Of a stretch of DNA of 64,000 nucleotides, positions 1-64,000 are shown in pieces. A program made the translations under genes and the position numbers. Every line of letters begins with the position of its first letter. The stretch's first letter is position 1. Source of the stretch: Henriciella algicola. GTDB taxonomy: Bacteria > Pseudomonadota > Alphaproteobacteria > Caulobacterales > Hyphomonadaceae. The DNA is taken from the NCBI RefSeq assembly GCF_003576245.1, contig NZ_QWGA01000007.1, forward strand, positions 434,001 to 498,000. The letters are read 5' to 3'. A model generated the notes under the pieces. That model saw only the letters and a list, made by a program, of their open reading frames with translations, ran no database searches and was not told the DNA's origin.

Positions 1-19
1 ATTAAATCAGGAGTCTTTC

Positions 20-1822
20 ATGATGCGTACATTCTGGCCCGCCGTTTCGCTGCTTGCCCTTGCAGCCTGCTCTGACCCGGCCACCCCAGCCGACGAGACG
101 GATACGAACCAGGCTGACGCGAACGTCGAGGCGGACGCTGGCGACATGGATCAGACCGCGTCCTTCGAAGACTCCGAGCTGATCCTGCCGCTGCCAGAAA
201 GCACGTCCACTGAGATCACCGCTGAAGACATCGCCGCGCGCGTCGCGACACTCGCCGATGACGCCTATGAAGGCCGCGGCCCGGGTAGCGAAGCTGGGGA
301 GAACTCAGCGCTCTGGATCGCCCGCGAAATGGAACGCGTCGGCCTTGAGCCGGGCGGCGAAGATGGCGGCTGGTTCCAGACCGTCGGTATGGTCGAGCAG
401 ACGCTGGACGAGTCCGTTTCCGGCATGACGATCAACGGTCTGTCCGCTGGTGAGCCAATGGAGCTCACGTTGAAAGAAGACGCCGTCCTCTGGACCAAGC
501 GCCAGAATGAAACAGAGCTGTCCTTCAGCGATTCCGAACTCGTCTTCGTCGGCTATGGCGTCGTCGCCCCGGAATATGACTGGAACGACTATGAAGGCCT
601 CGACGTCGAGGGCAAAACCGTCGTGATGCTCGTCAACGATCCGGGCTTTGCGCGCGGCACCGACGATCTCTTCAATGGCCGCGCCATGACTTATTATGGC
701 CGCTGGACCTACAAGTTCGAGGAAGCCGCACGTCAGGGCGCGACAGGCGCGATTGTGATCCACGAAACAGAGCCTGCGTCATATCCATGGGAAGTCGTTG
801 GCAACTCCTGGTCTGGCGCACAGGCTGACCTCGTTCGCGGCGATGGCGGCGCGAGCCGCACGACCTTCGAATCCTGGATCACGCGCGATGTTGCTGTGTC
901 ACTATTCGAGGATGCCGGCCTCGACTTCGAAGAGCAAAAAGCTGCGGCCAAGGAGCCAGGCTTCGAGGCTGTCGACATGGCTGACCTCACCGTGTCCGGC
1001 AATATCGTCCAGACGGTGGACACGATGGACTCCCGCAACGTGGTTGGCGTCCTGCCTGGCACTGAGCGTCCAGACGAGTACGTCCTCTTCACCGCACACT
1101 GGGACCACCTCGGCAAGAAGAGCGGCGAGCGCACCGGCGCACCAACCGAAGACTTCTACCAGGATGACATCTTCAACGGCGCTGTCGACAATGCGACCGG
1201 CTCTGCCGCGCTTCTCGAGATTGCCGAAGCCATGGCGGCTAGCGAACATCCACGTTCCGGCCTTTTCGTCTCCGTCACGCTGGAAGAATCCGGTCTGCTC
1301 GGCTCGGCTTACTATGCTGATAACCCGACCGTGCCGCTGAACCAGATCGTCGCTGGTATCAATATGGACGGCATGCTGCCTGTTGGCCGCACCAAGGAAA
1401 TGGTCGTCGTCGGGTATGGCGCGTCGGAGCTTGAGGACATTCTCGAAGCGAAGCTTGAAGCACAGGACCGCGTCGTCGAACCAGACCCACGTCCGGAAGC
1501 CGGCTCCTTCTACCGCTCTGACCACATCTCCTTCGCCAAGAAGGGTGTGCCGATGCTCTACGCAGATGGCGGCATCGACAAGCGCGATGGCGGGATCGCC
1601 GCTGGCCGCGCTGCTGCCGACACCTACACCGCGCAGCGCTACCACAAGCCGATGGATGAGTATTCCGAAGACTGGAACCTCGAAGGCATGGTGGAAGACG
1701 TCACCGCTCTCTACGAGGTCGGGCTAGAGATCATCAATTCCGATGAATGGCCGACCTGGTATGAAGGCAATGAGTTCGAGGCGGCCCGTCAGGCCTCCCT
1801 CGCAGAAGCAGACGGCGAGTAA
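20..1822 (+). CDS. Lipoprotein M28 family metallopeptidase
   Basis: This is a 600-residue exported zinc peptidase of the M28 (aminopeptidase Y/S-like) family. The N-terminus is a lipoprotein signal with lipobox LALAAC and Cys17, followed by an acidic Ala/Asp-rich linker. A PA-like insert lies between about residues 130 and 330. The catalytic metal set is visible: H360 in HWDH, D390 in VDNATG, the pair E422/E423 in EES, D450 in NMDG and H502 in SDH. GGAG lies 6 nt before the first ATG. rlmJ follows after 3 nt and is probably co-transcribed. The likely role is trimming amino-terminal residues from peptides in the periplasm. The exact substrate cannot be read from the sequence. Confidence 0.92.
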   Translation: MMRTFWPAVSLLALAACSDPATPADETDTNQADANVEADAGDMDQTASFEDSELILPLPESTSTEITAEDIAARVATLADDAYEGRGPGSEAGENSALWIAREMERVGLEPGGEDGGWFQTVGMVEQTLDESVSGMTINGLSAGEPMELTLKEDAVLWTKRQNETELSFSDSELVFVGYGVVAPEYDWNDYEGLDVEGKTVVMLVNDPGFARGTDDLFNGRAMTYYGRWTYKFEEAARQGATGAIVIHETEPASYPWEVVGNSWSGAQADLVRGDGGASRTTFESWITRDVAVSLFEDAGLDFEEQKAAAKEPGFEAVDMADLTVSGNIVQTVDTMDSRNVVGVLPGTERPDEYVLFTAHWDHLGKKSGERTGAPTEDFYQDDIFNGAVDNATGSAALLEIAEAMAASEHPRSGLFVSVTLEESGLLGSAYYADNPTVPLNQIVAGINMDGMLPVGRTKEMVVVGYGASELEDILEAKLEAQDRVVEPDPRPEAGSFYRSDHISFAKKGVPMLYADGGIDKRDGGIAAGRAAADTYTAQRYHKPMDEYSEDWNLEGMVEDVTALYEVGLEIINSDEWPTWYEGNEFEAARQASLAEADGE

Positions 1823-1825
1823 GTC

Positions 1826-2605
1826 TTGCTTTCCTACCAGCATGGCTATCATGCCGGAAACAGGGCTGACGTGTTCAAGCACGCAGTCCTGTTTTCAATT
1901 CTGAACATCGCCCGGCAAGCGACCCATCCATGGCTCTACATGGAAACCCATTCGGCTGCCGGGACGTATGACCTCTCGGACAAACAGTCCCGCAAGACGG
2001 CAGAGGCCGATGAGGGCGTGCTGCGCCTCCTCGCAGACAAGACCCCACCATCGCTCATTAAGCCCTGGCTGGACCATGTACGCGCAGCGACGCCCGCAGC
2101 CTATCCCGGTTCCCCCGCGATTGCCCGCCACTGCCTTGGCGAGAATGACCGGATGGTCTTCTTTGAGCGCCACCCTGCTGAGTACGAGAAGCTCGTGACC
2201 AGCCTTGGCGACGACAAGCGCACCCGCGCCATCAAGGATGATGGCTATAACGGCGCCCTAAGGCTCCAGCCGCGCAGCCGCGAGCGTGCCTTTGTCTTCC
2301 TCGATCCGAGCTATGAGACAGAGCGGGACATGGAAGAACTCGCAGGCTGGCTGCCCCGCGCCATGAAACGCTGGCCCAAAGCGGTATTCCTCGTCTGGTT
2401 GCCGCTCTTCAAGGATGAGCGCGAGCTGGAGTTCGGCCAGTTTCTCTCCAGCCTCGATTTCGGCTTTGTGGCTGGCACGCGCTGGAATGAGGAGAGCGAC
2501 AAGGACTCCGCACTCGACGGATCTGCCATGATCGGGCTTCGGACCTCACCCGCAATGGGCCGGCCTGCTTTCGAGATTGCTGAACAGCTGGACGCCTACT
2601 GGTAG
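1826..2605 (+). CDS. rlmJ: 23S rRNA (adenine(2030)-N(6))-methyltransferase RlmJ
   Basis: This 259-residue protein matches the RlmJ family from end to end. It begins LSYQHGYHAGNRADVFKHAV, the typical RlmJ N-terminus, and carries the adenine-N6-methyltransferase catalytic motif as FLDPSYE (usually DPPYE) near residue 158. RlmJ methylates A2030 of 23S rRNA using S-adenosylmethionine, and the modification is dispensable in E. coli. The start is TTG, 3 nt after the stop of the M28 peptidase gene, which suggests translational coupling. The Ser in DPSY is a mild deviation from the family consensus. Confidence 0.93.
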   Translation: MLSYQHGYHAGNRADVFKHAVLFSILNIARQATHPWLYMETHSAAGTYDLSDKQSRKTAEADEGVLRLLADKTPPSLIKPWLDHVRAATPAAYPGSPAIARHCLGENDRMVFFERHPAEYEKLVTSLGDDKRTRAIKDDGYNGALRLQPRSRERAFVFLDPSYETERDMEELAGWLPRAMKRWPKAVFLVWLPLFKDERELEFGQFLSSLDFGFVAGTRWNEESDKDSALDGSAMIGLRTSPAMGRPAFEIAEQLDAYW

Positions 2606-2620
2606 GCTGCGTCAGGACGA

Positions 2621-4348
2621 TCAGGCGACGTCGCGCTCAATCGGACCGATCCACTCATCATCATCGCTCGGCGCCGCGCGCGAGGAATTCTTGCCGACCG
2701 CCGATGGCGGCAGCGTCAGGATGGCCGTCGTGCCCACACCAACGCGGGACTTGAGGACCACGTCGCCGGACATCAGACGCGCCAGATGGCGGCAGAGCGT
2801 CAGCCCAAGACCCGTACCACCATGGTCGCGGTCGAGATGGCTGTCGGCCTGATAGAAAGCGTCAAACACCTTTTCAAGCTTGCTTTCCGGAATACCCTGA
2901 CCGAAGTCACGCACCGCGATGAATGGCGCCCCATCTGGGTCCACGCCCGCCCGGATGACAATCTTCTTGCCCGGCTCGTTAAACCGGATCGCATTCGTCA
3001 CCAGATTGATCAGGATCCGCTTCGTTGCCGTCTCATCGGCATGCAGCATGCTCAACTTCGCCGAAACGCTCACATCGAATACGTCGGTCGATGCCTTGCC
3101 CTCAAAGCCCGCAGCCAGCGTGATCGCTTCAGACAGGAGCGCGCGCGTATCGAGCTCCACGGCATGCACCGGCATCCGCTCGAGGCCGACCTTGGAATAA
3201 TCGATGATATCATTGATGAGCTTCAGAAGGTGCGTGCCGCTGGCGTGAATATTATCGGCATATTCGCGTACATCGTCAGGCGACAGCGCGATCTTTGATT
3301 CGCCCGTCATGAGCTTCGAAAAGCCCAGAATGATGTTCATTGGCGTGCGCAGCTCGTGGCTCATCGTCGACAGGAAACGGCTCTTGGCTTCATCTGCCTC
3401 GACAGCTTCGCGTTGCGCTTCGATAAGCTCGCGCTCGCGGGTCTTCAGCGCGGTGATGTCAGTATGCACGACAACCGCCCCGCCCTTGGCGGTCTTGCGG
3501 GTTGAACGCATCAGCCACCGACCACTATCCAGAAGCACAGGCACACTGTCCTCGCCCTCTTTCGAATAGTCTGGCTTTTCGCTGGCAAACCAGTCGCGAT
3601 GCCGGGCATTCGCGATCGTGAGATCATTCTCGGAATCGTAGAATGCAAAGGCGTCGTTCGAGGACTCGATCGCATCAGCAAGCCGCTCACGCGCGCCGTT
3701 GCTCTCATGAACTGTCGCGACAAGGGACTTGAGCTGGCGGTAGCTATTGATGCTGCCTTGTACCAGAACGGCCATGAATATGGTGCCCAGGACCGCGATC
3801 GTGAGAGCATAATCGCCCCCGCGCACAAAGTTCATTACGGTCACAGGAAACAGGCAGGCAAAAACGAATCGGGACGTTATGCGAGGCGCAGGGCCGAGTA
3901 TGCTCGTCAGACCCGCGGCCATGCCTGCTTGCATCATCCAGACGAAGAGAAGGTGCGCATCACTTTCATTGCTTGCGAGCATGAGAGACGCTGCGCCCCA
4001 CACCGTACCAATCGCCAGGGATGCAAGTTCAGCCTTGCGCAGATAGCTGCCAGTAACCCGTTCCGGCTTGGGCCGTTTTCTGAAGCTCAACCAGGAAAAA
4101 ACCTGAATGATCCCCATAAACATGATTGGCAAATACCAGATCAGGATGCTGCGCAATGGGGCGTGCGCGGCAGCACCCACGGCAACCAACAGGCCATTCA
4201 CGATATTGATAAGACCCATGGCGAGCTGGTTCTTGATAACCATCACCTGCTGCTGCGCATAAATCTGCTGCTGCAAGCCTTCGGTGCCCTTTGGCAGGCG
4301 ACCAAAAAGCGCGACGACGGTCTCAGACGGGTCTTGGGATCTGTCCAT
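2621..4348 (-). CDS. Membrane-bound sensor histidine kinase
   Basis: This 575-residue protein starts with roughly six hydrophobic segments between residues 45 and 200. A PAS-like domain follows (about 220-300, including the N-terminal-cap-like FAFYDSENDLTIANA). The HisKA phosphoacceptor is H331 in SHELRTP. The C-terminal HATPase domain shows the N box (LVTNAIRFN), G1 (VRDFGQGIP), F box (KVFDAFYQ) and G2 (GGTGLGLTLC). There is no receiver domain and no response regulator gene next to it, so it is an orphan kinase whose partner is encoded elsewhere. It is convergent with rlmJ, 15 nt apart. The membrane domain resembles no sensor I can name, so the signal is unknown. Confidence 0.9.
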   Translation of the reverse strand: MDRSQDPSETVVALFGRLPKGTEGLQQQIYAQQQVMVIKNQLAMGLINIVNGLLVAVGAAAHAPLRSILIWYLPIMFMGIIQVFSWLSFRKRPKPERVTGSYLRKAELASLAIGTVWGAASLMLASNESDAHLLFVWMMQAGMAAGLTSILGPAPRITSRFVFACLFPVTVMNFVRGGDYALTIAVLGTIFMAVLVQGSINSYRQLKSLVATVHESNGARERLADAIESSNDAFAFYDSENDLTIANARHRDWFASEKPDYSKEGEDSVPVLLDSGRWLMRSTRKTAKGGAVVVHTDITALKTRERELIEAQREAVEADEAKSRFLSTMSHELRTPMNIILGFSKLMTGESKIALSPDDVREYADNIHASGTHLLKLINDIIDYSKVGLERMPVHAVELDTRALLSEAITLAAGFEGKASTDVFDVSVSAKLSMLHADETATKRILINLVTNAIRFNEPGKKIVIRAGVDPDGAPFIAVRDFGQGIPESKLEKVFDAFYQADSHLDRDHGGTGLGLTLCRHLARLMSGDVVLKSRVGVGTTAILTLPPSAVGKNSSRAAPSDDDEWIGPIERDVA

Positions 4349-4512
4349 TACACAGGAAGCCGTAGCGGTATTTAGTTAATCGCTCCCAAAACTGTGGCAA
4401 AAATTCCGCTAAGACCTGCATCCTGAAATGAATTATGTAGTTCTACCCTTGCGCGCCTCCAAGACTTGCTTTCCGCTAAGGGTATAGCTTCTGTAAGAGT
4501 GGGCCAGTAAGC

Positions 4513-5775
4513 GTGAGTAGTTTGAAGAGCGTCGGCATTATCGGAGGCGGTCCGGCAGGCTTGAGCATCGCGCGAATGCTTTCGGAGACAGGTGCATTCG
4601 ATCCCGTTGTTTTCGAAGCGCTGAGTGAGCCGGGCGGCAAGTCCTTTACCTATTACCACGGCCAGAACGTCGTCGAGATGGGAACCTGCTACGCCACCTT
4701 CTCTCATCGAATCACAAATCGTTGGATGAAAGAACTTCGCATGCCGATGTCTCCACTCGGAGACCAGCGCTTCGAAGGCGATGATTTCATGAAGTTCGTT
4801 AAGTCAGGAGATGGCCCCGCCCTTCCCCTTCAGGTCATGCGGTACTGGCGCGACAAGCAGAAACTCGAAAACTCCCTGAATGCAGATAAGCCGTCGCAAG
4901 CTGCCCTCGATGAAGCTGCGATGCCCATCCAGGACTGGCTGCGGGCACGAAAGCTCGGGAAAATTGAGAACTTCATGCTGCGCTCCACAACGAACATCGC
5001 CTATGGCTTCATTGACGAGGTTCCAACTGTCCAGGCCCTGCGCTGGAACGACATGAACCTGATTTTCACGGGGCTTCTCAAACAACTGAAAATGCCTGTT
5101 GAGGGTTGGGGGGAGTTCTGGCGGCGGATCGCGCACGACCTTGATGTTCGGCTCAATTCCAGGATCACGGCGATTGACCGCTCAGGTGCCCGCCCCACTC
5201 TCACGACCGAGGATGGCACTACGCACAGTTTCGATTTGATCGTCTGCGCTATTCCGCTTGATGAGTTCACGCGCATGACGAACGCGACTGAACTGGAAAC
5301 CAGCATCTCACAATCGGTCGACTGGAACGGGTACACAACAACGCTGCTGGCGGCAGAGGGCTGGTTCACCGACGTTCACGTCGAGGCATTCAAGGATTCA
5401 GTCGTGCCGGGCGCAGCGCGCGGCCAGCTCCTTTCAGCAAGACACGACGGGTTTGAGGCAGAACTCGGCGGACACCTCTACCTCGCAGGACAATTGTCAG
5501 GCGACTATACCTCTTCCGAACTTCAGGAACTGCTCCGCGCCGGAGTCGAGAAACGCGGTGCCAACGTAACCAACGTCATCCTGCAGAAGATGTGGAAGTA
5601 TTTCGCCCAGTACCGTCCCGAGGCGATCTCTGGCGGCCTATTAACCGACATGCGCTCCATCCAGGGGCAGAATTCGACATGGTACACAGGCGCAATCTTC
5701 TCGCACGAAGCTGTCTCGCACATCGTCAATTTCAACGCAGATCTGGTTCGGAACATGCATAGCCGCCTGCAATAG
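4513..5775 (+). CDS. FAD/NAD(P)-binding amine oxidase-like oxidoreductase
   Basis: This 420-residue protein begins with a GTG codon and shows a Rossmann dinucleotide-binding motif almost at once (GIIGGGPAGLSIARML, residues 8-23), followed by the usual acidic end of strand 2 (VVFEALSEPGG). The body resembles the NAD(P)-binding/amine-oxidase superfamily used by phytoene-desaturase-like and polyamine-oxidase-like enzymes. The substrate is not recognisable. A hotdog thioesterase gene follows after 17 nt on the same strand, suggesting a two-gene unit in lipid or acyl metabolism. No strong Shine-Dalgarno sequence precedes the GTG, so the start is tentative. Confidence 0.75.
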   Translation: MSSLKSVGIIGGGPAGLSIARMLSETGAFDPVVFEALSEPGGKSFTYYHGQNVVEMGTCYATFSHRITNRWMKELRMPMSPLGDQRFEGDDFMKFVKSGDGPALPLQVMRYWRDKQKLENSLNADKPSQAALDEAAMPIQDWLRARKLGKIENFMLRSTTNIAYGFIDEVPTVQALRWNDMNLIFTGLLKQLKMPVEGWGEFWRRIAHDLDVRLNSRITAIDRSGARPTLTTEDGTTHSFDLIVCAIPLDEFTRMTNATELETSISQSVDWNGYTTTLLAAEGWFTDVHVEAFKDSVVPGAARGQLLSARHDGFEAELGGHLYLAGQLSGDYTSSELQELLRAGVEKRGANVTNVILQKMWKYFAQYRPEAISGGLLTDMRSIQGQNSTWYTGAIFSHEAVSHIVNFNADLVRNMHSRLQ

Positions 5776-5792
5776 TTTCTACAGGTTGCGCG

Positions 5793-6347
5793 ATGAACCT
5801 CTTCTTTCGATTGCTGCTCGTTTTCCTGCGCGCCAGTCTGGCCCGCCCACGCGTCAGCCTGTTCGACGTGACGCGGTTGCGATCACGCGTGATGCTGACC
5901 GATCAGGACATGTTCGCGCACATGACGAACAGCCGGTACTTCTCTTTCAGTGATCTTGCCGTCATCAATTACATTGTCAGGACGGGCACCTGGCCCAAAC
6001 TGAGAAAACGCGGATGGTTTCCTGTCGTCTGCGCTGAATCCGTTACGTTTTCCAGAATGCTGAGCTGGCGCGACCGTTTCGAGATAGAAACCCGCCTCGT
6101 CGGCTGGACGGACACCTATATGTGTCTTCAGCACGACTTCACCCGCAATGGAAAGACTGGCGCGACAGTGCGCATCATCGCACGTTTTGCAAGCCGCAAG
6201 CGCGACCGGGTTACCATGGATGACGTTGTCGCCTATCTCGGCGTTGAGCGTCAGTCTCCGCCGCTACCTCCGGAATATGAAGCCATGGTAGACGACGTGG
6301 AAGCAGCTCGTCTCGCACGCGCGAACGAAAGTCGCGTGCCAGCATAA
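5793..6347 (+). CDS. Hotdog-fold acyl-CoA thioesterase-like protein (THEM6/4HBT type)
   Basis: This 184-residue protein has a hydrophobic N-terminus (MNLFFRLLLVFLRASLARP) that probably anchors it in the membrane. A 4-hydroxybenzoyl-CoA-thioesterase-type hotdog domain follows. The segment DQDMFAHMTNSRYFSFSDLA carries the Asp and Asn positions typical of the 4HBT/THEM6 family, and the central strand ETRLVGWTDTYMCLQHDF fits the long beta sheet. It sits 17 nt after the FAD oxidoreductase gene and is probably co-expressed with it. The expected reaction is hydrolysis of a fatty acyl or aryl thioester, but several THEM6-like proteins have no known substrate. Confidence 0.78.
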   Translation: MNLFFRLLLVFLRASLARPRVSLFDVTRLRSRVMLTDQDMFAHMTNSRYFSFSDLAVINYIVRTGTWPKLRKRGWFPVVCAESVTFSRMLSWRDRFEIETRLVGWTDTYMCLQHDFTRNGKTGATVRIIARFASRKRDRVTMDDVVAYLGVERQSPPLPPEYEAMVDDVEAARLARANESRVPA

Positions 6348-6429
6348 GTTCGATTGCCTCGACCGGCTGGATCGATTGGCTGAGCGCAATACCATAGAGC
6401 ATCCAGATCACCTCAACCGGAGACCTGTC

Positions 6430-6513
6430 ATGCATTTTCTAGCTCTTGCCGCGCTTGGACTCGGCGTTGCCTGCCTGATCGCCGCCTACCGCGCCTGGCG
6501 CCGCCAGAAGTGA
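6430..6513 (+). CDS. Possible 27-residue single-span membrane microprotein
   Basis: An ATG-to-TGA frame encodes MHFLALAALGLGVACLIAAY followed by RAWRRQK. This is one hydrophobic helix with a basic C-terminal tail, the positive-inside pattern of small inner-membrane proteins. It lies between the thioesterase gene and tRNA-Val. The sequence ccggagacctgtc just upstream offers a weak GGAG ribosome site 8 nt before the ATG. I do not recognise a family, and a frame this short can arise by chance. Confidence 0.4.
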   Translation: MHFLALAALGLGVACLIAAYRAWRRQK

Positions 6514-6523
6514 TTTGGGAAAA

Positions 6524-6599
6524 TGGTGGGCGGTAACGGGCTCGAACCGCTGACCCTCTCGGTGTAAACGAGATGCTCTACCAACTGAGCTAACCGCCC
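6524..6599 (-). tRNA. tRNA-Val (anticodon UAC)
   Basis: Read on the minus strand, the 76-nt cloverleaf begins GGGCGGTTAGCTCAG and ends ACCGCCCACCA, giving a perfect 7-bp acceptor stem, discriminator A and an encoded CCA. The anticodon loop is TTTACAC with anticodon TAC, closed by a CTCG/CGAG stem. The T arm contains GGTTCGAGCC. The gene lies immediately downstream of lon's terminator on the same strand. Confidence 0.97.
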
Positions 6600-6637
6600 T
6601 TCGCGCGACTTTTGCTTCACCCTTGCCAGAAATGCAA

Positions 6638-6670
6638 GACGGCCCCTGTAGCATCTCTGCAGGGGCCGTC
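6638..6670 (-). terminator. Intrinsic terminator-like hairpin after lon
   Basis: A near-perfect inverted repeat, GACGGCCCCTG on one arm and CAGGGGCCGTC on the other with an 11-nt loop, begins about 30 nt past the lon stop codon. The following minus-strand sequence (TTGCATTTC) is only moderately T-rich, so termination may be incomplete and may read into tRNA-Val. Confidence 0.75.
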
Positions 6671-6699
6671 TCTTCATGTGTTATTTTGTGCGTTGGAGC

Positions 6700-9108
6700 C
6701 TAGTGGCGGACAGTTGCCTCGCCGTCGCTGTCGCCAGACTTGCCCGAAAGCGAGGCCTGCAGCGCAGCTTCATCAGCATCCGACCACTCAATCTCTGACA
6801 GTGGCTGGACGAGGGCATGTGAGAACACCTCATTGATGTCCGTCACTGGAATGATCTCCAGCCCTTCCTTCACCACGTCCGGGATCTCATCGAGGTCCTT
6901 CTCATTCTCCTGTGGAATCAGCACCGTCTTGATGCCGCCGCGCAGGGCCGCGAGAAGCTTCTCCTTGAGACCGCCAATCGGCAGGACGCGTCCACGCAGG
7001 GACACTTCGCCCGTCATCGCCACATCGCGGCGAACAGGGTTGCCAGTCAGTAGCGAGACGATAGCTGTCGTCATGGCAATACCAGCTGACGGACCGTCCT
7101 TAGGTGTCGCGCCATCCGGCACGTGCACGTGGATGTCGGTCGTGTTGAACTGGCTCGGCTTGATGCCAACCATGACCGCACGCGAGCGCACCAGCGAGCT
7201 TGCCGCCTGGATGGACTCTTTCATTACATCGCGGAGGTTACCCGTGACTTTCATGCTGCCCCGGCCAGGCATCTTGACCGCTTCGATGGTCAGGAGATCA
7301 CCGCCAGCTTCGGTCCAGGCAAGGCCCGTCACCGCACCGATCTGATCCTCATCGTCTGCGAGGCCGTAGCGGTGCTTGCGCACGCCGGAGTACTCGCTGA
7401 GGTTTTCAGACGTGATGGTGATCACTGTCTTGTCGCTCTGCGCGATCTGCCTCACCGCCTTGCGGGCAAGCTTGGCAAGCTCACGCTCAAGGCTACGGAC
7501 ACCGGCCTCACGCGTGTAATAGCGGATGAGGTCGCGGATCGCGCTGTCGTCCACCTGCCACTCGCTGTCTGCGAGGCCGTGATCCTTGCGGATTTTCGGG
7601 AAGAGGTGGCGCTTTGCGATCTCCAGCTTCTCGTCCTCGGTGTAACCGGCGATGCGGATCACTTCCATACGATCGAGAAGCGGCTGCGGCATGTTGAGCG
7701 AGTTCGCCGTCGTCACGAACATCACGTCCGAAAGGTCGTAATCGACTTCCAGATAGTGGTCGTTGAACGTCGAGTTCTGCGCCGGGTCGAGCACTTCGAG
7801 AAGCGCCGATGCCGGGTCGCCGCGATGGTCCATACCCATCTTGTCGATCTCATCGAGAAGGAAGAGCGGGTTGCCCGTCTTCGCCTTCTTCATCGACTGG
7901 ATGATCCGGCCCGGCATGGAGCCGATATAGGTCCGGCGGTGACCACGGATCTCGCTTTCGTCCCGCACGCCGCCAAGCGACACGCGAACGAATTCACGGC
8001 CCGTCGCCTCGGCAATCGACTTGCCAAGCGAGGTCTTACCGACACCTGGAGGGCCGACGAGGCAGAGAATCGGGCCTTTGAGCTTCTTCGTGCGCTTCTG
8101 CACGGCAAGATACTCGATGATCCGTTCCTTGACCTTATCGAGACCATAATGGTCTTCGTCGAGCTGGCCCTCGGCCTTGTCGAGATCGGTCGAGATATCC
8201 GTGCGCTTGCCCCAAGGCAGCGACACCATCCAGTCCAGATAGTTCCGCACCACGGTGGATTCAGCCGACATCGGGCTCATCTGGCGAAGCTTCTTCAGCT
8301 CCTGATCAGCCTTCGTGCGGGCTTCCTCACTAAGCGGGGCCTCGCGCAGCTTGTCTTCCAGCTCGGCGATCTCATCGCGCTCGCCTTCAGGAGAATCGCC
8401 GAGCTCACGCTGAATGGCCTTCATCTGCTCATTCAGGTAATACTCGCGCTGGGTCTTCTCCATCTGACGCTTTACGCGGTTTTTAATCTTCCGCTCCATC
8501 TGCATCATGCCCATCTCGCCCTCCATGAGAGCGAAGACCTTTTCGAGGCGCTCACGCGCATTCGAAAGCTCGAGCAGTTCCTGCTTGTCGGAGAGTTTGA
8601 CCTGGAGCTGTGAAGCGACCGCGTCAGCCAGCTTGCCGGCTTCGGTGATCTGCGAAACCGTCGCCACGGACTCTGGCGGGATCTTGCGGTTTAGCTTTGC
8701 ATAGTTCTCGAACTGGTCGATGACAGCGCGGGCCAGCGCCTGCACTTCACCCGTATCGCCCTCTTCCGGCTCAACGAGTTCGACATCGGCGTCGAAATAG
8801 GTGTCACGGTCATTGAACGACACGATACGTGCGCGCGACGAGCCTTCGACGAGCACTTTCACCGTGCCGTCTGGCAGCTTCAAGAGCTGCAGGATCGTTG
8901 CGACCGTACCGAGCGAATGTACGTCATCGCCGGTCGGCTCATCGGTGGATGGGTCTTTCTGCGCAACGAGCATGATCTCGTTCTCGCCTTCATCGACCAT
9001 TTCCAGCGCGGCAACCGACTTGTCCCTGCCGACGAAAAGCGGGGCGACCATGTCTGGAAAGACCACGATATCCCGGAGCGGCAATACTGGGAGGGTTTTT
9101 TTGGGCAT
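6700..9108 (-). CDS. lon: ATP-dependent protease Lon
   Basis: This 802-residue protein has the full LonA architecture. The N-terminal substrate-binding LON domain begins LPVLPLRDIVVFPDM and spans about residues 5-200. The AAA+ domain has Walker A GPPGVGKT at 352-359 and Walker B FLLDEIDK near 416-423. The C-terminal protease domain has the Ser674-Lys717 dyad (PKDGPSAG and GGLKEK). Lon degrades misfolded proteins and short-lived regulators; in Caulobacter these include CcrM, SciP and DnaA. The ATG is preceded by AGGAGG at ideal spacing. The gene follows clpP and clpX on the same strand but is separated from clpX by a strong terminator, so it probably has its own promoter. Confidence 0.98.
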   Translation of the reverse strand: MPKKTLPVLPLRDIVVFPDMVAPLFVGRDKSVAALEMVDEGENEIMLVAQKDPSTDEPTGDDVHSLGTVATILQLLKLPDGTVKVLVEGSSRARIVSFNDRDTYFDADVELVEPEEGDTGEVQALARAVIDQFENYAKLNRKIPPESVATVSQITEAGKLADAVASQLQVKLSDKQELLELSNARERLEKVFALMEGEMGMMQMERKIKNRVKRQMEKTQREYYLNEQMKAIQRELGDSPEGERDEIAELEDKLREAPLSEEARTKADQELKKLRQMSPMSAESTVVRNYLDWMVSLPWGKRTDISTDLDKAEGQLDEDHYGLDKVKERIIEYLAVQKRTKKLKGPILCLVGPPGVGKTSLGKSIAEATGREFVRVSLGGVRDESEIRGHRRTYIGSMPGRIIQSMKKAKTGNPLFLLDEIDKMGMDHRGDPASALLEVLDPAQNSTFNDHYLEVDYDLSDVMFVTTANSLNMPQPLLDRMEVIRIAGYTEDEKLEIAKRHLFPKIRKDHGLADSEWQVDDSAIRDLIRYYTREAGVRSLERELAKLARKAVRQIAQSDKTVITITSENLSEYSGVRKHRYGLADDEDQIGAVTGLAWTEAGGDLLTIEAVKMPGRGSMKVTGNLRDVMKESIQAASSLVRSRAVMVGIKPSQFNTTDIHVHVPDGATPKDGPSAGIAMTTAIVSLLTGNPVRRDVAMTGEVSLRGRVLPIGGLKEKLLAALRGGIKTVLIPQENEKDLDEIPDVVKEGLEIIPVTDINEVFSHALVQPLSEIEWSDADEAALQASLSGKSGDSDGEATVRH

Positions 9109-9130
9109 TCATGCCTCCTCTAAAGAAAAT

Positions 9131-9152
9131 GGATCCTGCTCAGCAGCGATCC
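9131..9152 (-). promoter_or_regulatory. Inverted repeat in the lon leader
   Basis: The minus-strand leader holds GGATCGCTGCTGAGCAGGATCC, in which GGATC/GATCC and CTGCT/AGCAG pair around a tiny centre. It ends 22 nt before the lon start codon. It could be a protein-binding site or an RNA hairpin just upstream of the ribosome site. No family match is known to me. Confidence 0.4.
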
Positions 9153-9200
9153 GGGCCGGGCGTCACCTTACGTTCTGACGATTCCGGCCTTCTGAGAATG

Positions 9201-9228
9201 ATGTGGCAACAAAAACGGCCCGTTCAAG
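9201..9228 (-). promoter_or_regulatory. Candidate heat-shock promoter for lon
   Basis: On the minus strand CTTGAA (9228-9223) is followed after 16 nt by CCACAT (9206-9201). This resembles a sigma-32 promoter, whose -35 element is CTTGAA. The -35 hexamer lies inside the 3' arm of the clpX terminator. Lon is heat-inducible in many bacteria, which supports the idea, but the -10 match is poor. Confidence 0.35.
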
Positions 9229-9246
9229 CAGTGTTGAACAGGCCGT
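9210..9246 (-). terminator. Strong intrinsic terminator after clpX
   Basis: On the minus strand a 13-bp stem (ACGGCCTGTTCAA with TTGAACGGGCCGT, one G-T wobble) and a 6-nt loop are followed directly by TTTTTG. It lies 27 nt past the clpX stop and separates clpX from lon. Confidence 0.9.
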
Positions 9247-9273
9247 CGTGTCGCATTTCCTGTGACTTTAACG

Positions 9274-10539
9274 TCAGGAAGCTTCGCTTGGCTTGGCCTG
9301 CTTGGCGTGGACGTAGAGCGGCGCGGCGTGGCCCTCCACAACTTCGCCATTGACGACAACCTCTTCGACACCGCGCAGCGTCGGCAGGTCGAACATCGTG
9401 TCGAGCAGAATGCCCTCCATGATGGACCGCAGGCCGCGTGCGCCTGTCTTGCGGGCAATCGCCTTGCGGGCAACGGCCGTGAGGGCTTCATCCGTGAAGG
9501 TCAGCTCAACGTCTTCCATGTCGAAGAGGCGTTGATACTGCTTCAGCAGGGCGTTCTTCGGCTGGGTCAGGATTTCGATCAGCGCATCCTCATCGAGGTC
9601 CTCCAGCGTCGCGATGACAGGAAGACGGCCGATGAACTCTGGAATGAGGCCATAGCGCTGAAGGTCTTCAGGCTCAGTCTCACGCAGCACTTCGCCAACA
9701 CCGCGGGCATCCGGATCCTTCACATCGGCGCCAAAGCCGATGCGGGTGCCTTCACCGCGCGAGGAGATGATCTTGTCGAGACCGGCAAACGCGCCGCCCA
9801 CAATGAACAGGATGTTCGTCGTATCGACCTGGAGGAATTCCTGCTGCGGGTGCTTGCGCCCACCTTGCGGCGGCACAGCGGCAACAGTGCCTTCCATGAT
9901 CTTCAGAAGCGCCTGTTGGACACCCTCGCCCGACACGTCACGCGTGATGGACGGGTTGTCGGACTTGCGCGAAATCTTGTCGATCTCATCGATATAGACG
10001 ATGCCGCGCTGGGCCCGCTCGACATTATAGTCGGCAGACTGAAGCAGCTTCAGCACGATATTCTCGACGTCCTCACCGACATAGCCAGCTTCGGTAAGCG
10101 TCGTTGCGTCGGCCATGGTAAATGGCACATCGAGGATACGCGCCAGCGTCTGCGCCAATAGCGTCTTGCCGCACCCCGTCGGGCCGACAAGCAGAATGTT
10201 CGATTTCGCCAGCTCCACCCCGTCAGACGAGGAGGCATGCGAGAGACGCTTGTAATGGTTATGCACGGCGACCGAGAGGATGCGCTTTGCGTACTTCTGG
10301 CCAATCACATAATCGTCCAGCACGTCACAGATTTCGCGCGGGCTCGGAACGCCCTCTTTCGATTTGAAGCCTGCCGCCTTACTCTCTTCACGGATGATGT
10401 CCATGCAGAGCTCCACGCATTCATCACAGATGAACACGGTGGGGCCAGCGATCAGTTTTTTGACTTCGTGCTGGCTCTTTCCACAGAAAGAGCAATAGAG
10501 CGTATTCTTAGAATCGCCGGAGCCGTTTTGCTTTGTCAT
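9274..10539 (-). CDS. clpX: ATP-dependent Clp protease ATP-binding subunit ClpX
   Basis: ClpX is the AAA+ unfoldase that selects substrates and feeds them into the ClpP chamber. The 421-residue sequence has the N-terminal zinc-binding domain with C16, C19, C38 and C41, Walker A GPTGCGKT at 119-126, a Walker [11 protein letters not shown] segment, and the ClpP-docking IGF loop as RIGFGADV. The start ATG is preceded by GAGGT. The gene lies 123 nt downstream of clpP on the same strand, the classical order. In Caulobacter relatives ClpXP controls CtrA turnover; that role here is inferred. Confidence 0.98.
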
Positions 10540-10662
10540 GGCTACCTCTTAGCTTGGGAGCCTTTAACGCACGATTTATGCCGCGCGAGAAATCCCTCTA
10601 GACAGTGATCTTATTTGGTGAACCCGGTTGCGCAAGTGCAGATGCACAGGCGCCCCGCTCCA

Positions 10663-11286
10663 CTACTTTTCTTCGTCCTTGCGCCGCTCATAGACCTGAT
10701 CGATCAGGCCGAATTCCTTTGCCTCTTCGGCCGTCATGAACGTGTCGCGGTCCAGCTTGCGCTCGATCGTGTCATAGTCCTGGCCGGTATGCTTCACATA
10801 GATGTTGTTCAGACGGCGCTTCAGCTCGAGGATTTCCTCTGCATGACGCTCAATGTCGGTCGCGACACCGCGGAAGCCGCCAGATGGCTGGTGCACCATG
10901 ACGCGCGCATTCGGAAGCGCGATCCGCATGTCCTTTTCACCTGCCGCCAGAAGCAGTGAGCCCATGCTTGCCGCCTGGCCGATACAGACCGTCGAGATCG
11001 GGCAGCGGATATATTGCATCGTGTCATAGATCGCGAGACCGGAGGAGACGTATCCGCCCGGGCTGTTGATATACATGGCGATGTCTTTCTTCGGGCTCTC
11101 GGACTCAAGGAACAGGAGCTGCGAAGTGATCAGGGCGGCCATGCCGTCGTCGATGCCGCCCGTCACGAAGATGATCCGCTCTTTCAGCAGCCTCGAGAAG
11201 ATGTCGAAGGCGCGCTCGCCGCGACTTGTCTGTTCGACAACCATCGGGACGAGATTGAGAGCGGTGTTGTAAGGGTCGGTGTTCAT
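10663..11286 (-). CDS. clpP: ATP-dependent Clp protease proteolytic subunit ClpP
   Basis: This 207-residue serine protease has the full catalytic triad: S107 in AASMGS, H132 in MVHQPSGG and D181 in LDRDTFM, with the spacing of E. coli ClpP. The oxyanion-loop motif INSPGG is at about 74-79. ClpP assembles into two stacked heptamers and degrades proteins unfolded by ClpX or ClpA. It leads the clpP-clpX-lon series on the minus strand. Trigger factor, often next to clpP in other bacteria, lies about 5 kb away here with glnBA, coq4, sixA-like and nnrD-like genes between. Confidence 0.98.
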
Positions 11287-11326
11287 ATGACGCGTTCCAG
11301 CCTGGCTTTAGTCTGTCGAATTTTCC

Positions 11327-11350
11327 GGACTCTGTGGTCGCAGAGAGTCC
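11327..11350 (-). promoter_or_regulatory. Inverted repeat with two GANTC sites upstream of clpP
   Basis: GGACTCT and AGAGTCC form a perfect 7-bp inverted repeat around a 10-nt centre, 40 nt upstream of the clpP start codon. Each arm contains one GANTC site (GACTC and GAGTC), the target of the CcrM methyltransferase in many alphaproteobacteria. It may be a GcrA/CcrM-controlled promoter element or a leader hairpin. Confidence 0.45.
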
Positions 11351-11419
11351 CATATTTGTCCATTGCACTCTACACACAAGAGCTTTGCGAGACTGTAAAC
11401 AGCTCGGCCGGCAGAAATG

Positions 11420-11447
11420 AAAATGCCGGGACATCTCTGCCCCGGCA
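11420..11447 (-). terminator. Intrinsic terminator after glnA
   Basis: On the minus strand TGCCGGG and CCCGGCA pair around a 10-nt loop and are followed by TTTTCATTTC, starting about 24 nt after the glnA stop codon. This closes the glnB-glnA unit before clpP. Confidence 0.85.
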
Positions 11448-11471
11448 TAATCGCATTGCTACAGCTTGGTC

Positions 11472-12875
11472 CTAGACCTTGTAGTACATGTCGAATTCGA
11501 CCGGGTGCGGGTGCAGCTGGAGACGCTCAACGTCTTCCATCTTCAGGTCGATATAGGCATCGAGCTGGTCGTCATCGAACACGTTGCCCTTCTTCAGGAA
11601 GTCGCGGTCTGCATCGAGGCACTCGAGCGCCTCACGCAGCGAGCCGCAAACCTGCGGGATGGTCTTGGCTTCTTCCGGCGGCAGATCGTACAGATCCTTG
11701 TCCATGGCATCGCCCGGATGGATCTTGTTCTCGATACCGTCGAGGCCAGCCATCAGCAGGGCCGCAAAAGCGAGGTACGGGTTCGCCGTCGGATCCGGGA
11801 AACGGGTCTCGATACGCTTTGCTTTCGGGTTGGAGCCGAAAGGAATACGGATCGATGCCGAGCGGTTGCGAGCAGAGTAAGCCAGCATGACGGGCGCTTC
11901 GTAGCCTGGGACCAGACGCTTGTAGGAGTTGGTCGACGGGTTGGTCAGCGCGTTCAGTGCCTTGGCGTGCTTGATGATGCCGCCGATGTAGAACAGGCAG
12001 CTTTCCGACAGACCTGCATAGCCGTCACCAGCAAACATCGGCTTGTCGCCATCCCAGATCGACTGGTGGACGTGCATGCCCGAGCCATTGTCCTTGAAGT
12101 AAGGCTTCGGCATGAAGGTTGCCGACTTGCCGTACTGGTGCGCCACATTGTGGATGACGTACTTATAGAGCTGCAGACGGTCAGCCATCTTGGTCAGCGT
12201 CGAGAACTTCATGCCAAGCTCGTGCTGGGCAGGCGCCACTTCGTGGTGATGCTTTTCTGGCTCGAGGCCGATCTCACCCATGACGGCGAGCATTTCCGAA
12301 CGCATGTCCTGCTCGGAATCGATCGGCGGGACCGGGAAATAACCACCCTTCGAGTGCGGGCGGTGGCCCATATTGCCTGTTGGGTATTCCTTGCCGGTGT
12401 TGAACGGCAGCTCGGTCGAGTCAAAGGAATAGCCGGTCTTGTTAGGCGCCGTGTCCCAGCGAACATCGTCGAAAACGAAGAATTCTGCTTCTGGACCAAA
12501 GAAGGCGGTCGTACCGACACCGGCCTGCTTCAGATAGGCTTCCGCCTTTTTCGCCGTGGTGCGCGGGTCGCGGCCGTATGGCTGCATCGAAATCGGGTCG
12601 AGAATGTCACAGAAGACCGCAAGCGTGGTCTGCTGGAAGAACGGGTCGATGATCGCGGTGCTCGTGTCCGGCTTGAGCAGCATGTCGGACTCGTTGATCG
12701 TTTTCCAACCAGCAACGGACGAGCCGTCGAACATCTGGCCTTCTTCGAAGAAATCCTCGTCGACCATGCCTTTATCGAAGGTGACGTGCTGCATCTTGCC
12801 GCGCGGGTCGGTGAACCGGAGATCGACGAACTCGACGTCCTTTTCCTTCATCATTTTAACGAGATTGTCGGCCAT
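11472..12875 (-). CDS. glnA: Glutamine synthetase type I (GlnA)
   Basis: GlnA condenses ammonia and glutamate to glutamine using ATP, the main entry of nitrogen at low ammonia. The 467-residue sequence is colinear with bacterial GSI-beta enzymes and contains the ATP/metal motifs [16 protein letters not shown] and [13 protein letters not shown]. The adenylylation tyrosine is Y396 in [12 protein letters not shown] strong AGGAGG ribosome site precedes the ATG. It lies 50 nt downstream of glnB, the usual alphaproteobacterial glnBA operon. Regulation by reversible adenylylation is expected from Y396. Confidence 0.98.
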
Positions 12876-12925
12876 TGAGCCCTCCTGTTGATTTGTTTGT
12901 CTTGTGCAATGAAACGAGCGCCTGG

Positions 12926-13282
<357 letters not shown>

Positions 13283-13311
13283 CTATCAGGTGTTCGCGCC
13301 ACACCTATCAG
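13283..13311 (-). promoter_or_regulatory. Direct repeat plus inverted repeat in the glnB promoter
   Basis: The plus strand carries CCTATCAG twice, at 13283-13290 and 13304-13311, exactly 21 bp (two helical turns) apart. Within it AGGTGT (13288-13293) and ACACCT (13301-13306) form an inverted repeat. The element starts 19 nt upstream of the glnB start codon. It does not match the NtrC consensus, so the bound factor is unknown. Confidence 0.45.
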
Positions 13312-13400
13312 CGTCATCGCCGAGGTCGATTGTCTTCCCGCGCGCAAGCGATCAGCGCCGCCCCTGTTGCCTAATTTTTCGGCGCGCATGCACAGAATTT

Positions 13401-13438
13401 GATCGGCGGCACGATCGCTAAAAGTGACGCATGCGTCA
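13401..13438. promoter_or_regulatory. Palindromic operator-like sites between glnB and the coq4-like gene
   Basis: TGACGCATGCGTCA at 13425-13438 is a perfect 14-bp palindrome. A second inverted repeat, GATCG/CGATC with a 6-nt centre, lies at 13401-13416. They sit in a 235-bp divergent intergenic region, about 60 nt upstream of the coq4-like start codon. The palindrome is followed by TTGTTTTTTT, but there is no upstream plus-strand gene to terminate, so an operator is more likely than a terminator. Confidence 0.4.
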
Positions 13439-13499
13439 TTGTTTTTTTAAGTCATCCATAGTAAGAAGAGTTATCTTAATTAGCGACGTATCCTAATCT

Positions 13500-14270
13500 A
13501 TGACTACGACCAGTGTTTATATCGATCCGACCCGTGAGGTCCCTCGTCTTCAGCCTCTGAAGGCCTGGCGCCACATGAAGAAACTCATCACGAACAAGGA
13601 AGACACCGAACAGGTGTTCGAGATCATCGAAGCCCTGAATGGCAAGGCGACCTATCGCGATTTTGAACGCTTCATGGCGACCCCGGCCGGTCAGGCCGAA
13701 TACGCCAAACGCATTCACCTGCCGCCGATTCTCGATCACCACGAGCCGCTGCATGAGCTTCCGGAAGGCAGCGTCGGCCGCACCTATGTCGAGTTCATGG
13801 AGCGCGAAGGCCTTTCTGCCGCCGGGCTTGTCGCGGAAAGCGAAAAGCGCCCTGGAAAGCTGCGCGGGCACAATGATGATCTGCTCTGGTACGGCAATCG
13901 CCTGCGCGATACGCACGACATGTACCACATTCTCTCTGGCTATGGCCGCGACGCACTTGGTGAGGCAGCGCTGCTTGGCTTCACACACAGCCAGCATGGC
14001 GGGCTCGGCGTGAGCTTCATCTGCTTCATGGGCGGGCGCCAGATTGCAAAGCGCGTTCCCAAAGAGGCCGATATTCCAGGCGTCATCAAGGAAGGGCGCC
14101 AGAACGGCAAGACCGCCAAACGCCTCATTGAGCAGGACATCATCTCTCTTCTGCCCCGCCCTCTTGAAGAGGTCCGTGAGGAGCTGAACATCAAGCCGCC
14201 TGTCGCCTACCACCGCGCTCACGAAGTGATGCGCGCGCACGGTCTCGACCCCTATTCAGACGGTCTCTAG
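13500..14270 (+). CDS. Coq4 family protein (ubiquinone biosynthesis)
   Basis: This 256-residue protein carries the Coq4 signature: THDMYHILSGYGRDALGEAA (residues about 138-157), matching the HDxxH...G metal-binding motif of eukaryotic COQ4. The C-terminal part is rich in helices. COQ4 organises the ubiquinone biosynthetic complex in mitochondria, and recent work links it to C1 oxidative decarboxylation. Bacterial members occur mainly in alphaproteobacteria. The ATG start is read directly. The gene stands alone and diverges from glnB. No other coq gene is in the window. Confidence 0.85.
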   Translation: MTTTSVYIDPTREVPRLQPLKAWRHMKKLITNKEDTEQVFEIIEALNGKATYRDFERFMATPAGQAEYAKRIHLPPILDHHEPLHELPEGSVGRTYVEFMEREGLSAAGLVAESEKRPGKLRGHNDDLLWYGNRLRDTHDMYHILSGYGRDALGEAALLGFTHSQHGGLGVSFICFMGGRQIAKRVPKEADIPGVIKEGRQNGKTAKRLIEQDIISLLPRPLEEVREELNIKPPVAYHRAHEVMRAHGLDPYSDGL

Positions 14271-14371
14271 CCGGGCGCCTATCTGGCTGGTTGTTCTGGA
14301 ACTGATTTCATTGGATGCTGGTTGCCCTATCTGGCGACCTGCCAGTCCAATCAATCAGTCCGGGGCATTTC

Positions 14372-14911
14372 ATGATCTATTTCGTCAGACACGGTGAAGC
14401 AGAAGCTGGCTGGGGCACCGCGCCCGACCCGGGTCTCTCTGCGCTCGGCCTGAAACAGGCCGAAGCGGTCGCTGCCGAACTGGAAAAGCATTCTGTCAGC
14501 CAGATCCTCGCAAGCCCTATGCGCCGCTGCCAGGAAACCTCACGCCCGTTCGCAAACCTCTCAGGCCTGCCCGTCGCGACCGACCCGGCCGTCAGCGAAA
14601 TCCCGACCCCCCAAGGTCTCAGCGACCGGGTCGAATGGCTCCGCGGCTTCATGGCTGGCACTTGGGACGCCGCGCCCTCTGTCGTTGCCGACTGGCGCAG
14701 CGATCTCATATCGCGCCTCGCTTCGATCGAAGACGAAACGGTCGTCTTCTCGCACTTCATCGCCATCAACACGATCGTCGGCCACCTCGAAGGCAGCGAC
14801 CTCGTGACGAGCTTCCGTCCCGGACATTGCTCCGTGACAATCCTCAAGCGGGATGGCGACACGCTCAGCGTTGAGCGGCGCGGCAGTGAAGCGGCAACCA
14901 AAGTGCTCTGA
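14372..14911 (+). CDS. Histidine phosphatase family protein (SixA-like)
   Basis: This 179-residue protein starts MIYFVRHGEAEAGW with the RHGE phosphohistidine motif at about residues 6-9, and later has SPMRRCQET and VVFSHFIAI, the other active-site segments of the histidine phosphatase superfamily. SixA dephosphorylates histidine-phosphotransfer domains, while other family members act on small phosphate esters. The start at 14372 places the RHG motif at the family position; an in-frame upstream ATG at 14315 would add 19 unrelated residues. It ends 5 nt before the CACC array at 14916. Confidence 0.85.
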   Translation: MIYFVRHGEAEAGWGTAPDPGLSALGLKQAEAVAAELEKHSVSQILASPMRRCQETSRPFANLSGLPVATDPAVSEIPTPQGLSDRVEWLRGFMAGTWDAAPSVVADWRSDLISRLASIEDETVVFSHFIAINTIVGHLEGSDLVTSFRPGHCSVTILKRDGDTLSVERRGSEAATKVL

Positions 14912-14915
14912 AAAA

Positions 14916-14995
14916 CACTGTCAGAAACACCGCCAGTACACCGTTACTGCACCATGATTTTCCGGGAAACGCGCTGCACTTTCCCGGAGGAAAGT
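14916..14995 (+). repeat. Copy A of a two-copy intergenic element: CACC array plus hairpin
   Basis: Four CACC-type units start at 14916 (CACT), 14928, 14939 and 14950, spaced 12, 11 and 11 bp. After 24 nt comes a perfect hairpin, ACTTTCC (14978-14984) with GGAAAGT (14989-14995) around CGGA. A second copy with the same unit spacing, the same order and the same orientation to its downstream gene lies upstream of ilvD. The bases between units are largely conserved as well, so the copies are related and not merely similar in composition. Copy A fills the space between the sixA-like and nnrD-like genes. Confidence 0.75.
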
Positions 14996-15011
14996 ATCAA
15001 TAAGGGCAAAG

Positions 15012-15857
15012 ATGACGTCCTCCACCCCTGAGACCAATCACCCCGACCTCTGGCTGCCAGACTGGCCCTGGCCAGAAGCCGACAGCCACAAGCACAAGCG
15101 CGGCTCACTTGGCGTGGTGACAGGCCCGGCTGCCTCAACTGGCGCGGCCCGCCTCGCTGCTCGCGCTGGCCTTCGCATCGGTGCAGGCCTCGCCACCCTT
15201 TTCTGCCCACCGTCTGCAACGCTGGTAAATGCCGCCCACGAGACGGCCGTAATGATCAAGCCGTTCAGCACGCCAGACGCCCTTGCAGAACTGGCATCGA
15301 GCTCAAAATGTGTCCTGATCGGCCCTGCTGCTGGCGTCGATTCGACGACGCGCGAGAACACGCTCGAAGTCCTCAAACATGCAGGCTCCAGCGTCCTCGA
15401 CGCTGACGCGCTGACCGTCTTCAAGGATCAGCCCGACGCCCTCTTCAACGCAATTACACTCCCGGCCGTAATCACACCGCATGATGGCGAGTTCAGCCGC
15501 ATTTTTCCGGGCCTTCTGGACCAGTATACGCGCGCCGAAGCGGCCGCGATTGCAGCTGAGCGCTCAGGCGCAGTTGTCCTTCTGAAGGGCAACGAGACCC
15601 TGATCGCCGCCCCGGATGGCCGCCTAACCGTGAACAGGCATGCCTCGCCCTTTCTTGCCACAGCAGGTAGCGGCGACGTGCTCGCTGGCATGATTGCGGG
15701 CCTTATGGCGCAGGGCATGGAGGCGCACCGCGCGGCCTGCGCCGGTGCCTGGTGCCACGGAGAGGTCGCGCGCCGCGTTGGCCCGGGCCTGATTTCAGAA
15801 GACCTTCCGGACGCCTTGCCCGGCCTGCTCAGCGAATTTTATGCAAGACGCGCTTGA
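15012..15857 (+). CDS. nnrD: ADP-dependent NAD(P)H-hydrate dehydratase (NnrD domain only)
   Basis: This 281-residue ribokinase-like protein is the dehydratase that repairs hydrated NAD(P)H (NADHX/NADPHX) using ADP. The family signatures are present: SLGVVTGPAASTGAARLAARAG near the N-terminus, ITPHDGEFSRIFPG in the middle, and the phosphate-binding TAGSGDVLAGMIAGLMAQG near residue 217. Most bacterial NnrD proteins are fused to the NnrE epimerase; here the epimerase domain is absent and must be encoded elsewhere or be lacking. AAGGG lies 5 nt before the ATG. The CACC array element occupies its upstream region. Confidence 0.9.
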   Translation: MTSSTPETNHPDLWLPDWPWPEADSHKHKRGSLGVVTGPAASTGAARLAARAGLRIGAGLATLFCPPSATLVNAAHETAVMIKPFSTPDALAELASSSKCVLIGPAAGVDSTTRENTLEVLKHAGSSVLDADALTVFKDQPDALFNAITLPAVITPHDGEFSRIFPGLLDQYTRAEAAAIAAERSGAVVLLKGNETLIAAPDGRLTVNRHASPFLATAGSGDVLAGMIAGLMAQGMEAHRAACAGAWCHGEVARRVGPGLISEDLPDALPGLLSEFYARRA

Positions 15858-15906
15858 TAGGCACACCCTCCCCCAGTAGGAGACCACCTCTGGCCGAGGC
15901 CCACAT

Positions 15907-15991
15907 GCGGATGTGGCGAAATTGGTAGACGCACCAGATTTAGGTTCTGGCGCCGCGAGGCGTGGGGGTTCAAGTCCCTCCATCCGCACCA
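15907..15991 (+). tRNA. tRNA-Leu (anticodon UAG)
   Basis: The 85-nt gene starts GCGGATGTGGCGAAATTGG and ends CATCCGCACCA with a 7-bp acceptor stem, discriminator A and encoded CCA. The anticodon loop reads TTTAGGT, anticodon TAG, closed by CCAGA/TCTGG. A long variable arm (GCCGCGAGGC) marks a class II tRNA. Confidence 0.97.
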
Positions 15992-16159
15992 CTTCACAGC
16001 GAGCGCAAAGCCGCCTCCGGGCCAGCTTCAGCGCATGTGAAATTGCTTCAGCGCCATGCATGGACAGTCCAGACACGCTGTGACATACACCGCCGCTTCT
16101 AGGAAAAACCAACGCCAAAGCCTGAAGCCACAGGGCTAGACGGCATAAGGAATGACAAA

Positions 16160-17494
16160 ATGGAATGCACCGAAACGTCTGATGGCCTGAGCCGCATGTA
16201 CAAGGTCAAGGTGCCTGCCAGCGAGCTCAAGGCACGCCTGGATGCGCGGATCGAGGAAATCCGCCCGCAGATGCGCCTCAAGGGCTTCCGCCCAGGCAAG
16301 GTGCCTGCCTCCCACGTCCGCAAGATGTTCGGCCAGTCCCTCATGGGCGAAGTCATTGAAGCTGTGATGAAAGAGACGAGCGAGAAGGCGATCACCGACG
16401 CTGATGTCCGCCCGGCTTCGCAGCCTGACATGCACATGGAAAGCGACATGGAAAAGGTGATCGAGGGCGAAGAAGACCTCGCTTACCACATGCATGTCGA
16501 CATCATGCCGGACTTCGAGCCAGCAGACATGTCCGGCGTCACCATCAAGAAGCCAGTCGCTGAAGTCGACGATGCGCAGCTTGACGAAACGCTCGACCAG
16601 GTCGCTGAAAACAACATGAAGTTCGAGCCACGCGGCAAGACCGCGAAGGCGAAGGACGGCGACGCTGTCGTCATCGACTTCGTTGGCAAGATTGACGGCG
16701 AGCCTTTCGAAGGCGGCGCAGCTGAAGGCCACACGCTGGTTCTTGGTTCCGGCAGCTTCATCCCGGGCTTCGAGGAACAGCTGGTCGGCACGAAAACCGG
16801 AGAAGAAAAAGACGTCGAAGTCACCTTCCCTGAAGAGTACCAGGCCGAGCACCTTGCTGGCAAAGCGGCTGTCTTCGAAGTGAAGGTCAACGAAGTTCGC
16901 GCGCCGAAGAAGCCGGACATCGACGAAGAGTTCGCCAAAGGACTCGGCATCGACTCGCTCGAAGAGCTGAAGACCATGCTGAAAACGCAGCTCCAGCAAG
17001 AGCTGGACAATGCATCCCGCGCCAAGGCGAAGCGTCACCTCCTCGACGCGCTGGACGAGAAGCATGACTTCGAACTGCCGCCAAAAATGGTCGACATGGA
17101 ATTCGACCAGATCTGGCAGCAGCTGCAGTCCGAAATGGATGCTGGCCGCGTCAGCGACGAGGACAAGGAAAAGTCCGAAGACGAGCTGAAAGAAGAGTAT
17201 CGCAAGATCGCAGAGCGCCGCGTGCGCCTCGGCCTCGTGCTCGCCGAAATCGGCCGCATCCAGGAGATCAAGATCTCCGAACAGGAAGTCCAGCAGGCCC
17301 TCATCCGCGAAGCCCAGCGCTATCCGGGTCAGGAGCGTCAGGTGCTCGAATTCTTCCAGAAGAATGAAGGCGCGATGGCACAGCTGCGTGCGCCAATCTA
17401 TGAGGACAAGGTGGTCGACCACCTGCTCGAGACCGTGAAGGTCAAAGAGGAAAAAGTTTCCCGCGAAGAGCTGCTGAGCGACGACGAAGAATAG
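16160..17494 (+). CDS. tig: Trigger factor (ribosome-associated chaperone)
   Basis: Trigger factor binds ribosomal protein L23 at the exit tunnel and shields nascent chains. The 444-residue protein has the N-terminal ribosome-binding domain with the signature loop as GFRPGKVPASHVRKMFG (residues about 42-58), a central FKBP-type prolyl isomerase domain (GDAVVIDFVGKIDGEPFEGG to FPEEY, about 170-235), and a long helical C-terminal chaperone domain with an acidic tail ending DDEE. The gene is monocistronic: tRNA-Leu lies upstream and a clear terminator downstream. Confidence 0.97.
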   Translation: MECTETSDGLSRMYKVKVPASELKARLDARIEEIRPQMRLKGFRPGKVPASHVRKMFGQSLMGEVIEAVMKETSEKAITDADVRPASQPDMHMESDMEKVIEGEEDLAYHMHVDIMPDFEPADMSGVTIKKPVAEVDDAQLDETLDQVAENNMKFEPRGKTAKAKDGDAVVIDFVGKIDGEPFEGGAAEGHTLVLGSGSFIPGFEEQLVGTKTGEEKDVEVTFPEEYQAEHLAGKAAVFEVKVNEVRAPKKPDIDEEFAKGLGIDSLEELKTMLKTQLQQELDNASRAKAKRHLLDALDEKHDFELPPKMVDMEFDQIWQQLQSEMDAGRVSDEDKEKSEDELKEEYRKIAERRVRLGLVLAEIGRIQEIKISEQEVQQALIREAQRYPGQERQVLEFFQKNEGAMAQLRAPIYEDKVVDHLLETVKVKEEKVSREELLSDDEE

Positions 17495-17519
17495 TCCTCG
17501 CAAGCGCGCAAAATTTGAG

Positions 17520-17552
17520 AAGCCCGGTCCTTAAAGGCCGGGCTTTTTCTTT
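17520..17552 (+). terminator. Intrinsic terminator after tig
   Basis: AGCCCGG (17521-17527) and CCGGGCT (17538-17544) form a 7-bp stem around a 10-nt loop, followed by TTTTTCTTT. It lies 26 nt past the tig stop codon. Confidence 0.92.
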
Positions 17553-17559
17553 GGGGGAA

Positions 17560-18597
17560 TTAGCCAGTCGGCCGGTAACTGTTCTCGGCCACGAGACTGC
17601 CAGACTTAGGCGCAGCCAGATTTGGCGGCACAGCGATGTCGACCCGCTGGCTCCATGTCCCCGGCGCGATCTCTACCGGAACAGAGATTTCATCCCAGCC
17701 AATCGAAACGGTCAGCAGATACGCACCCGGCTCAAGCGCGTCGAAGCCGAATTGCCCAAAGGCGGCGGTCCGGTGCTGCACTGGCACCAGGGCAGCATCC
17801 AACGGCATTAGCGATACAGGCTGCGCCTCAAGCCGGACCTCGCCCCTGCCCGGCTGGCCATCGCCGTCGCGGTCGATGAAAACACTGCCGGTAATCTGGC
17901 CTGAGAGGCCATTACCCAAGCCGCGATTCGGTTGGTCAGCAGCGCCTGATACGCGACCGACAGGCGCAATCATCTCAATGGCCCGAACCTCGACAGACGA
18001 TGCGCTGACACGCACGACCGCCTCAGCATGTTGCTGTTGATGGTCAGGCTGGGTGGCGACCAGCTGAACAGCAGGCTGAGCCGTATCAGGCTGAAGCGGC
18101 TGCACATCAGGAAGCGGCGCACTTTCTCGCGGAGCGGTCGCGACACTAGCATCCGGCATGGACACCATCTGGAGCTTCACAGCGTTGGCACTGCCCTCTC
18201 TCGGCCCTGTTGCTGTCTGCTGCTGCGCTTCAAGCAGAAACGCGCCCCATGCTTCCTGACTTCTCCAGTCGGCTGGCTGGCGCAGCCCAGCAAGGCTGGC
18301 AGAATTGCGCGGGCTGCGCACGGCCTGCGTTCCAGACCGGATGGCCAGGTCACCAGCAAAAAGCTCCGACATCGCTCCGTCTATCAAAGCGCCTTTGCTG
18401 GACAGGTCGCCAGACGGCGCAAAAGCGTAGACTGCCTTTGAATTGAGAACGAGGGCGTCGACGCGACCCACTTCGGCCCCGAACACGTGACGCGCTTCCG
18501 GTTCTGCAGGCCTCGCCATGGCGGGTGCATGCACGGTTGCCGCAAGAACAACCAGCATCATCACGAGGTTTTTGAGAAGCCGAAGCTGCATATCCAT
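17560..18597 (-). CDS. Secreted protein with a C-terminal SdrD-B/prealbumin-like domain
   Basis: This gene, about 345 residues, encodes an exported protein of unknown function. A hydrophobic signal sequence (QLRLLKNLVMMLVVLAATVH, then an Ala-rich cleavage region) follows the start. The middle is low-complexity and rich in Ala, Pro, Gln and Val. Near the C-terminus, ITGSVFIDRDGDGQPGRGE followed by GQFGFDALEPGAYLLTVS is the pattern of SdrD B-like or prealbumin-like beta-sandwich domains with a Ca-binding-like DxDxDG loop. There is no LPXTG or membrane anchor. I chose the ATG at 18597 because the signal peptide follows; an upstream in-frame start at 18663 would bury it. It converges on tig. Confidence 0.65.
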   Translation of the reverse strand: MDMQLRLLKNLVMMLVVLAATVHAPAMARPAEPEARHVFGAEVGRVDALVLNSKAVYAFAPSGDLSSKGALIDGAMSELFAGDLAIRSGTQAVRSPRNSASLAGLRQPADWRSQEAWGAFLLEAQQQTATGPREGSANAVKLQMVSMPDASVATAPRESAPLPDVQPLQPDTAQPAVQLVATQPDHQQQHAEAVVRVSASSVEVRAIEMIAPVGRVSGAADQPNRGLGNGLSGQITGSVFIDRDGDGQPGRGEVRLEAQPVSLMPLDAALVPVQHRTAAFGQFGFDALEPGAYLLTVSIGWDEISVPVEIAPGTWSQRVDIAVPPNLAAPKSGSLVAENSYRPTG

Positions 18598-18834
18598 CCG
18601 CGCGTCCAAAGTGGCCTGATGAAGCTTGGTGCGCACTTGTGCACATGCCTCAATCTGTCCCACTTCAGGGACGACCGGCCGCCTGTTATCAGCAAGTGGT
18701 AGACGAAGAAGATTAAAGCCGCGCTTCGGAAAAGATTGAATTCGAGCGATCAGGCAATCGGTTATCGTTGACTGGCGATATCGTGCTTTTGCACGAATAC
18801 GGCCCTAAAGCTCTGATGATTAGGCTGCAACCAC

Positions 18835-19356
18835 ATGATTATGCGTATATTTTTAGCTTTGAGCGCAATTTTGATTGTGGCCTCGTGCAATCGCACAGCA
18901 TCGCCAGACAATCAGCAAGCTCCGCAAGAAGAAGCAGAGTCGCGCCCTAACGCAATCGTGCCCACCACATCCTATCAAGCGGCATTTGACGTTCTGCCTG
19001 AACCCTATTCGCAGGCCGATTACAGTCTGGGCCGGCGCACCTTCAAGAATTGCCAGTCCTGCCACACGATCACTGAGGGCGGCCGCCATCTGGTGGGGCC
19101 GAACCTGCATGGCATCTTTGGACGCACGGTCGGCACCGCTGAAGGCTTTCAATATTCAAAAGCGCTCGAAGCTGAAGCCTTCACCTGGACGCCTGAGCGT
19201 CTTGAGGAATGGCTGGACAATCCACGCGACTACCTGCCCGGCAATCGCATGACATTCGCTGGCATACATCGGTCTGCCGATCGTCACGCGGTCATCGCCT
19301 ATCTCATGGTCGAGAGCGGATATGCGGCCCGACTGGAGGACGCCAGCAAGCCGTAA
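18835..19356 (+). CDS. Lipoprotein class I c-type cytochrome
   Basis: This 173-residue protein has a lipoprotein signal with lipobox IVASC (C18), a short acidic linker, and one cytochrome c domain. The haem site is C73-Q-S-C76-H77 and the likely sixth ligand is M139 in PGNRMTF. The pattern GPNLHGIFGRTVG is typical of mitochondrial-like, c2-type cytochromes (cytochrome c-550/c2). Anchoring in the membrane suggests electron transfer between the bc1 complex and an oxidase, as for CycM. The gene stands alone and converges with the beta-barrel gene, 15 nt apart. A second ATG 6 nt downstream is possible. Confidence 0.9.
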   Translation: MIMRIFLALSAILIVASCNRTASPDNQQAPQEEAESRPNAIVPTTSYQAAFDVLPEPYSQADYSLGRRTFKNCQSCHTITEGGRHLVGPNLHGIFGRTVGTAEGFQYSKALEAEAFTWTPERLEEWLDNPRDYLPGNRMTFAGIHRSADRHAVIAYLMVESGYAARLEDASKP

Positions 19357-19371
19357 GAGCATTCGCTCGCG

Positions 19372-20070
19372 TCAGAACCGCCGAGCGATGGAAACGAATA
19401 GGCCCGCTTCTTCGAACTCTCCGCCAAGCTCGATGAGCGAGCCCGCCGAAAGGTCATAGGCGCCGCGGCGCAAGACATATTCGAACTGGTGCTTGAGCGA
19501 GCGCGCATTCTCCGACCCCTGATCCAGCCAAAGCTGGTTCACGAGCCAGATGTTGCGCGCGACTTCTCGGCCATAGCCTGCCTCAAGCCGATAGCGCTGG
19601 CAGCCATCCGAATGGGCCCGCACGGCCGCTTCGGCAAACCAGAAACCATATCGCTGACGGTCTTCACTCTGACGGGAAAAGGAATGGGCGAGACCCGCGC
19701 GCGCTTCGCCGCCCGTTGACTGACAGCCAGACGCACCGCCGATCGCTTCACCTTCCAGAACACCCGCCTCGGCTGAAGCGACCCATGTGTCGGACAGGGC
19801 AAAGCTCCGCCGAACCGTCGTTCGCCAGCCACTTGCTTCGAATTGCGAGAAATCATCGAATGTGACGCGCTCATACTTGGCGGTCACGGTCCATCGGTCC
19901 GATAGGCCGTATTCGGCGTAAAGATCTGTGCGCCAGCCCTGCAGCCCTTCAACCTCGGTACGGTTGAGCGCCGCGCGGGTATAGGCCGCCAAGTCAGGCT
20001 GCCCCCAAGGCGCGGCTTCGGCGCTCGCCACAAGAACGAGCGCCGCAAGACAAGGCGTAAATCGAACCAT
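19372..20070 (-). CDS. Small outer-membrane beta-barrel protein, function unknown
   Basis: The 232-residue product has a signal peptide (MVRFTPCLAALVLVASAEA, then APWG). After it come alternating amphipathic strands such as WRTDLYAEYGLSDRWTVTAKY and GWRTTVRRSFALSDTWVASA, and a terminal aromatic residue in LFVSIARRF. A C-terminal Phe preceded by alternating hydrophobic residues is the recognition signal for the BAM complex. The size suggests about 10 strands. Two Cys residues in the middle of the protein could form a disulphide in an external loop. No family name is recognised. Confidence 0.65.
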   Translation of the reverse strand: MVRFTPCLAALVLVASAEAAPWGQPDLAAYTRAALNRTEVEGLQGWRTDLYAEYGLSDRWTVTAKYERVTFDDFSQFEASGWRTTVRRSFALSDTWVASAEAGVLEGEAIGGASGCQSTGGEARAGLAHSFSRQSEDRQRYGFWFAEAAVRAHSDGCQRYRLEAGYGREVARNIWLVNQLWLDQGSENARSLKHQFEYVLRRGAYDLSAGSLIELGGEFEEAGLFVSIARRF

Positions 20071-20114
20071 TCGCGGAGAGCTATAACGCCCTCCGCCAAA
20101 GGTTGAAGTAATTT

Positions 20115-20609
20115 CTAGAGACGGAAGCGGATCTGGTCGGACCAGAAGCGCTCAAGGCGCGAAACCGTCTTGTTGAGCTGGGTCAGGTCCATCGGGCGGA
20201 CACTTGCCGTTGGCTCAAGGGCATCTGCCTGCTTGGCGAAGAGGCCTTCGACACGCTTGCGGACCTTGTGGCCACGCTCAGTCAGGCGCAGGTGAACGGT
20301 GCGCTTGTCAGCTTCCGAACGCGTCTGGACGAGGTAGCCACCTTCCTGGAGTTTCTTGATATTGTAGGAAAGGCTGGTGCCAGCGAAGGCGCCGCGAGCA
20401 CGCAGCACGGAAGCTGGGGTTTCGCTCTCGCCAATCTCATAAAGAAGAAGAGCCTGAACACCCGTCAGGTGACGCTCACCGCCACGCTCGAGGTCGTCCT
20501 TGACCACGTCGTGCAGCCGGCGATGCGCCTGCTCCAGCAGCGAAAGGGATTTCAGGAAAGATTCTGCGACCGTATCTTCACCGGCCACTGCTTGTGCAGC
20601 GTTGTTCAT
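20115..20609 (-). CDS. MarR family transcriptional regulator
   Basis: This protein, about 164 residues, has the winged helix-turn-helix of MarR proteins: LTGVQALLLYEIGE, then SLSYNIKKLQEGGYLVQTRSEADKRTVHLRLTERG with the typical wing Asp-x-Arg. The N-terminal helix LLEQAHRRLHDVVKDDLER fits the dimerisation helix. The sequence resembles the alphaproteobacterial group that includes LdtR of Liberibacter, a regulator of cell-wall L,D-transpeptidases; this assignment is tentative. The ATG at 20609 is preceded by GGTGG; in-frame GTG/ATG codons up to 20627 are alternatives. It is divergent from the pilZ gene, and inverted repeats in between could be its operators. Confidence 0.88.
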   Translation of the reverse strand: MNNAAQAVAGEDTVAESFLKSLSLLEQAHRRLHDVVKDDLERGGERHLTGVQALLLYEIGESETPASVLRARGAFAGTSLSYNIKKLQEGGYLVQTRSEADKRTVHLRLTERGHKVRKRVEGLFAKQADALEPTASVRPMDLTQLNKTVSRLERFWSDQIRFRL

Positions 20610-20698
20610 TGTAACCACCATCATCACTCAACTTTTGTTGTAGTTTGAACAGAGTTACGCCCTTCTCCCTGATATTTCGTTAATCATGACCTTTCTGT

Positions 20699-20725
20699 AC
20701 CGTGTGTTCGTTAACAAAACACGGT
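20699..20725. promoter_or_regulatory. Inverted repeat between the MarR and PilZ genes
   Basis: ACCGTGT (20699-20705) and ACACGGT (20719-20725) are perfect inverted repeats around an AT-rich 13-nt centre containing GTTAAC. Position in a 266-bp divergent promoter region and dyad symmetry suggest an operator, possibly for the adjacent MarR protein. Confidence 0.45.
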
Positions 20726-20790
20726 CATATGGTTAATATCCAGTCATGCATGCGATCCGACGACTTATCTCAATGATTGGTAAACTCTTG

Positions 20791-20867
20791 TAAGGCAGTC
20801 TTTTCACTTACCTGCGCATGATGTGCGAAGGTGAATGCAGGAGAAGTTTAGAGTATAGACTGCCTTA
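20791..20867 (+). promoter_or_regulatory. Structured leader with a perfect 10-bp inverted repeat before pilZ
   Basis: TAAGGCAGTC (20791-20800) and GACTGCCTTA (20858-20867) are perfect inverted repeats enclosing 57 nt. Inside, TTCAC pairs with GTGAA, CCTGC with GCAGG, and CGCAT with GTGCG. The outer arm ends 8 nt before the first pilZ ATG, so if transcribed it would form a branched hairpin directly at the ribosome site. A purine-rich AGGAG inside the structure (20839-20843) is too far from the ATG to serve it when unfolded linearly. Confidence 0.5.
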
Positions 20868-20875
20868 GAGACACG

Positions 20876-21187
20876 ATGATGCACTCGAACGTCGAAATGC
20901 CCATGTCGGACCATTCAGATAAACGCGACTTCCCGCGCTTTGAGGTGAACACCTCTGGCACGCTTATTCTGCAGACGGGTTTCAAGATGAGCTTCGTCGT
21001 GAAGGACATGTCACAACGTGGCGCGAAGATCCTGCTTCACAAGACGTCTATCCTACCGGACGCGTTTACCGTCGAGATCGTCAGCCCGGACCGCACCAAG
21101 GTCAAACGCTGCGAAGCCAAGCGCCAGTGGCAGCGAGGCCCACTCGTTGGCATCCGGTTGCTGAGCGCCAAGACGATTACGCTTTAG
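20876..21187 (+). CDS. PilZ domain protein (probable c-di-GMP receptor)
   Basis: The 103-residue product is essentially one PilZ domain. The RxxxR c-di-GMP-binding motif appears as R17-D-F-P-R21 and the second motif (D/N-x-S-x-x-G) as DMSQRG near residues 43-48. PilZ proteins change partner binding when they take up cyclic di-GMP and influence motility, attachment or polysaccharide synthesis. Two ATG codons (20876 and 20879) are possible and no good ribosome site is next to them. The leader is strongly structured. The GNAT gene follows after 36 nt. Confidence 0.88.
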   Translation: MMHSNVEMPMSDHSDKRDFPRFEVNTSGTLILQTGFKMSFVVKDMSQRGAKILLHKTSILPDAFTVEIVSPDRTKVKRCEAKRQWQRGPLVGIRLLSAKTITL

Positions 21188-21223
21188 CTCGCGCGTCATT
21201 TTGAGATAGAAGCTGGCTGTCTC

Positions 21224-21775
21224 ATGACTGCTTCGACTTCCCACCTCATTATCAGACCTGCCCTCCTCGATGACGTGGAAGCGATCATCCACGCCGACAT
21301 TGCCGCGTCGGCCCTTTTTGCGCCAACAGGCCTTCTGTCCGCAGAAGCGCTTGCGGACCACGTTCTTGAGGAGGACCTGCTCGCATCGATTGAGGCAGGC
21401 CAGCTCGATGTCGCCGATCTCGGAAGTGACGGCGTCGTTGGGTTCAGCCAGTTCACGAAAATGGGCGACGATCTCTATCTGCAGCAGATCTCAGTGCATC
21501 CAGCTTTCGGCAAGCGCGGGATTGGGCGCAAACTGATGTCGAGGCTGGATGTGCACGCGGAAAAGTCCGGGGCGCAGCAGACTACGCTGTCTACCTTCCG
21601 GGACCTCGCCTGGAATGCGCCTTTCTATGCGTCTCTGGGTTTCACGGAGCTGCCCCGCAGCGCGTATGCCCCTTACATGACGGCGATTGAGACTTCTCAG
21701 GCGCCCTTGATGGACGTTTCGAAACGCGTTTTCATGAGAAAACCCGTTCGCAAAAGCACAAAGCGCGCTAAGTAG
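21224..21775 (+). CDS. GNAT family N-acetyltransferase
   Basis: This 183-residue acetyltransferase shows the GNAT fold order: LIIRPALLDDVEAIIHAD at the start, then the acetyl-CoA-binding motif A as LYLQQISVHPAFGKRGIGRKLMSRL (the RGIGRKL loop near residue 105), and a final FYASLGFTELPR strand. The residues resemble GNAT enzymes annotated as acting on small amines or protein N-termini, but the substrate is unknown. The C-terminus is basic (RKPVRKSTKRAK). hemB begins 6 nt downstream, so the two may be co-transcribed. Confidence 0.85.
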   Translation: MTASTSHLIIRPALLDDVEAIIHADIAASALFAPTGLLSAEALADHVLEEDLLASIEAGQLDVADLGSDGVVGFSQFTKMGDDLYLQQISVHPAFGKRGIGRKLMSRLDVHAEKSGAQQTTLSTFRDLAWNAPFYASLGFTELPRSAYAPYMTAIETSQAPLMDVSKRVFMRKPVRKSTKRAK

Positions 21776-21781
21776 CGCGGT

Positions 21782-22786
21782 ATGACTTCGCCATTCCCGC
21801 AAAGCTATCCGTCCACCCGGCTCCGCAGGCTTCGTCAATCGGCCTGGGTCCGCAATCTTTCATCCGAAAACCATCTGACGCCTGACGACCTCATCTGGTC
21901 GATGGTTGTGCATGACGGCGATGAGCCGACAATTCCTGTCGGGTCCATGCCGGGCCTGTTCAGACTGAATGTGGATGAAGCGGCCAAGGCGGCCAGACGC
22001 GCTAGCGACCTCGGCATACCGGCCATCGCAATCTTCCCGCACATCAATCCGGAGCGGAAAGATGATGCGGGCTCTGAAGCGCTGAACCCCGATGGACTGG
22101 TGCCGACAGTGATCAAGGCCATGAAGGATGCTGCGCCTGATGTCGGTATTATCTGCGATGTGGCGCTCGACCCATTCACGGCGCACGGCCATGACGGTGT
22201 CATTGATGCGGACGGTTATGTGCTCAACGACCAGACGGTTGACCTGCTGCGCCGCCAGGCGGTGATGCAGGCAGAAGCTGGCGCTGACATCGTTGCTCCA
22301 TCCGACATGATGGACGGCCGGGTCGGCGCGATCCGCGATGCGCTGGAGTCAGCGGGCAAGGTCAATACCATGATCATGTCCTACGCGGCGAAATATGCGA
22401 GCGGCTTCTACGGCCCTTACCGGGATGCCATCGGCTCAGCCTCGGCGCTGAAGGGCGACAAGAAGACGTATCAGCAGAACCCCGCCAATAGCGACGAAGC
22501 GCTCCGCGAAGTCGCTATGGACATTGATGAGGGCGCTGACCTTGTCATGGTGAAGCCGGGCCTTCCCTATCTCGACATCATCCGGCGGGTTTCCGACACG
22601 TTTGCTGTGCCGACCATCGCCTTCCAGGTGTCTGGCGAATACGCGCAGATCAAGGCGGCGGGCGAACGCGGCTGGATCGATGAAGAACGCGTGATGATGG
22701 AAACGCTGCTCTGCTTCAAGCGCGCTGGCGCGTGCGGTGTGATCACTTATTTCGCCGAAGCGGCGGCGCAGATCCTGAATGAGTGA
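21782..22786 (+). CDS. hemB: Delta-aminolevulinic acid dehydratase (porphobilinogen synthase)
   Basis: HemB joins two 5-aminolevulinate molecules to porphobilinogen in haem synthesis. The 334-residue protein carries both Schiff-base lysines, K204 in YAAKYASGFYGPYR and K258 in MVKPGLPYLDI. The metal site reads DVALDPFTAHGHDG, with Asp in place of the three Cys of the zinc enzymes (DVCLCEYTSHGHCG), so it belongs to the Mg-dependent, Asp-type group common in alphaproteobacteria and Pseudomonas. It overlaps the following dacB gene by 8 nt. Confidence 0.97.
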   Translation: MTSPFPQSYPSTRLRRLRQSAWVRNLSSENHLTPDDLIWSMVVHDGDEPTIPVGSMPGLFRLNVDEAAKAARRASDLGIPAIAIFPHINPERKDDAGSEALNPDGLVPTVIKAMKDAAPDVGIICDVALDPFTAHGHDGVIDADGYVLNDQTVDLLRRQAVMQAEAGADIVAPSDMMDGRVGAIRDALESAGKVNTMIMSYAAKYASGFYGPYRDAIGSASALKGDKKTYQQNPANSDEALREVAMDIDEGADLVMVKPGLPYLDIIRRVSDTFAVPTIAFQVSGEYAQIKAAGERGWIDEERVMMETLLCFKRAGACGVITYFAEAAAQILNE

Positions 22787-24257
22787 TCGCGCATACGGTC
22801 TCACCACGCTTTTGCGCTCCATCGCTGCTGGCGCTGGCATGCTGGCCGCTACGTGCCTCGCTGTACCGGCGGCCGCACAGCAGATCGCAGCCGAAGCAAT
22901 AGAGCTGCCTGATCTCGAAGGTGGGCGCTGGGGCGTGTCCGTCGTCTCTCTCGATGGCGAAGAAGTGTTTTCGGTGGCCGCAGATCAGAGGTTCGCGCCA
23001 GCTTCGACGCTGAAAGTGGTGACCACTGCGGCAGCGTTCAGAATGCTTGGCGACTTCGACTCCGGGCGATGGCCGGGGGGCACGTCGGCGCGTCTGGAAA
23101 CGACCGCTGAGTCTGTCCATCCAAACCTCGTCCTCATAGGCGCTGGCGACCCGACCCTGTCGGCAAGCTCACGCTGCACGTCGAACTGCTTGCAGGATCT
23201 CGCTGATGCGATCGCGGCAAGCGGCGTCACCGATCTTAACGGTGTCGATGTTGATGACTCCCTCTTCCAGCCGCCTCACTGGCCGGCTGGATGGACGCAT
23301 GAAGACTTTCGCTTCGGCTATGCGACATCCATTTCCGCGCTTAGCGTCAACAGTGGTGTGGCGCGGGCACGCCTGACGCCCGGAAGCCGCCGCGGCCTTC
23401 CGCCCGAAGTGTCCTGGGAATGGGTGCCGTTCTTCGACATCAATACCGACGAGGCCGAGACGGTCTCGACCCGCCAGTTCAATGTCGACCTTATCCGCCG
23501 TCCCGGCGCAGAGGAGGCCTACCTGCTTGGCCGCCTGCCACTCGCCTCACCGCCGGTCCATCTCCAGTTCGGTCTCGATGATCCCTCGCTCTATGCAGGC
23601 GAAGTCCTGAAAGCGATGCTGGAGGAGCGCGGCATCACAGTTCATGGGCCGGTCTTTCGCGGCACGGTCATCCATGAGCCGGAGGCTGATGCCGACGATA
23701 CAGCCCCCCCGCCGGATTTCGTCCTGCCCGGGCCTGATACAACAATGCTGCTCGAAGAAGTCCTGCACGAGAGCAATAATTTCTACACTGAAGTCCTGCT
23801 CCACCACATCTCGCTGTCAGTGCGGGACCGCTCTCAGGATGCGGGCCTTGAGCTGATGGGCGACATGCTGGTCGATGCGGGTGCGTCGCGAAGCGAGTTC
23901 AGCCTCTCCGATGGCTCTGGCCTTTCGGTCTATAACCGCCTCACCCCGTCCGCGATGACAGACCTGCTTGTCTGGGCGAGCCGCCAGAGCTGGTTCGACA
24001 CCTGGTATGGCTTCTTCTCGCAAGCGGGCGTCGACGGCACGCTGAAATATAGGTTCACCGAGCTTGGCCGCGACGACCGTTTCCGCGCAAAGACAGGTAG
24101 CCTGACGGGTACGGGTTCTTTGGCGGGCTATTTCACTGCGCGTGACGGCAAGCGCTATGCATTTGCAGTGTTCGCGAACGACTCATCGTTGCGCTCATCG
24201 GCAACACGCCGCCGGATAGACGAATTGCTTGAGGACGTCATTGAGCGGATCGATTGA
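22779..24257 (+). CDS. dacB: D-alanyl-D-alanine carboxypeptidase/endopeptidase (PBP4, DacB)
   Basis: This 492-residue S13-family enzyme trims and cuts peptidoglycan cross-links in the periplasm. A signal peptide ends near the AQQIAAEA segment. The three active-site motifs are S76-T-L-K79 (ASTLK), SNN in HESNNFYTEVLL, and KTG in FRAKTGSLTGTGSLAGY. A long insertion between motifs 1 and 2 is characteristic of PBP4. The ATG overlaps the end of hemB by 8 nt, indicating coupled translation. The pairing with hemB looks like an accident of operon structure and not a functional link. Confidence 0.93.
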   Translation: MSDRAYGLTTLLRSIAAGAGMLAATCLAVPAAAQQIAAEAIELPDLEGGRWGVSVVSLDGEEVFSVAADQRFAPASTLKVVTTAAAFRMLGDFDSGRWPGGTSARLETTAESVHPNLVLIGAGDPTLSASSRCTSNCLQDLADAIAASGVTDLNGVDVDDSLFQPPHWPAGWTHEDFRFGYATSISALSVNSGVARARLTPGSRRGLPPEVSWEWVPFFDINTDEAETVSTRQFNVDLIRRPGAEEAYLLGRLPLASPPVHLQFGLDDPSLYAGEVLKAMLEERGITVHGPVFRGTVIHEPEADADDTAPPPDFVLPGPDTTMLLEEVLHESNNFYTEVLLHHISLSVRDRSQDAGLELMGDMLVDAGASRSEFSLSDGSGLSVYNRLTPSAMTDLLVWASRQSWFDTWYGFFSQAGVDGTLKYRFTELGRDDRFRAKTGSLTGTGSLAGYFTARDGKRYAFAVFANDSSLRSSATRRRIDELLEDVIERID

Positions 24258-24287
24258 TCCCTGACAGTTAGCGACAATGGCGAAGCG

Positions 24288-24722
24288 CTATTCGTCCCAG
24301 GTTTCGTATTTGCCGCGCATATACTGAAGCCCGAAGTCGATGATCTCGGCCAGAACCGCTTCATCCACGTCGGCCAGCTTGTTGATATAGAGACACGACT
24401 TGCCGAGCTTGTACTTGCCCAGGCGCGCAAGCTTCTCCTCAAGGTCGAGATATCCGGGCATGATGTAGACTACGAGGTTCGCCTTGCGCCGCGAGAATCC
24501 CGTCATGAAGAACTCGCCTTCACGTCCGCTCTCATACTTGTAGGCATATCGCCCATAGCCGATCAGCGACGGCCCCCACATGCGCGGCGCGAGGTTCGTT
24601 ACCCTTCCGAAAATTTCAAGTAATCGCTCGGCGTCCGCGCGTCGCACCGGATGTTCGACCGACGCAACAAACTCCTTCGGAGATTGGTCAGTCGGTTTGG
24701 TCTTGTTCTCGGCTTTTGCCAT
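24288..24722 (-). CDS. DUF1801 (YdhG-like) domain protein
   Basis: This 144-residue protein matches the DUF1801 domain. The core sequence is RMWGPSLIGYGRYAYKYESGREGEFFMTGFSRRKANLVVYIMPGY, followed by LARLGKYKLGKSCLYINKLADVD, the fold seen in YdhG and the iron-chaperone-like frataxin-related group. The biochemical role of this domain is unsettled. An unstructured Lys-rich N-terminus precedes it. It converges with dacB, 30 nt apart. The upstream 56 nt before the DUF389 stop hold nothing notable. Confidence 0.82.
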   Translation of the reverse strand: MAKAENKTKPTDQSPKEFVASVEHPVRRADAERLLEIFGRVTNLAPRMWGPSLIGYGRYAYKYESGREGEFFMTGFSRRKANLVVYIMPGYLDLEEKLARLGKYKLGKSCLYINKLADVDEAVLAEIIDFGLQYMRGKYETWDE

Positions 24723-24778
24723 CGCTCACCCTCCCTGTGCGCTTAGCACTGTATGAGCGCCGAGCTTTACGGGCAATC

Positions 24779-25780
24779 TTAGTCGCCGAGAGACACTTTA
24801 TCACCGAGGTCGAGCACCACGATGAGCACCATGAGCGCGATCAATAGCGCCGCCGAGAGGGTCACATTGATCCAGAAAGCGCGCGTCGCGTTCTGCTGAT
24901 CGACCCAACCGCGCGGCTTGATGCCTTTCAGACGGAACACAGCCAGCGCGGAGACAAGCAGGCAGACGATGTTGAGAAAGAGCAGCATTCCCGAGCGGCC
25001 AGCCAGCGTCCATTCCTGAGCACCTATAAAAAGCCCAAAGGCCGCGCCCGGCGGCAAGAGCGCAGCGGCGACCATCACTCCGACCAGCACTGCTGACTTT
25101 CCCTGCGCCATCGAAAGCGCAGCGGCGCCCCCGGCTGCCAAGGCGAGCGCAACACTATCGAGCCGCACCTGCGTCCGCGACATCAGCTCGTCACTTTCCA
25201 GATTGAGCGGCAGCGCAAAAGAAATGAGGAAAGCGACCAGCAGCGCGACGCCGAGGCCACCCGCCAATGTAACGCCTGACTGCCGGATGAGGGACATCTT
25301 CCCCAACCCCGCACCGAGCGCGAAGCCGAGAATTGGCCCAAGTAGAGGCGCAATCACCATGGCACCGATGACGGCGGCAACGCCGTCCGAATTGAGACCG
25401 ATCGCGGCCACGACCGTGGACAGCCCCGAAAGAATGAGGAAATCACGTGTGAGCGTCGCGTCCTTGACCACATCGTCGAGAAGTTCTTCGCGCAGAACGC
25501 GAAGATTGCTCGCCGCCTCATCCTGCTCCAGCTCGCGCGGCTCAGGCAGGCTCGCCTCAACCGGGATCATCGTGACACGCCAGTCGCGGCAGTCTTCCAA
25601 CGCCTGCGAAACCGCATCTATGAGAACCTGACAGCGACCGTCATGCATGAGGACGCGGATCATCTTCCGGTCTTCCTGCTCAATATCGAACTGGATCCAG
25701 TCTACCGGCTCTAACGCCTTGATGGCCCGAACGACGATCTCGCTGTCGCGCTTTTTCAGATGTATTTCGACCTGTTTCAA
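24779..25780 (-). CDS. DUF389 family (TIGR00341) membrane protein
   Basis: This is a 333-residue inner-membrane protein with an N-terminal soluble alpha/beta domain of about 110 residues, beginning LKQVEIHLKKRDSEIVVRAI, followed by six or so transmembrane segments. The first membrane stretch is VVAAIGLNSDGVAAVIGAMVIAPLLGPILG, which is the DUF389 signature. Function is unknown in the family. The start is TTG at 25780, 1 nt after the stop of the upstream dehydrogenase gene with GGAAG at good spacing; a longer reading frame upstream is only shadow sequence. The two genes form one minus-strand unit. Confidence 0.85.
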   Translation of the reverse strand: MKQVEIHLKKRDSEIVVRAIKALEPVDWIQFDIEQEDRKMIRVLMHDGRCQVLIDAVSQALEDCRDWRVTMIPVEASLPEPRELEQDEAASNLRVLREELLDDVVKDATLTRDFLILSGLSTVVAAIGLNSDGVAAVIGAMVIAPLLGPILGFALGAGLGKMSLIRQSGVTLAGGLGVALLVAFLISFALPLNLESDELMSRTQVRLDSVALALAAGGAAALSMAQGKSAVLVGVMVAAALLPPGAAFGLFIGAQEWTLAGRSGMLLFLNIVCLLVSALAVFRLKGIKPRGWVDQQNATRAFWINVTLSAALLIALMVLIVVLDLGDKVSLGD

Positions 25781-25781
25781 A

Positions 25782-26651
25782 TCACTGCTTCCGCGAAGTG
25801 TCGAAGCGGGTGACGAGGCTGGACGTATCCCAGCGCTGGCCGCCTTCGGCCTGCACGTCTGCATAGAACTGGTCGACGAGCGCCGTAACCGGCAGGCGGG
25901 CGCCGCTTTCACCGGCCGCTTTCAGGGCGATGCGCAGATCCTTGCGCATCCAGTCGACAGCGAAGCCGTGCTCGAACTCGCGCGCAACCATCGTCTTCCA
26001 GCGGTTTTCCATCTGCCAGCTCTGGGCTGCACCGCCAGAAATGGCTTCCATGACCTTCGCCACGTCGAGACCATTGCTCTCCGCAAAGTGGATACCTTCT
26101 GACAGCCCTTGCACGATGCCTGCGATACAGATTTGGTTCACGGACTTGGCGAGCTGGCCTGCGCCGCTTTCGCCAATATGCGTAATGCGCGCGCCATAGG
26201 CCTCCATGACAGGCCGGGCCTTCGCCATCGCCTCACCATCGCCGCCGCACATAATCGTCAGCCGCCCGGCTTCTGCGCCGGCCTGCCCGCCGGAGATGGG
26301 CGCATCAACAAAGTGCGCACCGCGTGCGGCGCACCGCTCATACAGGCTGCGGGCAAGGCCGGCGCTGGCTGTGGTATGGTCAATGACGATGGCGCCGTTC
26401 GCCAGCGCACCCTCGATCTGGTCGAAGACTGCCTCGACATCCGGATCGTCGCCAAGGCAGAGGCAGACATATTCAGCGCCCGCGACGGCATCTTCCGGAG
26501 TCGTGGCCGCTTTGCCCTCATGCTTGGACGCCCAGTCTTCGGCCTTTGCCGGGGTACGGTTCCAGACGGTGACCTCATGGCCTTTTGACACGAGATGGCC
26601 AGCCATCGGGAAACCCATGACACCCAGCCCCAGAAACGCACACTTGCTCAT
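25782..26651 (-). CDS. NAD(P)-dependent beta-hydroxyacid dehydrogenase (3-hydroxyisobutyrate dehydrogenase family)
   Basis: The 289-residue protein begins MSKCAFLGLGVMGFPMAGHL, the GLGxMGxxMAxxL Rossmann motif of the family. The substrate-binding DAPISGGQAGAEAGRLTIMCGG and catalytic GAGQLAKSVNQI (Lys near residue 171) are both intact. Members oxidise 3-hydroxyisobutyrate, tartronate semialdehyde, D-glycerate or succinic semialdehyde, and sequence alone does not pick one here. The ATG at 26651 has GGAAAG before it. It is divergent from the motB-like gene and lies directly upstream of the DUF389 gene. Confidence 0.9.
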   Translation of the reverse strand: MSKCAFLGLGVMGFPMAGHLVSKGHEVTVWNRTPAKAEDWASKHEGKAATTPEDAVAGAEYVCLCLGDDPDVEAVFDQIEGALANGAIVIDHTTASAGLARSLYERCAARGAHFVDAPISGGQAGAEAGRLTIMCGGDGEAMAKARPVMEAYGARITHIGESGAGQLAKSVNQICIAGIVQGLSEGIHFAESNGLDVAKVMEAISGGAAQSWQMENRWKTMVAREFEHGFAVDWMRKDLRIALKAAGESGARLPVTALVDQFYADVQAEGGQRWDTSSLVTRFDTSRKQ

Positions 26652-26820
26652 AACGATCTTTCCGTTGCCGCCTCGTGCCACATAACCCGTTTGGCATCTT
26701 CGCCAACTAGCCCGGCCCGCTGGATCTGGCCAGATTTGTTTAAAATTCAAAGATTACGCCAAACTCCACCCTAAGAACGTTCGTGTAGGCAGAGTGTACG
26801 GATCAGAAAGATCGGACACG

Positions 26821-27513
26821 ATGGCTAATGTTCACGCCTTGTCGCGTGCTGGTGGCAGAATGCCGCTGGCGCCGATCCGCCAGACTGGCGGATGGAAGCT
26901 CGCTTATGCGGACTTCCTGACGGCGCTTTGTGCCCTCTTCCTTGTTCTGTGGCTTGTTCATGGAGCAACGCCTGAGCAGAAAGAGAGCGTTGCAGAGCAA
27001 TTCGGTGCGCCTGGCCTTGCTAGCGCGCAGGGTTTTGAGCCGCTCTCCCTCACCCCCGTACAAAGCGACGTCGCCGCGCTTGCCGATACGCTGCGGAACT
27101 CTGCGCTGCTGGCAGAACCTGCTGGCCATGTCGCGATCAGCGAGATTGAGAACGGCGTGCGGATCGACCTGCTCGACCCTGATCTTGCCCCACTGTTCGA
27201 AAAGGGCGCGGCTTCACTCAATGCGCGCGGTGAAGACCTGATCGGCCTGACGGCTGTAGCGCTCAGCATGGTGGATGTGCCCTTCTCAATCGAAGGCCAT
27301 ACCGACAGCGACCCGATCAACCGCGTCAATTATTCGAACTGGGACCTGTCCGCAGACCGTGCGAACGCCGCCCGACGGGCCCTGCTGGCACATGGCATCG
27401 CCCCATCGCGCGTCCGCAGCGTTGCAGGTCTTGCCGATACGCGGCCGCTGGATGCCAACTCTACCAACTTGCCTCAGAACCGTCGCTTGAGCATAGTCGT
27501 CCATATAGACTGA
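26821..27513 (+). CDS. MotB-like OmpA-domain protein
   Basis: This 230-residue protein has the MotB layout. A short cytoplasmic N-terminus leads into one transmembrane helix, WKLAYADFLTALCALFLVLW, with the proton-channel aspartate D31 in place. The periplasmic part ends in an OmpA-like peptidoglycan-binding domain (EGHTDSDPINRVNYSNWDLSADRA... NRRLSIVV). In flagellated bacteria MotB forms the stator with MotA. No motA or flagellar gene is near, so it may be an orphan copy or serve another motor-like system. The start at 26821 places the helix at the family position; an upstream ATG at 26794 is less likely. Confidence 0.85.
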   Translation: MANVHALSRAGGRMPLAPIRQTGGWKLAYADFLTALCALFLVLWLVHGATPEQKESVAEQFGAPGLASAQGFEPLSLTPVQSDVAALADTLRNSALLAEPAGHVAISEIENGVRIDLLDPDLAPLFEKGAASLNARGEDLIGLTAVALSMVDVPFSIEGHTDSDPINRVNYSNWDLSADRANAARRALLAHGIAPSRVRSVAGLADTRPLDANSTNLPQNRRLSIVVHID

Positions 27514-27558
27514 TTTTCTGCTGGGAGCTTTCTGCTCCCGCCGCGGACGGGAGACTTC

Positions 27559-29394
27559 ATGGCAACAGAGCTTGTTGCAAACTGGCCCATGTGGGCCAGC
27601 CTGTTTGTGATCCTGTGCGCAATCGTGGCCTATGTGCTGGACCGCTGGTCGATGGAGTCTGTCTCCATTGGCGTCGTGGCGGCGCTGTTGCTGCTCTTCA
27701 CGATACCGGGCGCAACCGCCTTTGACGGGACAGCGATCACGTCGGCGGACCTTCTGTCGGGTTTCGGAAACCCGGCCCTCATCACAATCATGGCGCTTCT
27801 GGTCGTTGGTCAGGGTCTGTTCCAGACCGGCGCCATTGAAGGGCCGACCAAAGCGCTTGTGCGCTCTTATGGCAGGCGGCCCATCTACACGCTTTGCCTG
27901 ACGTTCTTTGCGGTGTTCGCGATCAGCGCGTTCACCAACAATACCCCCGTCGTCATCATGTTCCTGCCGATCATGAGCGCCATTGCGATGCGCATGAATG
28001 CGTCACCGTCGCGCCTGATGATGCCACTCAGCTTCGTGTCGATCCTGGCGGGTATGACGACGCTTATCGGCACATCGACCAACCTGCTGGCAGCAGATGC
28101 GTACCGGCGCACTGAAGGTATTTCGCTCGATTTCTTCGAGCAGACGCCAATGGGCCTGATGCTCGCGGGGATTGGCCTTGCCTATATCGCGATCTTCTCG
28201 CGCTATCTCCTGCCAAACCGGGATACGTTCGCGCAGGAAATCGTGCCCAGCGGGAAGCAGTTCGTCGCGCAGATCGAGGTCACGCATGACCACTTCCTCG
28301 TCGGGCAGTCCCCAGTGGCCGGCATGTTCCCGGACCTCAAGGACATGACCGTGCGCCTGATCCAGCGCGGCGAGAAAGCCATGCTGCCGCCTTTTGAGGA
28401 CGTAGAGCTTCGCGTTGGCGACCTCGTCATCGTCGCCGCGACGCGCAAGGCCATCAGCGACCTCCTCGCCTCCAAGCCGGGCCTGCTGCAGCAGATCTGG
28501 CAGGGGGACGAGGACGAGAAGGTCGACACGAGCGTGCCGCAGCTCAGCCTGATCGAAGCGGTCATCGCGCCCGGCTCACGCATGGCGGGCCGGACTGTTG
28601 AGATGCTCGGCTTCCGGCGCCTAACCTCTGCGGTGGTTCTGGGTATCCAGCGGCGCTCGCGCATGATCCGGTCGAAACTTGGCGAGATCCGCCTCGAGGC
28701 GGGTGACACGCTGCTTCTCTGCGCGCCGCAAACAGTGTTTCAGGAGCTTCGCACGAGTCGCGACATCCTGCTTCTGGAATGGTCCCAGAAAGAAATTCCG
28801 GTGACGGCGCACAGTCTTGCCGCGCGCCTCATCGCGCTCGGTATGGTCATACTGGCGGCGACCGGCATCACCAGCATCCTGGTGGCGTCCGTGCTTGCGG
28901 CCCTCGCAATGATCGTCACCCAGTGCCTGAATACGCGTCAGGCAAGCCGGGCGCTCGATCTTCGGATTTTCCTCGTCATCGCTGCCGCGCTTTCGATGGG
29001 CACGGCGCTCGAGAAGACTGGCGCGGCGACGCTGATCGCGAACGGCGTGGTGACCCTGGCAGAGCCTTTCGGGCCGGTCGTCATCCTCTCTACCATCTTC
29101 ATCTGTGTGGCCCTGCTGACCAACATTCTCAGTAATGCGGCCACGGCCGTCCTGTTCGCGCCCGTGGCGCTGGAAGCGGCGCACACGGTCGGAAGTGACC
29201 CACTGCCCTATATCCTTGCAGTCATTTACGCCTCAAACTGCAGTTTCGCCTCGCCGATCGCCTATCAGACGAACATGTTGATCATGGCGCCCGGCCATTA
29301 CCGGTTTTCAGACTTCATAAAGTTTGGTGGGCCACTTTTGGTTGTGATGTGGGTCGCATTCACCATAATGGCCCCTTGGCGTTTTGATCTATGA
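27559..29394 (+). CDS. SLC13 family permease with two TrkA-C (RCK_C) domains
   Basis: This 611-residue membrane protein has about twelve transmembrane helices split by a cytoplasmic region (roughly residues 215-400). That region contains two TrkA-C-like folds, recognised by LRVGDLVIVAATRKAISDLL and IRLEAGDTLLLCAPQTVFQEL. The motifs NNTPVVIMFLPI and TNILSNAATAVLFAPV are the paired signatures of the divalent-anion:sodium symporter superfamily. Close relatives transport sulfate, dicarboxylates or citrate. The start codon follows ggagacttc. It is followed by bpt after 12 nt. Confidence 0.88.
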   Translation: MATELVANWPMWASLFVILCAIVAYVLDRWSMESVSIGVVAALLLLFTIPGATAFDGTAITSADLLSGFGNPALITIMALLVVGQGLFQTGAIEGPTKALVRSYGRRPIYTLCLTFFAVFAISAFTNNTPVVIMFLPIMSAIAMRMNASPSRLMMPLSFVSILAGMTTLIGTSTNLLAADAYRRTEGISLDFFEQTPMGLMLAGIGLAYIAIFSRYLLPNRDTFAQEIVPSGKQFVAQIEVTHDHFLVGQSPVAGMFPDLKDMTVRLIQRGEKAMLPPFEDVELRVGDLVIVAATRKAISDLLASKPGLLQQIWQGDEDEKVDTSVPQLSLIEAVIAPGSRMAGRTVEMLGFRRLTSAVVLGIQRRSRMIRSKLGEIRLEAGDTLLLCAPQTVFQELRTSRDILLLEWSQKEIPVTAHSLAARLIALGMVILAATGITSILVASVLAALAMIVTQCLNTRQASRALDLRIFLVIAAALSMGTALEKTGAATLIANGVVTLAEPFGPVVILSTIFICVALLTNILSNAATAVLFAPVALEAAHTVGSDPLPYILAVIYASNCSFASPIAYQTNMLIMAPGHYRFSDFIKFGGPLLVVMWVAFTIMAPWRFDL

Positions 29395-29406
29395 GTGCCT
29401 TAATCG

Positions 29407-30171
29407 ATGACTATGAAACTGGATGAGTCGCTATTTACCGTACCGGGTGTCGGGCGCGGACTACGTTTCTATGTCACCGGTGCAACCCCATGCCCCTATC
29501 TGGACGGCCAGATGGAGCGCAAAGCCTTTACCCATCTCAACCAGTCTGCCCCTGATACGCTTCACAACCAGCTGAGTGAAGCAGGCTTTCGTCGCAGCCA
29601 GTCGGTGGCTTACCGTCCGGCTTGCCCTTCCTGTAATGCCTGCCGCAGTGTGCGCGTCGACGCCTCTCAGTTTTCGCCAAGCCGTAATCAGGACCGTATC
29701 CTGAAGCGCAATGCGGACCTCGTCCGCCGGCCAGTTGCCCCAAAGGCGACGCGCGAGCAGTTCCGCCTGCTGAAGCGCTATCTCGTTTCGCGCCATGAGG
29801 GTGGCGGCATGTCGGATATGGGCTTTCGCGAGTTTGCCGGCATGGTGAACGAGACCCCTGTGCAGACCCTTATGTTCGAGTATCGCGAGGGCCCGGAGGA
29901 GGACGCACCGCTGGTCGGTGTGTCGCTGACCGATGTGCTGCGCGACGGTTTCTCGATGGTCTACACCTTCTTCGACACGCGCCAGCCCAAGCGCAGCCTC
30001 GGCACCTATATGATCCTCGATCATATCCGCAGCGCTGAAGACTACGGCCTGCCGCACGTCTATCTTGGCTACTGGATCAAGCAGAGCCCGAAGATGGACT
30101 ATAAACGCCGCTTCCAGCCGCTCGAAGTCCTTGACGGGGCCGTCTGGCGTCCGCTTGAAGAGGATAAATAG
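29407..30171 (+). CDS. bpt: Aspartate/glutamate leucyltransferase Bpt (N-end rule)
   Basis: Bpt transfers leucine from Leu-tRNA to proteins with N-terminal Asp or Glu, marking them for ClpAPS degradation. The 254-residue sequence has the ATE1/Bpt N-terminal Cys cluster YRPACPSCNACRSVRV (residues about 70-85) and the C-terminal GNAT-like half with KRSLGTYMILDHI and LGYWIKQSPKMDYKRRFQP. Members of the Bpt type use Leu; assignment over arginyltransferase rests on the bacterial origin and size. The ATG lies 12 nt after the permease stop. clpX and clpP are in the same window, but the adaptor clpS is not. Confidence 0.93.
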   Translation: MTMKLDESLFTVPGVGRGLRFYVTGATPCPYLDGQMERKAFTHLNQSAPDTLHNQLSEAGFRRSQSVAYRPACPSCNACRSVRVDASQFSPSRNQDRILKRNADLVRRPVAPKATREQFRLLKRYLVSRHEGGGMSDMGFREFAGMVNETPVQTLMFEYREGPEEDAPLVGVSLTDVLRDGFSMVYTFFDTRQPKRSLGTYMILDHIRSAEDYGLPHVYLGYWIKQSPKMDYKRRFQPLEVLDGAVWRPLEEDK

Positions 30172-30228
30172 AACCCGGACTGTCAGAGGGGCAGAACCGG
30201 GCGATCCCTAGAGGATCCGGGGGAGGAT

Positions 30229-31350
30229 ATGATACGCAGACGTAACCTGCTTGGCGCAGGTCTTCTTGGCATAGGCGGTGCTGCCGCATCCTTTGGCAGC
30301 CCGGACCACGCGGCAAACCTTGCCGCGCCTGCGATCAGCCGCAACCGGCGGCGCCTCAACATGGTGACGACCTGGCCGAAGGGCCTTCCGGGCCTTGGGC
30401 GCGCGGCAGAGCGCGTGGCCGAACGTATCCTCGCCATGTCCGAAGGCCTGATCGAAGTGAAGGTCTATGCCGCGGGCGAGCTGGTGCCCGCCTTTGAAAG
30501 CTTCGACGCCGTCGCGAATGGCTCTGCCGACATGTATCACGGCGCCGAATATTACTGGACGGCCAAGTCCACGGCCTACCCGTTCTTCACGGCCGTTCCG
30601 TTTGGCATGACGGCGCAGGAAATCATGGGCTGGATCGACTTTGGCGGCGGACAGGAGCTCTGGGATGAGCTCTCGGCCGGCTTCGGCATCAAGCCGCTGC
30701 AGGGCGCCAATACCGGTCACCAGATGGGCGGCTGGTTCCGGCGTGAGATCAACGGTCTAGACGACCTCGTCGGCCTCCAGATGCGTATTCCGGGACAAGG
30801 CGGTGACGTGCTGCGCGCCCTTGGCGGCTCAGCAAAGTCCCTGCCCGGCGGTGAAATCTATCAGGCGCTCCAGACGGGCAATATTGACGCGACCGAATGG
30901 GTCGGGCCGTGGAATGACTACTCGCTCGGCTTCTACCGCGAAGCGCCATACTATTACGGACCCGGCTTCCATGAACCGGGCGCGAGCCTTGCTGTCGGCA
31001 TCAATCTCAAGCTCTGGGAAAGCCTCACGGCAGGCGAACAGGCGCTCATCAAGGCAGCCTGCGAGTCCGTCAATCACCTCTCACTGGGCGAGTTCACCTA
31101 TCAGAACTCCGTCTATCTCGACCTTCTGGTGCGAAAGCACGGCGTGCAGCTGCGTTCATTCCCGGATGAAGTCGTCGCCCGTATGGCGGAGGCGTCCCGT
31201 GATGTACGCGCCGCATCTGGCCGCGACGGTCTTGAGAAACGCATCTATGAGAGTTTCGAAGAGGCGTTGAACAAGATGGCTGGCTGGGCGGCGGTCTCTG
31301 ACGGGCCGTATTACGCCGCCCGCGAACTTGGCCGGAAGACCGGAGGCTAG
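30229..31350 (+). CDS. TRAP transporter substrate-binding protein, TakP-type (2-oxoacid)
   Basis: This 373-residue periplasmic receptor has a twin-arginine signal (MIRRRNLLGAGLLGIGG). The mature part is of the DctP7/TakP type: MVTTWPKGLPGLGRAAERVAE, GADMYHGAEYYW-like segments, GWFRREI and TEWVGPWNDYSLGFY, and YYYGPGFHEPG. TakP of Rhodobacter binds 2-oxo monocarboxylates such as pyruvate with a sodium ion through these segments. GGAGG precedes the ATG. It leads a three-gene TRAP operon with dctQ- and dctM-type genes, so the substrate is delivered directly to them. Confidence 0.93.
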   Translation: MIRRRNLLGAGLLGIGGAAASFGSPDHAANLAAPAISRNRRRLNMVTTWPKGLPGLGRAAERVAERILAMSEGLIEVKVYAAGELVPAFESFDAVANGSADMYHGAEYYWTAKSTAYPFFTAVPFGMTAQEIMGWIDFGGGQELWDELSAGFGIKPLQGANTGHQMGGWFRREINGLDDLVGLQMRIPGQGGDVLRALGGSAKSLPGGEIYQALQTGNIDATEWVGPWNDYSLGFYREAPYYYGPGFHEPGASLAVGINLKLWESLTAGEQALIKAACESVNHLSLGEFTYQNSVYLDLLVRKHGVQLRSFPDEVVARMAEASRDVRAASGRDGLEKRIYESFEEALNKMAGWAAVSDGPYYAARELGRKTGG

Positions 31351-31359
31351 GCGCCCGTT

Positions 31360-32025
31360 ATGGACCCGCAAGTCTTCCTGACCCTTGGCAGTTTCCTGAA
31401 GTGGATAGGGCTTGTTGCCTCGCCGCTGCTTCTTCTGCCTCTGCTTATCCTCGTGATACCGGGTCCGCTTCACAAAGCTGGGCAGACTCTTGCTGATGGG
31501 CTGGACCGTTCGCTCGACTGGGTCCTGCGCGCTGCCATGTTGGCGGCGGTGCTTTTGTTCATGCTCCAGCTTGTCGTCGTGATCGGCAGCTATGCGCTGG
31601 CCCTGACGGCGACCTGGCTGTCGGAGTCGGTCATCTACGCTTTCGCTGCCATGTTTATGTTGGGCGCCGCAACCGCGCTTCGCGATGATGCGCATGTGCG
31701 CGTCGACATTCTTCGCCCACGCTTTGGCGAGAATGGCCGCAACTGGATCGAGCTCGCAGGCACCTACCTCCTTCTCTTCCCGATCTGCATCCGCCTTCTC
31801 ATGGCAGGCGAACAAGGGCTAACGCGCAGCTGGACGCTGTTTGAAGGGTCACGCGAAAGCGACGGCTTGCCGATCCTCTTCCTGTTCAAGACGCTGGTGC
31901 CGATCTTTGCGGTGTTGCTGATCCTTGCTGGCCTTTCGGTCGCCCTGAAAGCAGCGCTGAGACTGACAGGCTTCGCAGGCTCTGCTGACGAGTCCACACC
32001 GCAGGAGCGCCATTATGGAGCTTGA
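31360..32025 (+). CDS. TRAP transporter small membrane subunit (DctQ type)
   Basis: This 221-residue protein has four hydrophobic segments and the DctQ features AMFMLGAATALRDDAHVRVDIL (about residues 95-116) and a conserved RSWTLFEGSRESDG stretch. The small subunit joins the binding protein to the large translocating subunit. It lies 9 nt after the TakP-type gene and overlaps the large subunit gene by 11 nt, so all three are translated together. The longer N-terminal region fits the DctQ proteins paired with TakP-type receptors. Confidence 0.92.
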   Translation: MDPQVFLTLGSFLKWIGLVASPLLLLPLLILVIPGPLHKAGQTLADGLDRSLDWVLRAAMLAAVLLFMLQLVVVIGSYALALTATWLSESVIYAFAAMFMLGAATALRDDAHVRVDILRPRFGENGRNWIELAGTYLLLFPICIRLLMAGEQGLTRSWTLFEGSRESDGLPILFLFKTLVPIFAVLLILAGLSVALKAALRLTGFAGSADESTPQERHYGA

Positions 32026-33595
32026 ACTCCTGCTCGCGCTTCTGATGTTCCTGACGGCCATCGGCGCCCTGCTCGCGGGTTACCCGGTTGCGCTGACACT
32101 TGGCGGCGTCGCCCTGCTCTTTGCCCTGTTCGGCATCACGCTGGGCGTCTTCCCTGAGCCACTGCTTCTGTCCCTGCCAAGCCGCATCCAGGGCGGCTCG
32201 ATCATGCAGAATGAGACGCTGATTGCGGTCCCGCTCTTCGTTCTGATGGGCGTTATTCTTGAGCGTTCGCGCGTCGCAGAGGACCTGCTGCACATTGCCG
32301 GGCGGCTGCTTGGACGTATGCGCGGTGGTCTCGGCTATGCCGTGGTCCTCGTCGGCGCATTGCTTGCGGCATCGACCGGCATTGTTGGCGCAACCGTCAT
32401 CACGATGACGCTGATCGCCCTGCCGACCATGCTGGCGCAGAAGTACGACCCCAAGCTCGCGACCGGCACGATTGCTGCCTCGGGTACGCTTGGCCAGATC
32501 ATTCCGCCGAGTATCGTGCTCATCCTGCTGGCAGACGCAGTGTCCAATGCGGCGAGCCAGGCCGCCAATGAAATGGGCGTTGGCAGCTTCGTCGTGTCCG
32601 TAGGCGACCTGTTTGCAGGGGCGCTCATTCCGGGCCTGCTACTGGTCGGACTTTATCTCGGCTGGATTGCAGTCATGGCAATCCTGAAGCCAGAGTCCTG
32701 CCCGCCTGTCATCGACGACGACAGCCCACCGCTGACAGGCAAGGAAGTCGCCTTCGGCCTCGGTGCTCCGCTTTTCCTGATCATCGCGGTCCTCGGTGCC
32801 ATCCTGTCGGGCATTGCGACCCCAACAGAAGCGGCATCGATTGGCGTTGCTGGCGCGCTGCTTCTCGCGGGTCTCCGCCTGTCTGAAGCGGGAGACGCTT
32901 TTCTCGTGCGGATCATCGCTGGCGCCTTCGCGGCGCTTCTCCTCATTCTGGTCATCCGCAATGTGATGGATCTGCGCCTAGGCGTGGCGACGACAGATGC
33001 GATTACGCTGGTTGGCATCGCCGTGATTGTCGTGTCGGCGATCCTGTTTCTGGCGGGCACGGTTGCCGGGATGATCATCCTACACCGGCGCGGCTTTCTT
33101 TCACTCGCGCTGAAAAGCGGCGTTCACATTACCTCGATGGTGTTCCTCATACTGATCGGCGCGTCGCTCTTCTCGCTCGTGTTTCGCGGTTTTGGCGGCG
33201 ACGACATGGTGGCCGACCTGCTGCATGCTATTCCGGGCGGGCGCTGGGGCGCGCTCATCGGCGCCATGCTCGTCATGTTCGTGCTCGGCTTTTTCCTCGA
33301 CTTCATCGAGATCGTCTTTGTCGTCGTGCCGCTGGTCACACCGCCGCTTATCATCATGGGGTTTGACCCGGTCTGGCTTGGCATCCTGATGGCGCTGAAC
33401 CTGCAGACCAGCTTCCTGACCCCGCCCTTCGGCTTTGCACTTTTCTATCTGCGCGGTGCTGCGCCTGACAGCGTCCAGACGATCGAGATCTGGCGCGGCG
33501 CCCTGCCCTTCATTGGCTTGCAGCTTCTGATGATCCTCGCCGTCGCATTCCTGCCGCAGCTTGCAACCTGGCTGCCATCCGTTCAGGCGAACTAA
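32015..33595 (+). CDS. TRAP transporter large permease subunit (DctM type)
   Basis: This 526-residue protein has about 14 transmembrane segments and the DctM signatures: QNETLIAVPLFVLMGVILERS, ASTGIVGATVITMTLIALPTM and ASGTLGQIIPPSIVLILLADA, followed by FLTPPFGFALFYLRG near the C-terminus. It is longer than the usual 430 residues because of extra helices at about residues 290-370, a feature of the DctM group that goes with 7TM-type DctQ or TakP-like receptors. It completes the TRAP operon, followed by a strong hairpin. The system is a sodium-driven importer of a small organic acid. Confidence 0.94.
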   Translation: MELELLLALLMFLTAIGALLAGYPVALTLGGVALLFALFGITLGVFPEPLLLSLPSRIQGGSIMQNETLIAVPLFVLMGVILERSRVAEDLLHIAGRLLGRMRGGLGYAVVLVGALLAASTGIVGATVITMTLIALPTMLAQKYDPKLATGTIAASGTLGQIIPPSIVLILLADAVSNAASQAANEMGVGSFVVSVGDLFAGALIPGLLLVGLYLGWIAVMAILKPESCPPVIDDDSPPLTGKEVAFGLGAPLFLIIAVLGAILSGIATPTEAASIGVAGALLLAGLRLSEAGDAFLVRIIAGAFAALLLILVIRNVMDLRLGVATTDAITLVGIAVIVVSAILFLAGTVAGMIILHRRGFLSLALKSGVHITSMVFLILIGASLFSLVFRGFGGDDMVADLLHAIPGGRWGALIGAMLVMFVLGFFLDFIEIVFVVVPLVTPPLIIMGFDPVWLGILMALNLQTSFLTPPFGFALFYLRGAAPDSVQTIEIWRGALPFIGLQLLMILAVAFLPQLATWLPSVQAN

Positions 33596-33611
33596 CCGTA
33601 CTCGCAAAGAA

Positions 33612-33643
33612 AAATCCCGGTCTTTCAATGCGAAAGACCGGGA
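33612..33643. terminator. Bidirectional intrinsic terminator between dctM and lemA
   Basis: A 12-bp perfect stem (TCCCGGTCTTTC and GAAAGACCGGGA) with a 5-nt loop lies between two convergent genes. On the minus strand it is followed by TTTTTCTTT, the better T run, so it serves lemA most clearly. On the plus strand it probably also stops dctM transcription. Confidence 0.88.
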
Positions 33644-33674
33644 CCTTAATATTCAGATCTAAAAGCTCGAAAGC

Positions 33675-34235
33675 CTAGAACTTTACTTCCGGAGCGTTCG
33701 ACAGCGCCGTGCGGTCGCCGCCAAGGTCGAAGAATTCGCGTTCCTCGAAGTTGAACATGCCCGCCACGATGGAGTTTGGGAATTGCTCACGCGAGGTGTT
33801 ATAATCCTGAACGGCCGCATTGTAGAAACGGCGTGCGGCGGCAAGCTTGTCTTCGATGACGGAAAGCTCGTCCTGCAGGTCCTTGAAGTTCTCGTTCGCC
33901 TTCAGGTCCGGATAGGCTTCGGACAGCGCAAACAGGCGGCCGAGGGCCCCGGTCAGTACGCCTTCGGCCTGCGCCATCTCACCCGGCGACTGCGCCGCCA
34001 CGGCTGAATTACGTGCCTGAACGACCGCGTCGAGCGTTTCGCGCTCATGCGTGGCATAGCCTTTCACCGTTTCCACCAGATTGGGGATCAGGTTCTGGCG
34101 CTGCTTCAGCTGCACATCGATGTCGGCAAAAGCCTGATTGCAGCGCTGACGCTTTGCGACGAGCGCGTTGTATATACCGATCAGGAAGACGACCAGAATG
34201 GCCAGCGCGCCGATCAGAACGTAAAGAAATGTCAT
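33675..34235 (-). CDS. LemA family protein
   Basis: This 186-residue protein is a typical LemA: an N-terminal transmembrane helix (MTFLYVLIGALAILVVFLIG), then a four-helix cytosolic or periplasmic bundle containing YNALVAKRQRCNQAFADIDV, LKQRQNLIPNLVETVKGYA, and the closing NSREQFPNSIVAGMFNF-type segment, here YNTSREQFPNSIVAGMFNF. LemA function is unknown; it is often linked with TPM-domain and M48-peptidase genes, none of which is here. The gene precedes no partner on its strand, with parC 66 nt upstream. Confidence 0.93.
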   Translation of the reverse strand: MTFLYVLIGALAILVVFLIGIYNALVAKRQRCNQAFADIDVQLKQRQNLIPNLVETVKGYATHERETLDAVVQARNSAVAAQSPGEMAQAEGVLTGALGRLFALSEAYPDLKANENFKDLQDELSVIEDKLAAARRFYNAAVQDYNTSREQFPNSIVAGMFNFEEREFFDLGGDRTALSNAPEVKF

Positions 34236-34301
34236 GGAGGTCCCTCCACCTCGAAGATTGTCCCGGCAGACTCAGTAGACCCGCCCCTGCGGGAAGACAA
34301 G

Positions 34302-36536
34302 CTAACCGGTGAATGTGCCTGACTTTGGAAATCCGCGTGGTGCCGCCTTTCCCGCCTGCGCCCGTTTGCCGATCCACTCTTCCCATTCAGGGAAGGTGCG
34401 TGAACGCCCGGCTGAATCGGTCACAGCGAAGCCTTCTTCGGCCTTGAAGGTCATGGCATCGGCAAGCTTGTCCTTGCCGCGATAGGCCTGAAGCTTCACG
34501 CCCTTGCCGCGCGGCATTTCCGGCAGCTCCTCCAGCGGGAATATGAGCAGCTTCTTGTTCGTGCCAATCACGGCGATCTGATCACCATCGACGATACGGC
34601 TAATGAGCAGATTTCCACCGGCCGTATTCACGACGGACTTGCCAGCCTTGCGGTTCGACTCAAGCTCGCCTTCCGGCACGATGAAGCCATAGCCCGCATC
34701 TGACGCCATCAGGCGTTTGCGGCTGGCGTCCAGCCTGAACATGGCAATGATCTCGATATTGTCCTCAAGATCGATGGACAGCCGGATCGGCTCACCGTGA
34801 CCGCGACCACCCGGAAGCTTGTCACAGGTGAGCGTGAACGCCCGGCCATCGCTGGCGAGCAGGACGATCTTGTCAGTCGTCTGCACTTCTTCGCTGAGAT
34901 AGAGGCTATCTCCATCCTTGAACTTGGTCGTTTCAAGGTCGAGGCCGTGCCCTTTCATGCCGCGGATCCAGCCCATTGAGGACAGAACCACCGTCAGCGG
35001 TTCCTTCGGCGTAGAGGCCTCAAGTGCCGCGGACAGGTCGATTTCTGGCGCATCCTCAAAGGTTGCGCGGCGGCGGCCGAGTTCGGTCTCCGGATCGAAG
35101 ACCTTGCGAGCCTCTTTTAGCTCCTTGCCGACCTTGGTCCACTGGCGGCGCGTCGAGCCAAGCAGGGATTCGATGTCGGCACGCTCTTCCTGAAGCGTGT
35201 CGTTCTCCTTGCGGATTTCCATCTCTTCCAGCTTGCGCAGGGCACGCAGGCGGAGGTTGAGGACCGCTTCGGCCTGAATGTCGGTCAGTTCGAAACGCTT
35301 GATCAGCTCCTGCTTGGGCTCATCCTCCTCGCGGATGATGCGGATCACCTCGTCGATGTTGAGGAAGGCCTTGAGGTAGCCTTCGAGCAGGTGCAGGCGT
35401 TTCTCGATCTTGTCGAGACGGAAGCGCGCCCGGCGCACCACGACCTCACGGCGGTGATCGAGATAGGCGATGATCACTTCGCGCAGGCTCATCACCTTTG
35501 GCGCGCCGCGATCCAGCACGTTCATGTTCATGGAGAAGCGCGATTCCAGATCGCAGAGCTTGAACAGGCTCTCCATCATCACGTCAGGATCGACGGTCTT
35601 CGCGCGCGGTTCCAGCACGATACGGATGTCTTCAGCGCTCTCATCGCGGACATCACTGAGAAGCGGCGCTTTCTTGGTCTCGATGAGCTCGGCGAGCTTT
35701 TCGATGAGGCGGGATTTCTGGACCTGGTACGGGATCTCGGTGACGATGATCTGCCAGGTACCCCGGCCAAGATCTTCAACAGACCAGCGCGCGCGAATAC
35801 GGAAACCGCCGCGGCCTGTTTCATACGCTTCGCGAATGGCGCTGCGAGGCTCGACAATGACCCCGCCCGTCGGGAAATCCGGGCCCGGCATGACATTCAT
35901 CAGCTCGGTGATCGGCGTATCGCGGTCCTCGATCAGGAGGAGTGCCGCGTCGATAACCTCGGCGACATTATGCGGCGGAATGGACGTTGCCATGCCGACG
36001 GCGATGCCGGACGCGCCATTGGCCAGAAGGTTCGGGTAGCCAGCCGGCAGCACGACCGGCTCACGATCAGTTTCCGAATAGTTGTCCTTGAAGTCGACGG
36101 CGTCCTCATTGAGCCCGTCCAGAAGCAGCTTTGCCGCCTCTGTCATCCGCGCTTCAGTATAGCGGTAGGCGGCCGCATTATCGCCATCAATGTTGCCGAA
36201 ATTACCCTGACCATCGACCAGCGGGTAACGGACGGAAAAATTCTGGGCGAGCCGGACGAGTGTATCGTAGATCGCGCTGTCGCCGTGCGGGTGGAAGTTA
36301 CCCATCACGTCGCCGACGATTTTCGCACATTTGCGGTAGCCGGACTCCGGATCGAGCTTAAGTTCCCGCATGCCGTAAAGGATGCGGCGCTGGACTGGCT
36401 TCAGGCCGTCGCGCACATCCGGCAGGGCGCGGGACGTAATGGTGGACAAGGCATAGGCAAGGTAGCGCTTGGTGAGGGCCTCACTCAGCGGCTCATTGAT
36501 GATGTTGCCATCTTCGGGGTCCAGAAGGTCGGACAT
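34302..36536 (-). CDS. parC: DNA topoisomerase IV subunit A (ParC)
   Basis: ParC cuts and rejoins DNA to decatenate daughter chromosomes together with ParE. The 744-residue protein has the breakage-reunion domain beginning LTKRYLAYALSTITSRALPD, the quinolone-determining loop HPHGDSAIYD (S87 and D91 at the sensitive positions), and the catalytic tyrosine Y126 after R125. The C-terminal part has GyrA-like beta-propeller blades. parE lies about 8 kb downstream on the other strand, so the two are near but not one operon. The gap to the extensin-like gene (36537-36615) is a divergent promoter region. Confidence 0.96.
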   Translation of the reverse strand: MSDLLDPEDGNIINEPLSEALTKRYLAYALSTITSRALPDVRDGLKPVQRRILYGMRELKLDPESGYRKCAKIVGDVMGNFHPHGDSAIYDTLVRLAQNFSVRYPLVDGQGNFGNIDGDNAAAYRYTEARMTEAAKLLLDGLNEDAVDFKDNYSETDREPVVLPAGYPNLLANGASGIAVGMATSIPPHNVAEVIDAALLLIEDRDTPITELMNVMPGPDFPTGGVIVEPRSAIREAYETGRGGFRIRARWSVEDLGRGTWQIIVTEIPYQVQKSRLIEKLAELIETKKAPLLSDVRDESAEDIRIVLEPRAKTVDPDVMMESLFKLCDLESRFSMNMNVLDRGAPKVMSLREVIIAYLDHRREVVVRRARFRLDKIEKRLHLLEGYLKAFLNIDEVIRIIREEDEPKQELIKRFELTDIQAEAVLNLRLRALRKLEEMEIRKENDTLQEERADIESLLGSTRRQWTKVGKELKEARKVFDPETELGRRRATFEDAPEIDLSAALEASTPKEPLTVVLSSMGWIRGMKGHGLDLETTKFKDGDSLYLSEEVQTTDKIVLLASDGRAFTLTCDKLPGGRGHGEPIRLSIDLEDNIEIIAMFRLDASRKRLMASDAGYGFIVPEGELESNRKAGKSVVNTAGGNLLISRIVDGDQIAVIGTNKKLLIFPLEELPEMPRGKGVKLQAYRGKDKLADAMTFKAEEGFAVTDSAGRSRTFPEWEEWIGKRAQAGKAAPRGFPKSGTFTG

Positions 36537-36615
36537 GGTGGCTCCTTCGGGCTGTGCCTGTTCAGGAATCGGGCTTCGGCTCAGACTCTATCAGAATGAC
36601 GGACGATTATAAGAA

Positions 36616-37314
36616 ATGATCAGCACGCTAGAGCGGGGTATTAAACAGGTTGGTGTCGTAGCAGCACTGCTTCTGGCTGCAATTGCCTTCAATGCGTTCG
36701 TGCCCGTGCAGCACAACCCGCTCCGTCCGCTCAGCCTGACCGACCCGATCGGGTTTGCGACGCCAATCAAGCTCTCGCGCCTCAAGGGTGATTTTGACCA
36801 GTGCTATGCCCTGCTAGACCGCGCCGAAGTCGGTTACACCGCCCTGCCGGAAGGAAGCGGCACAGAGCGCTGCCCGCTGGAACGCCCGCTGACGCTGGAC
36901 CGCTCGGCCTACCCCTACTCCGTCGCGCCACTGAAAATGACCTGCGCGCAGACCGCATCACTTTTTGTGTGGGAGCGAGAGATCGTTTCGCCTGCCGCCG
37001 AAAAGATCCTCGGCGAAGAGGTCGACCGCATACTCTCCTATGGCTCATTCTCATGCCGCAATATCGCTGGCTCAAGCAATCTCAGTGAGCATGGCCGTGC
37101 CAATGCGATCGACATTCGCGGCTTTCGACTTGCCGATGGCCGCGTCATCGATGTGCGCCAGCACTGGCGGGAGGATAGCGAGTTCGGGACATTCCTGGAG
37201 GAAGTGCATGGCGGGGCCTGCCAGCTCTTCTCCGTCGTGCTTGGGCCTGATTACAATGCCGCCCACGCTGACCATTTCCACTTCGATATGGGCGGCTCAA
37301 GCATCTGCCGTTAG
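36616..37314 (+). CDS. Extensin-like C-terminal domain protein (probable cell-wall peptidase-like)
   Basis: The 232-residue protein begins with a transmembrane or signal helix (VGVVAALLLAAIAFNAFVPV) and carries the extensin-like_C domain: MTCAQTASLFVWEREIVSPA, then GSSNLSEHGRANAIDI and a final NAAHADHFHFDMG. These contain the H-x(6)-D and H-x-H zinc ligands of LAS (lysostaphin/D-Ala-D-Ala) type peptidases, so a peptidoglycan hydrolase role is plausible. Cys residues at SFSCRN and elsewhere suggest disulphides in the periplasm. It overlaps recO by 4 nt tail to tail. Confidence 0.85.
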   Translation: MISTLERGIKQVGVVAALLLAAIAFNAFVPVQHNPLRPLSLTDPIGFATPIKLSRLKGDFDQCYALLDRAEVGYTALPEGSGTERCPLERPLTLDRSAYPYSVAPLKMTCAQTASLFVWEREIVSPAAEKILGEEVDRILSYGSFSCRNIAGSSNLSEHGRANAIDIRGFRLADGRVIDVRQHWREDSEFGTFLEEVHGGACQLFSVVLGPDYNAAHADHFHFDMGGSSICR

Positions 37315-38048
37315 GGCGATTGCGGACGCGCCAGCTTCGCCGCCAGCCGCCGTCTCGGTTCCGGCATGTCGCGGTTCATCGTGTTGAATAGCCGCCGCTC
37401 AATGAAATGCCCGGTCAGCTCCAGCCCATGCGCGATGTCCTGCTCTGTGGCCGGAGAGCGCGCGTCGATCAGGAAGTTTGGCAGATCGAAGAGCCGGTCC
37501 AGATACTCTTCGGCTTCTGAGCCTTTTACCGCCCGGCCTGTGCGCGGAGAAACATGGGTGAGACCATCATTTGAGCCGCTCACAGCGCAGGCATCAAGGT
37601 CTAGCCCGAACCCCAGAGCGGCGAGCAGCCCAAGCTCCCAGCGCACATATAGGGCGGGCCAGACCTCAGTATTGTCCAGCTGATCGAGAAGCAGTTCAGT
37701 GGCAGCAAACAGCGCAGAGCCTGCATGGTCGCCTTCGTTCAAGGCGCCGCGCAAGAGCGCGCAGATAGACGCGACTGCATTGAGGGCCAGCGGAAGGTCA
37801 ATCAGGCGGGATGCGCGCTGGCGCGAGCTTTCGGCCACATCGAACCGGCCAAGTTGTTCTTCCAGCCGCCCGGACCAGGAAAGCTCAACCGTATTGCCGG
37901 GCTCATACTGGGCGCGTTTTTTTCGCGATGCGCCGCCATAGACGAGGCCAGAGCGGCGCCCGCGTTCACGTGTCAGCACGTCGAGGATCAGTCCGCTTTC
38001 GCCGAACTTGCGGCCGCCGAGGACAAGGCCCTCATCGCGCCACTGCAT
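37311..38048 (-). CDS. recO: DNA repair protein RecO
   Basis: RecO works with RecR to load RecA on SSB-coated gaps. The 245-residue protein begins MQWRDEGLVLGGRKFGESGLILDVLTRERG, the RecO N-terminal OB-fold, followed by a helical C-terminal domain. It starts inside the era stop region (TGATG, 1-nt overlap) and is the last gene of the rpoZ-to-recO operon. The usual zinc-finger Cys pattern of some RecO proteins is not obvious here, which is common in alphaproteobacteria. Confidence 0.93.
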   Translation of the reverse strand: MQWRDEGLVLGGRKFGESGLILDVLTRERGRRSGLVYGGASRKKRAQYEPGNTVELSWSGRLEEQLGRFDVAESSRQRASRLIDLPLALNAVASICALLRGALNEGDHAGSALFAATELLLDQLDNTEVWPALYVRWELGLLAALGFGLDLDACAVSGSNDGLTHVSPRTGRAVKGSEAEEYLDRLFDLPNFLIDARSPATEQDIAHGLELTGHFIERRLFNTMNRDMPEPRRRLAAKLARPQSP

Positions 38049-38995
38049 CAGCTATCGAACTCCAGTCCGAGATGGGCGTAGCTCTCGCGCTTTTCCTGCC
38101 ACTTCTCGTCCACCTTCACGAACAGGAAGAGGTGAACGCGCGTATCCAGCAGCTTGCCCAGCTCTTCGCGCGCGGCGCGGCTGACCCATTTGATCGTCTG
38201 GCCATTCTTGCCGAGGACCATAGACTTGTGATTGTCACGGCCAACGATGACGGCCTGCTCAATGCGCACATCGCCATTCTTGAAGTCTTCCCAGGTCTCG
38301 GTCTCTACCGTCAGCTGGTAAGGCAGCTCCTCGTGAAGGCGCAGCATCAGCTTTTCACGCGTGATCTCGGCGGCCAGGAGGCGCATCGGGATGTCAGCGG
38401 ACTGGTCTGGTGGGAACATGGCCGGGCCTTCCGGCATCTGCGCGGCGAGATGGTCCATGAGCAGGTCCAGCCCGTCGCCATTCTCAGCAGAGATCATGAA
38501 GATGTCGCTATAGGCGCCTTCCTCATTGAACTGGGCGATCAGAGGCAGGACTTCGTCATGCGGGAAGAGATCGATCTTGTTGAGCGCGAGGATGACCTTT
38601 CGGTTATTGCGCTTCAGCGTGCGGATCACGTCGCGGTCATCCTCGACGGACTTGGTCTGCGCAGGCGCGGCCTTTCCCTTGCGGTCCGCGATCCATGCGG
38701 CAGCATCGATGAGATGTACGACGGCATCGGCGTCCTCCGCGCCGGTCCAGGCGGATTTCACCATGGCACGGTCAAGGCGCTTCTTGGCACCGAAGATACC
38801 GGGCGTGTCGACGATCACCAGCTGCGCGTCGCCCGAATGGGCCACGCCGCGCACCGGAAAGCGCGTGGTCTGGACCTTGTGGGTCACAATCGCGACCTTG
38901 GTGCCGACCATCGCATTGGTCAGCGTCGACTTTCCCGCATTTGGCGCCCCGATAATGGCGACAAAGCCTGCTCGATTGATGTCGTCAGCCTGCAT
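38048..38995 (-). CDS. era: GTPase Era
   Basis: Era binds 16S rRNA near the anti-Shine-Dalgarno end and is needed for 30S assembly. The 315-residue protein has the G1 loop GAPNAGKST at 16-24, G3 VDTPGIF, and G4 LNKID, followed by a C-terminal KH domain with the conserved VIVGRDNHKSMVLGKNGQTIK. It overlaps rnc by 11 nt at its start, a common arrangement that couples Era to RNase III. Confidence 0.97.
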   Translation of the reverse strand: MQADDINRAGFVAIIGAPNAGKSTLTNAMVGTKVAIVTHKVQTTRFPVRGVAHSGDAQLVIVDTPGIFGAKKRLDRAMVKSAWTGAEDADAVVHLIDAAAWIADRKGKAAPAQTKSVEDDRDVIRTLKRNNRKVILALNKIDLFPHDEVLPLIAQFNEEGAYSDIFMISAENGDGLDLLMDHLAAQMPEGPAMFPPDQSADIPMRLLAAEITREKLMLRLHEELPYQLTVETETWEDFKNGDVRIEQAVIVGRDNHKSMVLGKNGQTIKWVSRAAREELGKLLDTRVHLFLFVKVDEKWQEKRESYAHLGLEFDS

Positions 38996-39755
38996 TCCGG
39001 ATCAGATCCCTTAAAAGTCGGTCGGCCGCAGCCATTTCGGCTTCCTGCCTTGAGCGGCCCTTGTCTTGCGCTGAACCGCGCCCTTCGACCCTGGCCTCAA
39101 CGAGGAAGACCGGCTCGTGATCTGGGCCGGATCGCTCGATAATATCATAGGTCGCATAGGGCGCGCGATTTGCGCCGCACCAGTCGCTCAGTCTTGTTTT
39201 CGGGTTCTGCTGCGAGATTTCCCGATCCACAAGCTCCATGATCCAGTGGCGGCTGATAAAGGCGCGGGCCGCTTCCAACCCGCCGTCGCGATAGATCGCG
39301 GCAACGATTGCCTCAACGGCATCGGCAACGCTCTTGTCATAGCTGCCGCGCTTATTCTTCTCCATCGACGCATCAAAGAAGAGGAACTGGCGCAGGCCCA
39401 TGGCGTCGCCAACCTCTGCGCAGGCTTCACCGCTGACAAGCTGGTGGAAGATGCGCGTCAGGTAGCCTTCGCGTTCGGATGGAAACTTGGCGATCAGCAC
39501 TTCAGCCATGATGAGGCCGAGCACCCGGTCACCAAGGAATTCGAGGCGCTGGTTAGAGAATTGCGCGTCGCCGTCATAATTGTCGATGAGGCTGGGATGG
39601 GTCAGCGCCCGGTTTAGCCACTCGACCGTGCGGAACGTGTAGCCCAGGCGGCCCTCAAGCTCCTGACGGTCTTCTGCCGAAAGCTCCGGGCGTTTGCGTT
39701 TCACCGTCCGTCCGGAGGCGCGCAGTCTTGTACGTTTTGGACGGCCTGGTTTCAT
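38985..39755 (-). CDS. rnc: Ribonuclease III
   Basis: RNase III cuts double-stranded RNA, including the rRNA precursor. The 256-residue protein has the signature [14 protein letters not shown] (metal-binding E72 and D76 numbered from the ATG at 39755) and ends with a dsRNA-binding domain (RLSDWC... [19 protein letters not shown]). A basic N-terminal extension ([20 protein letters not shown]) precedes the nuclease domain. The chosen ATG overlaps the acpS stop by 4 nt (ATGA). The signal peptidase gene lepB, often present just upstream in related bacteria, is absent. Confidence 0.96.
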
Positions 39756-40165
39756 AACCGCGCTTCTACAGGCAGCGCCTCGATAATGACAACTGCCGAA
39801 GCCCATGGATGGTCATCTGTGATGGTGAGGTGAATCACCGCCTCGTGCCCTTCAGGCATCATCTCCGCCAGACGCTTGGCCGCCCCGCCCGTCAAGGCCA
39901 TGGTCGGCTTTCCGGTCGGCAGGTTCACAACGCCCATATGCTTCCAGTGCACACCGCGCCGGGGAACGCCTGTACCGAGCGCCTTTGCGCAGGCTTCCTT
40001 GGCCGCAAAACGCTTGGCATAGGTTTCAGCCGAGCGGCGCCGGCGCTCTGCCAGCGCGATCTCCGTTTCAGTGAAACAACGCTGCTTGAACCTCTCTCCG
40101 AAGCGTTCGATCGACTTCTCGATCCGCTCGATATTGCAGAGGTCATTGCCCATACCGATGATCAT
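39752..40165 (-). CDS. acpS: Holo-[acyl-carrier-protein] synthase
   Basis: AcpS attaches 4'-phosphopantetheine from CoA to acyl carrier protein. The 137-residue protein begins [18 protein letters not shown] with metal ligand D8, and has [16 protein letters not shown] with E57. It lies 14 nt downstream of pyrE. The stop codon overlaps the rnc start. It is the expected link between lipid synthesis and the RNA-processing genes in this operon. Confidence 0.96.
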
Positions 40166-40179
40166 GAGCGGATGCTCCT

Positions 40180-40761
40180 TCAGGCAAGGCCCCGGCTGCC
40201 GGGTTTGACCGGCGGGAGCGCCTTGAGCTCGTCCGGCAGATCGTCCGGATCATAGTCCGGAAAGTCGACCTGCGCGAGCGAGACGAGTTTGCAGCCAACA
40301 TCGGCGCGGCCATTCGACCGGTCGATCACGCAAGACCCGCCCACGACTTCACCAGGCAGCTTGCCAAGCGCCACGACAGTTTCGCGGAAAGACAGCCCGG
40401 TCGTCACGATATCCTCGGCGATCAGGATCTTCTCGCCCTCAGCGATTGAGAAGCCGCGGCGGAACTGAAGTTCACCATCGACGCGTTCGGCAAAGATGGA
40501 GCGGCAGCCAAGCTGGCGCGCGAGTTCGTAGCCAGGAATGATGCCACCGACAGCAGGCCCGGCAACGACGTCGATCTTGCCGAACGTGTCGGTGACTTTC
40601 TTCGCGAGCGCCTTGCAGAGCCGCTCTGCCAGTTCAGGCTGCGAGAAGACGAGAGCTTTCTGAAGGAAGACAGGGCTGCGGCGCCCAGACGACAGAATGA
40701 AATGACCTTCGAGCAATGCACCAGCTTCGCGAAAACAGTCCAGCACATCGTCATTGGTCAA
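40180..40761 (-). CDS. pyrE: Orotate phosphoribosyltransferase
   Basis: PyrE makes orotidine 5'-phosphate from orotate and PRPP in pyrimidine synthesis. The 193-residue protein has [17 protein letters not shown] near the N-terminus, the PRPP-binding loop [16 protein letters not shown] near residue 110-125, and [18 protein letters not shown] in between. It is of the short alphaproteobacterial type. Its ATG overlaps the rsh stop by 4 nt, so it is translationally coupled to the stringent-response gene. Confidence 0.95.
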
Positions 40762-43001
40762 TTGGTCGTCTCCTCGATCCGCTCAACGCTCTCCACGACG
40801 GCGAGCGCCCGCAATGCGGCTCTTATGTGCTCGAGATGGCGCAAGTCCTCAACCTCGATATCGAAGATAAGCTGAAGAAAATCAGCGGCGCGTTCGCCCG
40901 TCTCAACGCGGGTGATGTTGCCGCCTGCCTGCGCCACGGCCGAACACTGGAGCGCCATGACACCTGGTTTGTTCACTGCCTGCACGCTGATCCGGCCGAC
41001 GGCCACGACGCCCTGCTTGGCAAGCTCGTTCCAGCGAAGGTCCACCCAGAGGTCAGGACGGTCTTCGAACGCGGCAACCTGACGACAGAAGATCGTATGG
41101 ATGACGAGGCCCTTTTCTGGCTCCCGCAGACCAATGATGCGGTCCCCGGGGATCGGGTGGCAGCACTCACCCAGATGGAGGGTGACACCCGGGGTCAGGT
41201 CTTCGCCTGCAATCATCTGGCTGGCATGCTGGTCGTCGATCAGCGTGCGATCATGCGCATTCGCTTGCGCAGGCTCATGTCCCGGGAACGCCGCACGAAT
41301 GAAGTCTGCGGTTTCGTAGCGTCCACGCCCGACGGCTTCGGCGAGGTCTTCGGCCGTCTCAAAGTCCGCGCGCCTGGCCACACGCACCATGTCGATTTCG
41401 AGCGGCTCTATGCCTGCCCGCCGCAGATCCCGGTCCATCAGGGCGCGCCCAAGACGAACAAACTCGATCTGCTCACGGCCCCTGATAAGCCGGCGGATGG
41501 CCGATCGCGCGCGGCCCGTTACGGTCAGCGCTTCCCAGCCAACAGTCGGGCGGGAGTCTGGCCGACGTAGAATCTCAACGACATCACCATTCTTCAGCGG
41601 TGTACGAAGCGTACGGTCCACGCCATTGACCCTGACGCCATCACATGTGTCGCCGACGGCGGTATGGACAGCATAGGCAAAGTCGAGCGGCATCGCGCCT
41701 TTGGGCAGGATGATCAGCCGGCCCTTAGGCGTGAAGACAAACACATGCTCGCGGTACATTTCCAGCTTGGCATGCTCGAGAAACTCATCCGGCTCTGCCC
41801 CATCGGCGAGAAGTTCGCCGAAGGCACGAAGGTTCATGCTCGGGTCGAGGCCGGCCGCCTTGGACGATTCAATATCAAAACCGTATTCGCTATTCTTGTA
41901 CGTCCAGTGCGCGGCGACGCCGTGCTCTGCCGTACGGTCCATTTCCTCAGTCCGGATCTGCAGCTCGACAAGCCGGTTGCCAGAGGCGCGTACTGTCGTG
42001 TGAAGCGAAGCATAGCCGTTCGGTTTTGGAACGGAGATAAAATCCTTGAAGCGGTCGGGCAGACATGCCCAGACTGTGTGGAAGGCGCCAAGCAGCTGGT
42101 AGCACTCACCAGTCTCACGCACGATGACGCGGAAACCGAAGATGTCGGCCACATCGCGGAATGAAATCGACTTGCGTTCCAGCTTGCGCCAGATCGAATA
42201 GGGCTGCTTGCGGCGCCCCTTCACACGGGCTGTCAGCCCCTGCTCTGCGACGACCTGCTTGATAGCAAAGCGGATGCGCTCAAGATCGTCGGCATTTTCC
42301 GACATCAGCTCTTCAAGCTTGGCAACGATGCTCGCGCGTGCTTCGGGATTGACGTGATGGAAGCCGAGATCCTCAAGCTCTGAGGCGACCTGGTAGAGAC
42401 CAACCCGGCGCGCAAGCGGTGCATAGATTTCAAGCGTTTCACCGGCAATGCGCCGACGCGACTCTTCCTTCGGGATGAAGTGGAGCGTGCGCATATTGTG
42501 TAGCCGGTCAGCCAGCTTCACCAGAAGGACGCGGATGTCGTTGACTGTCGCGAGGATGAACTTCTGGAAGTTCTCAGCCTGCTTGGATTGTTCGGACTTG
42601 TAATCGAGCTTGCCGAGCTTGGTGACGCCGTCGACCAGTTCAGCGACATCATTGCCAAATCGGGTCTCGATTTCATCCAGCGAGACGTCGCAGTCCTCAA
42701 CCGTGTCGTGAAGAAGACCGGCCATAATCGTGCACTGGTCCAGCTGGATGCCGGCAATCAGCATCGCGACCTGCACAGGGTGGGAATAGTAAGGGTCGCC
42801 GGATTTGCGCAGCTGCTCGCCGTGCTTTTCCTTGGCGAAATCATACGCCTCGCCGAGGCGTCTGGAGTCTACTTCAGGATAGTAGGCCCGGACCGCGTCA
42901 ATCAGGTCTTCGCGGGTTGGAATAGCGGCGCGCGCACCAGCATCGCGCCGCTCCATATTTGGGGGCGACCGATCAATGTTGCTGGCGGCCGCACTGCTCA
43001 T
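40758..43001 (-). CDS. rsh: Bifunctional (p)ppGpp synthetase/hydrolase (RSH, RelA/SpoT)
   Basis: This 747-residue protein makes and breaks the alarmone (p)ppGpp. The hydrolase HD domain is intact, with H74 in [10 protein letters not shown]98-D99 in LLHDTVED, and [14 protein letters not shown]. The synthetase domain follows (about 240-360, including [12 protein letters not shown] and SLHTTVR). A TGS domain ([24 protein letters not shown]) and a C-terminal ACT domain ([18 protein letters not shown]) complete it. It is the single long RSH of alphaproteobacteria (SpoT-like), which answers to nitrogen and carbon starvation. The first Met is uncertain; an internal ATG 45 nt downstream is an alternative. 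Confidence 0.97.
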
Positions 43002-43008
43002 GGGACTA

Positions 43009-43359
43009 TCAGAAACGGTCGTCGCGACCCGACTCCAGTTCGGCCTGGTAGGCGCGCATCACGTCTTCTTCGGTGGCTGCAGGTGCAGTCTGGAGCGCTG
43101 CGCGATCTGCTTCGCGCTCTTCTTCCTCGCCAGGACGCACTTCCTGCAGGTTGGCGATCAGGCCTTCGCGAACGACGTCGAGGCTGACGGAGCGGTCAGC
43201 AATCTCTCTCAGCGAGATGACAGGGTCCTTGTCATTGTCGCGCTCGACAGTGATCGGCGAACCTTCGCGGATCATGCGTGCGCGCTGCGCAGCCAGAAGG
43301 ATCAGGTCAAAACGGTTCGGGACCTGCTCGATGCAGTCTTCGACAGTAACTCGTGCCAT
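43009..43359 (-). CDS. rpoZ: RNA polymerase omega subunit
   Basis: Omega stabilises the beta-prime subunit and forms the ppGpp site 1 in many proteobacteria. The 116-residue protein begins [30 protein letters not shown], a very conserved N-terminus. AGGAGA lies 9 nt before the ATG at 43359, which decides against an upstream in-frame ATG at 43413. The C-terminal tail is acidic and longer than in E. coli. It leads the operon into rsh, 7 nt apart. Confidence 0.96.
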
Positions 43360-43489
43360 ATGGGAAATCTCCTGATAGCCGCTCTTTATATGCGTTGCAG
43401 CACACCGATACAACCCGTCACTTGCGGTGGCTGCAGTCCGGCGCTAGCCTTGCGGATATTTCGTTACGACTTTGAATTCTGGATTAAAA

Positions 43490-44068
43490 ATGGCATTTTA
43501 TAAAGACGAACGACTGATGTTGTTCATCGATGGCGCAAGCCTCTACACAACGGCCCGATCGCTTGAGATCGAAATCGACTTCCGCAAACTGCTGGCAGAA
43601 TTCAGAAATCGCGGCAGGCTGCTTCGCGCCAATTACTACACGACCATTGTTGAGGGCGAAGATTACAGCCCGGTCCGGCCACTCGTCGACTGGCTGAGCT
43701 ACAATGGCTACAACGTCATCCATAAGGCCGCGCGCGAGTTTACTGACCGGGAAGGGCGCCGGCGCGTACGCGGCAACATGAATGTCGAGATTGCCGTCGA
43801 CATGATGAGCGCCGCCAGCACGGTCGACCATATCGTTCTCTTTGCAGGCGACAGCGACTTCCGCAGGCTCGTCGAAATAGTGAAGGCGCAAGGCTGCCGC
43901 GTCACGGTCGTCTCTTCGGCCAAGACACAGCCCCAGACGATCGGCGATGAGCTTCGACGCGAAGCCGATGTCTTTATCGACCTTGAAGACCTTTCAGACC
44001 TGATTGGACGTCCACGAAATGGAACGCCTGACCGGGCCGTGGCTTATGCAGATGATGACGATGACTGA
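43490..44068 (+). CDS. NYN domain protein (LabA/DUF88, putative nuclease)
   Basis: This 192-residue protein is one NYN domain of the PIN-like nuclease clan. RLMLFIDGASLYTTARSLEI gives the first metal Asp, NMNVEIAVDMMSAASTVDHIVLFAGDSDF carries the second and third acids (VDMM and GDSDF). The pattern matches LabA/DUF88 proteins, expected to cut RNA. The C-terminus is a run of Asp residues. It is divergent from rpoZ. The uracil-DNA glycosylase gene starts inside its last codons, so the two are coupled. Confidence 0.86.
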   Translation: MAFYKDERLMLFIDGASLYTTARSLEIEIDFRKLLAEFRNRGRLLRANYYTTIVEGEDYSPVRPLVDWLSYNGYNVIHKAAREFTDREGRRRVRGNMNVEIAVDMMSAASTVDHIVLFAGDSDFRRLVEIVKAQGCRVTVVSSAKTQPQTIGDELRREADVFIDLEDLSDLIGRPRNGTPDRAVAYADDDDD

Positions 44069-44714
44069 TAAAACGACCGTCCCGCCCGAAGCGCCGCCCA
44101 ATTGCGAACTCTGTCCCCGGCTTGTGACCTACCGGTCGCAGAACCGGCTGAACCATCCAGGCTGGTTCAATGCACCTGTCCCCTCTTTCGGCGACGAGAA
44201 TGCGCGGCTCCTGGTCATCGGGCTTGCCCCGGGCGTCACCGGAGCGAACAAGACCGGCCGTCCCTTCACTGGCGACTGGGCAGGTGACCTACTTTACGCA
44301 ACCTTCGCCAAGTTCGGCTTCAGCGAAGGCGAGTATCAGGCCCGGCCGGATGACGGGCTAGTCCTGAAGGATGCGATGATCACCAATGCGGTGCGCTGCG
44401 TCCCGCCGAAGAACAAGCCGGTTGGCAGCGAAGTCAATAATTGCCGCGAATACCTCACTGCGCGTATCGATGCCTTGCCAAAGGCGCAGGTATTGCTCTG
44501 CCTAGGGAAGATCTCGCACGACTCGACGCTGCGCGCCTTCGATCTCAAAGTGAAGGATCACCCCTTCGGACATGGCAGTGAGTACCGCCTGCCCGACAAT
44601 CGCATCCTTCTGTCGAGCTATCACTGCTCGCGCTACAACACGAATACCGGACGGTTGACGACGGAGATGTTTGAAGCCGTCTTCGCGCGCGCCAATGAGC
44701 TTCTCGGCCGCTGA
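44061..44714 (+). CDS. Uracil-DNA glycosylase, family 5 (UDGb)
   Basis: This protein, about 217 residues, has the family 5 motif GLAPGVTGANKTGRPFTGDWAG (about 50-71), with Ala or Gly instead of the catalytic Asp of family 4 enzymes. The four Cys of the 4Fe-4S cluster are visible in NCELC, NAVRCVPP and NNCREY. A second motif is LSSYHCSRYNTNTGRLT. UDGb removes uracil and also deaminated or oxidised bases from DNA. The start is uncertain: ATG codons at 44046, 44052, 44055 and 44061 are all in frame. The last one overlaps the NYN gene by 8 nt. Confidence 0.88.
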   Translation: MTDKTTVPPEAPPNCELCPRLVTYRSQNRLNHPGWFNAPVPSFGDENARLLVIGLAPGVTGANKTGRPFTGDWAGDLLYATFAKFGFSEGEYQARPDDGLVLKDAMITNAVRCVPPKNKPVGSEVNNCREYLTARIDALPKAQVLLCLGKISHDSTLRAFDLKVKDHPFGHGSEYRLPDNRILLSSYHCSRYNTNTGRLTTEMFEAVFARANELLGR

Positions 44715-44809
44715 TCGGCAATCCTTCAACAGCTAATCGCTGTGCGGGACTAGGAGAGCTGAGGTTCGCGCTCGTATGATCTGTCTGATTCGGTCTAGAC
44801 GAGGTGGTC

Positions 44810-46807
44810 ATGACAGGCTCCAATCAAGCACAACTGTTCGACGACGTTCCAGCAGACACATCCGGCTATTCGGCCAAGGATATCGAAGTCCTTGAAGGGC
44901 TCGAACCCGTCCGCAAACGTCCCGGCATGTATATCGGCGGCACGGACGAGCGCGCCTACCACCACCTCTTTGCCGAGGTCCTCGATAACTCGATGGACGA
45001 GGCGGTCGCTGGCCATGCGAGCCGGATCGAGGTGCGCCTCGATGCTGACGGCTTCCTGACAGTCACCGACAATGGCCGCGGCATCCCGATCGACCCGCAC
45101 CCGAAATTCCCGGACAAGTCGGCGCTGGAAGTCATCATGTGTACGCTCCACGCGGGCGGCAAATTCTCAGACAAGGCCTATGCGACTGCAGGCGGCCTGC
45201 ACGGTGTCGGTATTTCGGTCGTGAACGCGCTTTCGGAGCGGGTCGACGTTGAGGTCGCCCGCGACCGCAAACTGTACGTCCAGGTGTTTGAGCGCGGACA
45301 GGTCATGTCGCCGGTCGAGCTGAAGGGCGCAGCGCCCAACCGCCGCGGCACCAGCGTCCGGTTCAGGCCAGACGTCGAAATCTTCGGCGACAAGCTGCGC
45401 TTCCGCCCATCCCGCCTGTTCCAGATGGCGCGCTCCAAGGCCTATCTCTATCGCGGCGTCGAAGTGCGTTGGTCCTGCGACCCGTCGCTTCTGCCAGAAG
45501 ATTCAAAGATCCCGGCCGAAGCCACCCTCACCTATCCGAATGGTCTCGCTGACCAGCTGGAAGAGGTCTTCAAGGGCAAGGCGACCATTACCAATGAAGC
45601 CTTCTCGGGCCTCGTTGAAACCGATGAAGGCAAGGTCGAGTGGGCCATCGCCTGGACGGCCGCTGGTTTTGGCGAAGCCGACGGCTTCTCGCGCTCCTAC
45701 TGTAACACCATCCCGACACCGGATGGCGGCACCCATGAAGCAGGCCTTCGCTCTGCCATCACAAAGGGCCTGCGTAACTATGGTGAGCTGACGGGCCAGA
45801 AGAAGGCGACCGCAATCACCGCAGACGACATCATGTCCTATGCTGGCATTCTGCTGTCTGTCTTCATTCGCGGTCCTGAATTCGTCGGCCAGACCAAGGA
45901 CAAGCTGTCAACCACGGCCGCCTTCCGCCTTGTCGAGAACGCCGTCCGCGACCGCTTCGACCACTGGCTTGCCGCCAGCCCGAAGGAAGCTGACAAGCTT
46001 CTCAACTGGGCGATGGAACGCGCGGATGAGCGCGCCAAGCGCCGCAAGGACAAGGAAGTCGCGCGCAAGTCCGCCACCCGCCGCCTGCGCCTTCCGGGCA
46101 AGCTTGCAGATTGCTCTGCAAATTCAGGCGATACCGAGCTTTTCATCGTCGAAGGCGACTCTGCTGGCGGCACGGCGAAGACGGCCCGGGACCGCAAGAT
46201 GCAGGCGATCCTGCCCCTGCGTGGCAAGATCCTGAACGTCGCCTCGGCTTCAGTCGACAAGCTGGAAAAGAACCAGGAACTTTCCGACCTGATGCTGGCG
46301 CTCGGCACGGGCCTTAAGACGCGCTTCAATCTCGATGATCTTCGCTATGAGCGCGTCATCATCATGACCGACGCTGACGTGGACGGCGCACACATCGCCT
46401 CTCTGCTCATCACCTTTTTCTACCAGATGACGCCGGGCCTCATCGAAAGCGGCCGACTCTATATGGCGATGCCGCCGCTCTACCGCCTCAGCCATAAGGG
46501 CAAGTCTGTCTATGCGATGGATGACGCGCAGAAGGCCGAGCTGATCGCGTCAGAATTCAAGAACAGCGAGAAAGTCGAGATCGGCCGCTTTAAGGGTCTT
46601 GGTGAGATGAATGCCTCTCAGCTCAAAGAGACCACGATGGACCCGAAATCGCGCACGTTGGCGCGGATCACCCTGCCGGACTCGATGGACGAACTCACGG
46701 AAATGAAGCCTGCAGAGCTCATCGACACGCTGATGGGGCGCAAGGCCGAGCACCGCTTCAAGTTCATCCAGGACAATGCCCAGTTCGCGTCTGAACTTGA
46801 TATCTGA
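44810..46807 (+). CDS. parE: DNA topoisomerase IV subunit B (ParE)
   Basis: ParE supplies the ATPase of topoisomerase IV. The 665-residue protein has the GHKL motifs EVLDNSMDEAVAGHA and DNGRGIPID, then the ATP-lid GGLHGVGISVVNALS, and the TOPRIM part with EGDSAGGTAKTARDR, LPLRGKILNV and DADVDGAHI. A GAGG ribosome site lies 5 nt upstream of the ATG at 44810; a GTG 6 nt earlier is the alternative start. The 96 nt between the UDG gene and parE hold only the promoter region. Confidence 0.96.
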   Translation: MTGSNQAQLFDDVPADTSGYSAKDIEVLEGLEPVRKRPGMYIGGTDERAYHHLFAEVLDNSMDEAVAGHASRIEVRLDADGFLTVTDNGRGIPIDPHPKFPDKSALEVIMCTLHAGGKFSDKAYATAGGLHGVGISVVNALSERVDVEVARDRKLYVQVFERGQVMSPVELKGAAPNRRGTSVRFRPDVEIFGDKLRFRPSRLFQMARSKAYLYRGVEVRWSCDPSLLPEDSKIPAEATLTYPNGLADQLEEVFKGKATITNEAFSGLVETDEGKVEWAIAWTAAGFGEADGFSRSYCNTIPTPDGGTHEAGLRSAITKGLRNYGELTGQKKATAITADDIMSYAGILLSVFIRGPEFVGQTKDKLSTTAAFRLVENAVRDRFDHWLAASPKEADKLLNWAMERADERAKRRKDKEVARKSATRRLRLPGKLADCSANSGDTELFIVEGDSAGGTAKTARDRKMQAILPLRGKILNVASASVDKLEKNQELSDLMLALGTGLKTRFNLDDLRYERVIIMTDADVDGAHIASLLITFFYQMTPGLIESGRLYMAMPPLYRLSHKGKSVYAMDDAQKAELIASEFKNSEKVEIGRFKGLGEMNASQLKETTMDPKSRTLARITLPDSMDELTEMKPAELIDTLMGRKAEHRFKFIQDNAQFASELDI

Positions 46808-46866
46808 CGCTTCCGCCACGCGACTGGCGTAAATCTTGCGGGCCAGACAAGGGTTTCTTCACGACC

Positions 46867-46884
46867 CTCCGGTATAGACCGGAG
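46867..46884. other. Perfect short hairpin after parE
   Basis: CTCCGGT and ACCGGAG form a perfect 7-bp stem with loop ATAG, 60 nt past the parE stop and about 32 nt before the cupin gene. There is no T run, so it is not a clear intrinsic terminator; it may be an RNA stability element or an operator for the cupin gene. Confidence 0.4.
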
Positions 46885-46915
46885 CGATTGGTGACCTTGG
46901 TCTGGGCGCAGGTAA

Positions 46916-47821
46916 ATGAGCATTCACTGGCAGTATGTCCGGCACGACAAGCTGGATTCAAACCTTCTCGACGCTGAACATAGTCTCCACCAGTCGCCGC
47001 TCTTCTGCGACGCTTCGCTTGCGGCCCTGCTCGACGCCTATCCGCGCGAGCGGCTCGGCATCTGGACCTTTGGTGAGCACGCCGAAGGCGATGAGAGACC
47101 AATTTTCGGCACCGCCAACGATTTGAGCGGCGAAGAAATTCTCGAAGCCGTGAAGAAGGGCCGTATCTGGCTTAATCTGCGCGCCACGAATGAACTCGTG
47201 CCCCATTATGCAGAGACGGCGGACCATATTTTCGACAGCCTGCAATCGCGGATGGGCCAGCGCATCATAAAGCGCGATATGAGCGTCCTTATCTCATCGC
47301 CGGGCATTCACGTTCACTACCATCTCGATATTCCGCTGGTCGCCCTGCTGCAGGTTCGCGGCACCAAGACGCTCTACCTCTATCCGGAGGCCGAGCAGTT
47401 CGCGCCGACCGAGCGCCTCGAGGCGATCGCGCTCGGCGAAGGCGATGAAAGCCTTTTCTTTGAAAGCGCATTTGACGCTCATGTTCAGCCAGTCGAACTG
47501 AAGCCTGGCAAGGGCATCTCGTGGCCTCAGAATGCGCCGCACCGTGTCCAGAATGGCGACATGATGAATGTCTCACTCTCTTGCGAATTCATGACATGGC
47601 CCGCGCTGTTCCGCGCAAACGCACTTTACGCCAATGGACGACTGCGCCGCTCGTTCGGCGCCCGGCCCGGTCGCCCAAAGGGCATGGCGCCCGCAACTTT
47701 CGGCAAGGCGGCACTCGCCCGCGTTTTCAAGAAGTTTGAACGCGGCGAGACGACGCCAGAACCTCGTGATCCGGCCTTTGTACTGGACCTCGATAGCCCG
47801 GGCGCTGTTCGCACGCTTTAA
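46916..47821 (+). CDS. JmjC-like cupin superfamily protein
   Basis: This 301-residue protein has a cupin/JmjC-like core: SPGIHVHYHLDIPLVALLQVRGTKTLYLYP (about 125-154), where HVHYHLD offers two metal His and the Asp. The late NAPHRVQNGD supplies the distal His. This is the layout of Fe(II)/2-oxoglutarate hydroxylases of the cupin_8 group. The missing or shifted HxD pattern (HYHLD) makes activity uncertain. The C-terminal basic tail (FGARPGRPKGMAP...) resembles ribosomal oxygenase-type proteins only loosely. The gene stands alone between parE and the amidohydrolases. Confidence 0.62.
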   Translation: MSIHWQYVRHDKLDSNLLDAEHSLHQSPLFCDASLAALLDAYPRERLGIWTFGEHAEGDERPIFGTANDLSGEEILEAVKKGRIWLNLRATNELVPHYAETADHIFDSLQSRMGQRIIKRDMSVLISSPGIHVHYHLDIPLVALLQVRGTKTLYLYPEAEQFAPTERLEAIALGEGDESLFFESAFDAHVQPVELKPGKGISWPQNAPHRVQNGDMMNVSLSCEFMTWPALFRANALYANGRLRRSFGARPGRPKGMAPATFGKAALARVFKKFERGETTPEPRDPAFVLDLDSPGAVRTL

Positions 47822-47941
47822 GACGCGTCGCCCGCGGATCTGCCGTTGGAAATTCGCGTCCAAAGCTCCGAGCGCCATTGAAAGAACCGGCAAACGGGTC
47901 ACAATACCCTCTGAATACGGATTTCCGGCTGAGGGGCTGAT

Positions 47942-49363
47942 ATGAAAATTGCGATGCGTCTGGCAGTGGCGCTGTCTGCTGCGACCTTCCTCACCGCGTG
48001 CGGCGGTGGCGGACAGGACACCGAAAACGAGACCAACGGCGAACAGGCCGAGGCTTTCGACCGCGACCCTTATCCATCAACCTATACGCCCTACCCCTCA
48101 GGCGCTGTGCTTCTTCAGAACGCGACCGTGTACGATGGCGTTGGCAATGTCTTCGAGAATTATGACGTCCTTCTGGAAGGCGGAAATATCGCCGGCATGG
48201 GCGAAGACCTTGATGCGGGCGATGATGTCGAGGTGATCGACGCGGCCGGCAAATTCGTCACGCCCGGCATCATCGACAATCACTCCCACCTTGGCGTCTA
48301 CCCCTCGCCCGGCGTTAGCGCCCATCAGGACGGCAATGAGATTTCAGGCCCCGTCACCGCAGAGGTCTGGGCCGAGCATGGGGTCTGGCCACAGGATCCG
48401 GGCTTTACCCGTGCGCTGGCAGGCGGCGTCACATCGATGCAGATCCTGCCGGGTTCGGCCAACCTCTTCGGTGGGCGCGGCGTGACACTGAAGAACGTCC
48501 TGTCGCGCACCGTCCAGGGCATGAAGTTTCCGGACGCGCCTTACACATTGAAGATGGCATGCGGCGAGAACCCGAAACGCGTTTACGGCTATGGCGGTGG
48601 ACGCTTCCCGGGCGGCGCCCCGTATTCACGCATGGGCAATGTCGCAGGTTACCGCAATTCATGGATCGAAGCGCGCGCTTATCAGGAAAAGTGGGACGCG
48701 TGGGAAGCAGATGGCGGCGACATGCCGACCCGCAACCTCGAGCTGGACACGCTGGCAGGCGTTCTCGATGGCGACATCCTAGTCCACATGCATTGCTACC
48801 GCGCCGATGAGATGGCGCAGGTGATCGATATGTCCGAAGAGTTTGGCTACAAGGTCACCTCATTCCACCACGCTGTCGAAAGCTACAAGATCGCTGACGT
48901 GCTGGCTGAGAAGAAAATCTGTTCTTCCATGTGGGCCGACTGGTGGGGCTTCAAGATGGAAGCCTATGACGGCATCCGCGAAAATATCCCGCTCGTCCAC
49001 CAGGCTGGTGCCTGCGCGATCGTTCACTCTGATAGCGATATCGGCATCCAGCGCCTCAACCAGGAGGCCGCCAAGGCGCTTGCCGACGGGCGGCGCGCCG
49101 GAATCGAGATTTCCGACGCCGATGCATGGACATGGCTGTCGGCAAATCCGGCAAAGTCCCTTGGTATTTTCGATCAGACAGGCTCGCTGGAGATCGGCAA
49201 GGACGCTGACGTTGTTCTCTGGAATGGCGACCCGTTCAGCTCCTACTCAAACGCGGAACGCGTCTATATCGACGGCGCGCTCATGTTTGATCTTGAGCAG
49301 CCAGACTTTACCCCCGTCACAGATTTCGAGCTTGGCCAGCCTGGCGAAGGAGACCTGAAATGA
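47942..49363 (+). CDS. Lipoprotein amidohydrolase (metal-dependent)
   Basis: This 473-residue protein is an exported amidohydrolase. The lipobox FLTAC places the lipid at C20, followed by an acidic linker. The metal motif D-N-H114-S-H116 (IIDNHSHLGVY) is complete; later ligands are in HMHCYRADEM, FHHAVESYKI and VHSDSDIGIQRLNQEA. The close NPAKSLGIFDQTGSLEIGKDADVVLWNGDPF is the family C-terminal signature. Relatives include imidazolonepropionase-like and dipeptidase-like enzymes. The second amidohydrolase begins 4 nt before its stop, so both are made from one transcript. Confidence 0.9.
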   Translation: MKIAMRLAVALSAATFLTACGGGGQDTENETNGEQAEAFDRDPYPSTYTPYPSGAVLLQNATVYDGVGNVFENYDVLLEGGNIAGMGEDLDAGDDVEVIDAAGKFVTPGIIDNHSHLGVYPSPGVSAHQDGNEISGPVTAEVWAEHGVWPQDPGFTRALAGGVTSMQILPGSANLFGGRGVTLKNVLSRTVQGMKFPDAPYTLKMACGENPKRVYGYGGGRFPGGAPYSRMGNVAGYRNSWIEARAYQEKWDAWEADGGDMPTRNLELDTLAGVLDGDILVHMHCYRADEMAQVIDMSEEFGYKVTSFHHAVESYKIADVLAEKKICSSMWADWWGFKMEAYDGIRENIPLVHQAGACAIVHSDSDIGIQRLNQEAAKALADGRRAGIEISDADAWTWLSANPAKSLGIFDQTGSLEIGKDADVVLWNGDPFSSYSNAERVYIDGALMFDLEQPDFTPVTDFELGQPGEGDLK

Positions 49364-50625
49364 TCTTCAAATTTGTAGCAATTGCCGCGTCCACCTCGCT
49401 CATTTGTGCCAGCGCGCTTGCACAGAACCTCGCCATCCAGAATGCCACCCTGTTTGACGGTGAGACTGTTCGCGAGGATGCGACCCTTGTCATCCGCGAT
49501 GGGACGGTCGTGGCTTGGGCGGATGACGACCGCCTCCCTTCAGGTCTCGAAATCATCGACGCTGAAGGCGCCTGGATCACGCCGGGTATTTTCTCCGCCT
49601 TCTCGCAAGTCGGAATTGTGGAAGTTGGCGCTGAGGACTCAACGAATGATACCTCCGCAGGCCAGTCGAGCTTTGGCGCTGCTCTTGATTTGAGCGATGG
49701 TTTCAATCCGCGCGCAACAAGCATCGATATTACCCGGATTGAAGGCGTCACACGGATGGCTGTCGCGCCAAGCCTCGGCTCTTCCCTTTTCGGGGGGCAG
49801 GGATTTATCGCAACGACGACCGGAGAGCCCGGTTCAATCATTGAGCGACGTGCTTTCACCTTCATCAATCTCGGTGAAGGCGGGGCCAGCATTTCGGGCG
49901 GGTCACGACCTGCAGCCTGGGCGACACTTCGCGCCGCTTTCGGTGACGCGAGAGCCTTCCCGACGCGGTATCTTGCGCATAGCGAAGGCGACGCACTCGG
50001 CAGGATGGACGCCGAAGCGTTCACGCGGGCTGCCCGCGGCGATCAGTTGCTTCTCATTGCGGTTAGCCGTGAAAGCGACATTCGCGAGGTCATCGCGCTG
50101 AAGAAGGCCATGTCCAACCTGCAGATCGGGATTATCGGCGCGCAGGAAGGCTGGATGGCCGCAGACGCGCTCGCTGACGCAGATATCCCGGTCATAATCG
50201 ACCCATATGACAATCTGCCCGGCAGTTTCGCCCAGCTCGGCGCGACCCAGCAGAACGCTGCACGGCTTCTCGATGCCGGTGTGACAACCGCCTTCGCCTA
50301 TTTCGACAATAGCAGCCATCAGGCCCGCCTCATCCTGCAGAGCGCCGGCAATGCCGTGGGCAGCGGCGTCGACCATACGGACGCCCTGCGGGCGATCACG
50401 TCGGTGCCAGCCGACATTTTCGGGATCGATGGTGCAGGACGACTGACGGCTGGCAGCCTTGGTGACCTCGTCATCTGGGACGGCGACCCGCTGGAAGTCA
50501 GGAGCGCACCCGTCCGCATATTTATCGACGGCGTCGAACAGCCGCTCGAGAGCCGCCAGACAAAGCTGCGCGACCGCTACCTCAAGCTTGATGAAAGCGA
50601 ACGCCCGCTCGCCTACAAGCGCTAA
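49360..50625 (+). CDS. Exported amidohydrolase-like protein lacking the metal-binding HxH
   Basis: This 421-residue paralogue has a cleavable signal peptide (MIFKFVAIAASTSLICASAL, then AQ) and the amidohydrolase frame, including LAIQNATLFDGETVREDATLVIRDG at the start and GRLTAGSLGDLVIWDGDPLEVRS at the end. The metal motif that reads IIDNHSHLG in the neighbour is IFSAFSQVG here, so both His are replaced (F81 and Q83). Other ligand motifs are also not evident. It is probably an inactive partner or scaffold of the upstream enzyme. It overlaps that gene by 4 nt and is translationally coupled to it. Confidence 0.83.
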   Translation: MIFKFVAIAASTSLICASALAQNLAIQNATLFDGETVREDATLVIRDGTVVAWADDDRLPSGLEIIDAEGAWITPGIFSAFSQVGIVEVGAEDSTNDTSAGQSSFGAALDLSDGFNPRATSIDITRIEGVTRMAVAPSLGSSLFGGQGFIATTTGEPGSIIERRAFTFINLGEGGASISGGSRPAAWATLRAAFGDARAFPTRYLAHSEGDALGRMDAEAFTRAARGDQLLLIAVSRESDIREVIALKKAMSNLQIGIIGAQEGWMAADALADADIPVIIDPYDNLPGSFAQLGATQQNAARLLDAGVTTAFAYFDNSSHQARLILQSAGNAVGSGVDHTDALRAITSVPADIFGIDGAGRLTAGSLGDLVIWDGDPLEVRSAPVRIFIDGVEQPLESRQTKLRDRYLKLDESERPLAYKR

Positions 50626-51432
50626 TCAGCGCTTGGCGACATTCTCGACTTTCTCAAGAGGTTCAATCGTCTGCACATAACCGGCTTCAGCCGGGATATG
50701 CAGGCACGGTTTGCCATTCTCGTCCTTACCGACCACGGGCAGCACGGTGACGACCTTGCCCTCCCGGAAGCGGCTGATGGCGGTCGGCACGCTTTGCGCT
50801 TCGGCGAGCTTTCCAAGGTTCATCTTGGTAGGGAAGATGATCGTCGCCTCGCCCGCTGCTTCCATGTCGAGAGCAAGCTGCGGAGACAGCCAGACAGCAT
50901 CTGTCGTTTCACGCCCATCATGGGTCGCAAGTTGCTGCGGCGGTGTCGGCGCCAGATAAAAGTGCGTATCGAAGCGCTTCGGCATCATGTCCGGCGTGAT
51001 CCAGTGGCCAAAGTGAACCAGCGTATCAAGCGCAAGCACGAGGTCATGCTCTTTCACCAGCTCAACAAAGCTCTTCTCACGCCGGTCAACTGCCTCGCGA
51101 AACGGGGCAAGCTTGTCAGCGACATCGACGCCAACAAGCGCTGCACCCTCGCCCCGCGCACTCACCGGGCGCGCAAGGATAATGCCTGATTCTTCAAAGG
51201 CTTCGCGAAGCGCAGCCACCCGGGCGATCCGGGCCTTGCCTTCATAATTGCCATCGCTCAGGGCTTCCCATTCGTCCGAGGCATCTTCGTCATTCGTCTT
51301 GCCACCCGGAAAGACCAGCGCCCCTGCGGCGAAGTCGATCTGGTAGTGGCGCTTCACCATGAGGACCTGCAGGTCCGGCGCATCGCGCAGCAGGAGAACA
51401 GTAGCGGAAAGTCTTGGCGCGGCATCGGTCAT
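50626..51432 (-). CDS. NUDIX hydrolase (NUDT19-like)
   Basis: This 268-residue protein has a Nudix box interrupted by an insertion: GALVFPGGKTNDEDASDEWE, about 20 extra residues, then ALREAFEESGIILARP (the REx2EExG part intact). This split box is the pattern of NUDT19/RP2p-like acyl-CoA diphosphatases. The expected reaction cleaves the CoA or another nucleoside diphosphate; the substrate is not proved. The stop codons of this gene and the second amidohydrolase are adjacent, tail to tail. It is followed upstream by the EAL-like gene's promoter region. Confidence 0.85.
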   Translation of the reverse strand: MTDAAPRLSATVLLLRDAPDLQVLMVKRHYQIDFAAGALVFPGGKTNDEDASDEWEALSDGNYEGKARIARVAALREAFEESGIILARPVSARGEGAALVGVDVADKLAPFREAVDRREKSFVELVKEHDLVLALDTLVHFGHWITPDMMPKRFDTHFYLAPTPPQQLATHDGRETTDAVWLSPQLALDMEAAGEATIIFPTKMNLGKLAEAQSVPTAISRFREGKVVTVLPVVGKDENGKPCLHIPAEAGYVQTIEPLEKVENVAKR

Positions 51433-51551
51433 AACGAATTCTCCCTCAGATCCAGCAAATTTGCTGCAAATCCACTCGTTCCAATCCGCGTGATCTCAAC
51501 GAGCGTCTGTCATTGTTCTTGTCTCGATACATTCACAGACAGGGATGCGGC

Positions 51552-52241
51552 ATGCAACAGGTTCGGACACGCACATCGGCTCAGCCATCAATTATTCCAG
51601 GCGAAGGCGAGCTGCGGCTGTCCCCTGTCATCCATCTCCTCACGGGCGACATCGTCAATCAGGTCGCCGAGATGCAATTTGCCTTTGATGATCGCGTCTC
51701 TTTCGGCGCCGGTAGCCTCTTCGTGAACCGCATCAGCCCGGCTCTTTGGCTCGCCCATCAGGTTGAGTCGGTCGCACGCCTCGCCAATGAGACGCCGCAG
51801 GCAACGGCCCGCCCGATCATTGTCGAAGCGCCGATCGCGGCCCTGATGCACCCGGACACACCGATTGCCTGCGAAGCCGCCGCTGCCCGCAGCCGCATCT
51901 GCCCTCAGGAAATCTGCATCGAGGTTGGCGACGCGACCCTGTCCCAGTCCAAATCCGACATCCTCAAAAGCATCGAAGCGCTCCGCCGCCGTGGTTTCCG
52001 GGTTGGCGTCAATGCAACGCGCTCATGGTGCACGCCGCTCGACACGCATCTGCGCCTCCTGCTGGATTCGGTGCGCATCGACGCACTGAAAGTCTGGAGC
52101 GAAGCCGATCTCCTCAACCGCATCGAAGCGGCAAGCGCTTGCGGCATGGCGGTCATCGCTGAGAATGCGCGTTATCGCGACGGTGAGAAGCTCGCTTCTG
52201 TGGGCATCGAGCTTGCCCGCGCCCCACGGGTCGACGGCTAG
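51552..52241 (+). CDS. Degenerate EAL-domain-like protein
   Basis: This protein, about 229 residues, aligns with part of the EAL c-di-GMP phosphodiesterase fold: SPVIHLLTGDIVNQVAEMQF at the position of the EAL motif, ICIEVGDATLSQSKSDILKSIEALRRRGFRVGVN and LLLDSVRIDALKV further on. The Glu-Ala-Leu motif itself is replaced by QVAEM, and the late catalytic acids are not visible, so it is probably not a phosphodiesterase. It may bind a partner or nucleotide. It overlaps the DUF2336 gene by 4 nt at the 3' ends. The ATG at 51552 is chosen because the conserved part begins after it. Confidence 0.6.
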   Translation: MQQVRTRTSAQPSIIPGEGELRLSPVIHLLTGDIVNQVAEMQFAFDDRVSFGAGSLFVNRISPALWLAHQVESVARLANETPQATARPIIVEAPIAALMHPDTPIACEAAAARSRICPQEICIEVGDATLSQSKSDILKSIEALRRRGFRVGVNATRSWCTPLDTHLRLLLDSVRIDALKVWSEADLLNRIEAASACGMAVIAENARYRDGEKLASVGIELARAPRVDG

Positions 52242-53410
52242 CCGAAACGGCGCGCTGCTTCTTCGGACGGCGGCGTTTCCATGGCGCGTGCCTGCTCTGA
52301 ATAGAAATCCAGCTTTTCGAGCAGATAGTCGAGGTCACCCTTCGGGATGGCCTGGAACTGCGTCAGCACGCGTTCGATCATCCGCATCCGGAAGCGGGCC
52401 TTGTCGTTCGGGCCGCCATCTACTTCGGTTTCGTGGAAAACGTTCACGGCGGCCTTGAAGGCTGGCAGGAGCTTACGCGGAAGTCCGGCCCGGTCGAAGA
52501 TGGCCGCGAGGCCACGCGGGCCCGCATCATGGATCATCAGCCACGCCTTGCCATGCGTGACGCCGGCGAGCTCTGCCATGGCATGTTCGACAAACTTCAT
52601 CTGCCCGAGACACAGCGCGCGCATGATAAGCGAGTTGGTCAGGCGGCCATTGAGGTCCAGCTGGTGAACGAAATAGCCCATATCCTGACTACGGTCCGCC
52701 TGCTCGACGAGGTCCACTGTCGCGCGTTCACGTGCCCCGGCAGCAAGATCGATAGCGAGTTGCGCTGGCAGCTCATGCCGGTTGACCAGCATGTCGAAGG
52801 CCTGCCCCGAAACAAGCGACACCAGCTTTTCAGCGACATGGACCGGAATATGCTCACGCGCGATCAGCGCGGTCTTCACGCCCTCATTTTCAGCGAAGCG
52901 GTCAATGGAGCGATCAAACGCCTTGTTCGTCCAGCTGGCGCCGCGATTGCGCGCCAGCGCGGCCACGGCATCGGCAATGCCCTCGCCTGCAATCGTCTCA
53001 CAAAGTGCAGGGTCGATGCGCTCTCGTGACGCAATGGCGATCTGCTTGGCGCCCTCAACAGCGCGGACAAGCTCAATGAGGTCCTGGTCGGTCAGGGATG
53101 GTGAATACTGAAGCACGGGCAGCGCGACGGACTCCACGTCGCGCGCAAGCTTCAGCGCCACGTCACGCGGCAGGCGCGGCGAGTTGCGCAGCGCCACAGC
53201 CAGCGTTTTGCGAACGAGCTCTGCTGCGTCCTGCGCGAGGATGCCAATAATCTCTTCTGCGTGGCGGCGTTCGGCGTCTGTCAGAGGGTCAGTCGCAATC
53301 CGTCGGCAGAGCTTGTGCGCAATGCCAGCCCGTTCGTCCGGTGTCTCACCTTTCATGAGCCGCTCAATGTCCCCTTCGGACAATTGCGGCCGCATGCTTG
53401 AAATACCCAT
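52238..53410 (-). CDS. DUF2336 domain-containing protein
   Basis: This 390-residue all-helical protein belongs to the DUF2336 group, found chiefly in alphaproteobacteria. It starts MRPQLSEGDIERLMKGETPDERAGIAHKLCRR, then shows repeated two-helix units such as AELVRKTLAVALRNSPRLPRDVALKLARDVESVALPVLQYSP, a HEAT-like pattern. Function is unknown. The start may be the ATG at 53410 or the in-frame ATG 15 nt later. It faces the degenerate EAL gene tail to tail, sharing 4 nt, and is divergent from the CaiB gene. Confidence 0.8.
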   Translation of the reverse strand: MGISSMRPQLSEGDIERLMKGETPDERAGIAHKLCRRIATDPLTDAERRHAEEIIGILAQDAAELVRKTLAVALRNSPRLPRDVALKLARDVESVALPVLQYSPSLTDQDLIELVRAVEGAKQIAIASRERIDPALCETIAGEGIADAVAALARNRGASWTNKAFDRSIDRFAENEGVKTALIAREHIPVHVAEKLVSLVSGQAFDMLVNRHELPAQLAIDLAAGARERATVDLVEQADRSQDMGYFVHQLDLNGRLTNSLIMRALCLGQMKFVEHAMAELAGVTHGKAWLMIHDAGPRGLAAIFDRAGLPRKLLPAFKAAVNVFHETEVDGGPNDKARFRMRMIERVLTQFQAIPKGDLDYLLEKLDFYSEQARAMETPPSEEAARRFG

Positions 53411-53525
53411 CGATAGCGCCTTCCCTCAGCCGAGGAATCAATTTGCTGAGAATTGTATTGTGCCGGTTAATGTCCGGTTTACCAATGGGTCCGGCAGCAG
53501 ACCTGAAATAAATCTGGGAGTAGAC

Positions 53526-54746
53526 ATGCTCGAAGGCATTCGCGTCATAGAATACGCAACCTATATGGCCGCCCCTGGCGCAGGCAGTATCCTGAGTGAC
53601 TGGGGCGCTGAAGTGATCAAGGTTGAACCGCCCGGCGGCGACCCGATCCGCAAATTCTTCGCAACCATCGGCACCGATATCCAGGACAATCCGGTCTTTG
53701 ATTTCGACAATCGCGGCAAGAAATCCATCGCGCTCGACACGACCACCGATGAGGGCCGCAAGATCCTGCGCGAACTTGCCGAGAGCGCCGACGTCTTCCT
53801 GACGAATGTTCGCCCCGGCGGCCTCGCGCGGTCTGGTCTCGACTATGAAGGACTGAAATCAGTCAATCCGAAACTCGTTTACTGCAGCCTGACTGGATAC
53901 GGCCTCGATGGCCCGGATGCCGACAAGCCTGGCTTCGACGTAGCGAGCTTCTGGGCACGCTCCGGCGCAGCGCGCACCACTATCCCGAAGGGCGGCGAGC
54001 CATTCCCGTGCCGCACGGCTTTTGGCGACCATACGACCAGCATTGCAGCTGCCGCGGGCATCTGCGCCGCGCTGGTGGAGGCCACCAAGACCGGCAAGGG
54101 CCGGCTGGTAGAAGCTTCGCTGCTGCGCACCGCCCTCTTCACGCTTGGCTCTGATTTCGCGATCCAGCTCTTCTTCGGGCGGCTTGGCTCCACCAAGCAG
54201 CGCCATGAGCAGACCGTGCCGATCATGAACTTCTTCCGCACCAGTGACGATCACTGGCTCTGCATCGTGGCGCGTCAGGGCAATTCCGACTGGGCCCCGA
54301 TCTGCCGGGTCATCGGCCGCGAAGACCTCATCGAAGATGAACGTTTCTCCTCGCCAAAGGCGCGCCGCAAGAACAGCGTCGAATGCGTCGGTGTCCTCGA
54401 TGAGGGCTTCGGGGCGATGACGAAGGAAGAAGCTGCCAAGCGCCTCGATGAGCATTCAATCGCCTGGGCACCGGTCCAGACGATGGCCGAAGCGGCCGCC
54501 GACCCGCAGGTTCTGGCAGCCGGCGGCATCGTGGACGTCCCATCAGCCGCAGGCGATGGCAGCTCGTTCAAGTCACCAGCCTCGCCCGTCCGCTTTCCCG
54601 GCGCCAATGACGGACCGAAAGGCCCGTCACCGAAGTTCGGTCAACACAGCCGCGAAGTCCTCGCTGGCCTCGGGCGCAGCGAGGATGAGATCGCTCAGTT
54701 GCTATCTTCCGGTGCGGTCTCGGACGGCGCGAAACCGGCAAAATAG
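53526..54746 (+). CDS. CaiB/BaiF family CoA transferase
   Basis: This 406-residue class III CoA transferase begins MLEGIRVIEYATYMAAPGAGSILSDWGAEVIKVEPPGGD, the family N-terminus. The catalytic Asp is D168 in TAFGDHTTSIAAAAG. Such enzymes move CoA between carboxylic acids (formate, succinate, carnitine, bile or 2-methyl acids). The substrate is not identified. The start is at 53526; an upstream reading frame of 114 codons is spurious. The 3' end overlaps the M1 peptidase gene by 52 nt. Confidence 0.92.
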   Translation: MLEGIRVIEYATYMAAPGAGSILSDWGAEVIKVEPPGGDPIRKFFATIGTDIQDNPVFDFDNRGKKSIALDTTTDEGRKILRELAESADVFLTNVRPGGLARSGLDYEGLKSVNPKLVYCSLTGYGLDGPDADKPGFDVASFWARSGAARTTIPKGGEPFPCRTAFGDHTTSIAAAAGICAALVEATKTGKGRLVEASLLRTALFTLGSDFAIQLFFGRLGSTKQRHEQTVPIMNFFRTSDDHWLCIVARQGNSDWAPICRVIGREDLIEDERFSSPKARRKNSVECVGVLDEGFGAMTKEEAAKRLDEHSIAWAPVQTMAEAAADPQVLAAGGIVDVPSAAGDGSSFKSPASPVRFPGANDGPKGPSPKFGQHSREVLAGLGRSEDEIAQLLSSGAVSDGAKPAK

Positions 54747-57424
54747 CTACGGATCTCGTCACCGCGTTCAGCCTCAAGCGCGACGCAGAGCCCGATGCTC
54801 TCGCGCGCTTCGGCTAGCGCGCGCTCATAGCCGGGCGCCAAGTCCCCATATGCGCCGAACAGGGCCTCGAGCTCGACAATAGCCGTCGGTGAGCAGAGAT
54901 CGCCTGCGAGCCGCGGCGTCGAGCGTGGGCGCTGGCCGGGAATACGCTGCACGAATTCCGGATAGTTCGCCTGTAGCCACGCCCATGCATCCTGTTTGAC
55001 CTCGCTCTGGCGCATCTGGCCGGACATGATCGAATAGGTTTCTCGCGTGCCAAGCTGTCCTGACATGGAAAGCTCCATGATGACCGGCAGCAATGCCGGG
55101 TCATTGTTCTGGCCAATCGCATAAGCAACCGCCTGCTCGAAAGTCGGGTCATCGATGTTCGAGAGCGAAGACACCATCGCATCCAGGAAGCGCTCCCCAC
55201 CCTGCTGCATGCCAATGGCAAGCGCGGTCGAGAAGTCGTCGCTCGTCAGCCCGCGCACTTCGCCGCTTACAGGAAGACCGACATAGGCATTCGCCGCACG
55301 CGCGAATTCTTCCCGCAACTCTGCGTCATTGCCGGTGCGTGCCAGAAAAGACTCTAGACGCGACGCCAGAATACGTTCGCTCTCAAGATCGGACTGCGTC
55401 GCTCGGTCGAGGCGGGACCCAAACACGCGCGTGATCTCGGCCTCCATGCCTGCACGCGCCACCTCGTCAGTCGACACGGCACGATAGAGCGCCGAATACG
55501 CACGCACCGCGCCATCGACGACCTGACGCTGGTCATGCCGGGCCGCTGCATTCGCAATCGCCATCAGTGTCGGGAGGGCAAGCTCCCCCGCTTCGAAACT
55601 CGCAACAGCACTATCGACCGCAACCATGGCTTCACCCGCCTCCAGCGAAGCGAAGTTCACAGCAAGCAAAGCCCACTGTGCGTCTGGCAGGCTGAACCGC
55701 CAGTATCCGGCGCCGCCCGCATTTGGCATGATCCAGTCTGGACAGGTCTCGAACTGGTCGAGTGTCAGGGTGGCCGACTGCTCACTCATCATAGTGCAAA
55801 CACGTTCACGCGTGTCGCCGCTCGCCGCGACGAGACAGTAAGGAATCGTCCACCGACGGCTTTCCTCGATCGGGCTGCCGAGCGGTTCGTACCGGCTTTG
55901 CGACAGTGACACTTCCGGCGTACGGCCTTCGCGGCATTGGAGGTCGGCGCTGATGAGAGGCAGACCTGACTGCTCGACGAAACTACGGAATGCCGTCGTC
56001 AGGTCAGGCTCATCTGTTTCGTCAGCGATGACCTCAAAGAAGTCAGGACTGTCAGCAACCGAGTCCTCGAAACGCGAGATATAGCGGCCCAGCGCTGGGC
56101 GGAATTTGTCAGACCCAAAATAGGAATCCACCATCGCGATGACGGCAAGGCCCTTGTCATAAGTGATCGAGTCATAAGCGTTCCGGATATCCTCGTTCAG
56201 CGTGATCGGCTCTCTGACCGCGCGTGCACTGCGCAGGCTGTCGAGCGACATGGCGCTGATACTGTCGGCAACGGCGTCCAGCTCATAGCCGCCATCCGGC
56301 TCCATATCGGCGAGCACAATACCCGTCGCCCAGCTGGAAAATGCTTCTTTCAGCCAAAGGTCATCCCACCATGGCGGCGTGACCAGATCACCGAACCACA
56401 TATGCGCGATCTCGTGGCTGTGAATGTTGAGTAGCGCCCGTCGCATCGCTGGGCCACTCGTCGGCCCGTAGAGAATGCGGCTCTCGCGATACGTGATCGC
56501 GGCGGCAAGCTCGGTTGCACCGCTCGGCCATTGCGGGGCCGCGATGATGTCGAGCTTCTCATAAGGGTATGGAACGCCGAGCTCCCTCTCAAAAAAGGCA
56601 ACCATCGGTTCCGTCATCATCAGCGCGTAGGAGATTTCGTTCGCTTTGCCTGCGCGGGTGTAACCCGTCAGCGGAACTGGAAAATCCCGAACTTCATTAG
56701 GAGAGAGCGAAGGGCCATCAAGACGGTCGAATGGCCCCACTGCTAAGGACAGAAGATAGGTCGGAAGAGGTCTGGTCGACTTAAAGCTTATCCGCTTAAG
56801 ACCTTCTTCTTCCAGTATTTCTTCACGCTCAATCGAAGTGTTTGCAATTGCCGTATCCGTCTGCGGTACGGTGAGCGTCAGATTAAACGGCGTCTTGAAA
56901 CGCGGCTCATCGAAGCCTGGCATGAAGCGGCGCGCCTGGATGCTTTCTGACTTCGCCAGCGCATAGGCATTGCCCTGCTCGTCAACCTTGAACAGACCGG
57001 TGAGGTTGGCGTCAAAAGGCGCGGTATAGTCAATGGAAACGCGAACAGTTCCGGCGCTAGCCCGGCGTGGAAAGTGGATCCAGGCAACCCCTGAATTCAA
57101 GACATCGCGCCAGGTCGCCGCCTCATCCTGCATATTCGTGCCGGAGACGGTGACGTCCCTGATCTCGAGCCCCTGCCCGTGGAGCCAGAAGCCCTGCGCC
57201 GGCTGGTCGAACTCGACATCGATTTTCACTGTACCGCCAAAGCGTGTGCGGCGCGGATCGATCCTCAGATCCATGTCATACGCAACTGGTCGAACCCCAT
57301 CGGGGAGCGGGCCTCGCGGCGCGCGCTCATAAAGATCGGAGAGTTCCGGCTGTGCCTGACGGGGCGTCGGACCACATGCAGCTAGGCCGACGACAAGAGC
57401 ACATACAAGAATAAGACGTTGCAT
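54695..57424 (-). CDS. Lipoprotein M1 family aminopeptidase, variant without GxMEN
   Basis: This 909-residue M1 metallopeptidase has lipobox LAAC with C17. The zinc motif is intact, H337-E338-I-A-H341 in SHEIAHMWFGD and E360 in WLKEAFSSW. The exopeptidase motif, normally GAMEN, reads GATEL in PSGATELAAAITYRES, keeping the Glu but losing Met and Asn, so substrate handling may be changed. The C-terminal ERAP1-like helical domain occupies about 540-900. It is an outer-membrane or periplasmic peptide trimmer. The start at 57424 gives the lipoprotein signal. The last 17 codons overlap the CaiB gene on the opposite strand. Confidence 0.92.
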   Translation of the reverse strand: MQRLILVCALVVGLAACGPTPRQAQPELSDLYERAPRGPLPDGVRPVAYDMDLRIDPRRTRFGGTVKIDVEFDQPAQGFWLHGQGLEIRDVTVSGTNMQDEAATWRDVLNSGVAWIHFPRRASAGTVRVSIDYTAPFDANLTGLFKVDEQGNAYALAKSESIQARRFMPGFDEPRFKTPFNLTLTVPQTDTAIANTSIEREEILEEEGLKRISFKSTRPLPTYLLSLAVGPFDRLDGPSLSPNEVRDFPVPLTGYTRAGKANEISYALMMTEPMVAFFERELGVPYPYEKLDIIAAPQWPSGATELAAAITYRESRILYGPTSGPAMRRALLNIHSHEIAHMWFGDLVTPPWWDDLWLKEAFSSWATGIVLADMEPDGGYELDAVADSISAMSLDSLRSARAVREPITLNEDIRNAYDSITYDKGLAVIAMVDSYFGSDKFRPALGRYISRFEDSVADSPDFFEVIADETDEPDLTTAFRSFVEQSGLPLISADLQCREGRTPEVSLSQSRYEPLGSPIEESRRWTIPYCLVAASGDTRERVCTMMSEQSATLTLDQFETCPDWIMPNAGGAGYWRFSLPDAQWALLAVNFASLEAGEAMVAVDSAVASFEAGELALPTLMAIANAAARHDQRQVVDGAVRAYSALYRAVSTDEVARAGMEAEITRVFGSRLDRATQSDLESERILASRLESFLARTGNDAELREEFARAANAYVGLPVSGEVRGLTSDDFSTALAIGMQQGGERFLDAMVSSLSNIDDPTFEQAVAYAIGQNNDPALLPVIMELSMSGQLGTRETYSIMSGQMRQSEVKQDAWAWLQANYPEFVQRIPGQRPRSTPRLAGDLCSPTAIVELEALFGAYGDLAPGYERALAEARESIGLCVALEAERGDEIRSYFAGFAPSETAPEDSN

Positions 57425-57568
57425 TGAGGATCCTGAATTACCTGTCACAATTCATATGAGCCGCCACACCCCTGCGTCACCCTGAAATGGACGACCAGCT
57501 GTATTTCGCTGGTTGAGACGGGCCGACTTCTCATGGCGTCCTTCCTGAATCGCCCCTATAAGAACGCC

Positions 57569-58348
57569 ATGAAAATCGCGACCTGGAACGTAAACTCCAT
57601 CAAGGCCCGCATGGCGACGGTGCTTGATGTCCTGAAAACTATCGATGCAGATGTCATCTGCCTTCAGGAGATCAAATGCGAAACCGAGAACTTCCCCTAT
57701 ATGGAGATTGAAGAGCTCGGCTATAACTGCGCCGTCCATGGGCAGAAGAGCTATAATGGCGTCGCGCTCCTCTCTCGCTACCCACTTGAAGACATCGTGA
57801 CCGGCCTGCCCGGCAATGAAGACGATGATCAGGCCCGCTATATTGAAGCGCTTGTGCTGGCTGATCGACCCGTTCGTGTTGGCGGTCTCTACCTGCCAAA
57901 TGGCAATCCTGCCCCAGGCCCGAAATATGACTACAAGCTTGGCTGGATGAAGCATCTCAAGGCCCACGCCGAAGCGCAGCTGAAGCTTGAAGAGGCCTTC
58001 GTGCTGGCGGGCGACTACAACGTCATTCCTCGCGATGAAGATTGCTGGGATATCGCTGTCTGGCGCGATGATGCGCTGGCGCTGCCGACAACGCGCGCCG
58101 CTTTTCGTGAGCTAAAATGGCTAGGCCTGACCGAAGCCTATGAGGCTGCTGACGGGCGCGCGCATGAGTACAGCTTCTGGGACTATCAGGCCGGCGCCTG
58201 GCAGAAAGGCCATGGCATCCGGATCGACCATCTTCTGTTGTCACCGCAGGCCGCAGACCGGCTCGAAGGCGTGGAGATTTACAAGAAGGCCCGCGGTCTG
58301 GAAAAGCCGTCAGACCATGTGCCAGTTATCGCGACGCTTACTGACTAG
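57569..58348 (+). CDS. xth: Exodeoxyribonuclease III
   Basis: Exonuclease III repairs abasic and oxidised sites in DNA. The 259-residue protein begins MKIATWNVNSIKARM with N7, has E34 in CLQEIKCE, the catalytic D in VLAGDYNVIPRDEDCWD and the C-terminal H in KPSDHVPVIA. It is the ExoA/XthA type. The chosen ATG at 57569 puts the conserved start at the N-terminus; a longer frame from 57533 adds 12 unrelated residues. The gene diverges from the M1 peptidase, 144 nt apart. Confidence 0.95.
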   Translation: MKIATWNVNSIKARMATVLDVLKTIDADVICLQEIKCETENFPYMEIEELGYNCAVHGQKSYNGVALLSRYPLEDIVTGLPGNEDDDQARYIEALVLADRPVRVGGLYLPNGNPAPGPKYDYKLGWMKHLKAHAEAQLKLEEAFVLAGDYNVIPRDEDCWDIAVWRDDALALPTTRAAFRELKWLGLTEAYEAADGRAHEYSFWDYQAGAWQKGHGIRIDHLLLSPQAADRLEGVEIYKKARGLEKPSDHVPVIATLTD

Positions 58349-58354
58349 GCTCGC

Positions 58355-58732
58355 CTAGTCTTTCGTGGCGCAGTGCGTGTTGTAGGCATTTACGCGCGCA
58401 TTCGCATTCGACGCCTTTTCCTGCAAATCAGCCTCGACCGCGCGTAGACGCGCTTTCAGGTCTTCATAAGCTGCCCTAGAGCTATCGGCCTGGCGGGCTT
58501 GCTCAGTACTGAAATTGCGCATCGCCTGATTGTTTTCCCAGGCATCGCCCGCATCCTCGACCTTCGGCACCAACGCGTCGCGCTCTGCCTTTAGCTTCAG
58601 GACATTCTGCTGCGCCGTCCGGATCGTCTCTGCCTGCTGAACACAGCTTTCAGACGCGGCCGCGAATGGGGCCGCCACAAAAGCGGTCAGGGACAAAGCG
58701 GCTACGGTCAGGGAGTGTGGCATCTTGATCAT
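58355..58732 (-). CDS. Small periplasmic coiled-coil protein, function unknown
   Basis: This 125-residue protein has a signal peptide (LTVAALSLTAFVAAPFAAAS, cleaved before ESC) and two Cys residues at the ends of a long helical region (QAETIRTAQQNVLKLKAERDALV and STEQARQADSSRAAYEDLKARLRAVEADL). Heptad-like hydrophobic spacing suggests a coiled coil, and the two Cys could link the ends. No family is recognised. It converges with xth, 6 nt apart, and lies 84 nt downstream of the ilvD stop on the same strand. Confidence 0.6.
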   Translation of the reverse strand: MIKMPHSLTVAALSLTAFVAAPFAAASESCVQQAETIRTAQQNVLKLKAERDALVPKVEDAGDAWENNQAMRNFSTEQARQADSSRAAYEDLKARLRAVEADLQEKASNANARVNAYNTHCATKD

Positions 58733-58816
58733 CCTCTGAGGCTATCGGGTCTAGCCTGAAGTCTCGGTGAACGGCGTGACCATTCCATGGCCGCAATCTG
58801 CAGCTTTTACGACGAT

Positions 58817-60544
58817 TTAGAGATCGGCGTAAACATGGCGCTCGGCCTTGAAACCTTCATGGGTCACGGCGCCCTGATAGGCAGGGCCGACAAGCTTTGC
58901 GAACTTGGCAAGCGCGCCTGAGGCGTATTTCGTCTCCCGCGGGGCCCAGCTCTTGCGGCGCTCTGCAAGCTCAGCTTCGCTGACCTCAAGATCGATCGTG
59001 CCGGTTGCGGCATCGATAGAGATCATGTCGCCGTCCTTAATGAGGCCGATGGGCCCGCCTTCCTGCGCTTCCGGCCCGACATGGCCGATACAGAAGCCGC
59101 GCGTCGCGCCGGAGAACCGGCCATCTGTGATCAGCGCGACTTTGTCGCCCATGCCCTGACCGTAGATTGCAGCCGTCGTCGACAGCATCTCGCGCATGCC
59201 TGGGCCACCCTTCGCGCCTTCATAGCGGATGATCAGGACGTCGCCTTCCTTGTAGTCACGCGACTCCACGGCCTTGAAGCAGGCCTCCTCACCATCGAAG
59301 ACGCGGGCCGGGCCGCGGAACTGAAGCGAGTGGAGACCCGCAACCTTCACAATGGCGCCGTCTGGCGCGAGTGAGCCCCAAAGGCCCACCACACCGCCGG
59401 TCTTGGTGATTGGCGTGCTGGCTGGAGAGATCACTTTCTGCTCAGGATTCCAGGTCACCTCTTCAAGGTTTTCGGCCCATGTCTTCCCGGTCACCGTGAT
59501 ACAGTCACCGTGGATAAGACCCTCTTCCAGAAGGGTTTTCATCAGCATCGGCACGCCGCCTGCCTCACCAAAATCCTTGGCGACATATTCACCGCCCGGC
59601 TTTAGCGAGGCGATGTAAGGCGTCTTCTCGAAGATACGGGCCACGTCCTTCAACTCGAAATCGACGCCGCATTCATTGGCCATGGCTGGCAGGTGAAGCG
59701 CTGCATTGGTCGAGCCGCCGGTTGCGGCGACGACGACAGCTGCGTTTTCAAATGCCTTGCGCGTACAGATGTCGCGCGGGCGCAGATTGGTCTCAATGAG
59801 GCGCATAACAGCCTCGCCAGAGGCAACGGCGTACTCATCGCGGTTGGCGTAAGGCGCTGGCAGCGCGGATGAAAGCGGCAGGGCGAGACCGATTGCTTCG
59901 GAGACGCAAGCCATTGTATTTGCAGTAAATTGACCGCCGCACGCCCCATCGCCCGGACAGGCGAGTTTCTCCAGCGCGTGGAGCTTTTCCTCGGTCATGT
60001 CATTATTGCCTGCCGCATGCGCGCCAACCGCTTCGAAAACGTCGAGAACGGTCACGTCCTTGCCCTCAAACCGGCCCGGCAGGATAGAACCGCCATAGAG
60101 GAAGACCGATGGCACGTTGAGGCGCAGCATGGCCATCATCATGCCCGGCAGCGACTTGTCACAACCCGCAACGCCAACAAGCGCATCATAGCCGTGGCCG
60201 CGCATGGTCAGCTCGACGGAATCTGCAATGACTTCACGCGAAACGAGCGATGAGCGCATGCCTTCATGGCCCATGGCGATGCCGTCTGTGACTGTGATCG
60301 TACAGAATTCACGCGGGGTGCCATCGCCAGCTTTGACGCCTTCAGAAACCGCATGGGCCTGTCGCATCAGGGCGGTGTTACAGGGGGCCGCTTCATTCCA
60401 GCAGGAGGCGACGCCGACGAAGGGCTTCTTGATGTCCTTGGTCGACAGGCCCATTGCGTAATAATAGCTGCGATGCGGGGCGCGGGCCGGGCCTTCGGTG
60501 ACGTGGCGCGACGGCAGGCGTGACTTGTCCCAGGTCTTGCTCAT
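58817..60544 (-). CDS. ilvD: Dihydroxy-acid dehydratase
   Basis: IlvD makes 2-oxo acids in valine, leucine and isoleucine synthesis, using an iron-sulphur cluster. The 575-residue protein has the three cluster cysteines C55 (APCN), C128 (GCDKSLPGMMMA, with Lys130) and C202 (ACGGQFTANTMA). It is of the long type with the 2Fe-2S-like cysteine set. GAGGAG precedes the ATG. Its 186-nt upstream region holds copy B of the CACC array element. Confidence 0.96.
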   Translation of the reverse strand: MSKTWDKSRLPSRHVTEGPARAPHRSYYYAMGLSTKDIKKPFVGVASCWNEAAPCNTALMRQAHAVSEGVKAGDGTPREFCTITVTDGIAMGHEGMRSSLVSREVIADSVELTMRGHGYDALVGVAGCDKSLPGMMMAMLRLNVPSVFLYGGSILPGRFEGKDVTVLDVFEAVGAHAAGNNDMTEEKLHALEKLACPGDGACGGQFTANTMACVSEAIGLALPLSSALPAPYANRDEYAVASGEAVMRLIETNLRPRDICTRKAFENAAVVVAATGGSTNAALHLPAMANECGVDFELKDVARIFEKTPYIASLKPGGEYVAKDFGEAGGVPMLMKTLLEEGLIHGDCITVTGKTWAENLEEVTWNPEQKVISPASTPITKTGGVVGLWGSLAPDGAIVKVAGLHSLQFRGPARVFDGEEACFKAVESRDYKEGDVLIIRYEGAKGGPGMREMLSTTAAIYGQGMGDKVALITDGRFSGATRGFCIGHVGPEAQEGGPIGLIKDGDMISIDAATGTIDLEVSEAELAERRKSWAPRETKYASGALAKFAKLVGPAYQGAVTHEGFKAERHVYADL

Positions 60545-60621
60545 TTCGCAGGCTCCTCAAGCTTGATCTTCGCTGATCTGATAGAAGCCCGGCCGGGTTG
60601 AGGCTAGTGGGCGACAGCGAA

Positions 60622-60709
60622 TTTCCGCCGGAAAGTGTGCGAAAAATTCTGCCCTTTTGCCCTCAAAACACGGTGCAGTGACGGTGTACCGGCGGTGTTT
60701 TTGACGGTG
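60622..60709 (-). repeat. Copy B of the CACC array plus hairpin, upstream of ilvD
   Basis: On the plus strand GGTG occurs at 60672, 60683, 60694 and 60706, spaced 11, 11 and 12 bp, which on the ilvD strand is CACC with spacing 12, 11, 11, the same as copy A. After 35 nt (copy A has 24, a difference of one helical turn) TTTCC and GGAAA pair around GCC at 60622-60634. Roughly four fifths of the bases of the array match copy A. It begins 21 nt after the stop of the upstream GNAT gene, on its strand. Confidence 0.75.
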
Positions 60710-60730
60710 CAGCGCCAACCTTGCGCAATT

Positions 60731-61267
60731 TTATTCCAATTTCAGCCGCATCAGGAATTCAAGGTCGCGGTGATCTCCGACCGGAAAGTCGAACTCTCCC
60801 ACCTTCTCGAACCCAATCCGCTCATAAAGCCTGCGCGCGCCATCATTTTCCGAAAAGACGCTGAGATAGAGCTCCGGTGCCTGCGAGATCTTTGCCCAGT
60901 CGATCGCCTCCTCAATGAAGTGCGACCCGAGCCCCCTGCCCTGTAGCGGCGCGTCGACATAAACCCGCATCAATTCCACCGCACCTTCTTCGGCATCATC
61001 TGCAGGCAGCTCCAGCGGCGAGCAGACGAGATAGGCGCCGAGTGTGCCATCCGGCAGTGCGGCCACCCGGACAAGAAAGTCCGGGCTGTCGATCATGTGC
61101 GCGTAGATCGTGCGCGTGTGAGAGTCCTCAAGATAGGCTTCGAGATCAGCCTTGGAGTAGATGTGGCCAAACTTCTCGACAAAGGTCCGTCGCCCAAGCT
61201 CTTCCAGGGCGGCCGCATCGCCGGTCGTCGCAGCGCGAATGGTGATGCCGGTGAGATCAGCTGGCAT
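60731..61267 (-). CDS. GNAT family N-acetyltransferase
   Basis: This 178-residue acetyltransferase begins LTGITIRAATTGDAAALEELGRRTF and shows motif A as ELMRVYVDAPLQGRGLGSHFIEEAIDWAK (RGLGS loop near 117), then the late DGARRLYERIGFEKVGEFDF strand and turn. The substrate is unknown; the pattern resembles GNAT proteins with diamine or aminoglycoside-like annotation but this is not proof. It overlaps the aldo/keto reductase gene start by 11 nt, so both form one minus-strand unit that ends before ilvD's array. Confidence 0.88.
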   Translation of the reverse strand: MPADLTGITIRAATTGDAAALEELGRRTFVEKFGHIYSKADLEAYLEDSHTRTIYAHMIDSPDFLVRVAALPDGTLGAYLVCSPLELPADDAEEGAVELMRVYVDAPLQGRGLGSHFIEEAIDWAKISQAPELYLSVFSENDGARRLYERIGFEKVGEFDFPVGDHRDLEFLMRLKLE

Positions 61268-62198
61268 TGAGACAGTCCATCTCGTCGGCGCTGAGTTTGA
61301 GATCGGCAGCGCTCATGATGTCGGTCAGCTGCTCCATCGAGGTCGCACTGGCGATCGGCGCGGTGATGCTCGGCCGGGCCATGACCCAGGCGAGTGCGAC
61401 CTGCGCCAGTGTGGCATTATGCGCTTTCGCAATGTCATCCATCGCGTCGAGCAAGGCCATGTTGCGATCTGTGAACCAGTCGCCCATGCGTCCGCCGCGC
61501 GGGCTCTTGTCGAGGTCATCCTTTGAACGGTATTTGCCCGTCAGAAAGCCCATGGCGAGCGAGAAATACGAGATGACGCCGAGCCCCTCACGCTTGCAAA
61601 GATCTTCAAGTTCACCTTCATACTGGTCGCGCGTGATGAGGTTGAAGTGCGGCTGGAGCACTAAATAGCGCGCGCGGCCTGGCGCTTCTCCGGCTTTGAG
61701 CGCTTCTGACAGCTGGGCTGCATCATAGTTCGACGCGCCGACAAAGCGGACCTTGCCAGCATCGACCAGCTTCTGGTGCGCCTCCAGCGTTTCGTCGATC
61801 GGCGTGTCACTGTCCGGCGCGTGGGAGAAATAGAGATCGATATGATCGGTCTTGAGACGTTTCAGCGAGGCCTCGCAATTCTCAATGATAAGCTTGGCTG
61901 AAAGGCCAACATTGCCGCCGCCCATATCCATGCCGGTCTTGGTGATCAGGAAAAGCTCATCGCGGCGCTTGTCGGCTGCCAGCCATTCGCCAATGACGGT
62001 TTCGGACTCACCGCCTTCATGCCCCGGCGCCCAGCGGGAATAGACGTTGGCCGTATCCACCGCGTTGAAACCGCCATCTAGGAAGGCATTGAGAATGTCG
62101 AAGCTGGTCTGCTTGTCAGCCGTCCAGCCGAACACATTGCCGCCAAGGACGAGCGGTGCGATCTTCGCATCCGGGTGGCCGAGAGTGCGCTTTTCCAT
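61257..62198 (-). CDS. Aldo/keto reductase
   Basis: This 313-residue NADPH-dependent oxidoreductase has the AKR (beta/alpha)8 signatures: GGFNAVDTANVYSRWAPG with the catalytic Asp and Tyr, LFLITKTGMD with the Lys and DLYFSHAPDSDTPIDE with the His. The C-terminal SATSMEQLTDIMSA binds the cofactor. It belongs to the YajO/potassium-channel-beta-like branch. Substrate unknown. ATG at 62198 has AGGACAG before it; the longer frame starting at 62327 runs into the GIY-YIG cassette repeat and is not coding. Confidence 0.92.
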   Translation of the reverse strand: MEKRTLGHPDAKIAPLVLGGNVFGWTADKQTSFDILNAFLDGGFNAVDTANVYSRWAPGHEGGESETVIGEWLAADKRRDELFLITKTGMDMGGGNVGLSAKLIIENCEASLKRLKTDHIDLYFSHAPDSDTPIDETLEAHQKLVDAGKVRFVGASNYDAAQLSEALKAGEAPGRARYLVLQPHFNLITRDQYEGELEDLCKREGLGVISYFSLAMGFLTGKYRSKDDLDKSPRGGRMGDWFTDRNMALLDAMDDIAKAHNATLAQVALAWVMARPSITAPIASATSMEQLTDIMSAADLKLSADEMDCLNAS

Positions 62199-62304
62199 GA
62201 CTGTCCTCCGCTGGGTTTTTCTTTGGCTAGAGGATAGAGGGCGAGTGCAGCGGGGCAAGATGATAGGTGCCAGAATGGAGAATTGAAACGGCAGCGCGGT
62301 CGCC

Positions 62305-62336
62305 CGTGGTTCGACTTCGCTCACCATGCGGGCTAT
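62305..62336. repeat. Left arm of a 32-bp inverted repeat flanking the GIY-YIG gene
   Basis: The 32 bases at 62305-62336 are the exact reverse complement of 62743-62774. The arm includes the core GGTTCGACTTCGCTCACC. A partial second copy lies 28 bp further on (62351-62371), matching 62323-62343 in 20 of 21 bases. Confidence 0.9.
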
Positions 62337-62350
62337 GAGAGGTCAAGCTT

Positions 62351-62371
62351 ACCATGCGGGCTTTGAGAGGT
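62351..62371 (+). repeat. Partial direct copy of the cassette repeat
   Basis: This 21-bp segment repeats 62323-62343 with one mismatch (T for A at position 13). It lies between the left arm and the GIY-YIG stop codon. Confidence 0.85.
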
Positions 62372-62398
62372 GAGGTTCGAAAGACGGCGTTTGAGAAG

Positions 62399-62734
62399 CT
62401 ATTGCTTGGGGAAGCGTGCCTTGCTCGGGTCTGCTGGGGCCGACTTCGATTTTGACAGCGCTTTCAGGCGTTCAAGGTCGCCGTCGATCAACGCTTCCTT
62501 CTTGGCCCGCGACCATTTCTTGATCTGCGCTTCATAGGAAATAGCGTCAGTGATGCGGTCGAAGTGCGTTGACCAGACCAGTTTGACCGGGCGTCGCTTG
62601 TAAGTCCAGGCTTCTGGGTGGTGACCTGAATTGTGCTCACCAAGGCGTGTGGCAAGATCAACGCCGCGGTAGGTGCCGACATAGTATTTGTTGTCGGCAC
62701 ACCTCAGAATGTAGACGAAACAACCACCAGTCAT
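62399..62734 (-). CDS. GIY-YIG single-domain endonuclease, in a repeat-bounded cassette
   Basis: This 111-residue protein is a single GIY-YIG domain: GGCFVYILRCADNKYYVGTY (the GIY as VYI and YIG as YVG), then LATRLGEHNSGHHPEAWTYKRRPVKLVWSTHF with the catalytic Arg and the Glu in SYEAQIKKWSRAKKEALI. It is of the UPF0213/YhbQ type. The start is at 62734. Exact 32-bp inverted repeats enclose it, 8 nt before the start and 62 nt after the stop. The gene is co-directional with its neighbours, so the cassette may have been inserted between the aldo/keto reductase and isoaspartyl peptidase genes. Confidence 0.85.
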   Translation of the reverse strand: MTGGCFVYILRCADNKYYVGTYRGVDLATRLGEHNSGHHPEAWTYKRRPVKLVWSTHFDRITDAISYEAQIKKWSRAKKEALIDGDLERLKALSKSKSAPADPSKARFPKQ

Positions 62735-62742
62735 GCTCCTCA

Positions 62743-62774
62743 ATAGCCCGCATGGTGAGCGAAGTCGAACCACG
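62743..62774. repeat. Right arm of the 32-bp inverted repeat flanking the GIY-YIG gene
   Basis: This arm is the exact reverse complement of 62305-62336. It ends 31 nt before the stop codon region of the isoaspartyl peptidase gene. Confidence 0.9.
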
Positions 62775-62805
62775 CGGGCGGCGACGCGGACGCTATGAAC
62801 AGGCC

Positions 62806-63888
62806 CTACTCTTCAGCCTCAAAGATCGCCGTTTCAAGCGTGCCGTTGGCGTCCATCATGCCGCGATACATGCCGGCGGAGTTGAAGACGTAGGCATACT
62901 CACCTTCGCCGCCCATGACGATGACGCCGCCATCGCCGCCGAGGTCAGCAACCTGGCCAAGCGCGTTATCGGCGGCGGTTTCGATGTCTTCGCCAGCCAG
63001 TTCGACACGCGCGCAGATTGTCTTGGCGACGCCGACGCGGATGAAATATTCGCCGTGGCCGGTTGCCGAGACAGCGCAGACGCCGTTCTGGGCGTAGGTC
63101 GCCGCGCCGATGAGCGGCGAGTCGCCGATGCGGCCGTGCATCTTGGCGGTCATGCCGCCTGTTGTCGTGGCCGCGGCGAGGTTGCCATTCTGGTCAATCG
63201 CGACGGCGCCAACCGTACCGTGGCGGTCTGCATCGGTGCGTTGCTGCGTGTCCAGCACGCGTTCCAGCGCTTCGCGGCGGCGGTCTGTGGTGAAATAGGA
63301 ATTCTCGACCATGTCGAGACCGACCGATTCAGCGAAGCTGTCGGCGCCCTCGCCTGCGAACATCACGTGTTCGGACTGGTCCATAACAGCGCGGGCGGCG
63401 AGGATCGGGTTCCTGACGCGGGTGACACCTGCGACGGAGCCGGCATCACGTTGGCTGCCCTCCATAATGGAGGCATCAAGCTCATGCATGCGGTCGGCGG
63501 TCATCACCGCGCCGAAACCTGCATTGAAGAGCGGATCGTCTTCCATTGTGAGGACGGCGGCCTGGACTGCGTCGAGTGAGCTGCCGCCGTTTGAGAGCAC
63601 ATCCGCGCCAGCCCGAAGCGAGGTTTCGAGCGCGGCGATATAGGCCGCTTCCTGCTCATCGGAGAGGTTCTCACGCAGGATGACCCCTGCCCCGCCATGG
63701 ATTACGATCCGCCAGTCCGGGCGTTCAGCTGCGGCCATATCGGTCTCCGTGTCTGGCGTTTGCGCGGTTTCCGAAGAGGTGTCGGCATCTGTTTCCGATG
63801 CTGTGTTCAGTTCTGACTGCTCGGGCGCTTCGGGCGCACACGCGGCCAGCGTGCCTGCGAGATAGAGGGTGGCGAACACGCGGTACAT
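62806..63888 (-). CDS. Lipoprotein isoaspartyl peptidase/L-asparaginase (T2 family)
   Basis: This 360-residue Ntn-hydrolase has lipobox GTLAAC (C17), an acidic linker to residue 55, and the domain WRIVIHGGAGVILREN. The autocleavage site is before T225 in RHGTVGAVAID, which becomes the nucleophile of the beta subunit. Downstream TTTGGMTAKMHGRIGDSPLIGAATYA carries the substrate-binding residues. The enzyme cleaves isoaspartyl dipeptides or asparagine, here in the periplasm, matching the other exported peptide hydrolases of the window. Confidence 0.94.
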   Translation of the reverse strand: MYRVFATLYLAGTLAACAPEAPEQSELNTASETDADTSSETAQTPDTETDMAAAERPDWRIVIHGGAGVILRENLSDEQEAAYIAALETSLRAGADVLSNGGSSLDAVQAAVLTMEDDPLFNAGFGAVMTADRMHELDASIMEGSQRDAGSVAGVTRVRNPILAARAVMDQSEHVMFAGEGADSFAESVGLDMVENSYFTTDRRREALERVLDTQQRTDADRHGTVGAVAIDQNGNLAAATTTGGMTAKMHGRIGDSPLIGAATYAQNGVCAVSATGHGEYFIRVGVAKTICARVELAGEDIETAADNALGQVADLGGDGGVIVMGGEGEYAYVFNSAGMYRGMMDANGTLETAIFEAEE

Positions 63889-64000
63889 GGCAAATCCTCG
63901 CTGAAAACTGGGGCGTCTTTCGCCTGCCAGTGTGCAAGGGTTGAGCGCCCTATGGCAAGGGCGCCCAAATCATCAATGCCTACTTGTCAGACCCTGGACC

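Follow-up and report, generated by a model that had tools for sequence, protein, structure and literature searches.

Direct repeats of 11 bp, each with a short core and a spacer, form the boxes of PhoB/OmpR-type regulators, and 11-bp direct repeats also act as partition sites in the parC/ParR system, whose iterons, like parS, occupy one locus per plasmid or a place near ori. The matS motif, which belongs with MatP in the Ter macrodomain of E. coli, is short and palindromic and is found in 23 copies, within Ter only. Its influence has been reported to extend over several tens of kb (PMC3116907). Noc and SlmA also act at tens of chromosomal sites, around 70 NBS for the former and around 24-52 SBS for the latter (PMC4726725); both are palindromes under-represented near the terminus. 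Direct repeats are the target of BldC, which forms head-to-tail oligomers on variable numbers of them (PMC6428758) and at one promoter occupies one DNA turn per molecule (PMC11963761); the repeats are AT-rich (9 bp long at whiI) and lie at regulated promoters. Finally, 169 sets of TAACTGA direct repeats, some of them within ORFs and with an unknown binder, have been described in one Beggiatoaceae genome (PMC4679880); in the part of that paper at hand these are 7-mers lying mostly just 5' of start codons, and neither unit turnover nor even spacing is described there.

The arrays presented here, from Henriciella algicola, can be set against each of these systems. They resemble matS in being dispersed, sequence-specific chromosomal sites, and NBS and SBS in occurring at tens of places, but they differ from all three in that they are direct repeats and not palindromes (which would also be the expectation for ParB/parS) and in that, in contrast to matS, they are found chromosome-wide. 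With parC they share the 11-bp direct repeat but not the single locus, as there are about 33 dispersed ones. The variable number of repeats recalls BldC, and binding to the arrays may likewise be head to tail; in contrast to the BldC system, the carrier genome G002 has no HTH_17 (BldC-like) protein at E<=0.001, the carriers searched being G017, G002, G018 and G011. From PhoB/OmpR boxes the arrays differ in being evenly spaced on the chromosome and in that none of the Trans_reg_C proteins compared has a matching distribution.

Array copies in the window and in the genome

The window, that is, the whole 64,000-nucleotide stretch that was analysed, corresponds to C1:434001-498000 of a 3.2 Mb genome in 8 contigs (G000). 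In copy A of the array (14916..14953, plus strand), the units begin at 14916 (CACTGTCAGAAA, 12 bp), 14928 (CACCGCCAGTA), 14939 (CACCGTTACTG) and 14950 (CACC); the CACT at the first position, the CACC at the other three and the steps of 12/11/11, all reported by a sequence-only reading of the window, are directly visible. The same layout, as that reading had also stated, is found in copy B (60672..60709, minus strand), made of the minus-strand units CACCGTCAAAAA, CACCGCCGGTA, CACCGTCACTG and CACC. The neighbouring ORFs keep the names given in that reading: an nnrD-type gene (15012..15857, plus strand) by copy A, and ilvD (58817..60544, minus strand), upstream of which copy B lies. The two copies have a 27-mer in common; it is found twice in the window, and 100 shuffled sequences never contain it. 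A model of the array (R1, see below) matches copy A with E=4e-13 (at G000:C1:448915) and copy B with E=3.1e-13. Copy A has orthologous arrays in G013 and G002, and its counterpart in G021, which is written in another unit sequence or dialect, yields only a weak match (E=0.0035). At the position of copy B, the ilvD locus (an ilvD homologue being present in 29 of 29 genomes of the genus), an array is found in seven genomes of the CACCG dialect and, by eye, in seven more with other dialects.

The initial notion of a two-copy element had to be abandoned when the whole genome was considered. The pattern CACCG-N6-CACCG-N6-CACC, with one mismatch at most, has 56 matches in G000, many of which overlap one another, whereas the pattern read in reverse has 2, and a two-copy duplication was consequently rejected. 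The search of the genome and its relatives suggested in the sequence-only reading thus gave the opposite of two copies without conservation. Model R1, a sequence-only model of 49 positions, was built from G000 and G013 arrays using 35 sequences picked by hand out of 49, four loci having been dropped by hand beforehand, together with one duplicate. At E<=1e-3, and with overlapping matches merged by hand, it locates 33 sites in G000; for G017, whose chromosome is complete, the number is 31. Weak matches appear in G003 (one, E=0.014), G011 (one) and G008 (two), those of the last two genomes with E>=0.028, and at E<=0.1 none is found in G009, G021, G018, G025 and G001, which have other dialects or are array-less. 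A second model (R2, for the GGACTG dialect) was derived from 13 sequences on the strand opposite to that of R1, which leaves the positions unaffected. The arrays comprise about 3-7 tandem units of ~11 bp, CACCGYCANTR, in which CACCG is followed by Y and a variable spacer, and a 12-bp unit ending in AGAAA often stands in front. No report of this element was found in the open-access literature, most subscription papers lying outside the search.

The sequence-only reading had also joined a hairpin to the array and attached weight to the distance between the two, 24 versus 35 nucleotides. The hairpin region of copy A (14959..14995, plus strand) folds somewhat better than shuffled sequences (z -1.8; 7 of 200 shuffles fold equally well), whereas copy B does not fold better than its shuffles (z 0.05), and the corresponding ACTTTCCGGCGGAAAT segment (60622..60640, minus strand) belongs to a conserved region upstream of ilvD and has no hairpin element in common with copy A. 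In the copy A orthologues of G013 and G002, ACTTTCC is kept but the opposite paired arm is lost. On the basis of these folding scores and comparisons, the hairpin was rejected as a component of the array, and, since it is not conserved, the difference in distance has no clear meaning. The 14959..14995 region probably lies outside the element and may be a promoter serving the nnrD-type gene; by eye it resembles a -35 region. The folding of copy A with its flank would be in keeping with a structured RNA, such as a leader, an attenuator or a binding array in the transcript, which was another of the initial proposals. This is disfavoured because the arrays may point either way with respect to the flanking genes and some are within coding sequence; in addition to the z value of copy B, the only matches to Rfam at gathering scores in the window are two tRNA genes (6527-6599, minus strand, and 15907-15988, plus strand), and we regard an RNA element as highly improbable.

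Spacing, position and dialects

The arrays are far more evenly spread along the chromosome than chance would produce, although the spacing is not absolute. At E<=1e-3, the 33 sites of G000 define 28 within-contig gaps, with a minimum of 41.6 kb and a CV of 0.47, and the 31 sites of G017 have a minimum gap of 45.8 kb and a CV of 0.53. With sites placed at random, the smallest gap has a median of 2.3-2.4 kb, and in neither genome were the observed minima reached in any of 20,000 simulations (P for the CV, 0.00005 and 0.00015, respectively). The distance from copy A to copy B, 45.7 kb, is the second smallest gap of G000 at this cut-off. With E<=0.01, each genome has 36 sites and the minima are 41.6 kb in G000 and 30.0 kb in G017, again with 0 of 20,000 simulations in each case. 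When the cut-off is loosened to E<=0.1, a pair of weak matches only 3.0 kb apart enters the G000 set, and its minimum gap is therefore no longer unusual (P=0.26), but the CV is still 0.50 (0 of 20,000) and the G017 minimum remains at 30.0 kb. These tests rest on plain E-value cut-offs; a 34-site test of G017 had three weak matches added by eye.

Since G000 and G017 are close relatives with common array positions, they do not represent independent tests, and G018 is a more independent one. Its own-dialect model finds 28 sites at E<1e-3 with a smallest within-contig gap of 20.8 kb (P=0.008, contigs without known length having been set in the simulation to the last site plus 50 kb), and five of the gaps measure 21-29 kb. 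For G002, R1 at E<=1e-3, 0.01 and 0.1 yields 12, 17 and 28 sites, with P values of 0.019, 0.013 and 0.012 for the minimum gap and of 0.12, 0.44 and 0.010 for the CV; the weak matches of the last set add a pair 17.8 kb apart. The test is weaker here, in a dialect other than that of the G000-trained model. With 27 places (26 pattern matches plus one model match), the minimum gap of G002 is 41.3 kb (0 of 20,000) and the CV is 0.59 (P=0.00125). The arrays of G017 lie in both halves of the chromosome, with mean gaps of 83 versus 109 kb, and spacing shows no significant correlation with the distance from parB (Spearman P=0.26), so that, in contrast to the Noc and SlmA sites, there is no significant trend away from parB.

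The places of the arrays are largely conserved. Against the 22, 27 and 12 arrays fetched from G013, G002 and G004, respectively, an alignment to at least one array locus (summed score >80) was obtained for 29 of the 32 arrays of G000; the exceptions are L031, L034 and L036, and 28 of the 32 align at a score >300. Even across dialects, a flanking gene is common with CACCG-dialect array loci in 8 of 12 fetched GGACTG-dialect loci (E<1e-3) of G018 and in 5 of 8 of G021, one of these five resting on a family-B stretch only (see below). The strand of the array relative to the gene is kept in 14 of 14 comparisons, made at 12 places, of which two were represented by two species. A flipped relationship between GGACTG and CACCG arrays, which would have unified them as ACMGYC, had been considered and was rejected, as in all 14 comparisons the strand taken to be equivalent proved to be the opposite one; the core common to both dialects is, by eye, AC[CT]G. 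Matches to ACMGYC, in its mistaken orientation, were obtained in 13 of 299 genomes of the order and have little bearing on other genera.

The surroundings of the arrays are heterogeneous. According to a crude gene finder, a gene is predicted to begin no more than 250 bp away, on one strand or the other, for 19 of the 33 printed arrays; 16 are overlapped by a predicted ORF (some of these predictions surely not being genes) and 2 lie between converging predictions, these categories overlapping. Inspection by eye of the ~33 neighbourhoods revealed no common functional theme, and the redox link first drawn from NAD(P)HX repair and ilvD thus concerns just two of them. As some arrays fall in coding sequence, a repeat coding for a peptide (frame TPPVHR) was also considered; it was rejected because no single frame is kept and many arrays are non-coding. 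For instance, the frame used in the Smr-like protein at L025 differs from that in the families A and B mentioned below (frames and the Smr name assigned by eye).

The units differ between species. They are CACCGCCAGTA/CACCGTCACTG in G000 and its relatives, CACCGCCCAGA/CACCGTCCAGA in G002, CACCGTCCATG/CACCGCCCATG in G004 and, by eye, GGACTGTTTYC in G018 and G021 and of the TCGGCCTG type in G025, with other CACC- or TACC-containing units in G008, G009 and G011. For the variable part of the unit, the mean number of differences was compared between species at the same locus and between different loci inside each species. Between G000 and G013 (22 pairs), they amount to 0.48 at the same locus and to 1.80 and 1.84 within the species. 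At larger distances the picture changes: G000 and G004 (10 pairs) show 2.14 at the same locus versus 1.54 and 1.47 within species, G000 and G002 (23 pairs) show 2.60 versus 1.70 (G000) and 2.62 (G002), and G002 and G004 (9 pairs) show 2.38 versus 2.65 (G002) and 1.39 (G004). In unit sequence, therefore, the G000 and G004 sites are closer to the other sites of their own species than to their orthologues, as would be expected if one trans factor reads all of them. On the G002 side such concerted change is absent (2.62 within the species versus 2.60 with G000, and 2.65 versus 2.38 with G004). Unit sequence thus tends, as judged from these comparisons, to shift together within a species, in a partly concerted manner. 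At the longer distance of the GGACTG dialect, unit replacement is complete and the places are unchanged.

Carrier genomes and linked protein families

The strict pattern has 27-35 matches in 7 of the 29 genomes of the genus and 1-2 in two more; outside the genus, 2 of 72 genomes match, with 1 and 6 matches. When the other dialects at the ilvD locus are included, by eye, the carriers amount to 14 of 29, and they form one clade: in an ilvD tree the 14 are separated from the rest by a branch supported at 100/99. Henriciella marina (L267) has a four-unit array. A scan of nine genomes with a two-mismatch pattern remained near the control level in most. Generic four-unit patterns gave mostly scattered hits among the matches listed for genome contigs, two Henriciella records being included, and 26 stretches in viral contigs, mostly scattered as well. 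Apart from these, the generic CACCG pattern was observed at no fewer than six loci of Proteobacteria WY4.bin28 (L185, L209, L227, L250, L280 and L288, at least) and at five or more of Paludibacteraceae RGIG5024 (including L181, L195, L225, L273 and L292). A motif-blind search for four-unit arrays in 400 kb of the array-less G028 produced none at a threshold that recovers, over 200 kb of G017, 3 of the 4 sites given by the model at E<=1e-3, and neither copy of the window. Below that threshold, G028 has a fourfold GGCG-N7 11-bp repeat (L523:8565-8710), possibly a lost or a different array.

The arrays are accompanied by a small protein, family B, of ~100 aa, with a Trp-rich start and GRI.IT and APW.RL motifs, which is present in 1-10 copies per carrier and usually has an array at one end (examples are L005, L007, L018, L021 and L033 in G000, L082 and L084 in G002, and L151 in G009). 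It has no convincing match in Pfam, NCBIfam, PHROG or PDB. With a query alignment drawn from five of the carriers (alignment A3 leaving out L060 and L066, each with an internal stop), strong matches (best E of 8e-23 or better) are found in exactly the 14 carriers; the other 15 genomes of the genus have none (12) or weak ones (3, at 5e-7 or worse), and of 32 genomes from outside the genus, 3 show weak matches (best 1.3e-10, in G036). All strong copies of G017 (6/6) and G000 (7/7) lie within 65 bp of an array match, two of these matches being weak, with E=0.009 and E=0.056. In G002, a model or pattern match is present within 200 bp for 7 of 10 strong copies. In both G017 and G000 there is also a weak copy with no adjoining array. 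Beside family B, 11 bp is the best period at G021 L486-L488, at G025 L496, L499 and L500 and at G008 L501, and it is not the best at 3 G002, 6 G011 and 2 G025 loci. In G022 there are 22 weak, diverged family-B-like copies, with no clear 11-bp array at the 12 loci inspected, and G036, of another genus, has 11 weak copies and likewise no clear array at the 6 loci inspected. Another family (A, with a LLRRLLVLMAA motif) includes L001, L032 and L037 in G000 and L170 in G011; in the G000 copies the array is inside the coding sequence.

Possible role of the arrays and rival explanations

These observations could be integrated by assuming that the arrays are the binding sites of an oligomerising protein, forming ~33 sites for chromosome organisation, anchoring or segregation, an explanation to which we give about even credence. 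A putative sequence-specific protein would assemble head to tail, with each 11-bp turn taking up one molecule; the ~33 sites, kept roughly 42-257 kb apart, would each serve their own stretch of chromosome, and each would act in organising, anchoring or segregating it and not in transcription. Even spacing, neighbours without a theme, indifference to strand, locations within coding sequence and conserved places all point to a job that is counted in chromosome length, while tandem units at one helical turn point to a protein that assembles lengthwise on the DNA in the manner of BldC. From this we infer a single reader protein, its oligomerisation and a chromosome-organising rather than a transcriptional role, and the arrays suggest anchor or packaging sites over ordinary gene switches. 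What runs counter to this explanation is that many arrays are near predicted gene starts and that no binding protein was found among the classes searched. A broader version, in which whole-chromosome, iteron-like anchors arose in one Henriciella clade, with a fast-evolving partner rewriting ~30 sites in place and family B as a component, is held only tentatively.

The arrays might instead be the sites of an ordinary global transcription regulator, of the OmpR/PhoB type or of another class, acting on the next genes. The 11-bp direct repeats expected of OmpR/PhoB-type sites are present, such repeats suit winged-helix (wHTH) response regulators, and the 19 of 33 arrays close to a predicted gene start fit this possibility, but the even spacing with a minimum gap of 41-46 kb is unexpected of a regulon, and so are arrays inside coding sequence or between converging genes. 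Furthermore, seven of the eight Trans_reg_C proteins of G000 are represented by orthologues in G001, which has no arrays, and likewise in G002, G018 and G021; their putative recognition helices are near-identical across dialects, and no Trans_reg_C protein tracks the arrays when G000 is compared with these four genomes. Thus, of the OmpR/PhoB proposal of the sequence-only reading, the structural part (sites in double-stranded DNA, arranged in tandem with a unit for each helical turn) stands as the best reading of the structure, whereas the class of regulator finds no support, and we consider a transcription regulator unlikely. The eighth Trans_reg_C protein, the OmpR-family L331 (G000:C2:203979-204206), has no orthologue in the other four genomes searched.

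Less probable still, in our view, are remains or parts of a mobile element with target immunity, carrying family B as cargo. Target immunity would produce a minimum gap, and family B is multi-copy and mostly located at arrays (6/6, 7/7 and 7/10 copies in G017, G000 and G002), but insertion gives no account of position and strand being kept across species while the unit is replaced. In addition, no transposase was recognised by eye in the flanks inspected, where one neighbour resembles a XerC-type recombinase, and a query with one family-B protein (E<=0.01) matched none of 72,556 plasmid and 50,697 phage records. Species-specific dialects would also be natural for self-recognition signals in DNA uptake or transfer; known uptake sequences far exceed ~33 copies per genome, however, and neither tandem arrays nor even spacing are called for by such a function, which we therefore judge very improbable.

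Should the broader version of the chromosome-organising explanation be correct, the arrays would be the bacterial counterpart of numerous small centromere-like sites that co-evolve. The regular spacing of a conserved site along the chromosome offers direct sequence evidence of a handling scale of tens of kb, usually inferred only from contact maps, and the dialects amount to a natural experiment in which a DNA-binding protein changes along with the whole set of its sites. In Hyphomonas neptunium, of the same family (Hyphomonadaceae), a second segregation step through the stalk is described in the available part of one report as having an unknown mechanism (PMC6650430), which makes sites such as these, in the same family, worth testing.

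The five carriers searched each have at least one further ParB_N match, and the non-carrier G001 has none at E<=0.001. None of the ParB_N proteins compared is common to all five, three matches in G018 and a weak one in G000 being left out of the comparison. Those compared fall into one group of 606-714 aa, with L398 (G017), L397 and L402 (G018) and L399 (G021), and another of 434-442 aa, with L400 (G000) and L401 (G002).
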